NCBI RefSeq assembly: GCF_003008615.1
Contig: NZ_CP027657.1
Location: 1,860,001 to 1,924,000 of the forward strand
Source: Pseudomonas mendocina
Lineage (GTDB): Bacteria > Pseudomonadota > Gammaproteobacteria > Pseudomonadales > Pseudomonadaceae
Reading direction: 5' to 3'
Length of the DNA stretch: 64,000 nucleotides
Shown piece by piece: positions 1-64,000 of the stretch. Numbering within the stretch: the stretch's first letter is position 1; each line of letters starts with the position of its first letter. The notes under the pieces were generated by a model. It had not been told where the DNA came from and searched no databases. It was given only the letters and a program-made list of their open reading frames with translations. The position numbers and the translations under genes were made by a program.

Positions 1-62
1 TTGGCGAGAAATTTAATACGCGCGTTTGATCGGCACGACCAGAGTGCCGTGCCCTCTACGCT

Positions 63-554
63 TCAACGACGACGCAGCAGCTGCAACAGGCAGAAGCCGA
101 ACATGCCGATGAACGCCAGCAGGCTCCACTCGGGAATGCTCATGCCGAACAAGGTCCAGTTGACCTCTGCGCAATCCGCCGTGCCCTGGAACACCAGGCG
201 CACGACGTCCTGCATCGGCAGGGCCTGCATCATGAACTCCAGACTCGGCAGACAGGCCTCGAGCTGATCGGCCGGAACGCTCTGCAGATAGATTTGCCGC
301 CCAGCCGTAGCGCCACCGATGAGTACGAACAACAACGCCAGCACGGCATAGATGCGCTGGCCAAGGCGCCCTGGGCCATGGATCGCGGCCACCAGGCAGA
401 CGAGACCAAACCCGATCACGCAGATGCGCTGGACGATGCACATCGGGCAGGGCTCCAGCCCCACTGCATGCTCCAGATAAAGAGCCACTGCCATGAGCAG
501 CACGCAGCCGAGAAATGCCAGGAAGAACAGGGGACGCGGACTGGCCAATTGCAT
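63..554 (-). CDS. dsbB: Disulfide bond formation protein DsbB family (DsbH-like)
   Basis: Inner-membrane quinone reductase that reoxidises the periplasmic thiol oxidase DsbA. The 163-residue product has the expected four membrane segments. The first periplasmic cysteine pair is C36-P-M-C39 in the motif EPCPMC, and the second pair is C101 and C128. The ATG at 554 is chosen because a GGAG lies about 8 nt upstream and the following residues (MQLASPRPLFFLAFLG) begin the first membrane helix. It lies downstream of hemY, the same place as the dsbH/dsbB2 gene of P. aeruginosa (from memory). Bases 1-62 beyond its stop hold a weak GGCAC/GTGCC hairpin and no gene. Confidence 0.93.
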   Translation of the reverse strand: MQLASPRPLFFLAFLGCVLLMAVALYLEHAVGLEPCPMCIVQRICVIGFGLVCLVAAIHGPGRLGQRIYAVLALLFVLIGGATAGRQIYLQSVPADQLEACLPSLEFMMQALPMQDVVRLVFQGTADCAEVNWTLFGMSIPEWSLLAFIGMFGFCLLQLLRRR

Positions 555-669
555 GATGGCTCCGGAGGGAAATCGAGGGCAGTACGGTAGAGGAAAGCAT
601 GGGCGCCTTTCAAGGCGCCTCATGCATGGCGAACGGCTACTCGTCCGAACGGAATGCCCCTCCGTCCGC

Positions 670-1917
670 TCAGATGCTCGCACTCTGAGGCTGCGGCAGG
701 CTGGGCAAGCCCTGGTGCAGCAGAGCGTGGCTCTCGAGCAGCAACTGATTGCTGCGTTCCAGCTCACCCAGTTGCGCCAACAGGCGGGCCAGTTCGGCGC
801 AGGTTTCCGGGTGACGCTCGACCTTCAGGCTGGTTTCGAAATAATCGCGCGCCTTGCCCCAGAGTTGATTCTGCAGGCACAACCGGCCAAGGGTCAGTAG
901 CAACGCCGGATCCTGCGGGTGCTGCTTGAGCCAGAGCTCGGCTGTCTGTAGCTGGCGCGCCGGATCGGCGCCCCGCAGCACACCATAGAAGCGTGCCAAG
1001 CGGCTGTCGTAGCCACGCTTGAGCGCACTGCGTAGCACCTCTTCGGCCTCCTCCTGCGCCCCCAGGCGACGCAACTGCTCGACATAGGTGGCGATCAGCT
1101 CCGGCTCCTGACGCAACGGCGCGGAAAGCTGTTGCCAGGCTTGCGTCAACGGCTGCAATGCAGCTTCACCCTCGCCCTGTCCAGCATGACCGGCCTCAGC
1201 CAGGCGACCGCGCCAGGTTTCGCGCTCCAGTTCGTCGAGTTCGGCGGCAGGCAGGGCTTTTTCCTTGCGCAGCTCCGGCAGCAACCCGAGCAAGGCAGAC
1301 CAGTCCTGACGCTGCAGATACAAGCGCTGCAACTGGCGCAACACCAAGTGATGGCCCGGATGGCGTTCACGCATCGCCTGCAGGGTGTCCAGGGCGGCGT
1401 CGCTGTCACCACGACTGCGCTGCAGTTCGGCATGCGTCAGGGCAATGGCCAGCTCCGCTTGCGGCTGCTTGTTCAGCGCGCGCTCGAGCAATGCATCGCT
1501 CTGTTCATGCTGGCCAAGCTTGTTCGCCGCACGTGCAGCACCCAGGTAATACATCAGCGGCTGGCTGTCGGCCTCGGCAGCGCGAGTCAACTGGCGCTGA
1601 GCACGCGCCCAGCGTCCCTCGGCGAGATCCAGCATGCCCTGCTCGGAGGCCTGGCGGACACGACGAGTGCGGTGCAATCGCGACCATGGGTTGGCCAGAC
1701 GCGTCGAGCTGAGCAGCAGGCGCAACGTCAGTTTGATCAGGTAGTAGAGCAGCACGACGACCAGTACCAGACCGAGGAAAGCCCAAAGACCGGACTGGTA
1801 ACGGAAGCCCTTGTAGGCGAACAGCACGTAACCGCGGTCGGCATCGATGGCCAGACTGAGCACGTACAGACCGGCGGCGACGGCCAGCAGCAACAGCAGC
1901 CAGATCAGGCGTTTCAT
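670..1917 (-). CDS. hemY: HemY, TPR-containing membrane protein of the heme operon
   Basis: 415 residues with two N-terminal membrane helices (about 4-24 and 42-66) followed by tetratricopeptide-like helical repeats. This is the proteobacterial HemY_N family, not the HemY protoporphyrinogen oxidase of Gram-positives. The molecular role is uncertain; a link to late heme synthesis or membrane scaffolding has been proposed for the family. The start overlaps the hemX stop by 4 nt (ATGA), so the two are probably translationally coupled. Family and context are clear; exact function is not. Confidence 0.92.
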   Translation of the reverse strand: MKRLIWLLLLLAVAAGLYVLSLAIDADRGYVLFAYKGFRYQSGLWAFLGLVLVVVLLYYLIKLTLRLLLSSTRLANPWSRLHRTRRVRQASEQGMLDLAEGRWARAQRQLTRAAEADSQPLMYYLGAARAANKLGQHEQSDALLERALNKQPQAELAIALTHAELQRSRGDSDAALDTLQAMRERHPGHHLVLRQLQRLYLQRQDWSALLGLLPELRKEKALPAAELDELERETWRGRLAEAGHAGQGEGEAALQPLTQAWQQLSAPLRQEPELIATYVEQLRRLGAQEEAEEVLRSALKRGYDSRLARFYGVLRGADPARQLQTAELWLKQHPQDPALLLTLGRLCLQNQLWGKARDYFETSLKVERHPETCAELARLLAQLGELERSNQLLLESHALLHQGLPSLPQPQSASI

Positions 1918-3047
1918 TGCGCCTCCCCGGCCGCGGCGGCCCCCTGCCGGCGTTGTGCCTGCTTACGTTGCAGGTAAGCCTGCAACGCGTCGAGCGAGTC
2001 GCTCAGGTCCGGCACCTTGACCTCGACACTGGCGTCGGCCAACTCGCCGAAGCGCTGGCGCAGGGCGCGGCTATCGGGGTTATCCAGGTTGAAATGAGCG
2101 TCGAGGATTTCTTCCGCCTGCTTCAGCGACTGCTGGTACACACCGGTCTGGCCATGCAGTGCAGCCCATTGCGCTTGCTCCAGCGCCAGCGAGAGGCTCA
2201 GACGCACCTGCGACAGGCTCTGTCCGGACAACAACGGACGCACGTTGCGATCGGCATCGAACTCGATACGGAAGTAATCCGACAGTTTCTTCACCCACTC
2301 GCCCCACCAGGCACTGCCATCACCTTCGGCAGCGAGATCGGAGAGCACATCGCCCTGACCGTCGAATGTGGGCGCAAGCGGATTGAGGGTCGCCGCCTGC
2401 TCACGCAGGGCGCCCAACTGCAGGAACAAACCGACGCGATCCGGACGCGCCGTAGTACGCAGGGCTTCGAGGCTGCGGCTGAGTTGCTCGCGTGCAGCGA
2501 AGGCGGCAGGGTCATCCTGCTCACGGAGAATGTCGTCGGCAGCCTGTACCAGCGCCTCGGCGGTGGCCACATCCTGCAATGCGGACAGCCGCAGGGTAGC
2601 CAGGCGCAGCAAGTGCTCGGCCTCATCCAGACGCCAATCCTGGCGACTGCCATCGAGCACCGACTCCAGGCGCTGGCTCATGCGCTGTTGATCATTCTGC
2701 AGGTTGGCCAGCAGGCGGCGTCGTTCATCCAGTTCGGCCGCACTGGGCAGGGCTGAAAGACGCGAGTCCAGGCGCTGGGCCAGCTCCTCCACCTTCTTCG
2801 CGCTATCGTCACGCGTACGTTGCAGATCCTCAGCCTGCTGCTGATCTCGGTTCTGCATTTGGTGCAGTTGCCAGAGACTCCAGCCACCAGCAGCGGCACC
2901 GGCCAGCCCGATCAGCAGGGCGAACGCGGCAAGGCCGTTACCGCTGCCATTGCGCGGCGCCTTCGCGGGTGCAGGTGTAGGCGTGGCTTTCACGGCTTCG
3001 CTGGCCGGTTTCTCTTCTGGCGTCTTCGGGGTGGATGCTTCGCTCAC
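1914..3047 (-). CDS. hemX: HemX, uroporphyrinogen-III C-methyltransferase-like protein
   Basis: 377 residues: a Pro/Ala/Lys-rich cytoplasmic N-terminus (1-37), one membrane helix (about 38-60), then a long coiled coil and a helical periplasmic domain. The HemX family is often annotated as a uroporphyrin-III C-methyltransferase, but no SAM-binding methyltransferase motif is visible, so that enzymatic label is doubtful. It sits between hemD and hemY in the conserved hemCDXY order, 12 nt after hemD, and overlaps hemY by 4 nt. Confidence 0.92.
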   Translation of the reverse strand: MSEASTPKTPEEKPASEAVKATPTPAPAKAPRNGSGNGLAAFALLIGLAGAAAGGWSLWQLHQMQNRDQQQAEDLQRTRDDSAKKVEELAQRLDSRLSALPSAAELDERRRLLANLQNDQQRMSQRLESVLDGSRQDWRLDEAEHLLRLATLRLSALQDVATAEALVQAADDILREQDDPAAFAAREQLSRSLEALRTTARPDRVGLFLQLGALREQAATLNPLAPTFDGQGDVLSDLAAEGDGSAWWGEWVKKLSDYFRIEFDADRNVRPLLSGQSLSQVRLSLSLALEQAQWAALHGQTGVYQQSLKQAEEILDAHFNLDNPDSRALRQRFGELADASVEVKVPDLSDSLDALQAYLQRKQAQRRQGAAAAGEAQ

Positions 3048-3059
3048 GTATCCGTCCTT

Positions 3060-3833
3060 TTAGAGGGCGGCAGCCGGAAACTGCTCCAGAGCTGCCTGCA
3101 AGGCCGCGGCATTGGCGCCGCGACAGTCCACAACGATCTCCGCACCCGCATTGCGCGCCTGCTCGGCGACACGCGGGCTGGGTACGAACAAGGGTAGCCG
3201 AGCCAGAGCCGGCCAGTCATCGCCTGCCAGCTGCAGCAGGTGTTCGAAACCCTGTCCACTGCTGACAACCAGGCCGTTCAGGCGTTCCGCTCGCAGCCGC
3301 CGGCTCAGCTCCCCCACCGCATAATGCGGCAGCACGCGGCGATACAGTGGCAGATAGTCGACCGTCACACCTTGGCCGCGCAAGCGCTCGGCCAGGAATT
3401 CTCGGCCACCCTCGCCACGCAGGATCAGTACCCGCGGGGAAGAAGCGGCAGCAATGCTCTGCTGCAGAGCCGGCAGGGCGAGCAGCGCTTCACTGTCATC
3501 ACCCTGCGGCGGGTAGTGAGTGCTCAGCCCCTGTTCCGCAAGCAACGCTGCAGTCGCGCCGCCGACGGCAAACCAGGGTTGCCGCGCCGCGGCTCGCATG
3601 CTACGACGATCCAGGAGCGCCAGAGCGAAGCGCGCCGCAGGCTTGCTGACGACTATCACAGCGCAGTAGCGCTGCAGCTCGGAGAAGGTGCGGCGCTGCT
3701 CAGGCGTCTCATCCAGTGCCTCGATGGCCAGCAACGGCATGCAACTACTGACGATCCCTCGCTCGGCCAGCGTCTGCGCCAGTACCGCGCAATCTTCGGC
3801 AGGACGGGTCAACAGCAGGCGCCAGGTGCTCAC
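3060..3833 (-). CDS. hemD: Uroporphyrinogen-III synthase
   Basis: Cyclises hydroxymethylbilane to uroporphyrinogen III, the branch point for heme, siroheme and cobalamin. 257 residues, the usual HemD length, opening with [17 protein letters not shown] and carrying the expected C-terminal region with [14 protein letters not shown] and [17 protein letters not shown]. The start is GTG at 3833, overlapping the hemC stop codon (GTGA), so it is probably coupled to hemC. HemD proteins diverge strongly, so position next to hemC is part of the evidence. Confidence 0.93.
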
Positions 3834-4768
3834 GAATGACCGGCCTCACCATACACCGCCTTGAGAATGGCTTCGGCGCCCTGCTCCAGCAGATCCTCGG
3901 CCACACGTACACCCAAGGCTTCAGCGTCGCCGCTGGCAGCACGGCCCTCGGCACGCAGCAGCAGGCCGCCATCGGGCTGGCCGACCAGACCGCGCAACCA
4001 CAGCTGATCGTCTTCGAGCAGGGCATAGCAGGCGATAGGTACCTGGCAGCCACCATTGAGGCGCTTGTTCAGGGCTCGCTCGGCAGTCACACGCAGGGCA
4101 GTCTCGCGGTGATGCAACGGCGCCAGCAGGGCATGCACGTCAGCATCGGCACTGCGGCACTCGATACCCACGGCGCCCTGGCCGCCGGCCGGCAGGCTGT
4201 CCTCGGCACTGATCGAGCTGCGGATACGATCTTCGAAACCGAGACGGATCAGACCGGCAGCAGCGAGAATGATGGCGTCGTACTCGCCGGCATCGAGCTT
4301 GGCCAGGCGAGTATTCACGTTGCCACGCAGGAACTGGATCTTCAGGTCAGGCCGGCGCGCCAGCAACTGGGCCTGGCGACGCAGGCTGGAGGTACCGACC
4401 ACGCTACCGACCGGCAGCGCATCGAGGCTCTCGAAGGTGTTGGAGACGAAAGCATCACGCGGGTCTTCGCGCTCGCAGATGCAGAACAGCCCCAGGCCCT
4501 CGGGAAAGTCCATCGGCACATCCTTCATCGAATGCACGGCGATATCGGCCTCGTTCTCCAGCAGCGCGGTTTCCAGCTCCTTGACGAACAGGCCTTTGCC
4601 GCCGATCTTCGCCAAGGGCGCGTCGAGCAGCTTGTCGCCACGACTGACCATAGGCACCAGGCTGACCTTGAGACCCGGATGAGCCTCTTCCAGACGGGCT
4701 TTGACGTATTCAGCCTGCCACAGGGCCAGGGCGCTCTTACGGGTGGCGATGCGAATTTCGCGGGACAT
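3830..4768 (-). CDS. hemC: Porphobilinogen deaminase (hydroxymethylbilane synthase)
   Basis: Condenses four porphobilinogens into hydroxymethylbilane. 312 residues. Visible family motifs are [12 protein letters not shown] at the N-terminus, HSMKDVP with the catalytic Asp at residue 83, the [10 protein letters not shown] block (about 125-134) and NGGCQVPIA, where C241 carries the dipyrromethane cofactor. The ATG at 4768 begins [11 protein letters not shown], the normal family N-terminus; the frame stays open 30 codons upstream but that extension is not conserved-looking. About 95 nt separate it from algR. Confidence 0.97.
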
Positions 4769-4863
4769 GGGGCAATTCCACAGAACAAATTGCCGCGAAT
4801 CATAGCAGGCTCGTCTTTCCAGGGCTTCGGGAGGCGGCCATCGGCCGCAGCTCCCCACATGAC

Positions 4864-5610
4864 CTAGAGCGACTGCATCAGCTTGCGAACTCCAGCCACA
4901 TGCCGGCGGCTGACCACCAGCGAATCACCATCGAGCCCCTTGAGGAATAACTGGAAATGCCCCAACGGCGTGCGCTGCAGACGTTCGATGCGTTCGCGGG
5001 CGACCAGAGCATTGCGATGGATACGCACGAAGCGATCGCCGAACTCGTCTTCCAGCGCCTTCAACGGCTCATCCAGCAAGACTTCACCGCCCTGGTGACG
5101 CAGGGTGACGTACTTGTGATCAGCGATGAAATAGACCACGTGATCCAGCGGGATCAGTTCGATGCCCTTGCGGGTTCGCGCACTGATATGGGTTCGCGGA
5201 CCGCCGCCGGTTTCCGCCGCGGGGCGGGTCAGGGCAGCCAGTTGCACGCGGTTGGGCCGCTCGGCCTTTTTCAAGGCTTCACTGAGGCTTTCCGAGCGCA
5301 CTGGTTTGACCAGATAGCCGACCGCACTGACCTGGAAGGCTTCCAGGGCGAATTCGTCATGAGCGGTACAGAAAATCACCGCAGGGGGTGCCTCACGCTC
5401 GCACAGTTTGGCGGCCACCTGCAGACCGTCCAGACCAGGCATGCGGATATCGAGCAGGACTACGTCCGGCTTGAGGCTATCGATCAGGGTCAGAGCTTCC
5501 TCGCCATTGCTGGCGGCGGGCTCCAGTACCCGGTAACCCTCGAGCTCACCGACCATGCGGCTGAGGCGCTCGCGGGCAAGGGGTTCGTCATCGACGATCA
5601 GGACATTCAT
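4864..5610 (-). CDS. algR: Response regulator AlgR (LytTR DNA-binding)
   Basis: 248 residues. An N-terminal receiver domain holds phosphoacceptor D54 ([13 protein letters not shown]) and K in LVKPV. A C-terminal LytTR DNA-binding domain (about 145-245) holds the [12 protein letters not shown] block. In Pseudomonas AlgR controls alginate, type IV pili and other virulence traits with sensor AlgZ/FimS. The chosen ATG overlaps the algZ stop (ATGA at 5607-5610), so kinase and regulator are probably coupled. Placement beside hemC is typical of Pseudomonas. Confidence 0.96.
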
Positions 5611-6689
5611 ATTGCTCTGGCTTCCTGCGTGAGTCTCGCACAAGGATAGCGTAGACAGCTGTAATGACGGCCGTCACGGCGCTCCACGCTGAGACTCGCG
5701 CGCGGCCCAAAAAGTGCCGCCAGGCGCGCATCGATATTACTCAGCGCTTGGTGCGTTCCCCGTGACGGGTGCTGCTCGCCCCGCTCTTCATACGGATTGC
5801 TGACACACAAGCTGAACACTCCATCCTGGTAATCCGCTTCGACCCGCACCAAGCCACCTTCTATACGCGGCTGGATGCCATAGATCAGCGCATTCTCCAA
5901 CAGAGGTTGCAGGGTCAGCTGGGGAATCGGCAGATCCTCCGGCACACCTTCGACCTCCCACTGCAACTGTAGTCGCTCGCCGAGCCGATAGTGCTCGATC
6001 GATAGATATCGTTTCGCCAGTTCCAGTTCCTCCTTCCACGGCACCAGGCTGCCGGGTTTGGCCAGGCTGGCGCGAAACAGATCGGACAAATCCAGCACCG
6101 CCTGCTCGGCCTTGAACGGGTCAACCGTAACCAGGCTGGCGATACTGTTGAGGCTGTTGAACAAAAAATGCGGTCGGATCCGCGCTTGCAGCGATTCGAT
6201 GCGCGCGCGCAGCTCGGCCTGCTCCTGCCGACGCCATTGGCTCTGCAGATAGAAATAGCGTAGCAGCAGTGCGGACATGATCAGGCTGATCAGCGCATGG
6301 CGCAGATAAAGATTTACCTCGCCACTGCGCGGCAGCGGCCCGCCCAGTTCGTAATAGTCGGCCACCGCCGTACAACTCAGGGTCAGCATCACCACCAGCA
6401 CGCAGCACAGGCAGCCCGCCAGCGCGGGGCGCAGGCGCGCCAGCAAAGGCCGCAGACGACACAGCACGGCGGCCGAAAGCAGCACGATCCACTGCACGAA
6501 CAACGAAGTCAGGGCCAGGCGCACCCAATCGAATCCCGGCGTCATCGGTTCGGCGAGCACCAGCACCAGTACCAGCAGCTCGGCCAGCAGTACCATGCTC
6601 AGCAGCGCTTCCGGCTGGCACAGTTCAGGGACGAAGAAGTCGTCGATAGCGGTGCTGTGTTTATTCTTGGCAAAGGATTGTGTGTGCAT
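5607..6689 (-). CDS. algZ: Sensor protein AlgZ/FimS, unorthodox histidine kinase
   Basis: 360 residues: four or so membrane helices in residues 28-145, then a His_kinase (LytS-type) domain with the phosphoacceptor-type motif RPHFLFNSLNSIASL (H174). The C-terminal ATPase-like part has LQPLLENAL and GIQPRIEGG but lacks classical N and G box spacing, as known for AlgZ. The start MHTQSFAKNK at 6689 fits the family; the frame is open 30 codons further but without support. It forms an overlapping pair with algR and diverges from argH. Confidence 0.94.
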   Translation of the reverse strand: MHTQSFAKNKHSTAIDDFFVPELCQPEALLSMVLLAELLVLVLVLAEPMTPGFDWVRLALTSLFVQWIVLLSAAVLCRLRPLLARLRPALAGCLCCVLVVMLTLSCTAVADYYELGGPLPRSGEVNLYLRHALISLIMSALLLRYFYLQSQWRRQEQAELRARIESLQARIRPHFLFNSLNSIASLVTVDPFKAEQAVLDLSDLFRASLAKPGSLVPWKEELELAKRYLSIEHYRLGERLQLQWEVEGVPEDLPIPQLTLQPLLENALIYGIQPRIEGGLVRVEADYQDGVFSLCVSNPYEERGEQHPSRGTHQALSNIDARLAALFGPRASLSVERRDGRHYSCLRYPCARLTQEARAI

Positions 6690-7065
6690 CGACGCAGTTT
6701 CCGTGTCGCCTGACGGGCCGGCAAGCCAGACGGCTCCCGCCGGACAAAATAAAGCACCGAAATGCCACCTTGAGGGCAAAACTGTGAAGCAGCCGACAAC
6801 GCCACTGAGCGCCCGACGGCTAACGCAGCCCGGCGAAACGCCTTCTGACCCTGTTATTATCGACGCACTTTGTCCGCCATGCCGGCCGCCGAACAGGCCG
6901 TGTGAAATGTAGCGAGCGAAGGTCAGGCAAGGCAGAAACAGGCGAAGAAGCGCTGTTTACAAGTGGTAAATGAGCATTCTGAACCTGTTTTTAACGCAGC
7001 ATGACCGAGCGCAGTAGCTTTCACATGGTCTGAGAACGTGGCTTGCCCGATCCCGAGCCCACATC
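6690..7065. promoter_or_regulatory. algZ-argH divergent intergenic region
   Basis: 376 nt without a gene. It must hold the promoters for algZ (leftward) and argH (rightward), but I could not fix convincing -35/-10 boxes. The argH-proximal third is occupied by a dispersed repeat (about 6905-7036) that shares blocks with the element at 49779-50022. The rest is unremarkable sequence. Confidence 0.5.
6905..7036. repeat. Dispersed MITE-like repeat, copy 1 (shorter form)
   Basis: This stretch shares two ordered blocks with the minus strand of 49779-50022. Bases 6983-7000 contain CCTGTTTTTAACGCAG followed by a diverged GC-rich tail, and 6941-6976 contain GGCGAAGAAG with TGGTAAATGAGCA. The copy at 49.8 kb has the same blocks in the same order with extra sequence between them. 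No coding capacity is visible. It lies between algZ and argH. Confidence 0.6.
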
Positions 7066-8460
7066 ATGAGCAGCGAAAAAACCAACCAATCCTGGGGCGG
7101 CCGCTTCAGCGAGCCCGTCGACGCCTTCGTCGCACGCTTCACCGCCTCGGTGGAATTCGACAAGCGCCTCTATCGCCACGACATCATGGGCTCCATGGCC
7201 CACGCCACCATGCTGGCCAAGGTCGGTGTGCTCACCGATGCCGAGCGCGACGCCATCGTCGACGGCCTCAAGCAGATCCAGGGCGAGATCGAAGCCGGTC
7301 AGTTCGACTGGCGCGTTGATCTGGAAGACGTGCATATGAACATCGAGGCGCGCCTGACCGACCGCATCGGCGTCACAGGCAAGAAGCTGCACACCGGCCG
7401 CTCGCGCAACGACCAGGTAGCTACCGACATCCGCCTGTGGCTGCGCGACGAGATCGACATCATCCTTGCCGAGATCACCCGCCTGCAGCAGGGCCTGCTG
7501 GGCCTGGCCGAAGCCGAAGCGGACACCATCATGCCCGGCTTCACCCACCTGCAGACCGCGCAGCCGGTGACTTTCGGCCATCATCTGCTGGCCTGGTTCG
7601 AGATGCTCTCGCGTGACTACGAGCGCCTGGTCGACTGCCGCAAGCGCACCAACCGCATGCCGCTGGGTTCGGCCGCACTGGCCGGCACCACCTACCCGAT
7701 TGCCCGCGAGATCACTGCTGAATTGCTGGGTTTCGACGCCGTTGGCGGCAACTCCCTGGACGGTGTTTCCGATCGCGACTTCGCCATCGAATTCTGCGCC
7801 GCCGCCTCGCTGGCGATGATGCACCTGTCGCGCTTCTCCGAAGAGCTGGTGCTGTGGACCAGCGCGCAGTTCCAGTTCATCGACCTGCCGGATCGCTTCT
7901 GCACCGGCTCCTCGATCATGCCGCAGAAGAAGAACCCGGACGTGCCAGAGCTGGTGCGCGGCAAGACCGGCCGTGTGTTCGGCGCCCTGACCGGCCTGCT
8001 GACCCTGATGAAAGGCCAGCCGCTGGCGTACAACAAGGACAACCAGGAAGACAAGGAGCCGCTGTTCGACGCTGCCGACACCCTGCGCGACAGCCTGCGC
8101 GCGTTCGCCGACATGGTGCCGGCAATCAAGCCCAAGCGCGAAATCATGCGCGAGGCGGCGCTACGCGGCTTCTCCACCGCCACCGACCTGGCCGATTACC
8201 TGGTACGCAAGGGCCTGCCCTTCCGCGACTGCCACGAAATCGTCGGTCATGCCGTGAAGTACGGCGTACAGAGCGGCAAGGATCTGGCCGAGATGAGCCT
8301 GGACGAACTGCGCCAGTTCAGCGACCAGATCGCCGACGACGTGTTCGCCGTACTGACCCTGGAAGGCTCGGTTGGCGCTCGTGACCATATCGGTGGCACG
8401 GCGCCGAATCAGGTACGCGCCGCAGTCGTGCGTGGCCGCGAACTTCTCGCCAGCCGCTGA
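7066..8460 (+). CDS. argH: Argininosuccinate lyase
   Basis: Last step of arginine synthesis: argininosuccinate to arginine and fumarate. 464 residues, the normal length. The fumarase/aspartase superfamily signature [12 protein letters not shown] is at 281-292, with S282/S283 on the catalytic loop. Other landmarks are [12 protein letters not shown] (110-121) and the [13 protein letters not shown] block (161-173). It starts at ATG 7066. Its placement divergent from algZ is standard in Pseudomonas. Confidence 0.98.
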
Positions 8461-8466
8461 GGTCGC

Positions 8467-8490
8467 AAAGGGGCGGCGCTAAGTCGCCCC
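8467..8490 (+). terminator. Weak hairpin after argH
   Basis: AGGGGCG and CGCCCCT arms flank a short loop just after the argH stop. There is no clear T-run, so it may be a weak terminator or mRNA-stabilising hairpin. Confidence 0.35.
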
Positions 8491-8523
8491 TGCCAAGGCA
8501 GGCCATTCGACCAGGAGGTTGTC

Positions 8524-8985
8524 ATGCGTTACACACTCCCTACGACCCTGCTACTGAGCCTGCTGGCAACGCCGGTATTGGCTAACGAAGGCGATCACTG
8601 GCAAGTGCAGACCAGCGTTTACACCCGCCATTACAACCCAGAGCCTGACCACAACAATCATCAGCGCCTGATCGGCCTGGAACGTGGTTATGCCTCCGGC
8701 AACCTCTGGGGCGGGGCGGTTTTTCGCAACTCGTTCGACCAAAATTCGCAGTACGCCTACGTAGGCCGGCGCTTCGAAAGCGACCGCCATCCGTTCTATG
8801 CCAAGCTGACCGGCGGTCTGTTGCACGGTTACCGTGGCGAGTACCGCGACAAGATCCCACTCAACCATCTGGGCGTGGCACCCGCCATCATTCCCTCGCT
8901 GGGCGTGCAAAGCCACGGCATGGCGGCGGAACTGGTGCTGCTGGGCAACGCCGCGCTGATGGTCAACCTCGGCCTGCGCCTTTGA
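8524..8985 (+). CDS. Small exported outer-membrane-like protein, function unknown
   Basis: 153 residues with a clear signal peptide (MRYTLPTTLLLSLLATPVLA, cleavage near A20/N21). The mature part is rich in aromatic and Gly residues in alternating pattern (SGNLWGGAVFRNSF, YAYVGRRF, FYAKLTGGLLHGY) and ends in an aliphatic-rich strand (LMVNLGLRL). That looks like a small beta-barrel. Pseudomonas homologues are sometimes labelled sn-glycerol-3-phosphate transporter, which nothing here supports. A strong SD (AGGAGG) lies just upstream. Confidence 0.75.
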   Translation: MRYTLPTTLLLSLLATPVLANEGDHWQVQTSVYTRHYNPEPDHNNHQRLIGLERGYASGNLWGGAVFRNSFDQNSQYAYVGRRFESDRHPFYAKLTGGLLHGYRGEYRDKIPLNHLGVAPAIIPSLGVQSHGMAAELVLLGNAALMVNLGLRL

Positions 8986-9104
8986 CGGATCAGAACGACG
9001 GAGCGCTATCAGCGAACACACCGCGGATCGACAACACCACCGTTTCCAGTACACGTCCAACCATGCGGCAGCGCTTGCACTGCCTGTCGCGCCAGGAGAG
9101 ATCC

Positions 9105-9590
9105 ATGTCCCTGCACATCCGCCCCGCTACCGCTGACGACGCCGAACTGATCCTGCGCTTCATCACCGAGCTGGCCATCTATGAGAAGGCCGAGCATGAG
9201 GTGAAAACCGATTCTGCCGGTATTCGCGACAGCCTGTTCGCCGAAGGCAGCACCGCTCATGGCCTGATCTGCGAGCACGAGGGCCAGCCCATAGGCTACG
9301 CGGTGTACTTCTTCAACTACTCCACCTGGCTGGGCAAGCACGGCCTGTATCTGGAAGACCTCTACATCAGCCCCGAAGCGCGTGGCCTGGGCGCAGGCAA
9401 GGCCATGCTGCGCCATCTGGCGCAACTGGCCGTGGCACGCGGTTGTGGCCGCTTCGAGTGGTCGGTACTGGACTGGAACAAGCCCGCCATCGACTTCTAC
9501 GAATCCTTCGGCGCCCGCCCGCAAAGCGAGTGGGTCGGCTATCGCCTGACCGGCCAGGCCCTTTTGGATTTTGCTGCTGGCAATCAATGA
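9105..9590 (+). CDS. GNAT family N-acetyltransferase
   Basis: 161 residues. The Gcn5-type acetyl-CoA fold is visible as LHIRPATADDAELILRF at the start, LYLEDLYISPEARGLGAGKAML (beta4 and the acetyl-CoA pyrophosphate loop, about 85-106) and a C-terminal WNKPAIDFYESFGARP. The layout resembles diamine/spermidine acetyltransferase-type small GNATs, but the acceptor substrate cannot be told. ATG 9105 is preceded by GGAGAG; the frame is open upstream without an SD. Confidence 0.9.
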   Translation: MSLHIRPATADDAELILRFITELAIYEKAEHEVKTDSAGIRDSLFAEGSTAHGLICEHEGQPIGYAVYFFNYSTWLGKHGLYLEDLYISPEARGLGAGKAMLRHLAQLAVARGCGRFEWSVLDWNKPAIDFYESFGARPQSEWVGYRLTGQALLDFAAGNQ

Positions 9591-9600
9591 GGAAACGAAC

Positions 9601-9876
9601 ATGAGCCAAAACAACGACCAGGAAGACGAAGACTTCGCCGAAGCCACTCTGATCCAGGCCATCGAGAACCAGCTGGAAAGCGGCGAACCCGCCGCTGCCA
9701 AAGCGGTATTCAACAAGCTGACCCTGGTTGGTTACGAGCGCGAAGAGATTCTTGAGCTGATGGCACTGGTGCTCGCCCATGAGGTCGACGCCATGCTGCG
9801 CGAGGATCGCCCCTTCGACGGCGCCTGGTATGAGCAGGCGCTGCGCGCATTGCCTGAGCTGCCGGAAGAAAACTGA
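9601..9876 (+). CDS. Conserved hypothetical acidic small protein
   Basis: 91 residues, strongly acidic and helical (EDEDFAEATLIQAIENQLESGEP...). It contains no Cys or transmembrane segment, so it is probably cytoplasmic. I do not recognise a named domain. It follows the GNAT gene by 10 nt and has a good SD (AGGAAACG), so the two probably share a transcript. The alternative start at 9571 would overlap the GNAT gene and has weaker support. Confidence 0.8.
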   Translation: MSQNNDQEDEDFAEATLIQAIENQLESGEPAAAKAVFNKLTLVGYEREEILELMALVLAHEVDAMLREDRPFDGAWYEQALRALPELPEEN

Positions 9877-9962
9877 GCCAGGATTGATCCAGGCCACTGG
9901 TCGGACTGGCAGGCAGATTGCTACTGTCACCCCCAGTCTCGACCGAGAAGGTACCGCCTTCG

Positions 9963-10781
9963 ATGGCCTGTCCGTTGCCACGCATCGCTGCATTGCTCGC
10001 CCTGCTGCTGCCATTGCTCTGGGCCCGCGCGCCGCTGGCCGAGACGCCCCGCATCGGTGCCGAGGACGATTGGTATCCCTACACCGCCTGGCGCAATGAG
10101 CGGGTCGAAGGCATGTCGGCGGATATCGTGCGCGCCGCCTTCGCCGCCAGCGATACGCCCATCGAGCTGGCGCCCTACCCCTATTCGCGCTGCATGGAGC
10201 TGGCCCGTTCAGGTAGCCTGGCGGCCTGCTTCAACACCACCCCCGACTCACGTATCAAAGCGCAGTTTCTGCTGCCACAGGAGATGTTGTTCAGCGACGA
10301 CATCATCCTCTGGGGCCGCGCCGGCGAGCTTCCGGTCAGCGACCTCGAAGACCTCGTCGGCAAGCGGGTGGCCGTCACCATCGGCTACACCTATGGCGAA
10401 CGCTTCGACAACTACCCGAACATCCAGCGTATCGCGGTACGTCGCGACCTCAACGGTTTTCTCATGCTGCAGCGGGGACGCGTGGACTATGTCGTCGCTT
10501 TTCGTGGCACCACCCAGGCACTCCTGGATGACAACCCGGAGCTGGTCGGGCAATTCACCTCATTGGCGACGGTGTACCGTCCCCAGTTGTACCTGACCTT
10601 TTCCCGCCACCATCCGCAGGCCAGAGAACTCCTGCAGCGCTTCGACACCGGCATGCGGCAGATCCGCCAGGATGGCACCTATCAGCGGATTCTCGCGCAC
10701 TGGCAGCTTTCCGACGGGCAAACCACGGCGCATGGCTCTACACTGAACGAACGCCATAATAAAAAAGCGGAGTTACCATGA
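9963..10781 (+). CDS. Periplasmic solute-binding protein (SBP_bac_3-like)
   Basis: 272 residues. A signal peptide (MACPLPRIAALLALLLPLLWARAPLAE) precedes an amino-acid-type binding fold: EDDWYPYTAWRNERVEGMSADIVRAAF, FNTTPDSRIKAQFLLPQEM and the C-terminal IRQDGTYQRILAHW typical of the family. No ABC permease or ATPase is adjacent, so it could be an orphan sensor-type protein rather than a transport component. ATG 9963 gives the best signal peptide; a TTG at 9918 in frame is less likely. Its stop overlaps the next gene start by 4 nt. Confidence 0.85.
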   Translation: MACPLPRIAALLALLLPLLWARAPLAETPRIGAEDDWYPYTAWRNERVEGMSADIVRAAFAASDTPIELAPYPYSRCMELARSGSLAACFNTTPDSRIKAQFLLPQEMLFSDDIILWGRAGELPVSDLEDLVGKRVAVTIGYTYGERFDNYPNIQRIAVRRDLNGFLMLQRGRVDYVVAFRGTTQALLDDNPELVGQFTSLATVYRPQLYLTFSRHHPQARELLQRFDTGMRQIRQDGTYQRILAHWQLSDGQTTAHGSTLNERHNKKAELP

Positions 10782-11032
10782 AGTCATTCAATACCGACCT
10801 GATCGACGAGCTGGAAATCCTCGCCCTGTACAACCTGGACAACCATCAGGAAGGGCTGAAGGTGCACAACAACGCTTCGTTCAAGGCTCAGGGCGCCATC
10901 ACCCGCCTTTACGAGAAGGGCTTGGTGAGCCAGGCCGATGGCGGCTATCTGACCAGCCTGGGCATCGATGCCGCCGAACATGCGCAAGCCCTGCTGACGA
11001 TTCTTTCCACCCGGCAAGCCACCCCCGCTTAA
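10778..11032 (+). CDS. TIGR02647-type small protein, possible DNA-binding
   Basis: 84 residues beginning MKSFNTDLIDELEILALYNLDNHQEGLKVH and containing a winged-helix-like stretch (AQGAITRLYEKGLVSQADGGYLTSLGIDAAEHA). This matches my memory of TIGR02647, a gammaproteobacterial family of unknown function sometimes called a DNA-binding protein. It starts inside the stop of the preceding binding-protein gene (ATGA overlap), so translation is probably coupled. Confidence 0.8.
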   Translation: MKSFNTDLIDELEILALYNLDNHQEGLKVHNNASFKAQGAITRLYEKGLVSQADGGYLTSLGIDAAEHAQALLTILSTRQATPA

Positions 11033-11039
11033 TCCATAG

Positions 11040-11078
11040 CGCCCGCCCGTCGCCCTTCAGGGAAAGGCGCGGCGGGCG
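11040..11078. repeat. Hairpin before cyaA
   Basis: Perfect 8-bp arms CGCCCGCC (11040-11047) and GGCGGGCG (11071-11078), with a further CCTTTC-like inner pairing. It follows the small gene ending at 11032. There is no T-run, so it is either a weak terminator or a REP-type element. Confidence 0.4.
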
Positions 11079-11151
11079 ATATAGCGTCACAGACACTGCA
11101 CTGGCGAGCACGCCGCTGATAGGCTTGCAGCATTACCAGTAGAGTTCGAGC

Positions 11152-14010
11152 ATGACGCGCAACCACGAAATCCGCCCGGACATCGACGACGGCATCGACC
11201 GCAAGGTGCTCGCACAACTGCGCGCGCGCTTTCTGAAAATCAACCAGGGCCGCCTGCAGCGGGCCATGGAAGCACTGTCCACACGCCAGCAACTGGTGCT
11301 CAAGCTGTTGCCGCTGCTGTTGCACGTCAACCATCCACTGCTACCAGGCTACGTTTCCGCCAGCACCCCGGCAGGCCTCAGCGGTTTCGAGCCGGACGAC
11401 GACAGCCTGGCCGAAGTCCAGCGCCTGACCCGCTCATTCGTTTACAAGCCCCGTCGTGGCCAGGGCGCCGCACCGCTGCATGGCCTGTTCCTGATGGGCA
11501 GCCTGGGCACCGTGGCGCAAGCCGAACAGAGCGACATGGATCTGTGGCTATGTCACGCGTCAAATCTGACCGTGCAGGAGTTGCAGGATCTGCGCAAGAA
11601 ATGCGACCTGCTGGAAAGCTGGGCCGCCACTCAGGGCGCCGAGGTGCATGTCTTTCTGGTCGATCCCCAGCGCTTCATCCAGGGCGCGCGCGAAGCGCAG
11701 CTGACCTCGGACGACTGCGGTACCACCCAGCACTATCTGCTGCTCGACGAGTTCTACCGCACCGCCATCTGGCTAGGCGGGCGCACGCCGATCTGGTGGC
11801 TGGTGCCGGTGTACGAGGAAAACCGTTACCACGATTACTGCCGCACCCTGCTGAGCAAACGCTTCGTACGTGAGGATGATGTGCTCGACCTCGGCCATCT
11901 GGCGCAGATTCCGCCGCAGGAGTTCGTCGGTGCCGGCATGTGGCAGCTGTACAAGGGCATCGAGTCGCCCTACAAATCCGCGCTCAAGCTGCTGCTCACC
12001 GAGGTCTACGCCAGCGAACATCCCAAGGTCGAATGCCTAGCGTTGCGTTTCAAGCAGAGCGTATTCGAAGGCCGTCTCGATCTCGACGAGCTCGATCCTT
12101 ATATCGTGGTCTACCGCCGTCTGGAGGAGTACCTCGGCAATCGTGGCGACCGTGAACGCCTGGAACTGGTGCGACGCTGTCTGTACCTGAAGGTGAACAA
12201 GAAGATCAGCCGGCCACCGGCGCGCGGCCGCAGCAAGAGCTGGCAACGCCTGCTGCTGGAACGCCTGACCGCTGAGTGGGGCTGGGAAACCCGACAACTT
12301 GCCGTGCTCGACAGCCGCAGCCAGTGGAAGGTACGCCAGGTCGCCGCCGAACGCCGCGTGCTGGTCAATGAGCTGACCTACAGCTACCGCTTCCTCACCC
12401 AGTTCGCCCGCAGTGCTCAGGTCGGCAGTTCATTGAACCACCGCGACCTCAACGTGTTGGGCCGGCGCCTGTACGCGGCCTTCGAACGCAAGGCAGGCAA
12501 GGTGGAATTCATCAACCCCGGCATCGCCCCGGATCTGGCCGAAGACACCCTCACCCTGGTGCAGCAGCCGAGCAGCGAAACGCCGAACGAATATCAGTGG
12601 GCGCTGTTCAGCGGCAACCTCAGCGCTCAGGAATGGCCGGACTTCGCTCCGATCAAACGCACCCGCGAACTGATCGAACTGCTTGCCTGGTGCCACCGTA
12701 ACGGCGTCATCGATGCCAGCACACGGCTGTCGCAACACCCTGGCAGCAGTGACCTGACCGATTTCGAACTGTCCAACCTGATCGGCAGCCTGCAACAGTG
12801 CTTCCCCCTGCCGCCCCCTCCCGTGGAAGAGGCCGCGTTGCTGCGCGCGAGCGTACCGAGCCGGGTGCTGTTATTGGTCAACGTGGGTGTCGACCCGCTC
12901 AAGCAGCACAGCCAGATGAACGTGCACATGACCACCGGGCGCACCGATGCGCTCGGCTATTCGGGGGTACGGGAGAACCTGGTGCTGACCCTCGACCAGG
13001 TCAGCCTCAATAGCTGGAACGAGCTACAGGTCGCTCGCTATGACGGAGAGGACGCGCTGCTCGACTGCCTCAGCGACCTGCTCAACAGCCTGCCGTTGGA
13101 CGGCCCCGTGCCCGAGGTGCAAGTGCGCTGCTACTGCCGCAACCGCGCGGTAGCCATCGCCACCCGAGTCGAAGAGCTACTGCGCGACCTACTCGACAAT
13201 TACGCCAGCGGTCAGCCATCACGTTATCTGGTCCAGGTGCGCCAGCATTACCACGTTCTGCAGTTGGTGCCCGGCCAAGTCCGCCACACCGCATTGGGCG
13301 ATCTGCCGGCGCTGCTCGATCACCTCGGCGCCGAGCAGGAGCTGTACAGCCCGTTGAATCTGGATCGCTACGCCCTCGAAGGCAATGACCTGGCATTGAT
13401 ACTGCCAATGGGCAAGCCGCAATCGATCCAGGTGTTCTATCGTCTGAACGAACAGAACAGCGAAGCCGAGCTGACCGTGCTCGACGAGCACAACGCGCTC
13501 TGGCGCAGGCGCCTGCCCTACCGCGACGAGCAGAGCCTGCTCACGCCGTTGCAGCGTTTTCTGCAATCTTTGCTATACCGGCGCAACGCCCAGTTGCCGC
13601 TGGACAACCCCGTCGGCGACGTCCCTCTGGACGTGCTCTACCACCAACTACTGCCCGATGCGCCACTGCGCGCGCAGAGCGTGGAGCGCCGTCCAGCACC
13701 TCAGGCGCCGCTCAGCCATCCCTTCTACGATGTGCAGGCGATCGTCGAGCCGGGTGACGGGCGTCAGCGTCACGTCACCCTGTATTGCAACCACCGCGAA
13801 TTTTCCGAGCTGGAATACGGCCGCGATCTGTATCGCGCCGTGGCGCAGCACATTCTTGCCCAGCGCTCCGGTGGTGAACGCTACCCCTTCTACATCACCG
13901 ACCTGGATCTTTCCGCCGTGCTCGCCGGGCAGCAGGCGCAGACCGTGCATTACCTGCGTTACAAGAGCGAACTGGAAGATGCCTTGAACGCGGCCCTGCA
14001 GCAGATTTAG
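11152..14010 (+). CDS. cyaA: Class I adenylate cyclase
   Basis: Makes cAMP from ATP; with Vfr/Crp it sets global regulation. 952 residues, close to other Pseudomonas CyaA. The nucleotidyltransferase-like catalytic N-terminus carries FLMGSLGTVAQAEQSDMDLWLCH (G116-S117 and metal-binding D128/D130). Further class I landmarks are WWLVPVYEENRYHDYC (about 217-232) and PYKSALKLLLTEVYA. The C-terminal half is the regulatory region. It is read alone on the plus strand and converges with a lipase gene. Confidence 0.96.
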   Translation: MTRNHEIRPDIDDGIDRKVLAQLRARFLKINQGRLQRAMEALSTRQQLVLKLLPLLLHVNHPLLPGYVSASTPAGLSGFEPDDDSLAEVQRLTRSFVYKPRRGQGAAPLHGLFLMGSLGTVAQAEQSDMDLWLCHASNLTVQELQDLRKKCDLLESWAATQGAEVHVFLVDPQRFIQGAREAQLTSDDCGTTQHYLLLDEFYRTAIWLGGRTPIWWLVPVYEENRYHDYCRTLLSKRFVREDDVLDLGHLAQIPPQEFVGAGMWQLYKGIESPYKSALKLLLTEVYASEHPKVECLALRFKQSVFEGRLDLDELDPYIVVYRRLEEYLGNRGDRERLELVRRCLYLKVNKKISRPPARGRSKSWQRLLLERLTAEWGWETRQLAVLDSRSQWKVRQVAAERRVLVNELTYSYRFLTQFARSAQVGSSLNHRDLNVLGRRLYAAFERKAGKVEFINPGIAPDLAEDTLTLVQQPSSETPNEYQWALFSGNLSAQEWPDFAPIKRTRELIELLAWCHRNGVIDASTRLSQHPGSSDLTDFELSNLIGSLQQCFPLPPPPVEEAALLRASVPSRVLLLVNVGVDPLKQHSQMNVHMTTGRTDALGYSGVRENLVLTLDQVSLNSWNELQVARYDGEDALLDCLSDLLNSLPLDGPVPEVQVRCYCRNRAVAIATRVEELLRDLLDNYASGQPSRYLVQVRQHYHVLQLVPGQVRHTALGDLPALLDHLGAEQELYSPLNLDRYALEGNDLALILPMGKPQSIQVFYRLNEQNSEAELTVLDEHNALWRRRLPYRDEQSLLTPLQRFLQSLLYRRNAQLPLDNPVGDVPLDVLYHQLLPDAPLRAQSVERRPAPQAPLSHPFYDVQAIVEPGDGRQRHVTLYCNHREFSELEYGRDLYRAVAQHILAQRSGGERYPFYITDLDLSAVLAGQQAQTVHYLRYKSELEDALNAALQQI

Positions 14011-14036
14011 CCCAGACGATAGATCCATAGCGGTGT

Positions 14037-14053
14037 GGCGGGTTGCACCCGCC
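14037..14053. repeat. Short palindrome between convergent cyaA and lipase genes
   Basis: GGCGGGT-TGC-ACCCGCC, read on the minus strand as part of a GTAGGGCGGGTGCAACCCGCC-like unit. Similar short units are common in Pseudomonas intergenic DNA (from memory). It could also act as a bidirectional terminator hairpin, though no T-run is present. Confidence 0.45.
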
Positions 14054-14069
14054 CTACCATCAGGTCGAC

Positions 14070-14870
14070 CTAGCTTTTCATTGGCGCATCGGGATTGTTC
14101 AGCGCATAGAGGTAGCAGTCGCCCATGCTGTGGTTGGCGGCAACGCCCCCATAGCTGGCGGTGAAGGTCACAGGCAGGCCCAGGTGCTGGTAGAACCAGC
14201 GATCACTGTCCGCTGGCGGCACCTCGGGCACCAGGTCGCTGTCGTTGACCAGGCGATAGGTCGGTACGGCCAGAGCGTTGTAGTAATTGGCAAAGGCCGG
14301 TGAGGCCACGCGCGGGCTGGCGAAGTTGTAATGCTGCAACAGCAGCAGAGGCCAGCGCTTAAGCAAATCCGGCACGGCCAGCGTGCTCAGGGTACTGCCC
14401 AGGCTGTGACCGCAGGCCCACAGGCGCGCTTGCGGTTGCAGGTCATCCAGTGCCAGCAGGGCCTGGTCGCGCAGGGATGTGTAGAGTTTGAGAAAGCCGT
14501 CGTGCACCAGGCCGACATTGGCTTGCCAGGGATAGTCGCGCTGATCCAGGTCGAGATCATCGAGCCAGTCCTGCACCGACTCGGTGCCACGAAACACCAG
14601 GTAGCAATCACCTTGCGGATCACGGGCGGCGAAGCCGAAAGGCTCGGACTCATTGAACACGTGCCACTCACTGAGCACGCTCCAGATCGGCGCAGAAAGC
14701 TGCCAGCCCTCCAGAGGCGGCTGTTTCCACTGGAACTGTTCGGGCTTGCGTGGGCGCTGCTGCGCCAGCCATTGCGCGTACTGATCGTAGGCGGCCATCA
14801 CCAGTTCAGCGCAGAGCAGGGCGCGCGAGAGCTGGTAGGTAGGCGGAAAATACAGGGGCAGACTGGACAT
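14070..14870 (-). CDS. Lipase family (class 3) alpha/beta hydrolase
   Basis: 266 residues. The nucleophile elbow is GHSLG with S156. The upstream strand and oxyanion region read LVFRGTESVQDWLDDLD (91-107), typical of fungal-type class 3 lipases. Probable triad partners are D212 in VNDSDLVPEVPP and H247 in NHSMGDCYL. There is no signal peptide, so an intracellular or non-classically exported hydrolase is likely. The substrate is unknown. Confidence 0.88.
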   Translation of the reverse strand: MSSLPLYFPPTYQLSRALLCAELVMAAYDQYAQWLAQQRPRKPEQFQWKQPPLEGWQLSAPIWSVLSEWHVFNESEPFGFAARDPQGDCYLVFRGTESVQDWLDDLDLDQRDYPWQANVGLVHDGFLKLYTSLRDQALLALDDLQPQARLWACGHSLGSTLSTLAVPDLLKRWPLLLLQHYNFASPRVASPAFANYYNALAVPTYRLVNDSDLVPEVPPADSDRWFYQHLGLPVTFTASYGGVAANHSMGDCYLYALNNPDAPMKS

Positions 14871-14927
14871 GGCGAGGCCTCCTTGCCATTGGCGGAAACC
14901 TCACTCTAGTCCAGCTTGAGCGGAGCG

Positions 14928-15335
14928 TCAGCGGTCGTATTCGCCTGCGGCTTCCGGCTGATATTCGACTTCCAGCAGAGTCAGCTTGAGCTGCTTGCCA
15001 CCGGGCGCCGGCCAGTCGATATGCTGCCCCACGGACAGACCGAGCAATGCGCAACCCACCGGCGCGAGAATGCTGACCTTGCCTTCGCCGCCAGCGTCCT
15101 GCGGGTAGACCAGGGTCAGGTGGTAATCCTTGCCGCTGCTCTCTTCACGGCAGTGCACGCGCGAATTCATGGTCACCACCCCTGCCGGCACCTCGTCGTG
15201 CCCCACCACCTCGGCACGATCCAGCTCGGCCTGCAATGCAACCGCGCCGGGCCCGAACTCGTCCAGACTGTCGAGCAAGCGCTCCAGACGCTGCAGGTCG
15301 AGGCGGGTAATGGTGATGGTAGGTGTGTTGTTCAT
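14928..15335 (-). CDS. rnk: Regulator of nucleoside diphosphate kinase
   Basis: 135 residues. The N-terminal helix-rich part (ITRLDLQRLERLLDSL) precedes a GreA/GreB C-terminal-like fold (MNSRVHCREESSGKDYHLTLVYPQDAGGEGKVSILAPVGCALLGLSVGQHIDW). Rnk binds RNA polymerase at the secondary channel and influences NDK levels and alginate in P. aeruginosa. It lies near cyaY, as in P. aeruginosa. Confidence 0.95.
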   Translation of the reverse strand: MNNTPTITITRLDLQRLERLLDSLDEFGPGAVALQAELDRAEVVGHDEVPAGVVTMNSRVHCREESSGKDYHLTLVYPQDAGGEGKVSILAPVGCALLGLSVGQHIDWPAPGGKQLKLTLLEVEYQPEAAGEYDR

Positions 15336-15363
15336 GATGCCGGGCGATCTCCTTGCCTAATCC

Positions 15364-15397
15364 ATAAAAAAGCAAAACCCCGCCCGAAGGCGGGGTT
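15364..15397 (-). terminator. Rho-independent terminator of cyaY-DUF1289
   Basis: Perfect 9-bp arms AACCCCGCC/GGCGGGGTT with a 4-nt loop. Read on the minus strand it is followed by TTTTGCTTTTTT. It lies between the DUF1289 gene and rnk. Confidence 0.9.
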
Positions 15398-15453
15398 CAG
15401 CAGAATGTTTTGTCGACCCTAACACAGCCGGACAAATAAACAAGACCACCTGG

Positions 15454-15651
15454 TCAGGGGGCTGGCTTGCGCTGGCGCAAACGCTCGATGGCCGCCTGGC
15501 AGATATCCCGGCGCCGGGCATTGTCGGCCGAACCCCAGTCGAGAATCTCCTGCAGGGTGCGGCCACAGCCGATGCACTGGTCGCGCTCGTCCAGGCAACA
15601 CTGGCGCCGGCATGGCGAGACCAGCGGCGCCTCGCCGGGCTCAGAGCTCAT
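15454..15651 (-). CDS. DUF1289 small cysteine protein
   Basis: 65 residues with four Cys near the N-terminus (SPCRRQCCLDERDQCIGCGRTLQEILDW), the DUF1289 pattern, which probably binds metal or an Fe-S cluster. The ATG at 15651 lies inside the end of cyaY (11-nt overlap), so the two are coupled. Pairing with frataxin-like CyaY is suggestive of Fe-S biology, but this is inference. Confidence 0.88.
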   Translation of the reverse strand: MSSEPGEAPLVSPCRRQCCLDERDQCIGCGRTLQEILDWGSADNARRRDICQAAIERLRQRKPAP

Positions 15652-15973
15652 CGAACTCCAGTTCGGTACCACACTGCTCGAGCGTGATACGCACCAGCAT
15701 CTCGCCCAACTGCTCATCGCTGGTGTCACAGATCCAGCGCCCTTCGGACTCGTCGTAGTCGAAGTGGAAGCCACCGGAGCGGGCCGCCAGCCACAGCTGA
15801 CGAATCGGCTCCTGGCGACTGAAGATCAACTGGCTGCCGTTGTCGAAACGCACCGTGAGCACACCGGCGCTGTTTTCCAGATCAACGTCCAGACCGCTGT
15901 CGTCGAAGATGTCTTCCACCGCCTGTTGGGTGGCATCGACCAGATCGTGGAAGCGGGCTTCGCTCAGGCTCAT
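15641..15973 (-). CDS. cyaY: Iron donor protein CyaY (frataxin homologue)
   Basis: 110 residues, the usual length. The acidic first helix (MSLSEARFHDLVDATQQAVEDIFDDSGLDVDLE) is the iron-binding ridge. VLTVRFDNGSQLIFSRQEPIRQLWLAARSGGFHFDY is the frataxin beta sheet with the conserved Q-P-x-x-Q-x-W-x-A core. It modulates IscS-dependent Fe-S assembly. The start at 15973 gives the canonical N-terminus. Confidence 0.96.
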   Translation of the reverse strand: MSLSEARFHDLVDATQQAVEDIFDDSGLDVDLENSAGVLTVRFDNGSQLIFSRQEPIRQLWLAARSGGFHFDYDESEGRWICDTSDEQLGEMLVRITLEQCGTELEFDEL

Positions 15974-16040
15974 CGGGTTTTCCTCACAAGGTGCAGCGAC
16001 TGCAAAAATAGGCGAAAACGCCAGGCCGGTGTAGCCAGGC

Positions 16041-17078
16041 CTAGCTGCAAAGGTGGCGACGGTACTCGCCCGGGCTCGTTCCCGTCCAGCGACGAAATGC
16101 GCGGGCCAGCGAGCCAGGCTCGCTGAAACCGACCAGAAAGGCGATTTCCGCCAGCTCCAGCGCCGGATCACGCAGATAGTGCAACGCCAGCTGCTGGCGG
16201 GTTTCATCCACCAATTGACTGAACGAGAGGCCAGCCTCGCGTAAACGCCGCTGCAAGGTACGCGGGCTGAGGGCCAACGCGCTGGCAATGGCTTCCAGAT
16301 CAGGCCCCTGCTCGGGCAACTGCCGGGCCAGTTGCATACGCGCCTGGTCGAGCACGTGATGTCCCTGCTTGAGCTCACCGAGCAGGCGATCGGCGTAGGC
16401 ATCGAGCGTACCCTGCACCTGCGCATCGGCCTGGCCGAGCGGCACACCGAGCAGCCGTTTGGGGAAGATCAACGCATTGTCAGCCTGACCGAACAACACA
16501 GGGCAACGAAAGATGCGCTGATGCTCGGAGGTGTCAGCCGGCGCCGGATGCTGAAAACGCACCTCGGTCGGCGCAATGTCCAGGCCACTGATCCAGCGCC
16601 CGAAGCTGACCCAACCGGCCAGGGTTTCCTCACTCACCTGACGCTGCTGTTGCGGCAAAAGCGGTTGCCAGCTGTGGGCCACCAGCGGCTCGCAGCCGGG
16701 CCGCGACGGCTCGTCGTCGAGACCGACCACGCCCAGATTGCCGACCAACGCAGCGTAGCGCGCCTGCCGGTGCAGGGCATCGGCCAGCGTGGCGCAACTC
16801 ATGATCAGATAACCAAGCACGCCGTAGTAGCCGGGCCGCACGGCTTCACCCAGGTGCAGGCCCAGGCAGTCGTCACCGCTCAGCCGCACGCCTTCGCCGA
16901 GCAATGCCAGATAAGCGCTGGCAGCCACGCGCTGATCGCGCTGCGCCAGTACCTCGGGCGTCAGCTGGGCATGGGCAAGCAGCACCTCGGGGGCCACCCT
17001 CTGGCGCTGCAAATGATCGATCAGACCTTGCAGGTAGGCCACCGAAACCGAACCGGCGAGAATCGCGGGATTGTCCAT
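16041..17078 (-). CDS. AraC family transcriptional regulator (ArgR/OruR-like layout)
   Basis: 345 residues. The N-terminal Arabinose_bd-type domain (about 20-205) is followed by a C-terminal double HTH (about 245-343) with LSPRTLQRRLREAGLSFSQLVDETRQQLALHYL and IAFLVGFSEPGSLARAFRRWTGTSPGEYRR. The overall layout matches the OruR/VirF-type AraC group. Its target is unknown; it faces away from lptM-lysA, so it may act at a distance. Confidence 0.93.
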   Translation of the reverse strand: MDNPAILAGSVSVAYLQGLIDHLQRQRVAPEVLLAHAQLTPEVLAQRDQRVAASAYLALLGEGVRLSGDDCLGLHLGEAVRPGYYGVLGYLIMSCATLADALHRQARYAALVGNLGVVGLDDEPSRPGCEPLVAHSWQPLLPQQQRQVSEETLAGWVSFGRWISGLDIAPTEVRFQHPAPADTSEHQRIFRCPVLFGQADNALIFPKRLLGVPLGQADAQVQGTLDAYADRLLGELKQGHHVLDQARMQLARQLPEQGPDLEAIASALALSPRTLQRRLREAGLSFSQLVDETRQQLALHYLRDPALELAEIAFLVGFSEPGSLARAFRRWTGTSPGEYRRHLCS

Positions 17079-17259
17079 CGAGGCTCCTCGTTACTCGCAG
17101 CATGCTAACCCAAGCCAGAACAAATGCCGCCGAGGCGAACGCCAGGCACGGACGCAAATTGAGCCAGCGCCCCGCCAGGCGGGCGGCGGGCGCATAGGCA
17201 AGGTGACGGGGGGTCGGTATACTCCGGCGCAATTCACGCTTATTTTCAAGGACTGCCCC

Positions 17260-17385
17260 ATGAAGCGACTGACCCTCGCGCTCCTCGCCGCCGTTTGCCT
17301 GCTGGCCGGCTGCGGTCAGAAAGGCCCGCTGTACCTGCCGGGCGATGACAACGCCGGCAACAGCCGAGACCGTTTCGAACTCTGA
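17260..17385 (+). CDS. lptM: LptM-like (YifL) small lipoprotein
   Basis: 41 residues. A lipoprotein signal peptide ends in the lipobox LLAG-C18, followed by GQKGPLYLP, the diagnostic CGxKGPLYxP motif of LptM/YifL. In E. coli LptM assists disulfide maturation of the LPS translocon LptD. It precedes lysA by 13 nt, a placement conserved in many gammaproteobacteria (lppL in P. aeruginosa). It is very short but the motif is decisive. Confidence 0.92.
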   Translation: MKRLTLALLAAVCLLAGCGQKGPLYLPGDDNAGNSRDRFEL

Positions 17386-17398
17386 CAGGAGCTGCCCC

Positions 17399-18646
17399 AT
17401 GGAAGCCTTCAACTACCGCGACGGTGAACTGTTCGCGGAAGGCGTTGCCTTGTCCGCGCTGGCCCAGCGCTTCGGCACGCCCACCTATGTCTATTCCCGC
17501 GCCCACATCGAAGGGCAGTATCGCGCCTATGCCGATGCGCTGGCCGGCATGCCGCACCTGGTCTGCTTCGCGGTCAAGGCCAACTCCAACATCGGTGTGC
17601 TGAATGTCCTGGCGCGCCTCGGTGCCGGCTTCGACATCGTCTCCAGCGGTGAGCTGGAGCGTGTGCTGGCCGCTGGTGGCGAACCGAACCACATCGTCTT
17701 CTCCGGCGTCGGCAAGAGCCGTGACGACATGCGCCGTGCGCTGGAAGTCGGCGTGCACTGCTTCAACGTCGAGTCCAGCGTCGAGCTGGAGCGTCTGCAG
17801 AAGGTGGCAGCCGAACTGGGCGTCAAGGCGCCGGTCTCGCTGCGGGTCAACCCCGACGTGGACGCCGGCACCCACCCGTACATTTCCACCGGTCTCAAGG
17901 AAAACAAGTTCGGCATCGACATCGAGCAGGCCGAGGCGGTCTACGCCCGCGCCGCCGAGCTGCCGAACCTGGAAGTGATCGGCGTTGATTGCCATATCGG
18001 CTCGCAACTGACCACCCTCGAGCCCTTCCTCGATGCGCTGGATCGCCTGCTGCTGCTGGTCGACAAGCTGGCTGCGCGCGGTATCACCATCAAGCACCTG
18101 GATCTCGGCGGCGGCCTCGGCGTGCAATATCGCGACGAACAACCGCCGCTGGCCGGCGACTACATCGCCGCCGTGCGCAAGCGCCTGGAAGGCCGCGACC
18201 TGGCCCTGGTGTTCGAGCCGGGTCGCTTCATCGTCGCCAACGCCGGCGTGCTGCTGACCCAGGTCGAATACCTCAAGCACACCGAGCACAAGGACTTCGC
18301 CATCATCGACGCGGCAATGAACGACCTCATCCGCCCGGCGCTGTACCAGGCCTGGATGGACGTCTCGCCGGTGCAGCCGCGTGACGGCGAGGCACGCAAC
18401 TACGACCTGGTCGGGCCGATCTGCGAGACCGGCGACTTCCTGGCCAAGGATCGTCAACTGGTGCTGGCCGAAGGCGACCTGCTGGCCGTGCGTTCGGCTG
18501 GCGCCTATGGCTTCGTCATGAGTTCCAACTACAACACCCGCGGCAGAGCCGCCGAGGTGCTGGTAGATGGCGAGCAGGCGTATGAAGTGCGGCGCCGCGA
18601 GACCGTCCAAGAGCTCTACGCCGGCGAAAGCCTGCTGCCGGCCTGA
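17399..18646 (+). CDS. lysA: Diaminopimelate decarboxylase
   Basis: PLP enzyme making L-lysine from meso-diaminopimelate. 415 residues. K60 in CFAVKANSN forms the PLP Schiff base. Other landmarks are [12 protein letters not shown], the glycine-rich [10 protein letters not shown] phosphate loop and [11 protein letters not shown] with the partner-subunit catalytic Cys. ATG 17399 is preceded by AGGAG. Confidence 0.98.
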
Positions 18647-18656
18647 GGGCGACGTC

Positions 18657-19487
18657 ATGCTATTGCGCTTTACCAAGATGCACGGCCTGGGCAATGACTT
18701 CATGGTTCTCGACCTGATCAGTCAGCATGCCCACGTGCAGCCGAAACATGCCAAACAGTGGGGCGATCGCCACACCGGCGTGGGCTTCGACCAGTTGCTG
18801 ATCGTCGAGCCGCCGAATCACCCGGACGTCGACTTCCGCTACCGCATTTTCAATTCCGACGGTTCGGAAGTGGAGCAATGCGGCAACGGTGCGCGCTGCT
18901 TCGCTCGCTTCGTGCTGGACAAGCGCCTGACCACCAAGAAGGTCATTCGCGTCGAAACCAAGAGCGGCATCATCGAATTGCGCGTGCAGAACGACGGCCA
19001 GGTCTGCGTCGACATGGGCCCGCCACGCCTGGATCCAGCGCAGGTGCCCTTCCAGGCCGAGCAGGCTGCACTGAGCTATCGCGTTGAAGTCGACGGGCAG
19101 ACCGTCGATCTGGCGGCCCTGTCGATGGGTAACCCGCATGCCGTGCTGCGCGTCGACAACGTCGACAGCGCGCCGGTACACGAGCTGGGGCCGAAGCTGG
19201 AACACCATCCGCGCTTCCCGCAACGAGTCAACGTCGGCTTCCTGCAAGTGCAGGATCGTAAACATGCCCGCCTGCGTGTGTGGGAGCGTGGCGCGGGCGA
19301 AACCCAGGCCTGTGGCACCGGCGCCTGTGCGGCTGCCGTCGCGGCGATTCGCCAGGGCTGGATGGACTCGCCGGTGCAACTGGAGCTGCCGGGCGGCAAA
19401 CTGTCCATCGAGTGGGCAGGCGAAGGTCAGCCCGTTATGATGACCGGGCCCGCTGCACGCGTATACGAAGGACAGGTTCGCCTATGA
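18657..19487 (+). CDS. dapF: Diaminopimelate epimerase
   Basis: Interconverts LL- and meso-diaminopimelate. 276 residues. The catalytic pair is C75 (EQCGNGARC) and C219 ([12 protein letters not shown]). The start [19 protein letters not shown] is canonical. It begins 10 nt after lysA and its stop overlaps the next start by 4 nt. Confidence 0.98.
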
Positions 19488-20182
19488 CCGACCAGCAGGA
19501 TTCTCCCAAGCCGCTCGACTCGGAAACGGTCGCAGCTTATCTGCGCCTGCATCCGGAGTTCTTCATCGATCACGATGAGCTGATTCCCGAGCTGCGCATT
19601 CCGCACCAGCGCGGCGATACCGTGTCGCTGGTAGAGCGTCAGGTCAAACTGCTGCGCGAACGCAACATCGAGATGCGTCATCGCCTCGGCCAATTGATGG
19701 ACGTGGCGCGTGACAACGACCGCCTGTTCGACAAGACCCGCCGCCTGGTGCTCGACCTGCTCGATGCAGGCAGCCTGGAAGAGGTGGTCGGCGCCGTGGA
19801 AGACAGCCTGCGCCATGAGTTTCAGGTGCCCTTCGTCGGCTTGATCCTGTTCAGCGACAACAAGTTGCCGGTGGGCCGCTCGGTCAGTTCGGCCGAGGCA
19901 CATCAGCAGATCGGCGGCCTGATCAGCGGCGGCAAGACCATCTGCGGGGTATTACGCCCGCATGAGCTGGAATTCCTGTTCGGCGCCGAAGAAGCCGGCA
20001 AGGTCGGCTCTGCTGCCGTCGTCAGCCTCACTCACCAGGGTCTGCATGGCGTACTGGCCATCGGCAGCGCCGATCCACAGCATTACAAGAGCTCGCTCGG
20101 CACGCTGTTCCTCGGTTACATCGCCGAAGTGCTGGCACGCGTGCTGCCGAGCTTCGCCACGCCGCTGCGCTCGGTACGCTAG
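19484..20182 (+). CDS. DUF484 family protein (GAF-like)
   Basis: 232 residues. The N-terminal part [35 protein letters not shown] is diagnostic of DUF484, followed by a coiled helix and a GAF-like domain (about 100-225). It is always found between dapF and xerC in pseudomonads; the function is unknown. It starts inside the dapF stop (ATGA). Confidence 0.93.
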
Positions 20183-20257
20183 AAGCCGTCCGAGACTGTT
20201 CTTAACGCCATGATCGCAACGCAGGCTGTTTTCCAACTGCCTGCCAGAGCGTGTAGG

Positions 20258-20281
20258 GTGGATGGCGCAACGCTCATCCAC
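20258..20281. repeat. Short inverted repeat before xerC
   Basis: GTGGATG (20258-20264) and CATCCAC (20275-20281) flank GCGCAACGCT, preceded by TAGG. It resembles other GTAGGGTGGAT-type intergenic units. It covers the alternative ATG at 20262, which is one reason to prefer the GTG start of xerC. Confidence 0.5.
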
Positions 20282-20306
20282 TATCGGCCCGCGCGGAGCC
20301 CGGCAC

Positions 20307-21209
20307 GTGACACTTGAAGCCAACCTTGAAGCCTATATCGAATACCTGCGCCGCGAGCGCCAGGTATCGCCGCACACACTCGACGGCTATCGGCGTGATC
20401 TCGGCAAGGTGCTGGCCTTCTGCGAGGCGGAAGGATTGAAAGACTGGGCAGCGCTGGACACTCGCAACCTGCGCCGGCTGGTCGCTCGCCTGCATCAGCA
20501 AGGCCTGGCCAGCCGTAGCCTGGCCCGCCTGCTCTCGGCCACCCGCGGACTGTATCAGTACCTGCTGCGCGAGGGCCTGTGCCGCCATGACCCGGCTACC
20601 GGCCTCAGCCCACCGAAACGCGAACGACGTCTGCCGCGCACCCTGGACGCCGACCGCAGCGCACAACTGCTCGACGGCGCAGTAGAGGACGACTTCATCG
20701 CCCGCCGCGATCAGGCCATGCTCGAACTGTTCTATTCCTCCGGGCTGCGCCTATCTGAACTGGTCGGCCTCGACCTCGACGGCCTCGACCTCGCCGCCGG
20801 CCTGGTACGCGTGCGCGGCAAAGGCAACAAGGTGCGCGAACTGCCAGTCGGCAGCATGGCGCGCCAGGCGCTGGAACAATGGCTGGCGCTGCGCAAGCTG
20901 GCCAATCCTGGCGACGGCGCGGTGTTCATCAGCCAGCAGGGACGCCGCCTCGGCCCTCGCGCCGTGCAGCTGCGGGTGCGCCAGGCCGGCGTACGCGAAC
21001 TGGGCCAGCACCTGCATCCACACATGCTGCGGCACAGCTTCGCCAGTCATATGCTGGAGTCCTCGCAGGATCTGCGCGCGGTGCAGGAGTTACTCGGCCA
21101 TGCCGATATCGCCACCACGCAAATCTACACTCACCTGGATTTCCAGCACCTGGCCAACGTCTACGACCAGGCCCATCCGCGTGCCAAGCGCAAAGGCGGT
21201 TCCGAATGA
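20307..21209 (+). CDS. xerC: Tyrosine recombinase XerC
   Basis: 300 residues. Resolves chromosome dimers at dif with XerD. Catalytic residues by eye: R148 (SSGLRLSEL), K172, H239-x-x-R242 in [11 protein letters not shown]265 ([10 protein letters not shown]) and nucleophile Y274 (QIYTHLD). The GTG at 20307 has GGAG nearby and gives the usual length; the upstream ATG lies inside a repeat. Its 3' end overlaps the HAD gene (ATGA). Confidence 0.96.
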
Positions 21210-21907
21210 GCATTGAACTGATCACCTTCGACCTCGATGACACCCTGTGGGACGTCAGCCCGGTGATGCAGGACGCCGAAGCGGCGCTGCGCAACTGGCT
21301 GGCCCTGCACGCCCCTCGCCTCGGCGCCGTGCCGGTCGAGCACCTGTGGCAGATCCGCAGCGGCCTGCTGGACGCAGAACCGATGCTCAAGCATCGCCTC
21401 AGCGAACTGCGCCGGCGCATTCTCTTCCATGCTCTGGAGGGCGCGGGTTATTCCCATGACGAGGCACTGGCACTGGCCGAAGCCGGCTTTCAGGTCTTCC
21501 TCAGCGCTCGTCACCAGGTCGAACTGTTCGCCGAGGTGCACCCGACACTGGAAGCGCTCGCCGAGCGCTTCATGCTCGGCGTGATCACCAACGGCAATGC
21601 CGATGTGCGCCGTCTGGGCCTGTCGGAGTATTTCCGGTTCGCGCTGTGCGCCGAAGAACTGGGGATCGGCAAACCCGACCCGAAACCCTTTCGCGAAGCG
21701 CTCAGCCGCGCAGGCGGCATTGCTGCCGAGCGAGCCGTGCACATCGGCGATCACCCCAGCGACGACATTGCCGGCGCCCAGGCAGCCGGGATGCGCGCGA
21801 TCTGGTTCAACCCGCAAGGACGAACCTGGGACGCCGATACGCTGCCCGACGCGCAGATTGGCAGCCTGGCCGAGCTACCAGCGCTGCTCGCTAGCTGGAC
21901 GCGCTAA
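21206..21907 (+). CDS. HAD superfamily hydrolase (YigB-like)
   Basis: 233 residues. HAD motif I is FDLDDTLWD (8-16), motif II is ITNGNAD, motif III the K of GKPDPKPF, and motif IV is [13 protein letters not shown]. The layout matches YigB-type phosphatases (FMN/5-amino-6-ribitylamino-uracil phosphate phosphatases). Like yigB in E. coli, it directly follows xerC. The substrate is not provable from sequence. Confidence 0.92.
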
Positions 21908-21911
21908 CGCC

Positions 21912-21977
21912 CGTAGGGTGCGCTGCGCGCACCGCCTGATACACGAACAAGATCAGTGCGCACGGCGCACCCTATGC
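21912..21977. repeat. Imperfect inverted repeat (REP-like)
   Basis: TAGGGTGCGC (21914-21923) pairs with GCGCACCCTA (21965-21974). Inner GTGCGC/GCGCAC motifs suggest several alternative stems. It directly follows the HAD gene and may double as a transcript end. Confidence 0.55.
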
Positions 21978-22072
21978 CGTACCGCGATACGCGTTGATCG
22001 CGGCCACAAAAAATCGCCGGGAGTGATTTTGCGCAAGCCCCGAAGGGGTGAGGCACAGGGATGTGCTGAGCA

Positions 22073-22098
22073 CAAAAAACCCGCCAAATTGGCGGGTT
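22073..22098 (-). terminator. Terminator of sutA
   Basis: AACCCGCC/GGCGGGTT arms (8 bp) with a 5-nt loop. On the minus strand the stem is followed by a T-run (complement of 22074-22079). It ends the sutA transcript 19 nt after the stop. Confidence 0.88.
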
Positions 22099-22116
22099 CT
22101 CTGCAGCATACCGTCC

Positions 22117-22437
22117 TCAGATGGGGCGGCTGCCGTATTTGCTATCGGGCTTCTTGGGCGGGTCGGCAACCACATTGGGTTCGACCTCCTGCACCTTGCC
22201 GCCGCGCGAGAGGAATTCCTCCATCGCCTTGGCCAGCGCATCACGCTCCTTCTGCTTGGCTTCGATGCTCGGCAACTCGTCGACTTCGACCGCTTTTGCC
22301 TTGCTCTTCTTGCCAGTAGCTACGACTTCGCCGTCGCCATCGTCGCTGCTGTCACCGTCGTCGGCAGCAGCCAGCTCCTCGCCGTCGTCCTCGTCAGCCC
22401 CTTCCAGATCGTCTTGTTCCAGGTCTTCGTCGCTCAT
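22117..22437 (-). CDS. sutA: SutA, RNA polymerase-binding growth-arrest factor
   Basis: 106 residues: a strongly acidic disordered N-terminus (MSDEDLEQDDLEGADEDDGEELAAADDG...), a central helix (PSIEAKQKERDALAKAMEEFLSRGG) and a basic C-terminal tail ending in SKYGSRPI. This closely matches P. aeruginosa SutA as I remember it. SutA binds RNA polymerase and boosts expression of ribosomal and other genes in slow growth. The start at 22437 removes four unsupported codons. Confidence 0.93.
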   Translation of the reverse strand: MSDEDLEQDDLEGADEDDGEELAAADDGDSSDDGDGEVVATGKKSKAKAVEVDELPSIEAKQKERDALAKAMEEFLSRGGKVQEVEPNVVADPPKKPDSKYGSRPI

Positions 22438-22514
22438 GTTCAACCTCATGACTTGCGAAAAGCAGGTTAGTTATAGACCAGTCGCGCAGGCTTCACTGCC
22501 CGACCGGAAAAAAT

Positions 22515-22940
22515 TCAAATAGCCTCGCCATGCAGGGTCGCCACCACTCGCCGAGCGCCGCCTTGATCACGGTGCTCACCGAGGTAAATCCCCTGCCAGG
22601 TACCCAGGGCCAACTGTCCATCCTGTATCGGCAGTTGCAGCTGAAACCCCAGCAGACTGCCTTTGAAATGTGCCGGCAGATCGTCCGGCCCTTCGTAATC
22701 GTGTTCGTACCCCGCGTCGCCTTGCGGCACCAAGCGATTGAAGAATCGCTCGAAATCGCGTCGCACCGCAGGATCGGCATTCTCGTTGACCGTCAGCGAG
22801 GCCGAAGTGTGCTGGAGCCAGAGGTGTAAAAGACCCACTCGCACCTGTTGCAGTTCCGGTAGTGCGGCGAGGATTTCCTCGGTTATCAGATGAAATCCCC
22901 GACTCCGTGGACGCAAGGTCAGAGTCCGTTGCCACCACAT
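22515..22940 (-). CDS. YjbQ family secondary thiamine-phosphate synthase-like protein
   Basis: 141 residues of the UPF0047/YjbQ family. Signature blocks are [30 protein letters not shown] and the C-terminal [28 protein letters not shown]. coli YjbQ has weak thiamine phosphate synthase activity; the physiological role is unsettled. Start MWWQRTLTL at 22940 matches the family. Confidence 0.93.
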
Positions 22941-22996
22941 CGTCGTATCTCCTGCAGACTTCAGCGCGCGCATTCTAACGCGCTATCAGAAAAAGC

Positions 22997-23020
22997 AAAG
23001 GGCGCCAAAAGGCGCCCTTT
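22997..23020 (-). terminator. Terminator of the glnK-amtB-amtB operon
   Basis: Perfect 10-bp arms AAAGGGCGCC/GGCGCCCTTT with a 4-nt loop, followed on the minus strand by TTTGCTTTTT. It lies 18 nt after the second ammonium transporter gene. Confidence 0.9.
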
Positions 23021-23037
23021 ACATTTACCAGCAGCGC

Positions 23038-24294
23038 TTATTTCTTGTTGCTGGTGAACTCCGGGTAGGCTTCCATGCCGCACTCGACCAGATCCACGCC
23101 TTCGTACTCTTCCTCTTCGCTGACACGCAAGCCAACGACGGCCTTGATGATGCCCCAGATGATCAGGCTGGCACCGAAGACCCAGGCGAATACGCTGACG
23201 ATACCCAGCAGTTGAGCGCCCAGGCTGGCATCAGGATTGGTCAGACAGACCGCCAGGGTGCCCCAGATACCGACCACGCCGTGTACCGAGATGGCGCCGA
23301 CCGGGTCGTCGATCTTGATCTTGTCGAAGCCGAGGATGGCGAACACCACCAGCACACCACCAACACCACCGATCAGGGTGGCTTGCAGGGCAGTCGGGGT
23401 CAGCGGCTCGGCGGTGATGGCGACCAGACCAGCCAGTGCACCGTTGATGGCCATGGTCAGGTCAGCCTTGCCGAACAGCAGGCGGGCCACGATCAGCGCA
23501 GCGACCAGACCACCGGCAGCGGCCATGTTGGTGTTGACGAATACCTGAGCGACGGCGTTGGCGTCTTCGATGGTGCTCATCTTCAGCTGCGAACCGCCGT
23601 TGAAGCCGAACCAGCCCATCCACAGGATGAACATGCCCAGGGTAGCCAGCGGCAGGTTGGCGCCGGGAATGGCGTTGACCTGGCCATTGGAACCGTACTT
23701 GCCTTTACGCGGGCCCAGCAGCAGGACACCAGCCAGAGCAGCGGAAGCGCCAGCCAGGTGAACGACGGTGGAACCGGCAAAGTCCAGGAAACCCGCTTCG
23801 TTGAGGAAGCCGCTGCCCCATTTCCAGTAGCCCTGAACCGGGTAGATGAAGGCAGTCATCACCATCGCGAAGGCGATGAAGGGCCACAGTTTCATGCGCT
23901 CGGCGACGGCACCGGAGACGATCGACATGCAAGTCGCGGCGAACACGATCTGGAAGAAGAAATCAGCACGAGCGGCGTAGTAAGGCGCGTCGTCACCACC
24001 GGCCAGAACGGCATCGACGCTGTTCTCATCGCCAATCAGGAAGCCCAGGCTCGGCAGGATGCCGCCCTCGGGGCTGGAATACATGATGTAGTAGCCGACC
24101 AGCAGGTACATGATGCAGGCGGTGGCGAACAGGGCCACGTTCTTGACCAGAATCTCGGTGGTGTTCTTGGAGCGGACAAGTCCGGCTTCGAGCATGGCGA
24201 AGCCTGCCGCCATCCACATCACCAGGGCACCGCAAATTACAAAGTAGAAGGTATCGAAGCCGTACTGCAATGCAGTCAATGCTGTGTTATCCAT
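23038..24294 (-). CDS. Ammonium transporter (second, downstream copy)
   Basis: 418 residues, Amt/Rh family with 11 membrane helices and no cleavable signal. The pore histidines lie in STVVHLAGASAALAG and AISVHGVVGIWGTL. The family signature DFAGSTVVH is present, and the tail GLRVSEEEEYEGVDLVECGMEAYPEF is the PII-contacting C-terminus. It lies 111 nt downstream of another amt gene and differs clearly from it, so this is a divergent paralogue rather than a recent duplicate. Confidence 0.95.
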   Translation of the reverse strand: MDNTALTALQYGFDTFYFVICGALVMWMAAGFAMLEAGLVRSKNTTEILVKNVALFATACIMYLLVGYYIMYSSPEGGILPSLGFLIGDENSVDAVLAGGDDAPYYAARADFFFQIVFAATCMSIVSGAVAERMKLWPFIAFAMVMTAFIYPVQGYWKWGSGFLNEAGFLDFAGSTVVHLAGASAALAGVLLLGPRKGKYGSNGQVNAIPGANLPLATLGMFILWMGWFGFNGGSQLKMSTIEDANAVAQVFVNTNMAAAGGLVAALIVARLLFGKADLTMAINGALAGLVAITAEPLTPTALQATLIGGVGGVLVVFAILGFDKIKIDDPVGAISVHGVVGIWGTLAVCLTNPDASLGAQLLGIVSVFAWVFGASLIIWGIIKAVVGLRVSEEEEYEGVDLVECGMEAYPEFTSNKK

Positions 24295-24341
24295 TTTTCA
24301 CCTCTTGCCGGAGCGCTTTATTGATGCGCTATTCGGTCGAG

Positions 24342-24364
24342 GCGCCCGGGTTGGCTCCGGGCGC
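24342..24364. terminator. Hairpin between the two ammonium transporter genes
   Basis: Perfect 8-bp GC-rich arms GCGCCCGG/CCGGGCGC with a 7-nt loop. No T-run follows on the minus strand, so it may attenuate or process the transcript rather than end it. Confidence 0.4.
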
Positions 24365-24405
24365 ACTCCGTGTGCTTCAGGCCTGCCAGCGACAGGCCCA
24401 CGTAC

Positions 24406-25722
24406 TTACAGGATGTAGCCACGCTCGTTGTGCTGAGCCAGGTCGAGGCCGACCGACTCTTCTTCTTCGGTGACACGCAGCCCCATGACCACGTCGATGA
24501 CCTTGAGGATCACGAAGGTGACGATGGTGGTGTAGATCACGGTGAAGGCCACGCCCTTGAACTGAATCCACAGTTGCAGGCCGATGTTATCCACCTCACC
24601 GAAGCCACCCAGGGCCGGCGCGGCGAAGATGCCGGTCAGCAGGGCACCGACGATGCCACCCACGCCATGCACGCCGAAGACGTCCAGGGAGTCGTCGTAG
24701 CCGAGCTTGCGTTTCAGGCTGGTGGCGCAGACGAAGCAGATCACGCCGGAGGCCAGACCGATGACCAGCGCACCTACCGGGCCGACGGTGCCGGCAGCCG
24801 GGGTGATGGCGACCAGACCGGCAACCACGCCGGAGGCGATACCCAGGGCGCTCGGTTTGCCGTGGCTGATCCACTCGGCGAACATCCAGCCCAGAGCGGC
24901 GGCGGCGGTGGCGATCTGGGTAACCAGCATGGCCATGCCAGCGGTGCCGTCAGCGGCGGCAGCGGAGCCGGCGTTGAAGCCGAACCAGCCGACCCAGAGC
25001 ATCGCAGCACCGATCAGGGTGTAACCGAGGTTGTGCGGCGCCATGGCCACGCTCGGGTAACCCTTGCGCTTGCCGAGCATGATGCAAGCCACCAGGCCAG
25101 CGATACCGGCATTGATGTGCACCACGGTGCCACCGGCGAAGTCGAGTACGCCCCAGTCCCACATCAGAGCACCATCACCGCCCCAAACCATGTGGGCGAT
25201 CGGTGCATAGACCAGGGTGAACCAGACGGCCATGAACACCAGCATCGCGGAGAACTTCATGCGCTCAGCGAAGGCCCCGACGATCAGGGCCGGAGTGATG
25301 ATGGCGAAAGTCATCTGGAAGGTGACGAACACGCTTTCCGGGAACGCCGCCGTCAACGATTCCTTGGTCAGATTACCCAGGAACATGTTGCCCAGGCCGC
25401 CCACGAAGGAACTGAAGTTGGTGACGCCAGCTTCCATTCCGGTGGTGTCGAAGGCCAGGCTGTAGCCGTAGGCGAACCACAGGATGCTCATCAGAGCGGT
25501 AATGGCGAAGCACTGCATCATCACCGACAGGACGTTCTTGGAACGCACCATGCCAGCGTAGAACAGGGCCAGGCCCGGAATGGTCATGAACAGAACCAGC
25601 GCGGTGGCGGTCAGCATCCAAGCTGTGTCACCGGAATTCAGCGTCGCTTCCTCAGCCATGGCTAGGCCGGGGGAAAGCAGAGACAAAAGGGCTCCAAGCC
25701 CTGCGATTTTTCGCAGAGTCAT
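24406..25722 (-). CDS. amtB: Ammonium transporter AmtB
   Basis: 438 residues. A signal peptide (MTLRKIAGLGALLSLLSPGLAMA) precedes 11 membrane helices, as in E. coli AmtB. Pore histidines lie in GGTVVHINAGIAGLV and FGVHGVGGIVGALLTG. The C-terminal tail GLRVTEEEESVGLDLAQHNERGYIL is the GlnK-binding segment. It directly follows glnK (44 nt), the classic glnK-amtB pair. Confidence 0.97.
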   Translation of the reverse strand: MTLRKIAGLGALLSLLSPGLAMAEEATLNSGDTAWMLTATALVLFMTIPGLALFYAGMVRSKNVLSVMMQCFAITALMSILWFAYGYSLAFDTTGMEAGVTNFSSFVGGLGNMFLGNLTKESLTAAFPESVFVTFQMTFAIITPALIVGAFAERMKFSAMLVFMAVWFTLVYAPIAHMVWGGDGALMWDWGVLDFAGGTVVHINAGIAGLVACIMLGKRKGYPSVAMAPHNLGYTLIGAAMLWVGWFGFNAGSAAAADGTAGMAMLVTQIATAAAALGWMFAEWISHGKPSALGIASGVVAGLVAITPAAGTVGPVGALVIGLASGVICFVCATSLKRKLGYDDSLDVFGVHGVGGIVGALLTGIFAAPALGGFGEVDNIGLQLWIQFKGVAFTVIYTTIVTFVILKVIDVVMGLRVTEEEESVGLDLAQHNERGYIL

Positions 25723-25766
25723 GATTTAACTCCTGGGACGATTCTGGGGGTGGGGCGGCGTTGGGC

Positions 25767-26513
<747 letters not shown>

Positions 26514-26771
26514 ATGCTCCCGCCCAAAGCTCTGCTCGACACCCTCAGTAGCCACGCCTCGCGCCTGTTCAGTGGCGACAGCCCACTTCCTCGCGCCGAA
26601 CTGGAAGCCCAGTTCAAGGCCCTGCTGCAGAGTGGCTTCAGCAAGCTCGATCTGGTCAGCCGGGATGAGTTCGATAGCCAGATGGTGGTTCTGGCCCGCA
26701 CTCGCGCCCGCCTCGAGGCGCTGGAAGCCAAGGTCGCCGAATTGGAAGCCAAGCTCACCGCGGCAGACTAA
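26514..26771 (+). CDS. ubiK: Ubiquinone biosynthesis accessory factor UbiK
   Basis: 85 residues, BMFP/YqiC family. A short N-terminal helix (PPKALLDTLSSHASRLF) is followed by a C-terminal trimeric coiled coil (LARTRARLEALEAKVAELEAKL). UbiK helps UbiJ and the Ubi complex in aerobic ubiquinone synthesis. The start MLPPKALLD is canonical; the open upstream extension is not. Confidence 0.92.
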   Translation: MLPPKALLDTLSSHASRLFSGDSPLPRAELEAQFKALLQSGFSKLDLVSRDEFDSQMVVLARTRARLEALEAKVAELEAKLTAAD

Positions 26772-26779
26772 GGTTTGTT

Positions 26780-26830
26780 GTAGGAGCGGCTTCAGCCACG
26801 AACAGGCTTCGAAGCTGAAGCCGCTCCTGC
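26780..26830. repeat. REP-like inverted repeat (GGAGCGGCTTCAGC type)
   Basis: A 17-nt arm at 26780-26796 (GTAGGAGCGGCTTCAGC) pairs with 26814-26830 with a single mismatch. It belongs to the same sequence family as the larger pair at 58242-58307 (GGAGGGGCTTTAGC type), common in Pseudomonas as REPs. It lies between ubiK and comM. Confidence 0.8.
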
Positions 26831-26861
26831 AGGCACTGCCCCACCTGATCAAGGAGTGATC

Positions 26862-28355
26862 ATGTCCCTGGCGATAGTCCACAGCCGCGCCCAGGTCGGC
26901 GTCGAAGCACCGACCGTCACCGTCGAGGCGCACCTGGCCAACGGCCTGCCATCCCTGACGTTGGTGGGCCTGCCGGAGACGGCGGTCAAGGAAAGCAAGG
27001 ATCGCGTGCGCAGCGCCATCCTCAATGCCGCTTTCGAGTTTCCCAGCAAACGCATCACATTGAATCTGGCACCGGCTGATCTGCCGAAAGACGGCGGTCG
27101 CTTCGACCTCGCCATCGCCTTGGGTATCCTCGCCGCCAGCGGCCAGGTGCCTGCTCAGTCACTGGACGAATACGAGTGCCTCGGCGAACTGGCGCTGTCC
27201 GGCGCAGTGCGCCCAGTGCAGGGTGTATTACCAGCCGCCCTGGCAGCACGTGCAGCCGGGCGCACCCTGTTGGTGCCGCAGGCCAATGCCGAAGAGGCCA
27301 GCCTGGCCTCGGGCTTGAAGGTGATTGCCATCGAGCATCTGCTGCAGATCGCCGCGCACCTCAACGGCAGTGCCCCACTCGAGCCCTATGCGGCACAAGG
27401 TCTGCTCCGGCAGAGCCTGCCCTATCCGGATCTGGCCGAAGTACAGGGGCAACTGGCTGCCAAACGTGCGCTGCTGGTGGCCGCCGCGGGCTCGCACAAC
27501 CTGTTGCTCAGCGGCCCGCCCGGTACCGGCAAGACGCTGCTGGCCAGCCGCCTGCCCGGCCTGCTGCCACCGCTGGACGAAGACGAGGCACTGCAGGTCG
27601 CCGCGATTCACTCGGTGGCCAGTCATACGCCGCTGCAACACTGGCCGCAGCGGCCTTTTCGTACCCCCCACCATAGCGCTTCCGGGCCAGCACTGGTCGG
27701 CGGTGGCAGTCGCCCACAGCCTGGTGAAATCACATTGGCCCACAAGGGTATTTTGTTTCTCGATGAGCTGCCGGAATTCGATAGAAAAGTGCTCGAGGTG
27801 CTGCGCGAACCGCTGGAAAGCGGTCATATCGTCATCGCCCGGGCGCGGGACAAGGTGCGCTTCCCGGCGCGTTTTCAGCTCGTTGCAGCGATGAACCCCT
27901 GCCCGTGCGGTTATCTCGGCGACCCGAGCAATCGCTGTCGCTGCACGCCCGAGCAGATCCAGCGCTATCGCGCCAAACTGTCCGGGCCACTGCTGGATCG
28001 CATCGACCTGCACCTGACGGTTGCCCGCGAGACGACGGCCTTGAATGCTCCGCCACAGGATGGTGAAAGCACTGCACAGGCGGCGGCCAAAGTGGCGCGG
28101 GCGCGTGAGCGGCAACTGCAGCGCCAGGGCGTGGCCAACGCCTTTCTCGACTTGCCGGGGCTACGTCAGCACTGCGCGCTGAGCGATACGGACCGCCAGT
28201 GGCTGGAAAGCGCCTGCGAGCGCCTGGGCCTGTCCCTGCGCGCCGCCCATCGTGTGCTCAAGGTCGCGCGCACCCTGGCCGACCTGGCGGAGGAGAAGCA
28301 CATCGCCCGTTCGCACCTGGCCGAAGCGTTGCAATACCGCCCCTCAACCAACTGA
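26862..28355 (+). CDS. comM: ComM/YifB family Mg-chelatase-like AAA+ ATPase
   Basis: 497 residues. An N-terminal Lon-like ChlI fold (1-180) precedes an AAA+ module with Walker A GPPGTGK (218-224) and Walker B ILFLDELPEFD. A Cys cluster MNPCPCGYLGDPSNRCRC and the C-terminal Mg_chelatase_C domain complete the family layout. ComM is a branch-migration helicase aiding integration of foreign DNA in transformation. ATG 26862 (MSLAIVHSRA) is canonical. Confidence 0.95.
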   Translation: MSLAIVHSRAQVGVEAPTVTVEAHLANGLPSLTLVGLPETAVKESKDRVRSAILNAAFEFPSKRITLNLAPADLPKDGGRFDLAIALGILAASGQVPAQSLDEYECLGELALSGAVRPVQGVLPAALAARAAGRTLLVPQANAEEASLASGLKVIAIEHLLQIAAHLNGSAPLEPYAAQGLLRQSLPYPDLAEVQGQLAAKRALLVAAAGSHNLLLSGPPGTGKTLLASRLPGLLPPLDEDEALQVAAIHSVASHTPLQHWPQRPFRTPHHSASGPALVGGGSRPQPGEITLAHKGILFLDELPEFDRKVLEVLREPLESGHIVIARARDKVRFPARFQLVAAMNPCPCGYLGDPSNRCRCTPEQIQRYRAKLSGPLLDRIDLHLTVARETTALNAPPQDGESTAQAAAKVARARERQLQRQGVANAFLDLPGLRQHCALSDTDRQWLESACERLGLSLRAAHRVLKVARTLADLAEEKHIARSHLAEALQYRPSTN

Positions 28356-28360
28356 GCAGC

Positions 28361-30337
28361 TCAGCGGAAGCGCTCGACCTCCTGTCTTAGCTGAGCGGCA
28401 AGGCGATCCAACTCGCGCGCGGTTTCGGCCAGGTTGGCCACCACCTCACGCTGCTCACCATTGGCCTGGGCGATGCTTTGCAGGTTGGAACTGAGCACGG
28501 TCGCGGTGCTGCTCTGCTCACTGGTAGCGGTGGTGATGGCGGCGAACTGCTCACCAGCCGCCTCGCTCTGCTCGCTGATCTGCGCCAGCGCTGACGCCAC
28601 CTTGGCGTTGCGCTCAAGACCGTCCTGCATCAGTTGCCGGCCCTGCTCCATGGTAGCGATGGCGCTGCTGGTCTCGCTCTGGATGCTGCCAATCATGGTG
28701 GAAATCTCGTTGGTCGCCTCGCGGGTGCGCCCGGCCAGGTTGCGCACTTCGTCGGCGACCACAGCAAAACCACGGCCCTGCTCACCAGCTCGCGCGGCCT
28801 CGATGGCGGCGTTGAGCGCCAGCAGGTTGGTCTGATCGGCAATCGCCGTGATCACGCTGACGATGCCGCCGATTTCCTGGGAGCGCTGGCCGAGGCCATT
28901 GACCACCTTCGAGGTCTGCTCCAGCGCCTCGGCAATCTGTACCAGCGCCTCGGAGGCCTGATCCATCGAGGTGCGACCGATACGGGTCTGCTGAGCGTTG
29001 TCGCTGGCCAGGCGCTCGGTGCTGCGCATGTTGTCGGCAATGTTCTGCGAGGTGGCACTGAACTCCTCCACCGCGCCAGCCATGCTGCTGATCTCGCCCG
29101 ATTGCTGATCGATACCCTGATAGGCATCGCGCGACAGCGTGGACATCGCCTGTGAGCGCGCGCTGACATCCTGGGCCGCGCTGCGAATACCCGCCACCAT
29201 GCTCGCCAGGGCTTCGCCCATGCGGTTGAAGCTGCGTGCCAGTTCACCGATCTCATCGTCGCTGGACTGTGCCATGCGCGCACCGAGATCACCGGCACCG
29301 AGCGCCTGGGCCTGCTGCACCAGATCGCCCAGCGGACGCAGTTTGCGCCGCAACAACCAGACCACGGCGATCACCGCCAGCAACAGGGTCAATGCACTGC
29401 CGATGGCGAGCTGGGTGCCGACATGCCAGGTGACGGCCTGGATTTCCTCGCGCGGCATGCTCGCCAGCACTGTCCAGGGGCCACCAGCAAAGGGCATGGC
29501 AACGCTATAGAACTCCTCGCGACCGTCAGTCCAGAAACCGCCCTTGCCGCTGTTGCCGATCAGCTCGGCGAGCGAATCGGGCAGGCTGCTCATCGCCATC
29601 GCACCGGCTGGCGCCACCAGCCACTTGCCCTGCTCGTCGAGCAGTGCCAGCGAGCCCGTGCTGCCGATGCGGAAGTCGGAGAGGTTACGCATCTGCAGGT
29701 TCTGCGCGTCGGTGTAGTCAAAGCCGACGAACAGCACCGCGATCACCCGTCCGCCGCTATCGCGCACCGGTGTGTACTGGGTCATGTAGAAGCGCTCGAA
29801 CAACAGCGCGCGCCCCACATAGCTTTGCCCGGCCAACAGGCGCTGGTAAGCGGGGTGTTGATGATCGAGCACGGTGCCAAGTGCGCGGGTACCGTCCTGC
29901 TTGGTCAGCGAGGTGGTAATGCGCACGAATTCTTCGCCATCACGCACGAATACCGTGGCAACACCTGCAGTCATGCGGGTGAAATCGTCGACTTCGCTGA
30001 ACTCGTTATTGAGTCGCGTCGCGCCCAGATAGAGCGCCGGAGTCTGCAGACTACCGACGGTGACACGCTCGTCGTTGCGCACCTGCAAGCCACCACTGAA
30101 GCGCTGCTCGAACAGCCCGGCCAGGCGCTGTGTGCTGTCACGCAGACTACCGTGGAAGGTATCGAGCTGATCGGCCAACAGGCGCGCCTCACTGCCCAGG
30201 TGCTCGGCACGAGTCACCAGGTTGGCATTGTTCAGTGAGCGCAGGGCGAACAGCGTGCTGACACTGATCAGCAACACCAGCATCAGCGCCAGGGCCACAG
30301 CCAGCTGCAGGGCGATGCGAGAACGAGGAGGGGTCAT
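28361..30337 (-). CDS. Methyl-accepting chemotaxis protein (Cache-type sensor)
   Basis: 658 residues. Membrane helix 1 (about 9-31), a large periplasmic Cache-like sensor (about 35-295; includes [29 protein letters not shown]), helix 2 (about 303-327), HAMP (328-382) and a signalling domain with the highly conserved tip [37 protein letters not shown]. There is no C-terminal CheR/CheB pentapeptide. The ligand is unknown. It is transcribed toward comM. Confidence 0.94.
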
Positions 30338-30510
30338 CTAGGCCTCTCAAGGCCTGAGCAGGTGGCAGGCCGAACGGAACAGGGGATGAATGGGCCGAGT
30401 CATCATACGACCCAGGTCAAGGCGCGGCAGGATACCTGAGCAGTATGGTAGGTCAATTGACGGCTGCCGAATGGCCATCATTTATTATCAAAACCCATCT
30501 GCATTACCGT

Positions 30511-31431
30511 TCAAAGCATTCGCTGCACCAACGGCAGCTGCATCGCTGCCACTTCCGCCAGCAGGTAATCGCGCAAACGCTGCAAGCGCGCCTGTGCGCG
30601 ATGGCCCCGTGGCCATACCAGATAGTAGCTGTCGCCACTGAACACCGCTGTCGGCCAGGGCAAGCCGAGCCGGCCGGCGCCCACGTCTTCGGCCACCATC
30701 AACAGATCGCCGATGGATACGCCGTAACCGCGCGCGGCGGCGACGATCCCCAGCTCGAGCATGTCGAACAGTTGGCCGGTCTTCAGCGGCACCTGCTCAC
30801 CCAGGCCCGTGGCCTGCAACCAACGGCGCCAGTCACGACGATCCGGGGTCGGGTGCAACTGCTCCGCCGCCTGCAGGCGCGCCAACGACCAAGGCCCGGC
30901 CTCGGTATCGGCCGCCGCGCACACGGGGATCAGCCATTCCTCGAACAGCAGCACGCTTTCCCATTCCTCCGGAAACTGGCCATCGGAGAGCAGTACCGCA
31001 CAGTCGAAGGGCTCGTGGCGAAAGTCGACCTTGTCCACATCCATCCAGGCGCTGGTGAGCTGCACCTCGCTGTCCGGGTTGGCCAGACGAAAGTGCGACA
31101 GGCGCGCCAGCAACCAACGCATGGTCAGGGTCGACGGCGCCTTCAGACGCAGCACCTCGTCGTCTGCACGCAGGGCGGCGCTGGCGCGTTCCAGCGCATC
31201 GAAGCCGTCGCTCAACCCTGGCAGCAAGGCGCGGGCAGGGTCGGTCAGTTGCAGGCTGCGGCCACGACGCTCGAACAGGCGGCAGGCGAAGTAGTCCTCC
31301 AGAGTGCGGATATGCCGACTCACTGCGCTCTGGGTGATGGCCAGTTCTTCCGCGGCACGGGTGAACGAGGCATGCCGTGCCGCGGCCTCGAAGGCGCGCA
31401 GGGCGTATAGCGGTGGCAGTCGCCGGGTCAC
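30511..31431 (-). CDS. LysR family transcriptional regulator (GcvA-like)
   Basis: 306 residues. N-terminal winged HTH (PPLYALRAFEAAARHASFTRAAEELAITQSAVSRHIRTLEDYFACRLFERRGR, 6-58) and a LysR substrate-binding domain. The opening LRAFEAAARHASFTRAAEEL is of the GcvA group. It diverges from a MATE exporter across 139 nt, the usual arrangement for a LysR regulator and its target. Confidence 0.93.
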   Translation of the reverse strand: MTRRLPPLYALRAFEAAARHASFTRAAEELAITQSAVSRHIRTLEDYFACRLFERRGRSLQLTDPARALLPGLSDGFDALERASAALRADDEVLRLKAPSTLTMRWLLARLSHFRLANPDSEVQLTSAWMDVDKVDFRHEPFDCAVLLSDGQFPEEWESVLLFEEWLIPVCAAADTEAGPWSLARLQAAEQLHPTPDRRDWRRWLQATGLGEQVPLKTGQLFDMLELGIVAAARGYGVSIGDLLMVAEDVGAGRLGLPWPTAVFSGDSYYLVWPRGHRAQARLQRLRDYLLAEVAAMQLPLVQRML

Positions 31432-31570
31432 GGCATCAAACCATGAGTTTTAATCATGCCAGACATGGCTATTTTCCTTTTGTGGGTAATCCGTACAAAC
31501 CAGAGAATAGCCGTCATTGCTCATTCCCCGACAGCCTGGGGATGCTTACCCTGCCGAAGTTTTACTCATC

Positions 31571-32956
31571 ATGAAGAATTCCCTTGGTCACGAACTGGGC
31601 GCATTGCTGCGCCTGGCTGGCCCGCTGATCTCCGCCCAGCTGGCCCACGCACTGATGATTTTCACCGACACGCTGATGATGGCCATGCTCGGCCCTCAGC
31701 AGCTGGCCGGCGGCGCACTGGGCGCCACCTGCTATTTCATCTTCTCGATCTTCTGCACCGGAGTGATTGCCGCGGTGGGCAGCCTGGTCGCCATCCGCCA
31801 TGGCGCCGGTGACCCTGGCGGCGTCACGCGGTTGCTCCGCAACGGCTTATGGCTGGCCATATCGCTGGGGATCGTCAGTGCGCTATGCCTGAATGGCCTG
31901 GGCCCACTGCTGCCTCACCTTGGCCAGGATCCGGCAGCCGCCAGCCAGGCCATGGAGTTTCTCCGCCCGCTGTCGCTGGCCCTGCCTGGTTACCTGTGCT
32001 TCATGGCCTTGCGCGGCTTCACCAGCGCCATCGGCCATCCCGGCCCGGTGATGGCCATCAGCATCGTCGGCACCGCTGCCAACTTCGTCATCAACTACGC
32101 CTTGATCAAGGGCTGGTTCGGCTTGCCCAGCCTGGGCCTGAGCGGCATCGGCATGACCACTGCGCTGGTCAGCAGTGCGATGGCCCTGGCCTTGGCGCTG
32201 TACATCCTGCTTTCGCCGACCTATCAGCGCTACCCACTGCGGGGTGGTCTGGGTCGTCCACAGCGCGCGGAAATGCGTGCACTGCTGCGCCTTGGCCTGC
32301 CCATCGGCGGCACCTACGCTGCCGAGCAGGGGCTGTTCACCTTCGCCACCCTGTGCATGGGCGCCCTGGGCAGCGTGCAACTGGCGGCGCATCAGATCGC
32401 CATGCAAACGGTGGCACTGGCGTTCATCGTGCCGCAGGGGCTGTCCTACGCCGTAACCTTCCGCGTAGGCCTGCATTACGGCGCCGAACGCCTACACCTG
32501 TCGCGCCTGGCCGGGCACCTGGGCATGGCCCTGGGCGCGTCGCTGATGCTGCTGTTCGCCCTGCTGTTCTGGCTGGCGCCAGAGTGGATCATCGGTCTGT
32601 TCCTCGACCGTCACGATCCGGCCTTCGCCGACATCGTCGCCCTGGCGGTGAGCCTGCTGGCGATAGCCGCCTGGTTCGAGTTGTTCGATGGCCTGCAGAG
32701 CATCGCCATGGGCGCGATTCGAGGGCTCAACGACGGCCGAACCACCCTGGTGATCGGTCTGGCAGGCTACTGGTGCGTTGGCGCGCCACTGGCCTGGCTG
32801 TTCGCCTTCCCGCTCGGTTGGGGTGCACATGGCGTCTGGTGGGGACTGGCGGCGGGACTGGCGGTGACGGCAACCGGCCTGGTGCTGGGCTTCCAATGGA
32901 AGACCGCGCGCCTGCAACGGCCGAACAGGGTAGCGGGCGCGGCCTGCCTGCCGTAA
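31571..32956 (+). CDS. MATE family multidrug/Na+ efflux transporter (NorM-like)
   Basis: 461 residues with 12 predicted membrane helices in two MatE halves. Family features include LIFTDTLMMAMLGPQQLAGGALGA-type helix 1-2 sequence and the second-half GLPIGGTYAAEQGLFTFATLCMGALG. It exports cationic compounds using Na+ or H+. ATG 31571 is preferred over an upstream TTG; its SD is weak. Likely regulated by the divergent LysR gene. Confidence 0.93.
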   Translation: MKNSLGHELGALLRLAGPLISAQLAHALMIFTDTLMMAMLGPQQLAGGALGATCYFIFSIFCTGVIAAVGSLVAIRHGAGDPGGVTRLLRNGLWLAISLGIVSALCLNGLGPLLPHLGQDPAAASQAMEFLRPLSLALPGYLCFMALRGFTSAIGHPGPVMAISIVGTAANFVINYALIKGWFGLPSLGLSGIGMTTALVSSAMALALALYILLSPTYQRYPLRGGLGRPQRAEMRALLRLGLPIGGTYAAEQGLFTFATLCMGALGSVQLAAHQIAMQTVALAFIVPQGLSYAVTFRVGLHYGAERLHLSRLAGHLGMALGASLMLLFALLFWLAPEWIIGLFLDRHDPAFADIVALAVSLLAIAAWFELFDGLQSIAMGAIRGLNDGRTTLVIGLAGYWCVGAPLAWLFAFPLGWGAHGVWWGLAAGLAVTATGLVLGFQWKTARLQRPNRVAGAACLP

Positions 32957-32986
32957 CCGACATTCGGCCGGCGCGCACAGCGCCCC

Positions 32987-34660
32987 CTACGCCGGGCCTC
33001 CGGTCAGCAACGGCTGGCGCATGCCGAACACCAGAAAACGCGCCAACTCGGCCAGCGGCACGGCCTTGCTGATCAGGTAGCCCTGCACCTGATCGCAGCC
33101 GAACTGGCGCAGCATGTCGAGCTGCTCGATGTTCTCCACGCCTTCGGCCACCACCTCGAGATTGAGGTTGTGCGCCAGGTTGATCATCGCCCGCACCAAC
33201 TGGCGATTCTCGGCGCGCTCACCCATGCCACCGACGAAGCTGCGATCGATCTTCAGCAGGGTGATCGGCAGGCTGTTGAGGTGGACGAACGAAGAGAAAC
33301 CGGTGCCGAAGTCATCCAGCGAGAAGCGCACGCCCAACCGCCCCAGTGCCAGCATGGTCTGCTGCACCTGGTCGCTGCGGCGCATCACCGCGGTCTCGGT
33401 CAACTCGAACTCCAGCCACTGTGCATCCACCCCACGCTCTTCGATCAGACGGCTGAGCGTGGCCAGCAACTGGCTGTCCTGAAACTGGCGGAACGACAGG
33501 TTGACCGCCATATGCAGGGCCGGCAGACCGCGCCCACGCAACCACTGCATGTCGCGCAGGGCACGGGAAATGACCCAGTAACCGAGCGGTACGATCAACC
33601 CGGTTTCTTCGGCCAGCGGCACGAATTCGCTGGGCGAAAGCAGGCCACGCTCGCGGTGTTGCCAGCGCACCAGCGCCTCCAGGCCGACGATGCGCCCAGT
33701 CTTCAGGCACAGCCGTGGCTGATAGTGCAGCTCCAGCTCGTCGCGGCGCAGGGCGCGACGCAGTTCGCTCTCCAGGTCGGCCTGGCTGCGCGCACTGCGA
33801 TTCAGGCGTTCGTCATAGACGTGAAAGACGCAGCCCTGCTGATTCTTGGCCTGCTGCATGGCGATATGCGCATGCCACAGCAATGGGTCGGCTCCCTCGC
33901 CAGCACGCGCATGGGCCAGGCCAAGGCTACAACCGACCAACAGACTTTCGCCGTCCACCCAATAGGGCTCGGCCAGCACCTCGGTGATGCGTTCGGCCAG
34001 ACGCTCGACGCGCTGCGGGTCGCGGCGCACATCGAGGAGCAGGGCGAACTCGTCACTGCCCAGACGGGCCAGTTGATCACAGGGCTGCAGCAAACCCTTG
34101 AGCCGCGCCACCACCTGCATGATCAGCCGGTCTCCGCCCTGATAGCCGAGCGCGTCGTTGGCATGACGGAAGTTGTCCAGATCGAGATGGCCGAGCACCA
34201 GGCCGCGACCGTTGCACTCCCCCAGACGTACGGCGAGCAAGGTCTGGAAACCCTGGCGGTTGGCGATGCCGGTCAATGGATCCTGCTCGGCCAGACGCTG
34301 CAGCGTTTGCTTGAGGTTGCCCTGCTCGCGCGCATAACGCAGGCAGCGGCGCAGCATATCGAGGCTGAGGCTACTGCGTACCAGCCAGTCACTGACACCT
34401 TCCGGCTCTTCGCTGGGCTCTTCATCGAGCAGCAGCACCATCGGCAACGGGCATTGATTGGGCTGAGGAAGCCGATCCGGTGTCGCCAGCAGCAGGCCAC
34501 TGGCGTGGTCATCGAACAGGTTGCTGGCCGCTTCCCAGGAGGGCGCGGTGATCAACGGGGAGGGGCTGCCCAGTGCGCCCAGTTGCTCGCGCAACAATTC
34601 GGCCCAGTCAGGCGAGTTCGCAAGCAGAATCAAGCGCATGGGTTCGACGAGCGTGGACAA
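32987..34660 (-). CDS. Degenerate GGDEF plus EAL c-di-GMP phosphodiesterase (ProE-like)
   Basis: 557 residues from a TTG start. N-terminal REC-like or unassigned region (1-125), GGDEF domain with the degenerate motif GSDEF (so probably no cyclase activity), then a complete EAL domain: EALVRW, NLSFRQF, ELTET, DDFGTGFSS, KIDRSFV, VVAEGVE and QGY. It is therefore probably a phosphodiesterase. By position next to rep it corresponds to P. aeruginosa PA5295 (ProE), from memory. A GGGAGG lies 4 nt before the TTG at 34660; an in-frame ATG at 34639 is the alternative. Confidence 0.92.
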   Translation of the reverse strand: MSTLVEPMRLILLANSPDWAELLREQLGALGSPSPLITAPSWEAASNLFDDHASGLLLATPDRLPQPNQCPLPMVLLLDEEPSEEPEGVSDWLVRSSLSLDMLRRCLRYAREQGNLKQTLQRLAEQDPLTGIANRQGFQTLLAVRLGECNGRGLVLGHLDLDNFRHANDALGYQGGDRLIMQVVARLKGLLQPCDQLARLGSDEFALLLDVRRDPQRVERLAERITEVLAEPYWVDGESLLVGCSLGLAHARAGEGADPLLWHAHIAMQQAKNQQGCVFHVYDERLNRSARSQADLESELRRALRRDELELHYQPRLCLKTGRIVGLEALVRWQHRERGLLSPSEFVPLAEETGLIVPLGYWVISRALRDMQWLRGRGLPALHMAVNLSFRQFQDSQLLATLSRLIEERGVDAQWLEFELTETAVMRRSDQVQQTMLALGRLGVRFSLDDFGTGFSSFVHLNSLPITLLKIDRSFVGGMGERAENRQLVRAMINLAHNLNLEVVAEGVENIEQLDMLRQFGCDQVQGYLISKAVPLAELARFLVFGMRQPLLTGGPA

Positions 34661-34934
34661 GCAACCTCCCCCAATGACCACAAGAAGAATGGCGAATCGC
34701 ATCGCCTGAACGCGTCGTAATCGACGTCTAATCAATCACATCCGGGTGAAAATAGATGCACATCCTGAGGTATTGCCAAAAAACCGGCAAGTGGAACCAG
34801 AGTACTGCATAGCTCCGCATAACCCAGCGCGCCAACATTCAATTCCGTGCGCCAGGCCACAGTTCCAGACGGTCGCGGCAGAAGTTGCCAGGCCTGCTAA
34901 AATGCGCGGCCTTTTTCCTGCGAACGATGATCCC

Positions 34935-36944
34935 ATGTCCCGACTGAACCCCCGGCAACAAGAAGCCGTGAACTACGTCGGCGGCCCTCTTTTGGTGCTC
35001 GCCGGTGCAGGCTCCGGCAAGACCAGCGTGATCACCCGCAAGATCGCCCACCTGGTGCAGAACTGCGGCATCCGTGCCCAGCACATCGTCGCCATGACCT
35101 TTACCAACAAGGCCGCGCGCGAGATGAAGGAGCGCGTCGGCACCCTGCTCAAGGGCGCCGAAGCCCGCGGCCTGACGGTGTCGACCTTCCACAACCTGGG
35201 CATGAACATCATCCGCAAGGAATACGCACGCCTGGGCTACAAGCCCGGCTTCTCGATCTTCGATGACGGCGACATCAAGGCCCTGCTCACCGACATCATG
35301 CAGAAGGAGTATTCCGGCGATGACGGTGCCGACGAGATCAAGAACTACATCGACAGCTGGAAGAACGACCTGATCCTGCCCGACGAGGCACTGGCGGGTG
35401 CCCGCGGGCCCAAGGAGCAGACCGCCGCCATTGTCTACCTGCACTACCAGCGCACGCTCAAGGCGTACAACGCGGTGGACTTCAACGACCTGATTCTGCT
35501 GCCGGTGAAGCTGTTCCAGGAGCACGCCGACATCCTGGAAAAGTGGCAGAACCGCATCCGCTATCTGCTGGTCGACGAATACCAGGACACCAACGCCAGC
35601 CAGTACCTGCTGGTGAAGATGCTGGTGGGCATGCGCAACCAGTTCACCGTGGTTGGCGACGACGATCAGTCGATCTACGCCTGGCGCGGTGCGCGGCCGG
35701 AGAACCTCAACCTGCTCAAGGAAGACTACCCGTCGCTCAAGGTGGTGATGCTCGAGCAGAACTATCGCTCCACCAGCCGCATCCTCAAATGCGCCAACGT
35801 GCTGATCGCCAACAACCCCCACGTGTTCGAAAAGCAGCTATGGAGCGACATGGGCATGGGCGACGAGATCCGCGTGATCCGTACCCGCAACGAAGACGCC
35901 GAGTGCGAGCGCGTGGCCCTGGAAATCCTCACTGAACACCTGCGCACCCAGCGCCCGTACAGCGAGTTCGCCATCCTCTATCGCGGCAACTACCAGGCCA
36001 AGCTGATGGAGCTGAAACTGCAGCACCACCAGATTCCCTATCGCCTGTCAGGCGGCACCAGCTTCTTCGCTCGCCAGGAAGTGAAGGATCTGATGAGCTA
36101 CTTCCGCCTGCTGGTCAACCCGGATGACGACAACGCCTTCCTGCGCGTGATCAACGTGCCGCGCCGCGAGATTGGCTCCACCACCCTGGAAAAACTCGGC
36201 AACTACGCCAACGAGCGCAAGATCAGCATGTACGCCGCCGCTGGCGAGATCGGCCTCGGCGAACACCTCGAGGCGCGCTTCACCGAGCGCCTGCAACGCT
36301 TCACCAGATGGATGGATCGCGTGCGCCAGGAATGCGCGCAGAACGACCCGATTGCCGCCATCCGCAGCATGGTGATGGACATCGACTACGAGAACTGGCT
36401 GCGCCAGAACGCCTCCAGCGACAAGGTGGCCGATGCCCGCATGGGCAACGTCTGGTTCCTCGTCGACGCACTGAAAAGTACCCTGGAGCGCGACGAAGAC
36501 GGCGACATGACCATCGAGGACGCCATCGGCAAGCTGGTGCTGCGTGACATGCTCGAACGCCAGCAGGAAGAGGAAGAAGGCGCAGAAGGCGTGCAGATGA
36601 TGACCATGCATGCCTCCAAGGGCCTGGAGTTTCCCTCGGTATACATCATCGGCTTCGAGGAGGAGATTCTCCCCCACCGTTCCAGCATCGAGGCCGATAC
36701 CATCGAGGAGGAACGGCGCCTGGCCTACGTCGGCATCACCCGCGCCAAGCGCAACCTGGCGCTGACCTTCGCCGCCAAGCGCAAGCAATATGGCGAGGTG
36801 ATCGACTGCTCGCCGAGCCGCTTCCTCGATGAACTGCCGCCGGAAGACCTGGTGTGGGAAGGACTGGAAGAGGCGCCCGTGGAGGTCAAGGCCGCACGCG
36901 GCAATGACGCCCTGGCCAATATGCGGGCGATGCTCAAGCGCTGA
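34935..36944 (+). CDS. rep: ATP-dependent DNA helicase Rep
   Basis: 669 residues, SF1A (UvrD/Rep) helicase. Walker A AGAGSGKTS (24-32), motif II DEYQDTN, motif III VVGDDDQSIYAWRGA, motif IV LEQNYRS, motif V MTMHASKGLEF and motif VI RRLAYVGITRAKRNL are all visible. It helps replication forks past proteins. The ATG at 34935 (MSRLNPRQQEAVNY) is canonical. Confidence 0.98.
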   Translation: MSRLNPRQQEAVNYVGGPLLVLAGAGSGKTSVITRKIAHLVQNCGIRAQHIVAMTFTNKAAREMKERVGTLLKGAEARGLTVSTFHNLGMNIIRKEYARLGYKPGFSIFDDGDIKALLTDIMQKEYSGDDGADEIKNYIDSWKNDLILPDEALAGARGPKEQTAAIVYLHYQRTLKAYNAVDFNDLILLPVKLFQEHADILEKWQNRIRYLLVDEYQDTNASQYLLVKMLVGMRNQFTVVGDDDQSIYAWRGARPENLNLLKEDYPSLKVVMLEQNYRSTSRILKCANVLIANNPHVFEKQLWSDMGMGDEIRVIRTRNEDAECERVALEILTEHLRTQRPYSEFAILYRGNYQAKLMELKLQHHQIPYRLSGGTSFFARQEVKDLMSYFRLLVNPDDDNAFLRVINVPRREIGSTTLEKLGNYANERKISMYAAAGEIGLGEHLEARFTERLQRFTRWMDRVRQECAQNDPIAAIRSMVMDIDYENWLRQNASSDKVADARMGNVWFLVDALKSTLERDEDGDMTIEDAIGKLVLRDMLERQQEEEEGAEGVQMMTMHASKGLEFPSVYIIGFEEEILPHRSSIEADTIEEERRLAYVGITRAKRNLALTFAAKRKQYGEVIDCSPSRFLDELPPEDLVWEGLEEAPVEVKAARGNDALANMRAMLKR

Positions 36945-36962
36945 AGCCGAGTATTGCTGTCT

Positions 36963-37022
36963 GGTGGGCTAAAGCGGATCGCCGCCCGGCCCACCCTACC
37001 CGGCGATCCGCTTAAGCCCACC
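36963..37022. repeat. 60-nt near-perfect hairpin after rep
   Basis: Two 22-nt arms (36963-36984 and 37001-37022) pair with only one mismatch around a 16-nt loop CCCGGCCCACCCTACC. The arms begin GGTGGGCT and include GCGGATCGCCG. No T-run. It is a REP-like element or a processed 3' end for rep. Confidence 0.8.
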
Positions 37023-37097
37023 ACTTCAATGCCATTGGCACCCTCGTCATATTTGCCAGTCAGAAGAAAACATCGTTCAGAAACAGGGACTGAAACC

Positions 37098-37580
37098 ATG
37101 CGCACCTTCACGCTCGACCTCGACGCCCTGACTCAACTGATCAATGGCCGTGAACAGCAGGAGAACTGGCTGGATCTGGAAAGCGGCAGCGTTCTGACCC
37201 TGTCGCCGGACGATCAGTACAGCGACGAGCGCCAGCAGGTGGAGCTCGATCCGGATCGTTATACGCAGATACCCAACCTCGACGTGCCGCAGCGCGTGGC
37301 CATGCGCGAGTCCTTCCTGTTCACCCTCGACGACCTGCACGCCCATCCACTGCTCAGCGCCGCGCTGGTCAGCCGCAAACCACTGCGCTCGTTCGACTAC
37401 GAGATCGAGGCTTTTCCAGCCATTCGCGAGCAATGGCAGGCCTACGAACTCAAGCAACTGCGCGAGTACGCACTCAACTGGCTCTATGAACTTGGCCTGG
37501 AACCCGCGCCGGACAGGATACCGCTGGATACCCGGGGCATTCCCAGGGATATCCTGCGCAGGCTCAACAAGAGCGCCTGA
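37098..37580 (+). CDS. UPF0158 family protein
   Basis: 160 residues with a UPF0158 opening (FTLDLDALTQLINGREQQENWLDLESGSVLTL) and the core QIPNLDVPQRVAMRESFL. A C-terminal FPAIREQWQAYELKQLREYALNWLYELGLEP is also family-like. Function unknown. ATG 37098 chosen on family start; the open upstream region overlaps the rep 3' hairpin. Confidence 0.85.
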   Translation: MRTFTLDLDALTQLINGREQQENWLDLESGSVLTLSPDDQYSDERQQVELDPDRYTQIPNLDVPQRVAMRESFLFTLDDLHAHPLLSAALVSRKPLRSFDYEIEAFPAIREQWQAYELKQLREYALNWLYELGLEPAPDRIPLDTRGIPRDILRRLNKSA

Positions 37581-37691
37581 AGGCCGACGGCGAGCGCCGC
37601 GCGGCTGGGACAGCCTTCCAGACAGCGAGGCCGCTGCACTGGAAGAACACGGGAGACGAGCCGGGTTCGGGCGATGGAACCCGGATGCCAC

Positions 37692-38048
37692 TCACTCGAA
37701 CTGCGTGGCCACCTTCGACCACAGGCTTACCGGACGCCCCTTCTGTTCGAAGAAGGCGATCTCACGCTTGATGCCGGAGCTCAGATCCCAGCCGGGCAGA
37801 TCCAGAATGATCAGTTCTTCCATGGCTTCCATGAACACGGCATCCACAGGGCCCCAGAGCTTACCGATAGCGGCGCTGTCCCTGTTCTCGAACGCCAGGT
37901 TGATCGGGTGAGACATGGACACCTGGCTGAACACGCAGTGGCCTGACTCGATGATGGTCGCCGCCACTACGTTGCATGCCAGGAAGCGTTCATAAACGAC
38001 CTCCGCATCGGCATGACTGTAGGGACAGGCGAGAAAAATCTTACGCAT
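37692..38048 (-). CDS. DUF1937 family protein (nucleoside deoxyribosyltransferase-like fold)
   Basis: 118 residues: MRKIFLACPYSHADAEVVYERFLACNVVAATIIESGHCVFSQVSMSHPIN and ILDLPGWDLSSGIKREIAFFEQKGRPV. The KIFLACPYS opening and WDLSSGIKREIAFF motif match DUF1937, which resembles nucleoside 2-deoxyribosyltransferases and sirtuin/TIR-like nucleotide-binding folds. Often phage-associated in other genomes; here no phage genes are near. Function not known. Confidence 0.8.
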   Translation of the reverse strand: MRKIFLACPYSHADAEVVYERFLACNVVAATIIESGHCVFSQVSMSHPINLAFENRDSAAIGKLWGPVDAVFMEAMEELIILDLPGWDLSSGIKREIAFFEQKGRPVSLWSKVATQFE

Positions 38049-38097
38049 GACGAACCTCTTTCTACGGGGGAGTCGGGGGCCGAAGCCCCCGGGTAAA

Positions 38098-39330
38098 TCA
38101 GGCAGGGCTCAACTCGGAGCTGCCGACAGGCTCGGCTTTGCGCTCCTCAGCCTCATAGCGGTTGGCTGCCGGGACGGAGATCTTCACGGCGATGAAGACC
38201 GCCAGCAGGCCACCGAACAGCTTGGCCAGCAGGATCGGCATGATCAGCGAGGGCTGGAAGTTGGCGGTGAAGGCCAGGTGATCGCCGATGGTGGCCTGGG
38301 CGCAGACGCCCATGGCGACGCACAGCACCTTGTCGCGGGCATTCATGCTCTTGAACATGTGGTACACGGCGATGATGTTCGCCAGCACCATGACGAAGGC
38401 TGCGGCACCCGGCGCGGAAAGACCCAGCTGGCGGCCGAGCATTTCCATCGGACGACGGCAGTACTTGTTGAACAGGTAGCAGATCGGGAAGGTACCGGCG
38501 AGCATGATGCCAATGTAGCCGGCGATCTCGATGGCGCGGAACAGCTCCTTCTCGTCGGCGAACATCGGGTCGAAGCCCCAACCCACGGTCTTCGAGAAGA
38601 ACCCGGTGAAATGCTCGACGATGGCGAAGGCCAGGATCATCTTGATGAAGGCGTCCATCAGCTTGCCGAAGATCAGGAAGCCGTTGACCATCATGGTCGC
38701 GCGGTAGCGCAGGCCAGCGGCGAGCAGGAAGCAGAAGACGAACAGCGGCGCCAGCAGTTTCAGCGCACCGACGAAGTCGAGGGTCAGCAGATGCGTGGCC
38801 TGCGAACTGGTCGAGACGATGTCGCGCACCGGCAGGTTGAACAGGGTGATCATCATCAGCGCCGCCAGCACCGCGAAGGGGATGCTGATCAGGCCGGCCA
38901 TGGCCCCCAGGGCCAGGTACTTGTGATCCTTGCGCTCGAGCATCATCAACCCGACCGGGATCAGGTAAACGATGGTCGCACCGGAGGTGTAGCCGACGAT
39001 CATCGCGGCGATCCACATATCACGGTTGGCCGTCAGCGCATCGGCCAACTGATAACCGCCCATGTCCACGGCGATGATGGACAGGGCCGCGATGGATACG
39101 TCCGAACCCATGGCCGCGAAGTACGGGCCGAGCACCAGCGAAATCAGTTTCGACAGATAGGGGATCGAAATCATGATCCCTGCCTGCGCGAGAAACACCG
39201 GGCCTATGGAATGGATGCCGTTGACGAACTCCTTCCCCAGTCCGCTCTGTGGTCGAACCACCGAAGCGAAGGCCCCCACCACTGCGCCAATCATTATCAG
39301 GTAGATAACGAAGTTTCCGAACTCAGCCAT
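38098..39330 (-). CDS. EutH-type ethanolamine permease family protein
   Basis: 410 residues, about 11 hydrophobic helices, with EutH-like blocks GSDVSIAALSIIAVDMGGYQLADALTANRDMWIAAMIVGYTSGATIVYLIPVGL and MGVCAQATIGDHLAFTANFQPSLIMPILLAKLFGG. EutH imports ethanolamine in enteric bacteria. No eutBC, eutR or microcompartment genes are present, and the neighbours are a GlpR-type repressor and polyol-type enzymes, so the transported substrate may differ. Start ATG 39330 (MAEFGNFVIYL) preferred over upstream 39372. A TGGCATG-bearing sigma-54-like box lies about 150 nt upstream. Confidence 0.88.
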   Translation of the reverse strand: MAEFGNFVIYLIMIGAVVGAFASVVRPQSGLGKEFVNGIHSIGPVFLAQAGIMISIPYLSKLISLVLGPYFAAMGSDVSIAALSIIAVDMGGYQLADALTANRDMWIAAMIVGYTSGATIVYLIPVGLMMLERKDHKYLALGAMAGLISIPFAVLAALMMITLFNLPVRDIVSTSSQATHLLTLDFVGALKLLAPLFVFCFLLAAGLRYRATMMVNGFLIFGKLMDAFIKMILAFAIVEHFTGFFSKTVGWGFDPMFADEKELFRAIEIAGYIGIMLAGTFPICYLFNKYCRRPMEMLGRQLGLSAPGAAAFVMVLANIIAVYHMFKSMNARDKVLCVAMGVCAQATIGDHLAFTANFQPSLIMPILLAKLFGGLLAVFIAVKISVPAANRYEAEERKAEPVGSSELSPA

Positions 39331-39478
39331 CACATTCACCCTAGTCTTCTTACTTGACGCCCAGACCGCCAACGCAAGGTTCTTTCTATATGGCGCCTCT
39401 CACGCAGAGGCGTGTCCTATCGTTCTCGTCGCTCTTGCGAGCCATCTCGACCAGCCCTGTGAGACAGCGGAATATCAA

Positions 39479-39493
39479 CCACTATGCATGCCA
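39479..39493 (-). promoter_or_regulatory. Weak sigma-54-like element upstream of eutH
   Basis: On the minus strand the site reads TGGCATGCATAGTGG. The -24 GG is correctly placed and the first seven bases equal those of the two better sites at 44693 and 45165, but the -12 GC is GG here. It may be a poor promoter or an unrelated operator sharing TGGCATG. Confidence 0.3.
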
Positions 39494-39511
39494 TTTTGAG
39501 GTTTAAATGTG

Positions 39512-39550
39512 GGAATGACCGTTGATAACCACCAAATCAGTCATCATTCC
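39512..39550. promoter_or_regulatory. Imperfect dyad, candidate DeoR operator
   Basis: GGAATGACCGTTGAT (39512-39526) and ATCAGTCATCATTCC (39536-39550) are inverted with 11 of 15 positions paired. It lies just upstream of the TATAAT ahead of the regulator gene, where an autoregulatory operator would sit. Confidence 0.35.
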
Positions 39551-39741
39551 TGTGATTTCCGTCTATAATGCCCGCAACCACAGCGCTGGACGCCGAGGCG
39601 TGAAAGCACGAAACCCGCAACCGGCGTCCTTGCACACGCCAGCCCAGCGGCATTGTTCTCTTCTTTCGCCTCAAAGGTGTGCCGAGGTAACACACACTCG
39701 CCCCGTTATGTGGCGGTCAGGTAACAGCTTCAGGATGCGAT

Positions 39742-40548
39742 ATGCGCCCCAATGAACGACGGCAACACATTCTCGAACTGCTTCGCCAGCGCGAGAGGAT
39801 CTCGGTGGATGAACTGGCCCGACTCCTGGGCACCTCGCAGGAAACCATTCGTCGCGACCTCGCCGAGCTGGCCGACAGTGGCCAGGTGACCAAGTACCAC
39901 GGCGGCGCCTCCCTGCCCCCCAGCGGCGAGCATGAAAACGCCTTCCAGACACGGATGAACGAGTTCGCCAGCGAGAAGAAAGCCGTAGCCCGCTATGCCG
40001 CAGGACTTTACGCACCGGGCGACAGCATCCTGATCGACACGGGCACCACGACGCTGTTCTTCGCGCGCGAGCTGGCCCGCCTGAGCCGCATCACCGTGAT
40101 CACCAACTCGCTGCAGATCGCCACCAGCATCGGCGCCAGCGGCAATCGCGTGTTCATGATCGGTGGTGAATACCGCCCCGAGTCCGCGCAGAACACCGGT
40201 GCACTAGCCCTGGAGCAGATCGCCCGGTTCAACGCCGAGCATGCGGTGGTCACCATCGGCGCCCTCAACCCGGATGGCGCCTTCGACTTCTCCATCGAAG
40301 AGGCCGAGATCACCCGTGCGATGATCGCCAGAACCCGCTACCTGACGGTCATCGCCGACTCGTCGAAGATGGGCCGTCGGGCGCTTTTCGAGGTCTTTCC
40401 GCTGAGCCGTATCGACCGACTGATCACTGATCGCAAGCCGCTGGGAGCATTGGCCGAGGCCCTGCAGGCTGCCCACGTCGAGGTGCACGAAGCGCCTGCA
40501 CTGAACCGGATGGAGTCAGGCCCGCTGGGCGCGGGCCTGAAGCGCTGA
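39742..40548 (+). CDS. DeoR/GlpR family transcriptional repressor
   Basis: 268 residues. N-terminal DeoR HTH (MRPNERRQHILELLRQRERISVDELARLLGTSQETIRRDLAELADSGQVTKYHGGASL, 1-58) and DeoRC sensor domain with DTGTTTLFFARELARL (ligand phosphate-binding loop), GGEYRPES and DSSKMGRRALFEVFPL. GlpR-type proteins sense phosphorylated polyols or sugars. It sits between eutH (divergent) and the FGGY kinase gene (convergent, 8 nt apart), so it probably controls the whole cluster. Confidence 0.92.
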   Translation: MRPNERRQHILELLRQRERISVDELARLLGTSQETIRRDLAELADSGQVTKYHGGASLPPSGEHENAFQTRMNEFASEKKAVARYAAGLYAPGDSILIDTGTTTLFFARELARLSRITVITNSLQIATSIGASGNRVFMIGGEYRPESAQNTGALALEQIARFNAEHAVVTIGALNPDGAFDFSIEEAEITRAMIARTRYLTVIADSSKMGRRALFEVFPLSRIDRLITDRKPLGALAEALQAAHVEVHEAPALNRMESGPLGAGLKR

Positions 40549-40556
40549 GCGCTGCC

Positions 40557-41972
40557 TCAGCGCCAGCTACGGCAACGGGTCACCGCATCGGCGAACGTCT
40601 CACGCCACTGGCGGGCGACGCCGGCCTCGACTTTCGGCCGGAAGCTGGTGCTGGTGTTGCGCGGCGGCGCAAGATCGACGCCTACACCCCGAGCCGCCAA
40701 CGCCGCACAACCGAAGGCCGTCAGTTCGTCGAAGCGCTGAGTCACGATGCAGCGTTGCAGGGCATCGGCGAGGAACTGGGCGAAGTAAGGGCTGCGCGCC
40801 AGGCCACCATCGATGGACAACTGGTCGGTGACGTTGAGAAAGCCGTCCATCGCCGAAATCACCTCGACACTGCGCAGTGCCACACCTTCCAGCAGCGCCT
40901 GGCACATGTCCTGCCGGCTGGTAGCGGCGTTCATGCCGACCCACAGCGCGGCCGCGCTACGATCCCAATGCGGACAGGCAAGGCCTGAAAGCGCCGGCAC
41001 GAAGGCCAGTTGCCGACCGATGGCCGGCGCCTGGTCGAATGCCGCCAGCTCGGAAAAGTCGCTGAACAGCCCGAGCCGGCCCGCCCATTCGACGGCCGCG
41101 CTGGCGTCGTAAACGCCACCGTCCATGGCGTACTGCGGCTTGCCGTCGATCTGCCAGGCGATGGTCGCCAGCAGGCCCTTCTCGGGTGCACGGATGATCT
41201 CCTCGCCGGTCAGCGTCAGCGCGAAGGCACCAGTGCCGAAGGTGATCTTCGCATCGCCAGGGTTGCGGCAGCCGTGGCCGTAGAGCGAGGCCTGCTGATC
41301 GACCAGCGAGGCGGTCACCGGCGTGGCCCCGACCTCGCCGAAATGCCCCACGGTATCGCGGATCTCCGGCAAGGCTTCGAGCGGCACGCCGAACAGCGCG
41401 CACAACTCGGGATCCCACTGAGCGGTGGCCAGGTTCATCAGCGAGGTACGCGAGGCAGTGGTGACGTCCGTGGCGAAGACCCCGGTCAGGCGATCCAGGA
41501 AATACGCATCGGTGGTGCCCAGGCGCAGCCGACCTTCACGCTGGGCCTGCTTTGCAGCGGGCAGGTTGCGCAGAATCCAGGCCAGCTTGGATGCAGAGAA
41601 ATAGGGGTCGAGCGGCAGCCCGGCGCGCTCCAGGGTCAGGGCCTCGCCACCCTCCGCGCGCAGGCGGTTGATCTCGTCGGCGGTGCGGTTGTCCTGCCAG
41701 ACGATGACCGGTGACAACGGCTCGCCAGTGCGGGCATCCCACGCCAGGCAGCTTTCCCCCTGGTTGGCCAGGCCGATGGCATCCACGCGACCGGTTGCCT
41801 CGAGGCAGCGCTGCAGGTTGTTCAACAGCTCCAGCGGATCATGCTCGACCCAGCCCGGGTGAGGATGGTGCTGCTGATGGCGCAGGGCGAGCTGAATGTC
41901 GGCGCTGCCGTTGGGTGAAACCACCAGCACGCGGGTGCTGGTGGTTCCCTGGTCTAGAGCTGCGATACGCAA
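40557..41972 (-). CDS. FGGY-family (GlpK-like) carbohydrate/polyol kinase with altered substrate site
   Basis: 471 residues. GlpK-like throughout: N-terminal phosphate loop AALDQGTTSTRVLVV, PGWVEHDPLELL, VIVWQDNRTAD, DPYFSASKLAWIL, VDQQASLYGHG, TFGTGAFAL and LSIDGGLARSPYFAQFLAD. By alignment to E. coli GlpK, the glycerol-contacting pair Arg83-Glu84 (NQRE) is NQGE here (G72, E73); the Tyr of DPYF and the catalytic Asp of DQQ are kept. The lost Arg suggests a substrate other than glycerol. Last gene of the minus-strand group after two FAD enzymes (27 nt after the second). Confidence 0.9.
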   Translation of the reverse strand: MRIAALDQGTTSTRVLVVSPNGSADIQLALRHQQHHPHPGWVEHDPLELLNNLQRCLEATGRVDAIGLANQGESCLAWDARTGEPLSPVIVWQDNRTADEINRLRAEGGEALTLERAGLPLDPYFSASKLAWILRNLPAAKQAQREGRLRLGTTDAYFLDRLTGVFATDVTTASRTSLMNLATAQWDPELCALFGVPLEALPEIRDTVGHFGEVGATPVTASLVDQQASLYGHGCRNPGDAKITFGTGAFALTLTGEEIIRAPEKGLLATIAWQIDGKPQYAMDGGVYDASAAVEWAGRLGLFSDFSELAAFDQAPAIGRQLAFVPALSGLACPHWDRSAAALWVGMNAATSRQDMCQALLEGVALRSVEVISAMDGFLNVTDQLSIDGGLARSPYFAQFLADALQRCIVTQRFDELTAFGCAALAARGVGVDLAPPRNTSTSFRPKVEAGVARQWRETFADAVTRCRSWR

Positions 41973-41999
41973 GGTTTTAACTCCCCTCGGCAGAGGCTG

Positions 42000-43238
42000 T
42001 TAACGGCGGATGAAGTCGACTTCGAGTTGCCGGGTTCCCTCGGGAATCCCCAGCTCGGCAATGGGCACCAGCATGCGCCGCTCGGGCAGGCAGGATCGCG
42101 GTTTTGACCAGATGTCCCGGCCATCGGCCCGCACCACCAGTTGCCCCGAGGTGGCCGTGCTGACCCGCAGTTGCAGGTGCCTGAGCCCCGCGATGGCCCC
42201 CGGCACCAGCACCTGGGGCACGCAGAGTTTCAGGGCGCTGCCGCAGCGGACGTCGACGCCATCTTCGACGGGCGGCAGCTCGCCATGCAGATCCCGCACG
42301 ATGAGCCCCGCGATACGCCGCCCTTCGCGGAACGACCAGCCTGCCGTCTCGATCGGGCGCAGCAGATTACCGGCCGCAAAATAGGCGGGATCCGAGCAAC
42401 GCCCGAACTGGTCGATCACTGGCCCACCGCTCCTGTTGTCGATACGCAGGTCGCTCATGCGCGCCAGGCTCGACTCGGGCGTGAACTCGCCGGTCAACAG
42501 CACGCCATCGCACTCGAACTCGCGCACCTCGCCACTGGCCAGCCTGACACTGGCCGACTCGACCCGGCCGAGACCGTTGATCTGCACCAGCTCGGCGCCA
42601 TAGTGCATCGGCACGCCACACAACCGCGGGAACAGCGACAAGGGCCAGCGCGCAGTCGCCCGCGCGTTGCGCTCGATCATCGCCACTGGCTTGATACCGG
42701 CCCGACGGCAACTGAGTACGGCTGACAGGCTGACCAGCTCGGTGCCGACGATCAGCGGACGCTCGAAGGGTTTCAGGTGCTGCAGATACAGATAGGACTG
42801 CAACGCGCCGGTGTTGATCACGCCGACCGGCCGATCCCCGCCCAGTAGACGTGCGGAGCGCGGCGCCTCGCGTGCCCCGGTCGCCAGCAGCACGCGCCGG
42901 GCCTGGATACGGAATGCGCCTTCCGCAGACACGCCCTCGATGCATCCGCCAGCAGCCAGTCGGGTGGCGCTGTGCCCGAGCAGGATGCGCACACCGGCCT
43001 TTTCCGCCTCTTCGACGTTGCGCTGCGCGTAGTCCGGCCCGCTGTAGATTCGGCCGTATTCGCGGAAACCGAACGGCGGATGCCCGCAGTGACGGGGAAT
43101 GCCACCGGCGGCCGCTTCGCGCTCGATCACCACCACATCGTCGATACCCTGGCGCCGCAGCTCCACGGCGGCGGCCAGGCCCGCCGGACCACCACCGATG
43201 ATCGCGACATCGACGTTATGCATATCAGTGGTTTTCAT
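42000..43238 (-). CDS. FAD/NAD(P)-binding oxidoreductase, partner of the GlpA-like enzyme
   Basis: 412 residues. N-terminal dinucleotide motif VAIIGGGPAGLAAAVELRRQG (11-31), the motif GGIPRHCGHPPFGF (45-58, typical of HcnB/SoxA-alpha/Thermotoga TM1433-type partners), a second nucleotide region PLIVGTELVSLSAVLSCRRAG (161-181) and an FAD-closing FAAGNLLRPIETAGWSFREGRRIAG. Residues 325-412 form an extra beta-rich domain I do not recognise. It starts 14 nt inside the 3' end of the GlpA-like gene. It likely passes electrons between NAD(P) and that enzyme. Confidence 0.88.
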   Translation of the reverse strand: MKTTDMHNVDVAIIGGGPAGLAAAVELRRQGIDDVVVIEREAAAGGIPRHCGHPPFGFREYGRIYSGPDYAQRNVEEAEKAGVRILLGHSATRLAAGGCIEGVSAEGAFRIQARRVLLATGAREAPRSARLLGGDRPVGVINTGALQSYLYLQHLKPFERPLIVGTELVSLSAVLSCRRAGIKPVAMIERNARATARWPLSLFPRLCGVPMHYGAELVQINGLGRVESASVRLASGEVREFECDGVLLTGEFTPESSLARMSDLRIDNRSGGPVIDQFGRCSDPAYFAAGNLLRPIETAGWSFREGRRIAGLIVRDLHGELPPVEDGVDVRCGSALKLCVPQVLVPGAIAGLRHLQLRVSTATSGQLVVRADGRDIWSKPRSCLPERRMLVPIAELGIPEGTRQLEVDFIRR

Positions 43239-44640
43239 GGCAAACACCTGTTGCGAGTGGAACGGCCAGGCGGCCGGCGCTGAGTTCGGCGACCTGCGCC
43301 CCACAATAGAAACCCTGGCAGCGCCCCATGCAGGCCCGCGTACGGCGCTTGAGCCCGCCAAGGTCGCCAGGCGGCAACAGCCCTTGCAGAGCATTCTCGA
43401 TCTCGCGGCGGGTCACCATCTCGCAGTGGCAGACGATCTCGCCATAGCCGGGCCGCTGGTAATCACGCGGCTGATGCTCGGCCAGGTTCGGCATGCTCGG
43501 CCACTTCAGGGTCTGCTCGTCGAGCGCCTCATGGCGGCGCTGGTAAAGCCGGAATACATGCTGGGCGATGCCCAGTGCAGCCGTCAGACCGGTGGAGCGA
43601 ATGCCGCCGACGCTGATCCAGTTGCGCCCCGGCACCGGGTGAATGCGGTAATGCTTCTTGTCGCTGGCCGGGCGCAGCCCCGCATAGGTCGCCGTGACCG
43701 GCATGCCGGCCAACCCCGGCACCCGCTCGACTGCAGCCTCGACCAGTTGCGCCAGCGTCTCGGACTCCAGACCGGCATGCAGGCGATCGTCCTGTTCCTC
43801 GGCGGTCGGACCGACCAGCAGGTTGCCGAAGATCGTCCGGGTCAGCACGATCCCCTTGGTGCGCTCGTTCGGCACCGGCAGAACGATGGCGTTGAGCAGC
43901 TTCGCCGAGGCCTTGTCGAAAACGACGAACTGCCCCTTACGCGGGTGAATGCTGAAGGACGCCTCACCCAACAGACGCTGCTCCAGCTGGTCGCCGAACA
44001 ACCCGGCGCAGTTGATCACCGTCGTAGCCGTGACATAGCCGGTGGAGGTTTCCAGTACCCAGTGGCCACCATCGAAGAAGCCGCCCAGCACTTCCGTGCC
44101 GAAGCGCGCCTGGGCGCCGGCCAGCATGGCCTGGAGCAGATAACCCAGCGGCGCGGACCAGGGGTCGATGAGAAACTCGCCCGGCACGTCGACGCCGCCC
44201 AAGGCACGCGTCGACAGGTGCGGTTCACGCCGGCGAATGGTCTCGGCATCGATGAAACGCACATTGCTCACGTCATTGGCATGCGCCTGCTGCACGATAC
44301 CGTCCAGCTTGCTCATGTCCTCGTCAGTCCAGGCCACGACCATCGCGCCGGTGCGCAGCACCGGCAGGTTCATCCGCTGATGGATGTCGAGGTATTCGCG
44401 GTAACCGGCCTGCATGCATTCCAGCTCGACACTGCCCGAGGGCGCATCGAAACCCGTGTGGAGAATCGCACTGTTGCCCTTGCTGGCCCCGGACAGGATG
44501 TCCTCACCTTTCTCGAGCAACAGCACCCTGGCACCCTCCAGCGTGAAGCGGCGGGCCATCGCACAGCCGACGACACCGCCACCGATGACGACGACATCAT
44601 AGGCGCTGTCCGGCTTGGGCTTGGGATTCAGATCATTCAT
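43225..44640 (-). CDS. GlpA-like FAD-dependent dehydrogenase with C-terminal BFD [2Fe-2S] domain
   Basis: 471 residues. DAO-type FAD fold with DVVVIGGGVVGCAMARRFTLEGARVLLLEKG (15-45), ASKGNSAILHTGFDAPSGSVE (GlpA-like substrate loop) and TYAGLRPASDKKHYRIHPVPG. The C-terminus has a bacterioferritin-ferredoxin-like cluster domain: C404-x-C406 and C441-x4-C446 in GRCQGFYC, as in anaerobic GlpA. It probably oxidises a phosphorylated polyol made by the FGGY kinase. First gene of the minus-strand group; a sigma-54-type box lies about 50 nt upstream of its ATG. Confidence 0.9.
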   Translation of the reverse strand: MNDLNPKPKPDSAYDVVVIGGGVVGCAMARRFTLEGARVLLLEKGEDILSGASKGNSAILHTGFDAPSGSVELECMQAGYREYLDIHQRMNLPVLRTGAMVVAWTDEDMSKLDGIVQQAHANDVSNVRFIDAETIRRREPHLSTRALGGVDVPGEFLIDPWSAPLGYLLQAMLAGAQARFGTEVLGGFFDGGHWVLETSTGYVTATTVINCAGLFGDQLEQRLLGEASFSIHPRKGQFVVFDKASAKLLNAIVLPVPNERTKGIVLTRTIFGNLLVGPTAEEQDDRLHAGLESETLAQLVEAAVERVPGLAGMPVTATYAGLRPASDKKHYRIHPVPGRNWISVGGIRSTGLTAALGIAQHVFRLYQRRHEALDEQTLKWPSMPNLAEHQPRDYQRPGYGEIVCHCEMVTRREIENALQGLLPPGDLGGLKRRTRACMGRCQGFYCGAQVAELSAGRLAVPLATGVCHENH

Positions 44641-44692
44641 TGCATTGCCTGTTTGACTTCGGCCATCTCGACCGTGATGACGGATAGCCAGT

Positions 44693-44707
44693 GCAGTGCA
44701 CATGCCA
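44693..44707 (-). promoter_or_regulatory. Sigma-54 (-24/-12) promoter of the dehydrogenase-kinase operon
   Basis: Minus strand TGGCATG-TGCA-CTGC, followed by A. Consensus TGGCACG-N4-TTGC(A) is matched at all but two positions, with invariant GG and GC spaced correctly. Transcription would begin near 44681, about 40 nt before the ATG at 44640. Confidence 0.6.
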
Positions 44708-44898
44708 TCGAGCATAATTTTGTGGATATGTGGTTTTATCCGGTCAATAACAGTCGGTGACTGCCCATGCGACAAGTCAGGCGCCAGACTGCAACAGGGC
44801 CGACGGGTCGCCAGTCCCCTCGTATCTCCTGAGCGCAGCGCACTGCCAGGGGCGAGTCGAGGCTTTTCAGGAGAGCTGTTTTCATTCAGGCACGTTAT

Positions 44899-44917
44899 CG
44901 GAACTGTCACCGTTCCG
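44899..44917. promoter_or_regulatory. Dyad, candidate activator site
   Basis: CGGAAC-TGTCACC-GTTCCG, perfect 6-bp arms with a 7-nt spacer, and a further GTTCCG half-site just downstream. It lies about 200 nt from one sigma-54 box and 250 nt from the other, enhancer-like distances. Confidence 0.35.
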
Positions 44918-45164
44918 GGGGTTCCGCTGTGCAGCCTACGCCTGATACAGCGCTACACACTGGTGCATTCATTGCTACATTTCGACTCACAAAGATCAAT
45001 TCATTCAGACACCTAGCGAAAAACACCGACGTCTTCATGGATGATCCTGTGTAATTCAAAAACGACTTCCACACATTTCAGCACGCTCGATATCGCCAGG
45101 TTTCATTGACAAAACTGCGTGAATTCCACAAACAGAACACAGATACCAACAAATAAATAAACGC

Positions 45165-45179
45165 TGGCATGCCGGGTGC
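45165..45179 (+). promoter_or_regulatory. Sigma-54 (-24/-12) promoter of the GapN-like gene
   Basis: TGGCATG-CCGG-GTGC matches TGGCACG-N4-TTGC at all but two positions with correct GG/GC spacing. The predicted start near 45191 lies about 22 nt before the ATG at 45213, leaving room for the SD GAGGTAAGAG. Confidence 0.6.
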
Positions 45180-45212
45180 GTAGTTGCCACTGATCATCAC
45201 GAGGTAAGAGAC

Positions 45213-46838
45213 ATGACCGCTACCTGCTCGCTCGCCCAGCTTTTTCCCTCCCTTGACGACATCCCCGAGCAGTACCGCCTGGGCGAACCGATCGTACAAC
45301 GCGAATACCTGATCGACGGCACCCTGCAGCATTGGTCTGGGCCACTGGCCAGCGTGCGCAGCCCGATCCACCTGCGAACCGAGGCAGGCGAGGAGCAGGT
45401 CATCCTCGGCAGCACACCTCTGCTCGACGCGCAAACCTCACTGGCGGCACTGGAGTCGGCCGTGCGCGCCTACGACAGCGGCCAGGGCGCCTGGCCAACC
45501 ATGCGCGTGGCCGAGCGTATCCAGCACGTGGAAACCTTCCTCAGGCGCATGCGCGAGCAGCGCGATGCCGTGGTCAAGCTGCTGATGTGGGAAATCGGCA
45601 AGAACCTCAAGGACTCGGAAAAGGAGTTCGACCGCACCTGCGACTACATCCTCGACACCATCGAAGCGCTCAAGGCGCTGGATCGTCGCTCCAGCCGCTT
45701 CGAACTGGAGCAGGGCACGCTCGGGCAGATCCGCCGGGTGCCGCTGGGCGTGGCACTGTGCATGGGGCCCTACAACTACCCGCTCAACGAAACCTTCACC
45801 ACGCTGATTCCGGCACTGATCATGGGCAACACCGTGGTCTTCAAGCCCGCCAAGTTCGGCGTACTGCTGATCCGCCCCCTGCTCGAAGCCTTTCGCGACA
45901 GCTTCCCCGCCGGCGTCATCAACGTCATCTACGGCAGCGGGCGCGAGACCGTCAGCGCCCTGATGGCCAGCGGCAAGGTCGACGTCTTCGCCTTCATCGG
46001 CACCAACAAGGGGGCCAGCGCACTGAAGAAGCTGCACCCCAAACCGCACCGCCTGCGCGCGGCCCTGGGCCTGGATGCGAAGAATCCCGGCATCGTGCTA
46101 CCCGAGGTGAATCTGGACAACGCGGTCAACGAGGCCATCACCGGCGCCCTGTCGTTCAACGGCCAGCGCTGCACCGCGCTGAAGATCCTGTTCGTCCATG
46201 AAGCGGTGGTGGATGCCTTCCTGGAACGCTTCAACAGCAAGCTGGCGAGCCTCAAACCGGGCATGCCCTGGGAGCCCGGCGTGGCCCTGACGCCGCTGCC
46301 CGAGCCGGGCAAGACCGACTACCTCAGTGACCTGGTAGCCGATGCCGTGGCCCACGGCGCCAGCATCACCAACGCAGGGGGCGGTGACGTCCGTGGCTCG
46401 TTCTTCTACCCAGCGGTGCTGTATCCGGTGACGCCGCAGATGCGTGTGTACCAGGAAGAGCAGTTCGGCCCGGTCGTCCCCATCGTCCCCTACCGCGACC
46501 TGAAGACCGTGATCGACTACGTCCTGCAATCGGACTTCGGCCAGCAACTGAGCATCTTCGGTAACGACTCGGCAACCGTGGGCAGGCTGGTGGACGCCTT
46601 CGCCAACCAGGTCGGACGCATCAACATCAATGCCCAGTGCCAACGCGGCCCGGACACCTACCCGTTCAACGGACGCAAGGACTCCGCCGAAGGCACCCTG
46701 TCGGTGCACGATGCCTTGCGCGTCTTCTCCATCCGCACGCTCGTGGCCACCCGTTTCGACGAGGACAACAAGGCGCTGATCAGCGAGATCATCCGCAATC
46801 GGGAGTCCAGTTTCCTGACTACGGACTATATCTTCTGA
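45213..46838 (+). CDS. GapN-like NADP-dependent aldehyde dehydrogenase, atypical active site
   Basis: 541 residues, ALDH superfamily. Family blocks: GVALCMGPYNYPLNETFTTLIPALIMGNTVVFKPAKFG (179-216), catalytic C320 in SFNGQRCTALKILF, and EEQFGPVVPIVPYRD. GapN enzymes oxidise glyceraldehyde-3-phosphate to 3-phosphoglycerate without making ATP. The usual general-base motif LELGGKNP reads LGLDAKNP here (G286 in place of Glu), so chemistry or substrate may differ. It diverges from the GlpA-like operon and is probably co-regulated with it. Confidence 0.85.
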   Translation: MTATCSLAQLFPSLDDIPEQYRLGEPIVQREYLIDGTLQHWSGPLASVRSPIHLRTEAGEEQVILGSTPLLDAQTSLAALESAVRAYDSGQGAWPTMRVAERIQHVETFLRRMREQRDAVVKLLMWEIGKNLKDSEKEFDRTCDYILDTIEALKALDRRSSRFELEQGTLGQIRRVPLGVALCMGPYNYPLNETFTTLIPALIMGNTVVFKPAKFGVLLIRPLLEAFRDSFPAGVINVIYGSGRETVSALMASGKVDVFAFIGTNKGASALKKLHPKPHRLRAALGLDAKNPGIVLPEVNLDNAVNEAITGALSFNGQRCTALKILFVHEAVVDAFLERFNSKLASLKPGMPWEPGVALTPLPEPGKTDYLSDLVADAVAHGASITNAGGGDVRGSFFYPAVLYPVTPQMRVYQEEQFGPVVPIVPYRDLKTVIDYVLQSDFGQQLSIFGNDSATVGRLVDAFANQVGRININAQCQRGPDTYPFNGRKDSAEGTLSVHDALRVFSIRTLVATRFDEDNKALISEIIRNRESSFLTTDYIF

Positions 46839-46955
46839 AAATTTGCCGACCCGGTCAGTTATTCATGTACGGCTGATGCCCCGTGCACCACTGGCGACGG
46901 TCGCTACGACCGTCGGACAGTCTGTGCTTGCACTACACAATGCAGGGCATTTTGA

Positions 46956-49702
<2,747 letters not shown>

Positions 49703-49778
49703 CTGACGCTCCTCGCGACATCCATGACGAATGCTGCTTGGACTGCATGGCCGCCGGCATGGTTGCATGCCATCGCCT

Positions 49779-50022
49779 TAAGAACCTGCTCACGATCTGC
49801 TGCGCGTCGGCCCTACTGCGTTAAAAACAGGCTGGCGCGCCAGCCCGGTCGGAAGCCGCTTGTGGCTAACGCACTTTAGTGCGCCCCCCGAAGGGGCGAG
49901 CGAAGCGAGTACTGCTCATTTACAGCTCGTAAAGTCGAGCGCGACTCCGGCCGCTCCTCGCCTGTTTTTGCGGGGCCGCCATCGGTGGCTCTAGCTCGCG
50001 AGCTCGTGAGCAGGCTCTAAAC
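49779..50022. repeat. MITE-like element, copy 2, with imperfect terminal inverted repeats
   Basis: About 244 nt. The left end TTAAGAACCTGCTCACGATC pairs with the right end (reverse complement TTTAGAGCCTGCTCACGAGC) at about 17 of 20 positions. Internal blocks TGCGTTAAAAACAGG and GCTCATTTACAG recur in the copy at 6.9-7.04 kb. An inner segment with CCCCCCGAAGGGG hairpin is absent from copy 1. No open frame of note. Together with flanks it fills the 364-nt gap 49703-50066. Confidence 0.7.
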
Positions 50023-50023
50023 G

Positions 50024-50049
50024 AAAAAACCGCCCAGAGGGCGGTTTTT
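50024..50049 (-). terminator. Terminator of cytochrome c5
   Basis: AACCGCCC/GGGCGGTT arms with a 3-nt loop, followed on the minus strand by a T-run. It lies just after the cytochrome gene stop at 50067. Confidence 0.9.
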
Positions 50050-50066
50050 CATGGAAGAGGCGAGTC

Positions 50067-50489
50067 TTACAGACCGGACATCTTCTTGATCGCTTCGCGC
50101 AGTTCGTCTTCCGAGCAGTCCGCGCAGGTGCCTTTCGGCGGCATGGCGTTGATACCGGAGATGGCGGCGGCGAGGATGCCGTCGAGACCGCCCTGGTGAT
50201 CGGCGCGATCTTTCCAGGCAGCGGTGTCACCGATCTTCGGTGCGCCCAGGACGCCAGAGCCATGGCAGGCATTGCAATGCTTGGCGATGATGTCGTCAGC
50301 GGAGCGGGCACCGCCACCGGCGGAAGCCGCAACGGTTTCGACGCCTTTGCACTCTTCGCCCATGATGCACACCTCGCCGACTGGCTTGAGGCGCTCGGCG
50401 ATTGCGTCATCGGTCGTGGCCTGAGCAGTCACTGCCCACAGGGCCAATACGGCAGCCGGTACTGCCAGCATTTTCTTCATCAGATTCAC
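50067..50489 (-). CDS. Cytochrome c5 family protein
   Basis: 140 residues from a GTG start (an SD GAGGG lies 6 nt upstream). A signal peptide (about 1-24) precedes a single class I c-heme site C72-N-A-C75-H76, with M of INAMPPKG as probable axial ligand. An extra Cys pair (CADCSEDEL, typical of c5) and C41/C47 are present. Periplasmic electron carrier toward oxidases. Its gene follows xpt-side genes as cycB does in P. aeruginosa (from memory). Confidence 0.93.
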   Translation of the reverse strand: MNLMKKMLAVPAAVLALWAVTAQATTDDAIAERLKPVGEVCIMGEECKGVETVAASAGGGARSADDIIAKHCNACHGSGVLGAPKIGDTAAWKDRADHQGGLDGILAAAISGINAMPPKGTCADCSEDELREAIKKMSGL

Positions 50490-50627
50490 GGTAAACCCTC
50501 TTCGTGGCTAGTCACGCTCGCGGCCACGGTTTCGCGAGCGGGCGACAGTATAACGGCAAGCAGCCCCGGCCGAAACAACCCATATTGTCGCAGGGATATT
50601 GACACCAACGATAGCAGCACAGCCCGC

Positions 50628-51167
50628 TCAGCTCTCCACGCTTTGCGTGAGCGCGTCGTTTCGCACCCGTACGTAGGTTCCGAAAACATGATCCCAGAGC
50701 GGGGAGGAAACGCCGAAATTCTTTTCCACACCGCGCTGATGATGCAGGTCGTGGTTCATCACCAAGCCGGGCATGAGCCGATAGAGAGGGTGTTCGGGGC
50801 GGTGCATGACGTAATGCAGCGAGATGTAGGCCAGATAGCCAAGCATCACCCCGGCGATCAGGGAGGCCAGCCCCAGAGCCTGGAACAGGGCGAGCAGCAC
50901 GATGAAGGTCGCTGTGGTCTTGCAGCTGGATATGCCGATCAGGGCCAGGACGTCGAGATGATGCGTCCAGTGCTCACGTCGGTACAACGCATGGAACAGG
51001 AAGCGGTGCATGGCATATTCGACGAAGCTCCAGATCAACACCCCGGCCGCGATCTGCCAGAACAGCACCGGCCCCCATAGCAAAGCGGCCACGACCAGCA
51101 GCGGGACGGTAAAAAAATCCAGGTAATAGGCGAACGACGACATCAACCACTTGTTGCTGGCTGCCAT
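50628..51167 (-). CDS. Fatty acid hydroxylase/sterol desaturase superfamily membrane protein
   Basis: 179 residues with four or so membrane helices. The di-iron histidine clusters are HRFLFH (54-59), HWTHH (66-70), HYVMHR and NHDLHHQ, matching the superfamily pattern. Likely hydroxylates a lipid or carotenoid-like substrate; which one is unknown. It sits alone between cytochrome c5 and the pauR-like gene, a spot that lacks such a gene in P. aeruginosa as I recall. Confidence 0.88.
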   Translation of the reverse strand: MAASNKWLMSSFAYYLDFFTVPLLVVAALLWGPVLFWQIAAGVLIWSFVEYAMHRFLFHALYRREHWTHHLDVLALIGISSCKTTATFIVLLALFQALGLASLIAGVMLGYLAYISLHYVMHRPEHPLYRLMPGLVMNHDLHHQRGVEKNFGVSSPLWDHVFGTYVRVRNDALTQSVES

Positions 51168-51322
51168 GCTGCAGGCTCCTTGCCATGCCGGATCGAAACC
51201 GGGCTAGTCCATTGAGAAAGCGCGCCAGTCTAGCGTTCGGCCAGCAGCCTGACGCTCGACGAGTTGGCGAATCGGCACACGCCGACGAGCGCCCCTTCAC
51301 CAGGAAGGAGCGCCCATCCGGA

Positions 51323-51871
51323 TCAGAAATTCGCCGGAGTGGTGGCGCTGATCAGGCGCGCCGGAACGTCGAAGGGATTGCGAAAGCGATGCGGCTTGCT
51401 GCTCTCGAAGTAGTAGCTGTCGCCCGGCTCGAGGACGAACACCTCGTTGCCAACGGTCAGCTCCAGCCGGCCTTCGACCAGCATGCCGGCCTCTTCGCCT
51501 TCGTGGGCGTACATCTCGTCACCGGTGTCGGTGCCGGCCGGGTAGGTCTCGTCGAGAAAGGAGATGGCACGACTCGGATGGGCCTTGCCGATCAGCTTCA
51601 TGGTGATGGCGCCACTGCAGATATCAGTCAGCTCGGATGCCCGGTAAACCACCTGAACCTGGTTCTCCTGCTCCATGTCCAGCGAGAAGAATTCCACCAG
51701 CGACATGGGAATGCCGCCGAGCACCTTTTTCAGTGAACTGATCGAGGGGCTGACGCTGTTTTTCTCGATCATGGAAATGGTGCTGTTGGTCACGCCCGCC
51801 CGCTTGGCGAGTTCACGCTGGGATAGGCCTTTGAGCTTACGAATCGATTGCAGTCGAACGCCGACGTCCAA
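51323..51871 (-). CDS. pauR: XRE-cupin transcriptional regulator (PauR/PuuR-like)
   Basis: 182 residues. HTH_3 domain (IRKLKGLSQRELAKRAGVTNSTISMIEKNSVSPSISSLKKVLGGI, 10-54) and a C-terminal cupin (about 108-178: HEGEEAGMLVEGRLELTVGNEVFVLEPGDSYYFESSKPHRFRN). This architecture and its position next to dadX match PauR, the repressor of polyamine catabolism in P. aeruginosa, whose ligands are polyamines. A PauB-like oxidase gene lies further along at 60.4 kb. Confidence 0.9.
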   Translation of the reverse strand: MDVGVRLQSIRKLKGLSQRELAKRAGVTNSTISMIEKNSVSPSISSLKKVLGGIPMSLVEFFSLDMEQENQVQVVYRASELTDICSGAITMKLIGKAHPSRAISFLDETYPAGTDTGDEMYAHEGEEAGMLVEGRLELTVGNEVFVLEPGDSYYFESSKPHRFRNPFDVPARLISATTPANF

Positions 51872-51974
51872 TGCTGGAATCCCCCTTGGGATATGAGACG
51901 GAAAAGTGTCCGTATCATGGCATAGCGTTCGGAATTTACAACACTCCCGTTCACCCTTCGCCTACACCGCAGGT

Positions 51975-53048
51975 CTAAGTCCCGAGATAGAGCAGCGGCA
52001 CGCGGCGTAGGTTGCAAAAAATCTGATAGGGAATGCTGCCAGCTGCCGCGGCTACGTCGCTGGCCAGCACCTGCTTGCCCCACAGCTCGACGCGACTGCC
52101 AAGGCCGGCCTGCGGCAGGTCGGTCAGATCGACGGTAAGCATGTCCATCGATACCCGGCCAATCAGGCGGGTCGGCCGGCCGTCCACCACCACCGGCGTA
52201 CCGGTCGGCGCGTGGCGCGGATAACCGTCGGCATAGCCCATGGCGACCACACCGACGCGGGTCGGCCGCTCGGACACGAAACGTGCGCCATACCCCACCG
52301 GCTCACCGGCCGGCAGCTCGCGCACGCTGATGATCTTCGACTCCAGGGTCATCACCGGCTGCAGGCGCGCGGCCTGCGCCTGTGCCTGCTCGAATGGCGT
52401 AGCGCCGTAGAGCATGATCCCGGGGCGTACCCAGTCACTCGGCACCTGCGGCCAGCCGAGCACGGCCGGCGAATTGCGCAAACTGACCTCGGCGCTCAGA
52501 CCTTCACGCGCCTTCTGGAATACTGCCAGTTGCTCACTGGTGCGTTCGCACTCGGGCTCGTCAGCGCGGGCGAAGTGGCTCATCAGCACGATCTTGCTGA
52601 CCTTGCCGCTGGCCAGCAGACGCCGATAGGCCGCCTGGTAGTCCGCCGGGTGCAGGCCGACACGGTGCATGCCGCTGTCGAGCTTGAGCCAGACGGTCAG
52701 CGGCTTGCTCAACTGCGCCTGCTCGATAGCCTCGATCTGCCACTGCGAGTGGACGACGCACCACAGGTCATGCTGATCGATCAGCGCCAGTTCGTCGGCC
52801 TCGAAGAAGCCCTCGAGCAACAGGATCGGCGCACGAATGCCGGCCTCGCGCAGCACCAGCGCCTCTTCGATGCAGGCCACGGCAAAGCCGTCGGCCTCAG
52901 CTTCGAGTGCCTGCGCGCAGCGCACCGAGCCATGCCCATAGGCATCGGCCTTGACCACGGCGAGCGCGCGGGCACCGCTCAGTTCGCGGGCTAGACGGTA
53001 GTTATGACGCAGAGCATCGAGGTCGATCAGGGCACGGGCGGGACGCAT
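51975..53048 (-). CDS. dadX: Catabolic alanine racemase
   Basis: 357 residues, PLP enzyme. K33 in [11 protein letters not shown] forms the Schiff base; the opposite catalytic Tyr lies in VGYGARFVS. The C-terminal [14 protein letters not shown] block is standard. It converts L-Ala to D-Ala for DadA, and is the distal gene of the dadA-ridA-dadX group. Confidence 0.96.
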
Positions 53049-53101
53049 GGTTCGTTATCTCTCAATCATTCACTGAGGCGACAGTTTTTTCGTTGGCAGT
53101 T

Positions 53102-53118
53102 CCCGGATTGCATCCGGG
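53102..53118. repeat. Short palindrome between dadX and ridA
   Basis: CCCGGAT-TGC-ATCCGGG, 7-bp perfect arms, read on the minus strand within GTAGCCCGGATGCAATCCGGG, a unit common in Pseudomonas and other gammaproteobacterial intergenic DNA. Confidence 0.55.
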
Positions 53119-53142
53119 CTACATGCAGGCACGTCGTCATTC

Positions 53143-53169
53143 AAAAAAAACCCGGCGGGGGAGCCGGGT
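53143..53169 (-). terminator. Terminator-like hairpin after ridA
   Basis: ACCCGGC/GCCGGGT arms with a 6-nt loop and, on the minus strand, an 8-nt T-run (complement of 53143-53150). It would separate most ridA/dadA transcription from dadX, allowing partial read-through. Confidence 0.85.
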
Positions 53170-53212
53170 GAAAAGCCAACACAAAAAGATCTGCGTGCAG
53201 ACGATGGCCGCC

Positions 53213-53560
53213 TCAGACGGCAGCCACCACGCACATTTCCACCAGCACTTCGGGCTTGTACATCTTCGCCTCGACGCAGGCGCGGGCCGGCGCGTTGCCG
53301 TCGGCGACCCAGGCGTCGTACTCGGCGTTGAGGCCGTCATAGTCCGCCATGTCCTTGAGGAAGATGGTCAGCGACAGGATCTTGCTCTTGTCGCTGCCAC
53401 CCTCGGCCAGCATCTTGTCGATGTTGGCCAGGGTCTGGCGGGTCTGCTCGCGGATGTCACCGTCGAAGTCGTCGGCCAGCTGGCCGGCGAGGTAAATCGT
53501 GCCGTTGTGGATCACCACTTCGCTGTAGCGTTTGGCCACATGCAGGCGCTGGATCGACAT
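53213..53560 (-). CDS. RidA family reactive-enamine deaminase-like protein
   Basis: 115 residues, YjgF/RidA fold. Motifs: IYLAGQLADDFDGDIREQTRQTLANIDKMLAEGGSDKSKILSLTIFLKDM and the C-terminal PARACVEAKMYKPEVLVEMCVVA with the conserved Arg. It probably removes 2-iminopropionate released by DadA. It sits between dadA and dadX, as in P. aeruginosa. Confidence 0.93.
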   Translation of the reverse strand: MSIQRLHVAKRYSEVVIHNGTIYLAGQLADDFDGDIREQTRQTLANIDKMLAEGGSDKSKILSLTIFLKDMADYDGLNAEYDAWVADGNAPARACVEAKMYKPEVLVEMCVVAAV

Positions 53561-53599
53561 AGGGGTAAAGCTCCTTGGATTGCGAAAGCGCGAAGGCTA

Positions 53600-54898
53600 T
53601 CAGGTGCGCAGCGGCTGCGGTGCACTGTGCACTTCACGCGCCTTGCGCGAGTAACGCGAGATATCCAGGCCATCAGCGCTGATCTGCGGACGCTTGTTGG
53701 CCATCAGGTCGGCGAGCAAACGACCGGAGCCGCAAGCCATGGTCCAACCCAGGGTGCCGTGACCGGTGTTGAGGAACAGGTTGCGGTAGGCGGTGGCGCC
53801 AACGATGGGAGTTCCGTCGGGCGTAGCCGGGCGCAGGCCCGTCCAGAAATCGGCGCGCTGCAGGTCGCCGCCTTCCGGATAGAGGTCGGAGGTGATCATC
53901 TCCAGGGTTTCGCGACGACGCGGGTTCAGCGACAGGTCGAAACCGGCGATCTCGGCCATGCCGCCAACGCGGATACGGCCATCGAAACGGGTGATGGCGA
54001 CCTTGTAGGTCTCGTCGAGAATGGTCGAGGTCGGCGCCATGTTCGGGTTGGTGATCGGCACGGTCAGCGAGTAGCCCTTGAGCGGGTAAACCGGTGCGCG
54101 GATGCCCAGCGGCTTGAGCAGTTGCGGGCTGTAGCTGCCCAGAGCCAGCACGTAGCGGTCGGCGGTTTCCAGCTTGCCGTCGATCCACACGCCGTTGATG
54201 CGGTCGCCGACCGCGTCCAGACGCTGGATGTTCTGACCGAAGCGGAACTCGACGCCGAGCCCCTTGGCCATGTCCGCCAGCTTGGTGGTGAACATCTGAC
54301 AGTCGCCGGTCTGGTCGTTGGGCAGGCGCAGGGCGCCGGCCAGCTTGTGCTTGACGCCAGCCAGGGCCGGTTCGACGCGGGCGATGCCGTCACGGTCGAG
54401 CAGCTCGAACGGCACACCGGAGGCTTCCAGTACGGCGATATCCTTGGCAGCAGCATCGACCTGAGCCTGGGTGCGGAACAGTTGAGTGGTACCGAGCTGG
54501 CGACCTTCGTAGGCGATGCCGGTCTCGGCACGCAGCTCGTCGAGGCAATCGCGACTGTACTCGGACAGACGCACCATTCGCTCCTTGTTGATCGCGTAGC
54601 GACTGGCGGTGCAGTTGCGCAGCATCTGCGCCATCCACAGGTACTGGTCGACGTCGCCAGTGGCCTTTATCGCCAGTGGCGCGTGCTTCTGCAGCAGCCA
54701 CTTGATGGCCTTCAGCGGCACACCCGGAGCAGCCCAGGGCGAGGCATAACCGGGAGAAACCTGGCCAGCGTTGGCGAAGCTGGTTTCCAGCGCCGGGCCA
54801 TTCTGGCGGTCGACCACCACCACCTCGAAACCCTGACGGGCGAGGTAGTAAGCACTGGCGGTACCAATCACACCGCTGCCGAGAACCAGAACACGCAT
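53600..54898 (-). CDS. dadA: D-amino acid dehydrogenase small subunit
   Basis: 432 residues. FAD-binding [31 protein letters not shown] (2-32), the DadA-typical [31 protein letters not shown] (40-70) and the C-terminal [46 protein letters not shown]. Oxidises D-alanine to pyruvate and ammonia, feeding electrons to quinone. Divergent from lrp/dadR, which activates it in Pseudomonas. Confidence 0.97.
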
Positions 54899-55054
54899 GT
54901 TTTTCTCCCCGCCGCGCCCAAGGCACGTACGTTACAGGCCATTGTTGTCGATGGCCGCAGTATAGGAAGAGCAACGCAGTGCTTTTCACCATATACACAG
55001 CTATATTTGGCGAGAATTCTTGGCAAAAAGCCGTTTTACAGAGGCGGATTCCCC
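54899..55054. promoter_or_regulatory. dadA-lrp divergent promoter region
   Basis: 156 nt. A minus-strand TATACT (complement of 54959-54964) may be the dadA -10. AT-rich stretches around 54995-55025 are plausible Lrp/DadR contacts. No single box is certain. Confidence 0.4.
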
Positions 55055-55543
55055 ATGAGAACCCAGCATCAAAGCCGTCGTGAACTGGACAAGATCGACC
55101 GCAACATCCTCCGTATCCTGCAGGAGGATGGGCGCATCAGCTTCACCGAACTGGGCGAGCGGGTGGGGCTGTCGACCACGCCCTGCACCGAGCGCGTACG
55201 CCGCCTGGAGCGCGAAGGCATCATCATGGGCTACCACGCCCGCCTCAATCCGCAGAACCTCAAGGCCAACCTGCTGGTGTTCGTCGAGATCAGCCTGGAC
55301 TACAAGTCCGGTGACACCTTCGAGGAATTCCGTCGCGCCGTGCTCAAGCTGCCGCACGTGCTGGAGTGCCACCTGGTGTCCGGCGACTTCGACTACCTGG
55401 TGAAGGCGCGCATCAACGAGATGGCCAGCTACCGCAAGCTGCTCGGCGACATCCTGCTCAAGCTACCGCACGTGCGCGAATCGAAGAGCTATATCGTCAT
55501 GGAAGAGGTGAAGGAGAGTCTGGCGCTGCCGGTGCCGGAGTAG
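55055..55543 (+). CDS. dadR: Lrp/AsnC family regulator of D-alanine catabolism (DadR)
   Basis: 162 residues. HTH (LDKIDRNILRILQEDGRISFTELGERVGLSTTPCTERVRRLEREGIIMGYHARLNP) and a RAM effector domain (about 70-150). By location divergent from dadA it matches the P. aeruginosa Lrp/DadR that activates dadAX with alanine. ATG 55055 follows GAGGCGG. Confidence 0.95.
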   Translation: MRTQHQSRRELDKIDRNILRILQEDGRISFTELGERVGLSTTPCTERVRRLEREGIIMGYHARLNPQNLKANLLVFVEISLDYKSGDTFEEFRRAVLKLPHVLECHLVSGDFDYLVKARINEMASYRKLLGDILLKLPHVRESKSYIVMEEVKESLALPVPE

Positions 55544-55558
55544 AACAGCGGCAGAACG

Positions 55559-55588
55559 AAGAACGCCCGCATCGCTGCGGGCGTTCTT
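55559..55588. terminator. Bidirectional terminator between lrp and the TonB receptor gene
   Basis: Perfect 13-bp arms AAGAACGCCCGCA/TGCGGGCGTTCTT with a 4-nt TCGC loop. It sits between two converging genes; short T/A tracts on both sides suit either direction. Confidence 0.8.
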
Positions 55589-55604
55589 GTGCAGCGCAAA
55601 TGGC

Positions 55605-58118
55605 TTACCAGAAGGTACCGCGCAGAGTCAGGGTGAAATTGCGAGGCTCGCCGTAGTAGTTGCCGTACTCGGACGTACCGACGCTGGCGTAGTAGCGGCG
55701 GTCGAACAGGTTGTTGCCGTTGAGAGCGACCGTCCAATTCTGGTCGACGTCGTACTCGACCATCGCATCGTAGACCGCGTAGCCCGACTGACTGAAATCG
55801 TAGTCGCGGCTGTCGATGACGTTCCAACTGCTGTCGAAACGATATGCCTGGCCTTCCACATAGGTCGGGCTGGTCACGGTCACACCGCCGCCGATACGCC
55901 AGTCGGACAATTCACCCGGCAGGTTGTACAGCGTCCACAGCTTGAACAGGTGCTTGGGCGTAACGGTGCTGTAGAGCCTCTCCTCGGTGTCGTTATGGAT
56001 CTGGTTGTAGGTGTAGCCGGCCATGATGTCCCAGCCTGGCGCAATTTCCCCGGTCGCTTCGAGATCGATGCCCTTGCTGGTGATCTTGTCCTGAGCCAGG
56101 AAACAGCATGAAGCGCTGTAGCTGAACGGAGGGTTCGGGTAGGCCGGATCCTCCGCCGCCTGGTTCTCACGCGTGGTGTAGAACAGCGCGGCGCTGACAT
56201 TCAGGTTGCCGCCAAGCAGCTCGCCCTTGATACCGGTTTCGTAGGTCTTGCCGGTCATGGGTTCGATGGATTTCTTCGCATCCAATGGCCCCTGGAGCTT
56301 CTGCGCCTGAGGCTTGAACACCTCGGCATAGCTGACGTAGGTCGACCATTCATCGTTCAGCGCATAGATCAAGCCACCGTAGGGCACAAGCGTGGTCGGC
56401 TGGCGCTCGAACACATCATCCTGCAGCGTCCACGGCCCGGTTCCGTCCTGCGCACGCATGCTGTAGGCCTGCTCGAACTTGTAGCGCTGGGCGCGGGCGC
56501 CGATCACCAGTTTCAGCGGATCGGTCAGTTGTAGGCGTAGCGTCGAGTACAGGCCGTACTGTTCACGACCGTTGGGGTGGTAGTCGCGCCAGAAACTGTG
56601 GTTGGTATTGTGGTGCGGCAGCGGTGTGGCCCCAGGGTTCCAGATGTCGATCAGGTCACCCTTACCCAGCATGCCCTGGGCTGCACGCCAGCGACTGGTA
56701 ACCTTCTGATAATCACCGCCGACGAGAAGCTCGTGCTGCCGTCCGAAGGCATCGAAATACCCTGAAAGGTTCACATCGAACACCTGCTGCTTGCTCCAGC
56801 TGGAGACGTAGCTGCCCCACCAGTACGGGCCAGTGCCGGTGGTCTCGTCCACGGAGCCGTAGGGGATGATGCCCTCGGTGATGGAGCCGTTGTAGGAGTA
56901 CGTGTAAGAAGTGTTGAGCTTCCAATCCTCATTGAAGTGGTGATCGAGTTTCATGAACCACTCACGGGTGTAGCTATCGGACCAGGCCTGACCGGTGGTG
57001 TACCAGGTTCTGCGAGGCAACTTCAGATCACCGCCGGTGCTGTAACGCGGCAGGCCGTCACCCGTGCCGTTCTCCTTGAGTTTGTCGTAGCTGCCGCCCA
57101 CCGTGAGCATGGTGTCGTCGCTGAGATCGGCCTCGAAGATGCCGTAGAGAAAGGGCTTCTCGGTACTGCGGTTATCCATGAAGTACTGGCGATCCGTGTA
57201 CGCGGCCACCACACGTCCACGCAGCTTGCCGTCGAAAGCCAACGGGCCGGTGAGGTCGATCTCGTGTCGATAGTTGTCCCACGAGCCGGCAGAGGTATTT
57301 AACTTCAGCTGGTAGCTGTCCAATGGCCGCTTGCGCACCAGGTTGACGATGCCACCCGGATCACCCGTGCCACCCAACAGACCGCTGGCGCCACGCAGCA
57401 CCTCCACGTGGTCATAGGGCGCCATGTCGTAAAGACGGTCGCTATAGAACGTGCCCAGTCCGGTACCGATATCCATCGGCGAAGCACCGTCAATCTGCAC
57501 GTTGTCTATGCCGAAGCCACGCGAATAGAACTGCTGAACGTGATAGTTGTTGTTGCGCACGGTGATGCCCGGCGCTCGCTTCATAGCCTCCGGCAAGGTG
57601 GTAATGCGCTGATCCTCGATCATCTGCTGACTGATGATCGACACCGTCTGTGGGGTGTCCTTGAGACTGACCGGGGTCTTGGAGCCAACACTGACCAGAC
57701 CAGTGGTGTATGAACCCGATCCCTCGGTCGCCTCGCCCATGCCCTGCCCCTGGATGGTGATCGCGCCGAGGTTCAGCGTGGCGCCAGCCGAAGCGAGCTC
57801 GGCGATCACGTAACTGCCATCACCGGTCTCCTGCACCGTAAGCCCAGTACCCTGAAGCAGACGCTGCAGGGCCTGTTGCAGGGTCAATTCGCCGCTCAAG
57901 GCAGGCGCCTGCTGGTCAGCGGCAATCTCGGTGGCGAACAGGATGCGGCTACCGGTCTGTCCGGCCAACGCATTGAGTGCCTGATCCAGCGGTTGCGCTG
58001 GCAGTTTCAGGGTGTAGGTGGCCTCCTGCGCATTCAGGGTGGACGCCAGCACGATGCCAGCCGCCAGCAGTGAAAGACGACTCAGCCGAGAACGGCGCGA
58101 TGATGGTTTGGTGTTCAT
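55605..58118 (-). CDS. TonB-dependent siderophore receptor with N-terminal signalling (STN) domain
   Basis: 837 residues. Signal peptide (about 1-31), STN/secretin-like signalling domain (about 50-105: LDQALNALAGQTGSRILFATEI), plug (about 145-265: DTPQTVSIISQQMIEDQRITTLPEAMKRAPGITVRNNNYHVQQFYSRGFGIDNVQIDG, as in FpvA/FoxA-like receptors) and a beta barrel ending in a C-terminal aromatic (GTFW). The STN domain and the adjacent FecI/FecR genes mean it signals across the envelope when its siderophore binds. The ligand cannot be told. Confidence 0.95.
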   Translation of the reverse strand: MNTKPSSRRSRLSRLSLLAAGIVLASTLNAQEATYTLKLPAQPLDQALNALAGQTGSRILFATEIAADQQAPALSGELTLQQALQRLLQGTGLTVQETGDGSYVIAELASAGATLNLGAITIQGQGMGEATEGSGSYTTGLVSVGSKTPVSLKDTPQTVSIISQQMIEDQRITTLPEAMKRAPGITVRNNNYHVQQFYSRGFGIDNVQIDGASPMDIGTGLGTFYSDRLYDMAPYDHVEVLRGASGLLGGTGDPGGIVNLVRKRPLDSYQLKLNTSAGSWDNYRHEIDLTGPLAFDGKLRGRVVAAYTDRQYFMDNRSTEKPFLYGIFEADLSDDTMLTVGGSYDKLKENGTGDGLPRYSTGGDLKLPRRTWYTTGQAWSDSYTREWFMKLDHHFNEDWKLNTSYTYSYNGSITEGIIPYGSVDETTGTGPYWWGSYVSSWSKQQVFDVNLSGYFDAFGRQHELLVGGDYQKVTSRWRAAQGMLGKGDLIDIWNPGATPLPHHNTNHSFWRDYHPNGREQYGLYSTLRLQLTDPLKLVIGARAQRYKFEQAYSMRAQDGTGPWTLQDDVFERQPTTLVPYGGLIYALNDEWSTYVSYAEVFKPQAQKLQGPLDAKKSIEPMTGKTYETGIKGELLGGNLNVSAALFYTTRENQAAEDPAYPNPPFSYSASCCFLAQDKITSKGIDLEATGEIAPGWDIMAGYTYNQIHNDTEERLYSTVTPKHLFKLWTLYNLPGELSDWRIGGGVTVTSPTYVEGQAYRFDSSWNVIDSRDYDFSQSGYAVYDAMVEYDVDQNWTVALNGNNLFDRRYYASVGTSEYGNYYGEPRNFTLTLRGTFW

Positions 58119-58241
58119 GAATCTCCCCGGTGACGCGATCAGAAATGACGTTCACAGGGAGTGGCGGATGAGCGTCGGGCGATGTTGAGGTCGAGATGCA
58201 AAAAATTCTCGTTACCTTCTCGGGACTGGTATCGGCAATCG

Positions 58242-58307
58242 TGGGAGGGGCTTTAGCCGCGACTGCCTCGGTACAGAGTCAAAAGCTCGCGGCTAAAGCC
58301 CCTCCCA
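58242..58307. repeat. REPIN: inverted pair of REP sequences
   Basis: Two 21-nt arms (58242-58262 and 58287-58307) are perfect inverse complements, starting TGGGAGGGGCTTTAGCC and separated by 24 nt. This is a REP doublet of the Pseudomonas GGGGCTTTAGCCGCGA type. It lies between the receptor gene and fecR. No RAYT transposase is in the window. Confidence 0.88.
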
Positions 58308-58323
58308 AACGAAGCTGAAAGAG

Positions 58324-59166
58324 CTAGCGCCCGCTGATCGTCACGCTGCCATCAGCACTGCGCATGAGCGCCACCGGCAGGATCGCCGGCAGCAGGTCGA
58401 GCAGCGACTCGACGGCATCGCTGTCGAACTCGCCGGATACGCGCAGGCTGGCGATACGCGGGTCGGCCAGACGAACCGGCGCCTGGCGATAACGCTGGAT
58501 ATCGGCAATCACGTCACTCAACGGCGTGCCGTCGAAGCGCAGCTTGCCGTGCTGCCAGGCAGTGACGCGCTCCATGTTCGCCGCCTCGCCGGCACCAACC
58601 CGGCCCGCATGAGCCAATGTCTGCTGACCACCCTGCAAACGCTGAGGCGCTGACTGCCGGGTGGAGACCTCAACCTCTCCCTCCAGCACGGCAACGGCAA
58701 CGCCACGGCTATCGCTGCGCACATTGAACACGGTGCCGATGTCACGCACCGAGACATCCTGGCTGCGCACGATGAAGGGCTTGTCGCCATGCTCTACGGT
58801 GAAGGTCGCCTCGCCGCTCAGCAGTTCGATCTGCCGACTGCGCAGGCGCTGCTCGATGCGCAGATGCGTGGCGCTGTTGAGCACTACCCGACTGCCATCG
58901 GCCAATTGCAGGCTGTCACGCTGGCCGACGGCGGTACGTACATCTTCGCTATGCCAGGCGGGATCGAAACTCCATACGGTAAAACCCAACAACAACGTAG
59001 CCAGACCACCACCCAGCGCCTGCTTGCGCCGACGCTGGCGAGCGCTTTGCGCCTTGGCTTCCGCAAGCAGCGCATCGCGCGAGGGCACGCGGTTGCGCAG
59101 TGCGTGCTCGAATGGCGCAAGCGGGTCGCTGCCGGCTACGCCGTCGGAACGATCAGACTGAGCCAT
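58324..59166 (-). CDS. FecR family anti-sigma/transmembrane signal transducer
   Basis: 280 residues. Cytoplasmic N-terminus (1-47), one membrane helix (about 50-67), periplasmic FecR domain (SLQLADGSRVVLNSATHLRIEQRLRSRQIELLSGEATFTVEHG) and a C-terminal STN-like region (KLRFDGTPLSDVIADIQRYRQAPVRL). The N-terminus lacks the usual Trp-rich DUF4880 motif, which normally contacts the sigma factor. It lies 3 nt after fecI. Confidence 0.9.
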   Translation of the reverse strand: MAQSDRSDGVAGSDPLAPFEHALRNRVPSRDALLAEAKAQSARQRRRKQALGGGLATLLLGFTVWSFDPAWHSEDVRTAVGQRDSLQLADGSRVVLNSATHLRIEQRLRSRQIELLSGEATFTVEHGDKPFIVRSQDVSVRDIGTVFNVRSDSRGVAVAVLEGEVEVSTRQSAPQRLQGGQQTLAHAGRVGAGEAANMERVTAWQHGKLRFDGTPLSDVIADIQRYRQAPVRLADPRIASLRVSGEFDSDAVESLLDLLPAILPVALMRSADGSVTISGR

Positions 59167-59169
59167 GCC

Positions 59170-59706
59170 TCAGCCCCGCCCGGCCAGCGCTCGCCGCGCC
59201 GGCTCCCAGTCGCTGGCGATGCTGCGCATGGCGCGGGAGAAATGCTGGGTCACCATGTTGGTGGAAATGCCCAGCTCGTCGGCGATCTCGCGCTGCGGCA
59301 TGCCGTGGATGCGGTGCAGCAGAAATACCTGGCGGGCGCGGGCCGGCAAAGCGTCGATGATGGCCAACAGGGCTTCGAGCTGTTGTTCGAAATCCAGTGC
59401 GGCGGCGCCATCGAGCTCGTGCACGTGCCAGTCCGGCACTTCGGCGGTCACTTCGAAGTAGGCGTTGCGCGTGTTATCGGCACGACGGCGGTCGATGGCA
59501 CGATTGAACGAAGCGCGGCGCAGAAAGGAAAAAGGCAGGTTCACCGGCTGCTGCGGCGGTTTCTCCAGCAGCTGCAGACAGACATCGTGCACCACCTCAC
59601 GGGCGAACTGGCTGCCCTGGAAACGCCGACGAATGTACTCGACCAGCTCATCGTAATGCAGCGCAAGGGCGCCGATCAGCTCGACGCTGGAGGAGGATTT
59701 GGTCAT
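59170..59706 (-). CDS. FecI-like ECF sigma factor
   Basis: 178 residues. Sigma region 2 (about 15-80: LVEYIRRRFQGSQFAREVVHDVCLQLLEKPP) and region 4 (about 115-165: LPARARQVFLLHRIHGMPQREIADELGISTNMVTQHFSRAMRSI). Drives transcription of the downstream TonB receptor gene when FecR is signalled. The upstream promoter carries a Fur-like palindrome. Confidence 0.95.
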   Translation of the reverse strand: MTKSSSSVELIGALALHYDELVEYIRRRFQGSQFAREVVHDVCLQLLEKPPQQPVNLPFSFLRRASFNRAIDRRRADNTRNAYFEVTAEVPDWHVHELDGAAALDFEQQLEALLAIIDALPARARQVFLLHRIHGMPQREIADELGISTNMVTQHFSRAMRSIASDWEPARRALAGRG

Positions 59707-59718
59707 GGCGGCGACACA

Positions 59719-59746
59719 CGACTAATTGAAATTGAGTCGCATTATA
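59719..59746 (-). promoter_or_regulatory. Promoter of fecI with Fur-box-like palindrome
   Basis: A TATAAT (-10, minus strand, 59741-59746) is followed by a palindrome CGACTCAATTTCAATTAGTC at 59719-59739 that spans the expected start site, about 15-30 nt before the ATG. The position is right for iron-Fur repression; its match to the GATAATGATAATCATTATC consensus is only partial. Confidence 0.5.
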
Positions 59747-59766
59747 TCCACGCACTGAGAAATCCA

Positions 59767-60120
59767 CTACACCAGACGTTGTCGCGTCGTGGCGATCAGC
59801 CGGTGCACCTGGCGCTCCACCGCTGGTTCGATCGGCTGCTCCGGCCCGCGGCCATGCGGGCAAGGCAGACGCGGTGTCGTGCCGAACAGACGACAGATCA
59901 GCGGGCGCTGGTCATACACCTCGCAGCCGTTCGGCCCCAGATGCACGCAGTTGTATTCGGCCAGCGCCGCATCATGTTCGGCATCGCTCTTGACCGGCAG
60001 GCGCGCCAGTTCCTCGGACGACGCCGTGACCGGCCCACAGCAGTCGTGGCAGCCGGGCACGCAGTCGAAGCGTGGAATCTGTCGACGCAGGTGATCGATC
60101 TTGCGGTCTGTGCAACTCAT
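59767..60120 (-). CDS. YkgJ family cysteine cluster protein
   Basis: 117 residues with the Cys pattern DCVPGCHDCCGPV (near 19-31), YNCVHLGPNGCEVYDQRPLICRLFG and CPHGRG, the YkgJ zinc/Fe-S-binding family. Function unknown. It ends just upstream of the fecI promoter and is transcribed in the same direction, but distance suggests its own or read-through transcription. Confidence 0.9.
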   Translation of the reverse strand: MSCTDRKIDHLRRQIPRFDCVPGCHDCCGPVTASSEELARLPVKSDAEHDAALAEYNCVHLGPNGCEVYDQRPLICRLFGTTPRLPCPHGRGPEQPIEPAVERQVHRLIATTRQRLV

Positions 60121-60177
60121 GCGCGGGCGCCTGGAAACGAAGGCGACAGTTTACCGCGCCGTGCAGGCGCCTGCCCG

Positions 60178-60256
60178 CAGGGTGACGGCCCGCCCCCCTG
60201 AAGGGCGCATCGCGCTGCACAACGATCCCCGAGCGAAGCGCACGACGTCACCCTAC
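60178..60256. repeat. Inverted repeat between YkgJ and PauB-like genes
   Basis: AGGGTGACG (60179-60187) and CGTCACCCT (60246-60254) are perfect 9-bp inverse arms around a 58-nt centre containing GCGCATCGCGC. The GTAGGGTGACG end resembles other intergenic units of this window. Confidence 0.5.
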
Positions 60257-60353
60257 TGTCCCGCGTGTTTTTTCCGACTGACACTTGGCGCAGGACGGAT
60301 CACGCGCTTATGCTGCGTTGAATTTTCCACACAACAAAATCAGGATTTCGCAC

Positions 60354-61667
60354 ATGAACGCCCGCGTTCAACAGCCCGTCCACAGCCCACAGCATGCCGC
60401 CTCCTATTACGCCGCCAGCGTCAATCGCCAGCAGGCCTACCCGCCCCTGGGAGGTGATCTGCAGGTGGACGTGTGCATCGTCGGCGGCGGTTTCAGCGGC
60501 CTGAACACCGCCATCGAGCTGGCCCAGAAAGGCTTCTCGGTAGCACTGCTGGAAGCGCGCAAGATTGGTTGGGGCGCCAGCGGACGCAACGGCGGACAGC
60601 TGATTCGTGGCGTCGGTCATGATGTCGAACAGTTCGAAGCCGTGGTGGGCAAGGAAGGCGTGCGTCAGTTCAAGCTGATGGGCCTGGAAGCGGTGGAGAT
60701 CGTGCGCAACCGCGTCGAACAGTTCCAGATTGACTGCGACCTGACCTGGGGTTACTGCGACCTGGCCAACAAGCCTGCTCATTACGAAGGTTTCGCCGAG
60801 GACAAGGCCGAGCTGGAAAGTCTCGGCTATCGCCATGAGATCCGTCTGGTACCGCCGGAGCGAATCCATGAAGTAGTCGGCTCGGACAATTACTGCGGCG
60901 CGATGATCGACATGGGCTCGGGGCACCTACATCCGCTCAACCTGGCCCTCGGTGAAGCCGCCGCCGCCCAGTCGCTGGGCGTGCAGCTGTTCGAAGAGTC
61001 GCCAGTGACGCGCATTGACTACGGCAGCGAGGTGCGCGTGCACACCGCCAACGGCCAGGTGCGTGCAAAAAACCTGGTGCTGGCCTGCAACGCCTATATC
61101 AACGGGCTCAATCCAACCCTCAGCGGCAAGGTGCTACCGGCCGGCAGCTACATCATCGCCACCGAGCCACTCTCCGAAGAGCAGGCTCGCCAGCTGATCC
61201 CGCAGAACATGGCGCTGTGCGACCAGCGCGTGACCGTGGACTACTACCGCCTCTCCGCCGACCGCCGCCTGCTGTTCGGCGGCGCCTGCCACTACTCGGG
61301 GCGTGATCCAGCCGATATCGCCGACTACATGAAGCCGAAGATGCTCAAGGTCTTCCCGCAGTTGGCCGACGTGCGCATCGACTACCAGTGGGGCGGCATG
61401 ATCGGCATCGGTGCCAACCGCCTGCCGCAGATCGGCCGACTCAAGGATCAAGCCAACGTCTTCCACGCCCAGGCCTATGCGGGTCACGGCGTCAACGCCA
61501 CGCACCTGGCCGGCAAGCTGCTCGCCGAAGCCATTGCCGGCCAGGAAAGTCGCGGCTTCGACCTGTTCGCCCAGGTGCCGCACATGACCTTCCCCGGCGG
61601 CAAGCACCTGCGCTCACCACTGCTGGCGCTGGGAATGGCCTGGCATCGGTTGAAAGAACTGCTGTAG
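60354..61667 (+). CDS. FAD-dependent oxidoreductase, PauB/PuuB-like polyamine oxidase
   Basis: 437 residues, DAO fold. N-terminal dinucleotide motif VDVCIVGGGFSGLNTAIELAQKGFSVALLEARKIGWGASGRNGGQL (38-83; G44, G46, G49), the GlcNAc-like substrate region and C-terminal NVFHAQAYAGHGVNATHLAGKLLAEAIAG. The motif WGASGRNGGQ is typical of gamma-glutamylputrescine oxidases. By genomic position it may be pauB4 of P. aeruginosa (PA5309, from memory), acting on gamma-glutamyl polyamines. Confidence 0.9.
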   Translation: MNARVQQPVHSPQHAASYYAASVNRQQAYPPLGGDLQVDVCIVGGGFSGLNTAIELAQKGFSVALLEARKIGWGASGRNGGQLIRGVGHDVEQFEAVVGKEGVRQFKLMGLEAVEIVRNRVEQFQIDCDLTWGYCDLANKPAHYEGFAEDKAELESLGYRHEIRLVPPERIHEVVGSDNYCGAMIDMGSGHLHPLNLALGEAAAAQSLGVQLFEESPVTRIDYGSEVRVHTANGQVRAKNLVLACNAYINGLNPTLSGKVLPAGSYIIATEPLSEEQARQLIPQNMALCDQRVTVDYYRLSADRRLLFGGACHYSGRDPADIADYMKPKMLKVFPQLADVRIDYQWGGMIGIGANRLPQIGRLKDQANVFHAQAYAGHGVNATHLAGKLLAEAIAGQESRGFDLFAQVPHMTFPGGKHLRSPLLALGMAWHRLKELL

Positions 61668-61703
61668 TGCCGTGATCGATAAGGCGCCGTTGATTGCGGG
61701 CGC

Positions 61704-62309
61704 TCAATACGGAAGTAGCACCAGACACAACGCGACCGTTGCGTAAATCACACCGGTGACTTTGTTGAGTGCGGCTCTGTTGTCGAAAGCCGCACGCGCC
61801 TTGTGGGCGAGAAACATTTATCCGCCATAGATCGACAGCGAAATGATCATCGCCGTCAGACTCAGGGCGACAGCCTGGATGACGTACGAAAAATGCGGGC
61901 TGATGAAGCCGGGGTAAATGAGCAGGCTTGCCAACCACCCCTTGGGGTTGGTCAAGGAGACAAGAAAGGAATCGGCGAACATCTTCCTTTGGCTCGACAT
62001 CTCCGTCTTCGCGTCGCTTGATCCGGACGTGGTGAAGAAGGAGCCGAACGCCAGGGAGGCAAGATAGATCCCCCCGCCCCAACGCAAATAAGTCAGCACC
62101 CAACGGTTGTCATGGATGAGCAAACCGACGCCCAACAGCACCACGGTCGCGTGGACGGCGGTCGCCAGTCCGAAGCCGAATGCGCCAGGCAACGTCGCCC
62201 TGACTCCATGCTTGAGCGCCTGCGCAACCGCAAACGCAACGTTCGGCCCAGGCACGGCAACTGCGGCCGTGAAGGCCGCAGAAAACAACAACAGCAAATG
62301 CCAATCCAT
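61704..62309 (-). pseudogene. LysE family exporter interrupted by one in-frame stop
   Basis: The intact part starts MDWHLLLLFSAAFTAAVAVPGPNVAFAVAQALKHG (ATG 62309) and runs to SLSIYGG, then TAA at 61818-61820. Reading on in the same frame gives MFLAHKARAAFDNRAALNKVTGVIYATVALCLVLLPY and a stop at 61704, for a total near 201 codons, the normal LysE length. So a single codon (probably TAC or TAT, Tyr) has become TAA, or this is a sequencing error. The truncated product would lack the last membrane helix. Confidence 0.8.
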
Positions 62310-62356
62310 AACCCACCAAAGCCGTCTCACTAACCAGGCTCAAATGCAATCCGGGC

Positions 62357-62383
62357 TTACAGCCTCCAGAACGGCAGTGCCCG
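62357..62383 (-). pseudogene. Possible 3' relic of a DUF1127 gene
   Basis: The minus strand encodes RALPFWRL and a stop. The intact DUF1127 protein nearby ends ANLPFWKL and a stop. The shared 21-nt stretch differs at only two bases. Upstream in frame there is no DUF1127 homology, so only the last eight or nine codons remain, if the resemblance is real. Confidence 0.3.
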
Positions 62384-62405
62384 AAAACGGGTGCACGCGG
62401 CGCAC

Positions 62406-62447
62406 CCTAGCGCAGAGCACCGACATGTATCCGTGTCGGGCGCTAGG
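62406..62447. terminator. Two-level stem-loop after the intact LysE gene
   Basis: Outer arms CCTAGCGC/GCGCTAGG and inner arms CCGACA/TGTCGG can stack. The structure overlaps the LysE stop at 62443. No T-run, so termination is possible but unproven. Confidence 0.35.
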
Positions 62448-63084
62448 ACGAGACCCTGCGTTGCTCGGAAACCAGACGCAGCGCCAACCCGGCCAGCACG
62501 CCGCCCATCACGTAGCGCTGCGCGACCAGCCAGCGTGGCCTGCCCACCAGCCACGCCGACAGGCTGCCGGCGAACAGGGCGATGAGCAGATTGACCGTGA
62601 AGCTGACGCTGATCTGGGTCAGCCCGAGCAGGATGCTCTGCTGGAATACCGAGCCATGCTCAGGCGATACGAACTGCGGGAAGATCGACAGGTAGAACAC
62701 AGCGATCTTCGGGTTCAGCACATTGGTCAGAAACCCCATCAGCAGCAGCCGCGAGGGCGGGTCTGCCGGCAATTGCCGGGCTTCGAAAGGTGATCGTGCA
62801 CCGGGCCGGACAGCCTGCCAGGCGAGGTAAAGCAGGTAGGCTGCCCCCGCCCATTTGAGCAGGTCATAGGCGATGGGAATCGCCAGAAACAGGGCCGTGA
62901 TGCCCAGTGCTGCGGCGAACATGTGCACGAGAAAGCCCAGGATGACACCCAGCAGCGAGATCACGCCTGCCTTGCGCCCCTGACAAATGGAACGCGAGAT
63001 CAGGTAGATCATGTTCGGGCCCGGCGTCAGCACCATCAACAATGCTGCCCCGGCGAAGAGCAGCAAGTCGTTCAGCGGAACCAT
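62443..63084 (-). CDS. LysE family translocator (amino acid/metabolite exporter)
   Basis: 213 residues, six membrane helices. Family marks are MVPLNDLLLFAGAALLMVLTPGPNMIYLISRSICQGRKAGVISLLGVILGFLVH (the TPGPN motif) and GFLTNVLNPKIAVFYLSIFPQFV. It exports amino acids or related compounds; RhtB/LysE subtypes cannot be resolved. It is tandem with the broken LysE gene on the same strand. Confidence 0.92.
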   Translation of the reverse strand: MVPLNDLLLFAGAALLMVLTPGPNMIYLISRSICQGRKAGVISLLGVILGFLVHMFAAALGITALFLAIPIAYDLLKWAGAAYLLYLAWQAVRPGARSPFEARQLPADPPSRLLLMGFLTNVLNPKIAVFYLSIFPQFVSPEHGSVFQQSILLGLTQISVSFTVNLLIALFAGSLSAWLVGRPRWLVAQRYVMGGVLAGLALRLVSEQRRVSS

Positions 63085-63131
63085 CTGTGTCTCCGAATTT
63101 CAACGCACGCCTATCGACGACAGGGTGTCAT

Positions 63132-63383
63132 TCACAGCTTCCAGAACGGCAGGTTCGCCTCGCGCTCGGCCTGAGCGCGGCTGAGACCGATATCGCGCAG
63201 TTGCTGGTCATTGAGCTTGAGCAGAACGCGACGGGTGTTAAGACGCCGCCAGAAAGCCGGCCAGTCGCGGCCGAAGTAGCGAACCTCGCCCTTCCCGGCC
63301 GCTACCCGTACAACCTCGCCCACTGCGGCAAAATCTGTCTTGCTGAACCCGGTCATGTTTGCGCTCCCGTTGCCTTCTGTCAT
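63132..63383 (-). CDS. DUF1127 domain small protein
   Basis: 83 residues; the DUF1127 core RLNTRRVLLKLNDQQLRDIGLSRAQAEREANLPFWKL (about 47-83) with D, I and G of the LRDIGLSR motif. Small arginine-rich DUF1127 proteins can affect RNA turnover or phosphate/carbon metabolism in other Proteobacteria. Translation may start at the internal ATG at 63356 (MTGFSKTD). Confidence 0.85.
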   Translation of the reverse strand: MTEGNGSANMTGFSKTDFAAVGEVVRVAAGKGEVRYFGRDWPAFWRRLNTRRVLLKLNDQQLRDIGLSRAQAEREANLPFWKL

Positions 63384-63539
63384 GGGTGATCAGAATGCCG
63401 AGAACAGAAAGTCCATGACAGATTCAAAAAACTCTTATTAACTCCATACAGATTTCGCAAATTTTTCCCTGAATGGGAATTTTTGCATTGATCTGTACTG
63501 GTCTCAGCCAATACACCCTGTACGAACCGGACGACTGTC

Positions 63540-64000
63540 ATGACGCTTTATCTGAATCTGGCCGAGCTGCTCGGCACCCGCATCGAGCAGGGGCTGTACC
63601 GCCCCGGCGACCGCCTGCCGTCGGTACGCAGCCTCAGCCAGGAGCACGGCGTCAGCCTCAGCACGGTGCAGCAGGCCTACCGCCACCTGGAAGACATGGG
63701 CCTGGCCTCGCCACGACCGAAGTCCGGCTACTTCGTCCCTCTGGGGCGGCAAGTGCCCGCACTGCCGCAGATCAGCCGTGCAGCACAAAGACCGGTCGAG
63801 GTTTCGCAGTGGGATCACGTGCTGGAGCTGATCAGCAGCTCACCGCAGCACGACATGCTGCAACTGGGCCGCGGTCGCCCGGACATCAGCGGCCCGACGC
63901 TGAAACCGCTGCTGCGCAACCTGTCACGCCAGGCACGCCGACAGGATCCGGAGGTGCTGACCTACGGCGGTATTCGCGGCGACATTCGCCTGCGCGAACA
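63540..64000 (+). CDS. MocR/GntR-type PLP-dependent transcriptional regulator, 5' part
   Basis: The reading frame is open from ATG 63540 to the window end (153 codons seen). It begins with a GntR winged HTH (LAELLGTRIEQGLYRPGDRLPSVRSLSQEHGVSLSTVQQAYRHLEDMGLASPRPKSGYFV, 8-67) and continues into an aminotransferase-like region (LQLGRGRPDISGP, TYGGIRGDIRLREQ) typical of MocR. The rest of the gene lies beyond the window. It diverges from the DUF1127 gene. Confidence 0.88.
   Translation, partial: MTLYLNLAELLGTRIEQGLYRPGDRLPSVRSLSQEHGVSLSTVQQAYRHLEDMGLASPRPKSGYFVPLGRQVPALPQISRAAQRPVEVSQWDHVLELISSSPQHDMLQLGRGRPDISGPTLKPLLRNLSRQARRQDPEVLTYGGIRGDIRLRE

Follow-up and report, generated by a model that had tools for sequence, protein, structure and literature searches.

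We propose that a gene cluster in the window, the 64,000-nucleotide stretch of Pseudomonas mendocina DNA analysed here, is a catabolic module under DeoR control whose substrate is a small cationic analogue of glycerol or ethanolamine, an amino alcohol, a reading to which we give a probability of about one half. The module recurs in many proteobacteria, including P. aeruginosa, and looks like an unstudied route of import, phosphorylation and oxidation to sugar phosphate. The amino alcohol would be taken up by a permease of the EutH family (EutH2), or by another permease in other species, and would then be phosphorylated by an FGGY kinase (KIN) that is without the positively charged Arg83 of glycerol kinase but retains its acidic glycerol contacts. 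Two flavoproteins (FADA and FADB), which may form a two-flavin, [2Fe-2S] dehydrogenase related to glycerol-3-phosphate oxidase, would oxidise the carbon next to the phosphate-bearing carbon; electrons would leave the pair via the iron-sulfur centre, and the oxidation product would join the triose-phosphate pool. As the single best substrate we suggest serinol (2-amino-1,3-propanediol), which would be converted to serinol phosphate and then to DHAP and ammonia.

Composition and conservation of the module

A sequence-only reading of this DNA had placed six open reading frames (ORFs) at 38098..46838, and the ORF list bears out their positions. The EutH permease, DeoR/GlpR regulator, FGGY kinase, DAO-type FAD protein, second flavoprotein and aldehyde dehydrogenase (ALDH) are all true family matches, arranged as described in two divergent gene pairs with a 572-nt gap between FADA and the GapN-like ALDH gene; our own reading of the ORFs also puts the cluster between rep and xpt. 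Neither the ORF list nor family searches revealed an ethanolamine ammonia-lyase among the cluster ORFs, again as claimed, and an Rfam search of the window gave no match. Since the same genome has, elsewhere, a EutH-eutB-eutC locus that an ALDH gene adjoins, and also another glpK accompanied by a glpR-type gene, the cluster genes are paralogues of the standard ones.

The six genes are genuine, but the unit that they were thought to form is not quite the conserved one, which adds DUF1937 and drops GapN and thus consists of DUF1937, EutH2, the DeoR repressor, FADA, FADB and the FGGY kinase. DUF1937 (PF09152; 118 amino acids, 37692..38048, minus strand) is a seventh gene, just downstream of EutH and outside the bounds of the locus first described; like the operator-like sites and the Arg83 change in the kinase (both below), it had been overlooked in the sequence-only reading. 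Its product passes the Pfam gathering score (126.5 against 23 bits), and the gene is found in 21/21 Pseudomonas-type loci, as well as in L048, L118, L119, L125 and L127. The protein is 69% identical to PDB entry 1t1j; the best of its other structural matches, to the nucleoside 2'-deoxyribosyltransferase/DNPH1 fold, have E 0.002-0.05 and TM about 0.5-0.6. Such a fold might make it a hydrolase or transferase of N-glycosides. The GapN-like ALDH (45213..46838, plus strand) is a divergent neighbour. Of 119 genomes sampled from the family, 42 have it, whereas 2 of 119, this genome included, have an orthologue of the kinase (>80% identical), and close relatives (>900 bits) are found at only two of the 21 Pseudomonas-type loci (L019 and L021), several genes off. 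We therefore rejected GapN as a module member, and because it is without linkage to the module, the suggestion that it channels an aldehyde into central metabolism is unsupported.

Conservation was followed in the best 80 of 243 loci, chosen by FADB similarity and not amounting to a census, with L097, the same locus as L036, counted once. Among these 80, FADA directly precedes FADB in every one, a DeoR-type gene is present in 53, and the KIN family accompanies the pair in 62 and is missing from 18, some of them on short contigs. FADB and KIN are adjacent in the same 12/12 plasmid records; a class-wide sample of 369 genomes, with EutH in one (this genome) and FADB in two, is too sparse for linkage. 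The cluster had been seen as an insertion in a P. aeruginosa-like gene order. Its neighbourhood in P. aeruginosa does differ, but the module itself is not foreign to that species, as the six genes, identically arranged but in other surroundings, are present in two plasmid records labelled P. aeruginosa. By gene order, we take the P. aeruginosa version to be the chromosomal stretch PA1487-PA1492, which matches the present cluster in its six genes, their arrangement and a kinase 81% identical to KIN, and differs from it in its neighbourhood and in having no GapN alongside. Among the matches listed in open-licence literature for the cluster and for serinol or aminopropanediol catabolism (titles and abstract starts), no description of such a pathway appeared, and the P. 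aeruginosa gene numbers of the cluster are absent from PMC8768829.

The kinase and the flavoprotein pair

KIN (40557..41972, minus strand) is a GlpK paralogue of the FGGY family by family score, signature and clade. It scores under both glycerol-kinase cut-offs, with 419 against 590 bits for TIGR01311 and 371 against 498 bits for PRK00047. According to PMC3245297 and PMC2680290, five positions (Arg83, Glu84, Tyr135, Asp245 and Phe270) define GlpK and contact glycerol. These read REYDF in 18/18 GlpK sequences (17 of the 19 GlpK regions retrieved, together with that of this genome) and GEYDF in 62/62 KIN sequences (61 of 62 KIN loci plus the window, with the incomplete L042 left out). KIN keeps E84, Y135, D245 and F270, four of the five glycerol-contact residues, and has Gly (G72) in place of Arg83. 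In the FGGY tree, KIN forms a separate clade (support 100/99) on the GlpK side. Databases label the KIN family simply glycerol kinase, and the P. aeruginosa kinase PA1487 is named a putative glycerol kinase in PMC8151288.

FADA (43225..44640, minus strand) is a DAO-fold dehydrogenase with a C-terminal [2Fe-2S] BFD-like domain, and FADB (42000..43238, minus strand; start at M53 of a longer ORF) is its Pyr_redox_2-type flavoprotein partner subunit. The nearest family of FADA is type 2 glycerol-3-phosphate oxidase, at 186 bits against a cut-off of 460, and the GlpA cut-off is not reached either (116 against 553 bits); the best NCBIfam match of FADB, to the sarcosine oxidase alpha family, is weak (69 against 1164 bits). 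In the alignment, FADA has the His, Lys, Arg and Ser that we take to be the active-site set of four in mpGlpO. H61, R323 and S349 are found in 75/75 sequences (the window and the 74 of 80 loci left once length and score had been filtered), K262 is among the invariant positions, and the four 2Fe-2S cysteines are invariant in 75/75; the active site is equally invariant in loci without KIN. The mpGlpO His takes a proton from the C2 hydroxyl, as stated in PMC10726252. That FADA keeps this His speaks for oxidation at C-OH and not at C-N, and as substrates this would favour glycerol or aminopropanediol over serinol or ethanolamine.

Transporters and the operator-like motif

EutH2 (38098..39330, minus strand; PF04346, 367 bits) passes the NF011668 equivalog cut-off, with 658 against 575 bits; its ORF is open to 39372, with a likely ATG start at residue 15. 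It is without linkage to ethanolamine ammonia-lyase genes; the genome's other EutH, to which it is 49% identical, adjoins eutBC. Twenty KIN-linked EutH sequences form a single clade (support 100/100), apart from that eutBC-linked EutH, and EutH2 is present in 17/21 Pseudomonas-type loci and one Kordiimonadaceae locus, so that the association of EutH with the enzymes extends to other genomes. At locus L059 EutH2 lies directly after KIN, and all four Pseudomonas-type loci without EutH2 carry the APC permease c16.

Elsewhere the transporters differ. At the Paraburkholderia locus L039, an ORF that opens 22 nt after KIN encodes a TIGR00908 ethanolamine permease (564 bits, cut-off 382); a 66% identical paralogue of this KIN-linked permease lies beside eutBC in that genome. 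This is the single locus with an above-cut-off ethanolamine-permease match beside KIN: at L067 and L083 the matches narrowly miss the cut-off (359 against 382) and the genes are on the opposite strand, and the other KIN-bearing Paraburkholderia genome has no such permease at E 1e-100. The APC permeases c12 and c16, like the APC permease of L118/L119, are far under every curated cut-off, and some loci have PotB/PotD-like ABC genes, likewise under curated cut-offs. TRAP genes occur in seven loci (L070, L086, L120-L123 and L126) and peptide-type ABC genes in several further ones, a variety contrary to expectation for one amine substrate. GlpF was not recognised among the scanned neighbours, which are a part of all neighbours. 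A chemoreceptor gene adjoins some loci; a search for an amine motif in the chemoreceptor had no positive outcome.

The DeoR/GlpR-family protein (39742..40548, plus strand; PF08220 and PF00455) would be the regulator of the module. In related Pseudomonas loci, an operator-like motif is common to EutH2 and the enzyme operon and ties EutH to the enzymes. Across the 21 Pseudomonas-type loci, window excluded, WWTCGGTCA occurs at 2.62 per kb in the FADA, EutH and DeoR start regions against 0.06 per kb elsewhere, an enrichment due in part to selection, because the motif was picked after viewing k-mers common to the same loci. The window has two degenerate forms with the core CGGTCA that do not match the strict motif, one between EutH and the DeoR gene (39516..39521, minus strand; context ATCAACGGTCATT) and one upstream of FADA (44741..44746, plus strand; context TTATCCGGTCAAT). 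The bare core is uninformative, since 38% of 360-nt stretches taken at random from these loci contain it. A 12-mer common to the window's two control regions was rejected as the operator, since it is absent from relatives, and the CGGTCA motif took its place. Together with the invariant FADA-FADB order in the best 80 of 243 loci, the shared operator-like sites support the earlier proposal that the EutH homologue may import a polyol or amino alcohol, that the GlpK-like kinase may phosphorylate it and that the FAD pair may oxidise the ester as a unit.

Candidate substrates and related pathways

On one Agrobacterium plasmid, FADA-FADB-KIN-DUF1937-permease-fba-fbp lie on one strand, and the class II FBP aldolase and FBPase-like genes, neighbours found in this one record only, suggest a triose-phosphate product. 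Two observations suggest a link to amines. In Chelatococcus, a DeoR gene stands in a row with eutB-eutC, adjoining TRAP-FADA-FADB-KIN, and amidase, creatininase-family or carbon-nitrogen hydrolase genes are near some loci. Several genes next to alphaproteobacterial loci matched no family at the thresholds applied. Serinol is found in sugarcane, also figures in the biosynthesis of rhizobitoxine and is formed from DHAP (PMC3222319). We put forward, tentatively, an undescribed kinase-dependent route from serinol to DHAP and ammonia, in which a serinol kinase derived from GlpK would act before a two-flavin 2Fe-2S serinol-phosphate dehydrogenase. It might run opposite to the DHAP-aminating synthesis of serinol and be present, under a glycerol kinase label, in P. 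aeruginosa, other Pseudomonas, rhizobia, Paraburkholderia and many Alphaproteobacteria, a possibility that we consider less likely than not.

Several features of the module also fit a second plain glycerol pathway, in which KIN would be an ordinary glycerol kinase and FADA-FADB would serve as an alternative glycerol-3-phosphate dehydrogenase, with EutH2 either recruited for glycerol or incidental. KIN comes from the GlpK side of the FGGY tree and retains four glycerol contacts, FADA has type 2 glycerol-3-phosphate oxidase as its nearest family and retains the hydroxyl-activating His, FBP aldolase and FBPase genes follow the module in Agrobacterium, and the kinase bears the glycerol kinase name in databases and, as putative, in PMC8151288. 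We nevertheless consider this pathway unlikely: the genome already has glpK with a glpR-type gene, KIN is under both glycerol-kinase cut-offs, amine-type permeases are the transporters linked at the Pseudomonas-type loci, no GlpF was recognised among the scanned neighbours, and Arg83, which belongs to a signature that PMC3245297 gives as the same in every GlpK cluster, is Gly in 62/62 KIN sequences.

Redundancy argues against B12-independent catabolism of ethanolamine, by which KIN would make phosphoethanolamine, FADA-FADB would release glycolaldehyde phosphate and ammonia, and aldolase chemistry would lead to sugar phosphates, because eutBC genes are already present in this genome, in that of Paraburkholderia L039 and in Chelatococcus. 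The KIN-linked transporter is moreover a diverged paralogue of the eutBC-linked one (49% here, 66% at L039), and the conserved FADA His suits a hydroxyl. This scheme thus appears quite improbable, even though EutH2 and the L039 permease both fall into families of ethanolamine permeases, a class II aldolase and FBPase follow the module in Agrobacterium, and ethanolamine, without a third carbon and hydroxyl, would presumably tolerate the loss of Arg83. More doubtful still is 3-amino-1,2-propanediol, or an N-substituted form, with KIN acting on the terminal hydroxyl and FADA on the C2 hydroxyl. It fits the catalytic His, the altered charge of the KIN pocket and the amide hydrolases near some loci, but its product, 1-amino-3-phosphohydroxyacetone, needs a further enzyme, and the recurrent neighbours offer no consistent candidate.

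If the amino-alcohol reading is correct, it would explain a six-gene P. aeruginosa cluster for which no described function was found and would correct the 'glycerol kinase' labels of a family without a defining glycerol kinase residue. EutH would also gain a second context, outside Eut and with a regulon of its own, and serinol and other amine-bearing analogues of glycerol would have a catabolic fate.

Two-subunit flavin dehydrogenases of the opine oxidase, dye-linked proline dehydrogenase and sarcosine oxidase kind combine DAO and Pyr_redox_2 subunits with 2Fe-2S. FADA-FADB shares this make-up but keeps the His of a hydroxyl-oxidising glycerophosphate oxidase and is linked to a kinase. With the GlpK-GlpABC and GlpK-GlpO glycerol pathways, the module has in common an FGGY kinase, a DAO-fold FAD-dependent dehydrogenase and a DeoR/GlpR-type regulator, and the BFD-like [2Fe-2S] domain of FADA is a GlpA-like trait (PMC11962113 for GlpA); it differs from them in a KIN that is without Arg83 and in a separate clade, in the Pyr_redox_2 type of FADB, in DUF1937 and, in Pseudomonas, in an amine-type permease. 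The module resembles the EutH-EutBC pathway in its EutH-family permease and, in Chelatococcus, adjoins eutBC, whereas it has no ammonia-lyase, would use phosphorylation and flavin oxidation instead, and has its EutH2 in a separate clade.

The module of the window and its conserved core

All six ORFs claimed by the sequence-only reading were found in the window, with the families it had assigned. Their likely limits are 38098-39330 (-) for the permease EutH2, 39742-40548 (+) for the DeoR-type repressor, 40557-41972 (-) for the FGGY kinase KIN, 42000-43238 (-) for FADB, 43225-44640 (-) for FADA and 45213-46838 (+) for the GapN-like aldehyde dehydrogenase (ALDH). An additional gene, DUF1937 (37692-38048, -), lies 49 nt past EutH2. 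Elsewhere in the 5.77-Mb genome, a second EutH (49% identical) is followed by eutB and eutC and has an ALDH gene upstream, and a second glycerol kinase (40% identical) is accompanied by a glpR-type gene; therefore, the window cluster consists of paralogues of standard eut and glycerol-kinase genes.

A FADB profile yielded 80 loci from named and metagenome-assembled genomes, the best 80 of 243 confirmed candidates and not a census. Among these best 80, FADA immediately precedes FADB in all 80 (78 under our strict script rule, the remaining two being overlapping open frames), a DeoR-type gene is present in 53, and a KIN family member in 62, immediately behind FADB in 56 by the strict rule. In two further loci (L026, L089) KIN misses the rule through open-frame overlap alone, in L046 a permease lies between them, and in L057, L072 and L096 KIN is more distant or on the opposite strand. 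Searches of plasmid records with FADB (E 1e-60) and, separately, with KIN (E 1e-110) returned the identical 12 of 12 records, in all of which FADB adjoins KIN, with FADA preceding. DUF1937 occurs in all 21 Pseudomonas-type loci (20 records labelled Pseudomonas and one Pantoea sp. Ap-967) and in a Buttiauxella locus, and is placed between KIN and an APC permease on Agrobacterium, Roseateles, Ensifer and Sinorhizobium plasmids.

GapN, which had been counted as part of the locus, is a neighbour in the window and lies outside the module: of the 119 family genomes sampled, 42 contain a close relative, versus 2 that contain a KIN orthologue (>80% identical), the window genome among them. An EutH2 orthologue is found in the same two genomes, and in the second (G060, locus L036) GapN is on a contig apart from the module. 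Another family genome, G056, has four GapN-like matches, one of them partial.

Some loci depart from this arrangement. FADA-FADB occurs without KIN, adjoining PotD-like ABC genes, in L090, L094, L060, L082 and further loci, most of them from Alphaproteobacteria, L090 additionally having a glutamine-synthetase/gamma-glutamylputrescine-synthetase-like gene, an ALDH and an Fe-ADH; given these neighbours, the pair may act on a different substrate there. Loci of Buttiauxella (L048, the one with DUF1937) and Raoultella (L091) combine FADA-FADB with a DeoR gene, an MlrC-like protein, an FGGY kinase other than KIN and an ABC transporter, whose binding protein in L091 is of the ribose type; they represent a module variant using another kinase.

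Two plasmid records labelled P. aeruginosa contain the same six genes flanked by the muiA/sulfate-binding-protein side and the ccm side, presumably PA1492-PA1487 of PAO1. A KIN protein cluster that bears the name P. aeruginosa comprises 1327 sequences. The plant-associated P. protegens has the module too. One paper counts PA1487 among putative glycerol kinases and gives GlpK as the only one characterised (PMC8151288). Among the open-licence papers listed in topic searches, no title or abstract opening described the module. PDB 1t1j, titled 'hypothetical protein', is identical to the DUF1937 protein of P. aeruginosa; a structure model of the DUF1937 protein from the window (pLDDT 92.9) matches this entry and, weakly, deoxyribosyltransferases and DNPH1.

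Transporters and a candidate operator

Of the 21 Pseudomonas-type loci, 17 contain EutH2. Each of the other four (L021, L024, L027, L028) carries the APC permease c16, located between KIN and the DeoR gene; L019 possesses EutH2 as well as c16. In a Kordiimonadaceae locus (L059), KIN is directly followed by EutH. Among 26 EutH sequences placed in a tree, the 20 that are KIN-linked, including that of L059, form a single clade (100/100) outside which the six others fall, two of these adjoining eutBC. Since the L059 EutH groups among those of Pseudomonas, on a long branch, yet its kinase is distant, EutH2 seems to have been acquired separately by that locus. In Paraburkholderia elongata (L039), an ORF for a TIGR00908 ethanolamine permease (564 bits against a cut-off of 382) begins 22 nt past KIN, and a 66% paralogue of this permease adjoins eutB and eutC in the same genome. 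Thus, two lineages have, alongside the module, a relative of their own eutBC-linked transporter, and the transporter family differs between the two. KIN occurs in 2 of 144 Paraburkholderia genomes, and the other one gave no TIGR00908-type permease at E 1e-100; in L067 and L083, the ethanolamine-permease match reaches 359 bits, short of the cut-off of 382, and is on the opposite strand. Other loci have 2A0304-like APC, PotB/PotD-like ABC, peptide-type ABC, TRAP, SDF or MFS transporters, most of which score under the curated cut-offs, and this variety is the chief evidence against a single amine substrate in all loci.

A third EutH group, 46-48% identical to the window EutH2, was seen in Pseudomonas-family genomes (L133-L136), where eutB and eutC were not recognised within the 11-12 kb examined. 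Within or beside the module of three loci is a chemoreceptor with a PDC/dCache-like sensor domain (L021:13436-15469, L037:11763-13736, L025:11517-13745), whose ligand might be the module substrate.

The 9-mer WWTCGGTCA occurs at 2.62/kb in the start regions (360 nt each) of the FADA, EutH and DeoR genes of the 21 Pseudomonas-type loci (45 sites in 17.2 kb) and at 0.06/kb elsewhere (21 sites in 369 kb), an enrichment that is partly by selection, the motif having been chosen from k-mers common to the same 21 loci. Two rearranged control motifs have no sites in start regions and 6 and 2 elsewhere. The 9-mer is found in FADA start regions of 17 of the 21 loci and in EutH/DeoR start regions of 13; in the window itself, only degenerate versions occur (44741 and 39516). 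These sites may be bound by the DeoR protein.

Active sites and candidate substrates

KIN scores under both glycerol-kinase cut-offs. In a tree that also included 18 GlpK and two further FGGY kinases, it forms a single clade (100/99), which a weakly supported fork (86/65) puts next to three of the 18. Five residues, Arg83, Glu84, Tyr135, Asp245 and Phe270, are described as the GlpK signature and as its glycerol contacts (PMC3245297, PMC2680290). At these positions all 62 KIN sequences read Gly-Glu-Tyr-Asp-Phe, and all 18 of the GlpK set Arg-Glu-Tyr-Asp-Phe. A cationic substrate would be expected to favour loss of the sole positive charge with retention of the acidic residues, although a neutral substrate, larger or smaller, may also account for it.

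FADA is closest to type 2 glycerol-3-phosphate oxidase (186 bits against a cut-off of 460). The active-site His, Lys, Arg and Ser of the glycerophosphate oxidase mpGlpO align with FADA residues invariant in 75 of 75 sequences. Cys 404, 406, 441 and 446 of the 2Fe-2S domain are likewise invariant in 75 of 75, and both sets are just as invariant in the 15 sequences among these that come from KIN-less loci. In mpGlpO, the His is reported to abstract the C2-hydroxyl proton (PMC10726252); because FADA retains it, a C-OH substrate is favoured.

As the core consists only of a kinase and a dehydrogenase, its product should already be a central metabolite. On one Agrobacterium plasmid, FADA, FADB, KIN, DUF1937 and an APC permease are followed, in a row on one strand, by genes for a class II FBP aldolase (535 bits against a cut-off of 496) and for a protein annotated as class 1 FBPase (278 bits against 349); upstream lie genes of the creatininase family and for carbon-nitrogen hydrolases. 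The aldolase/FBPase row of this single record suits dihydroxyacetone phosphate (DHAP), or glycolaldehyde phosphate, as product. On a Chelatococcus plasmid, TRAP-FADA-FADB-KIN is directly adjoined by a run comprising eutC, eutB and a DeoR-type gene (L123 1-2894). Either glycerol or serinol would yield DHAP. We rank serinol first, tentatively, at a probability of about 0.28, because it would combine DHAP as product with the amine-type permeases and the loss of Arg83. Its main weakness is that, with serinol phosphate, the FADA His must be assumed to deprotonate an ammonium instead. Glycerol, ranked second, is opposed by the amine-type permeases linked to the module and by a kinase without Arg83. 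Ethanolamine comes third. Aminopropanediol, the least probable of the four, would not give DHAP by way of a kinase and a dehydrogenase.

Serinol is reported from sugarcane and from rhizobitoxine biosynthesis, where it is DHAP-derived (PMC3222319), and the Campylobacter jejuni capsule is described as bearing amide-linked serinol or ethanolamine (PMC12096443). Near FADA-FADB, some loci have phosphoric/sulfuric ester hydrolase-like, sulfatase-like and PhoD-like genes (L072:5947-7611, L059:6188-7672, L069:4471-6003), which possibly release the substrate from esters.
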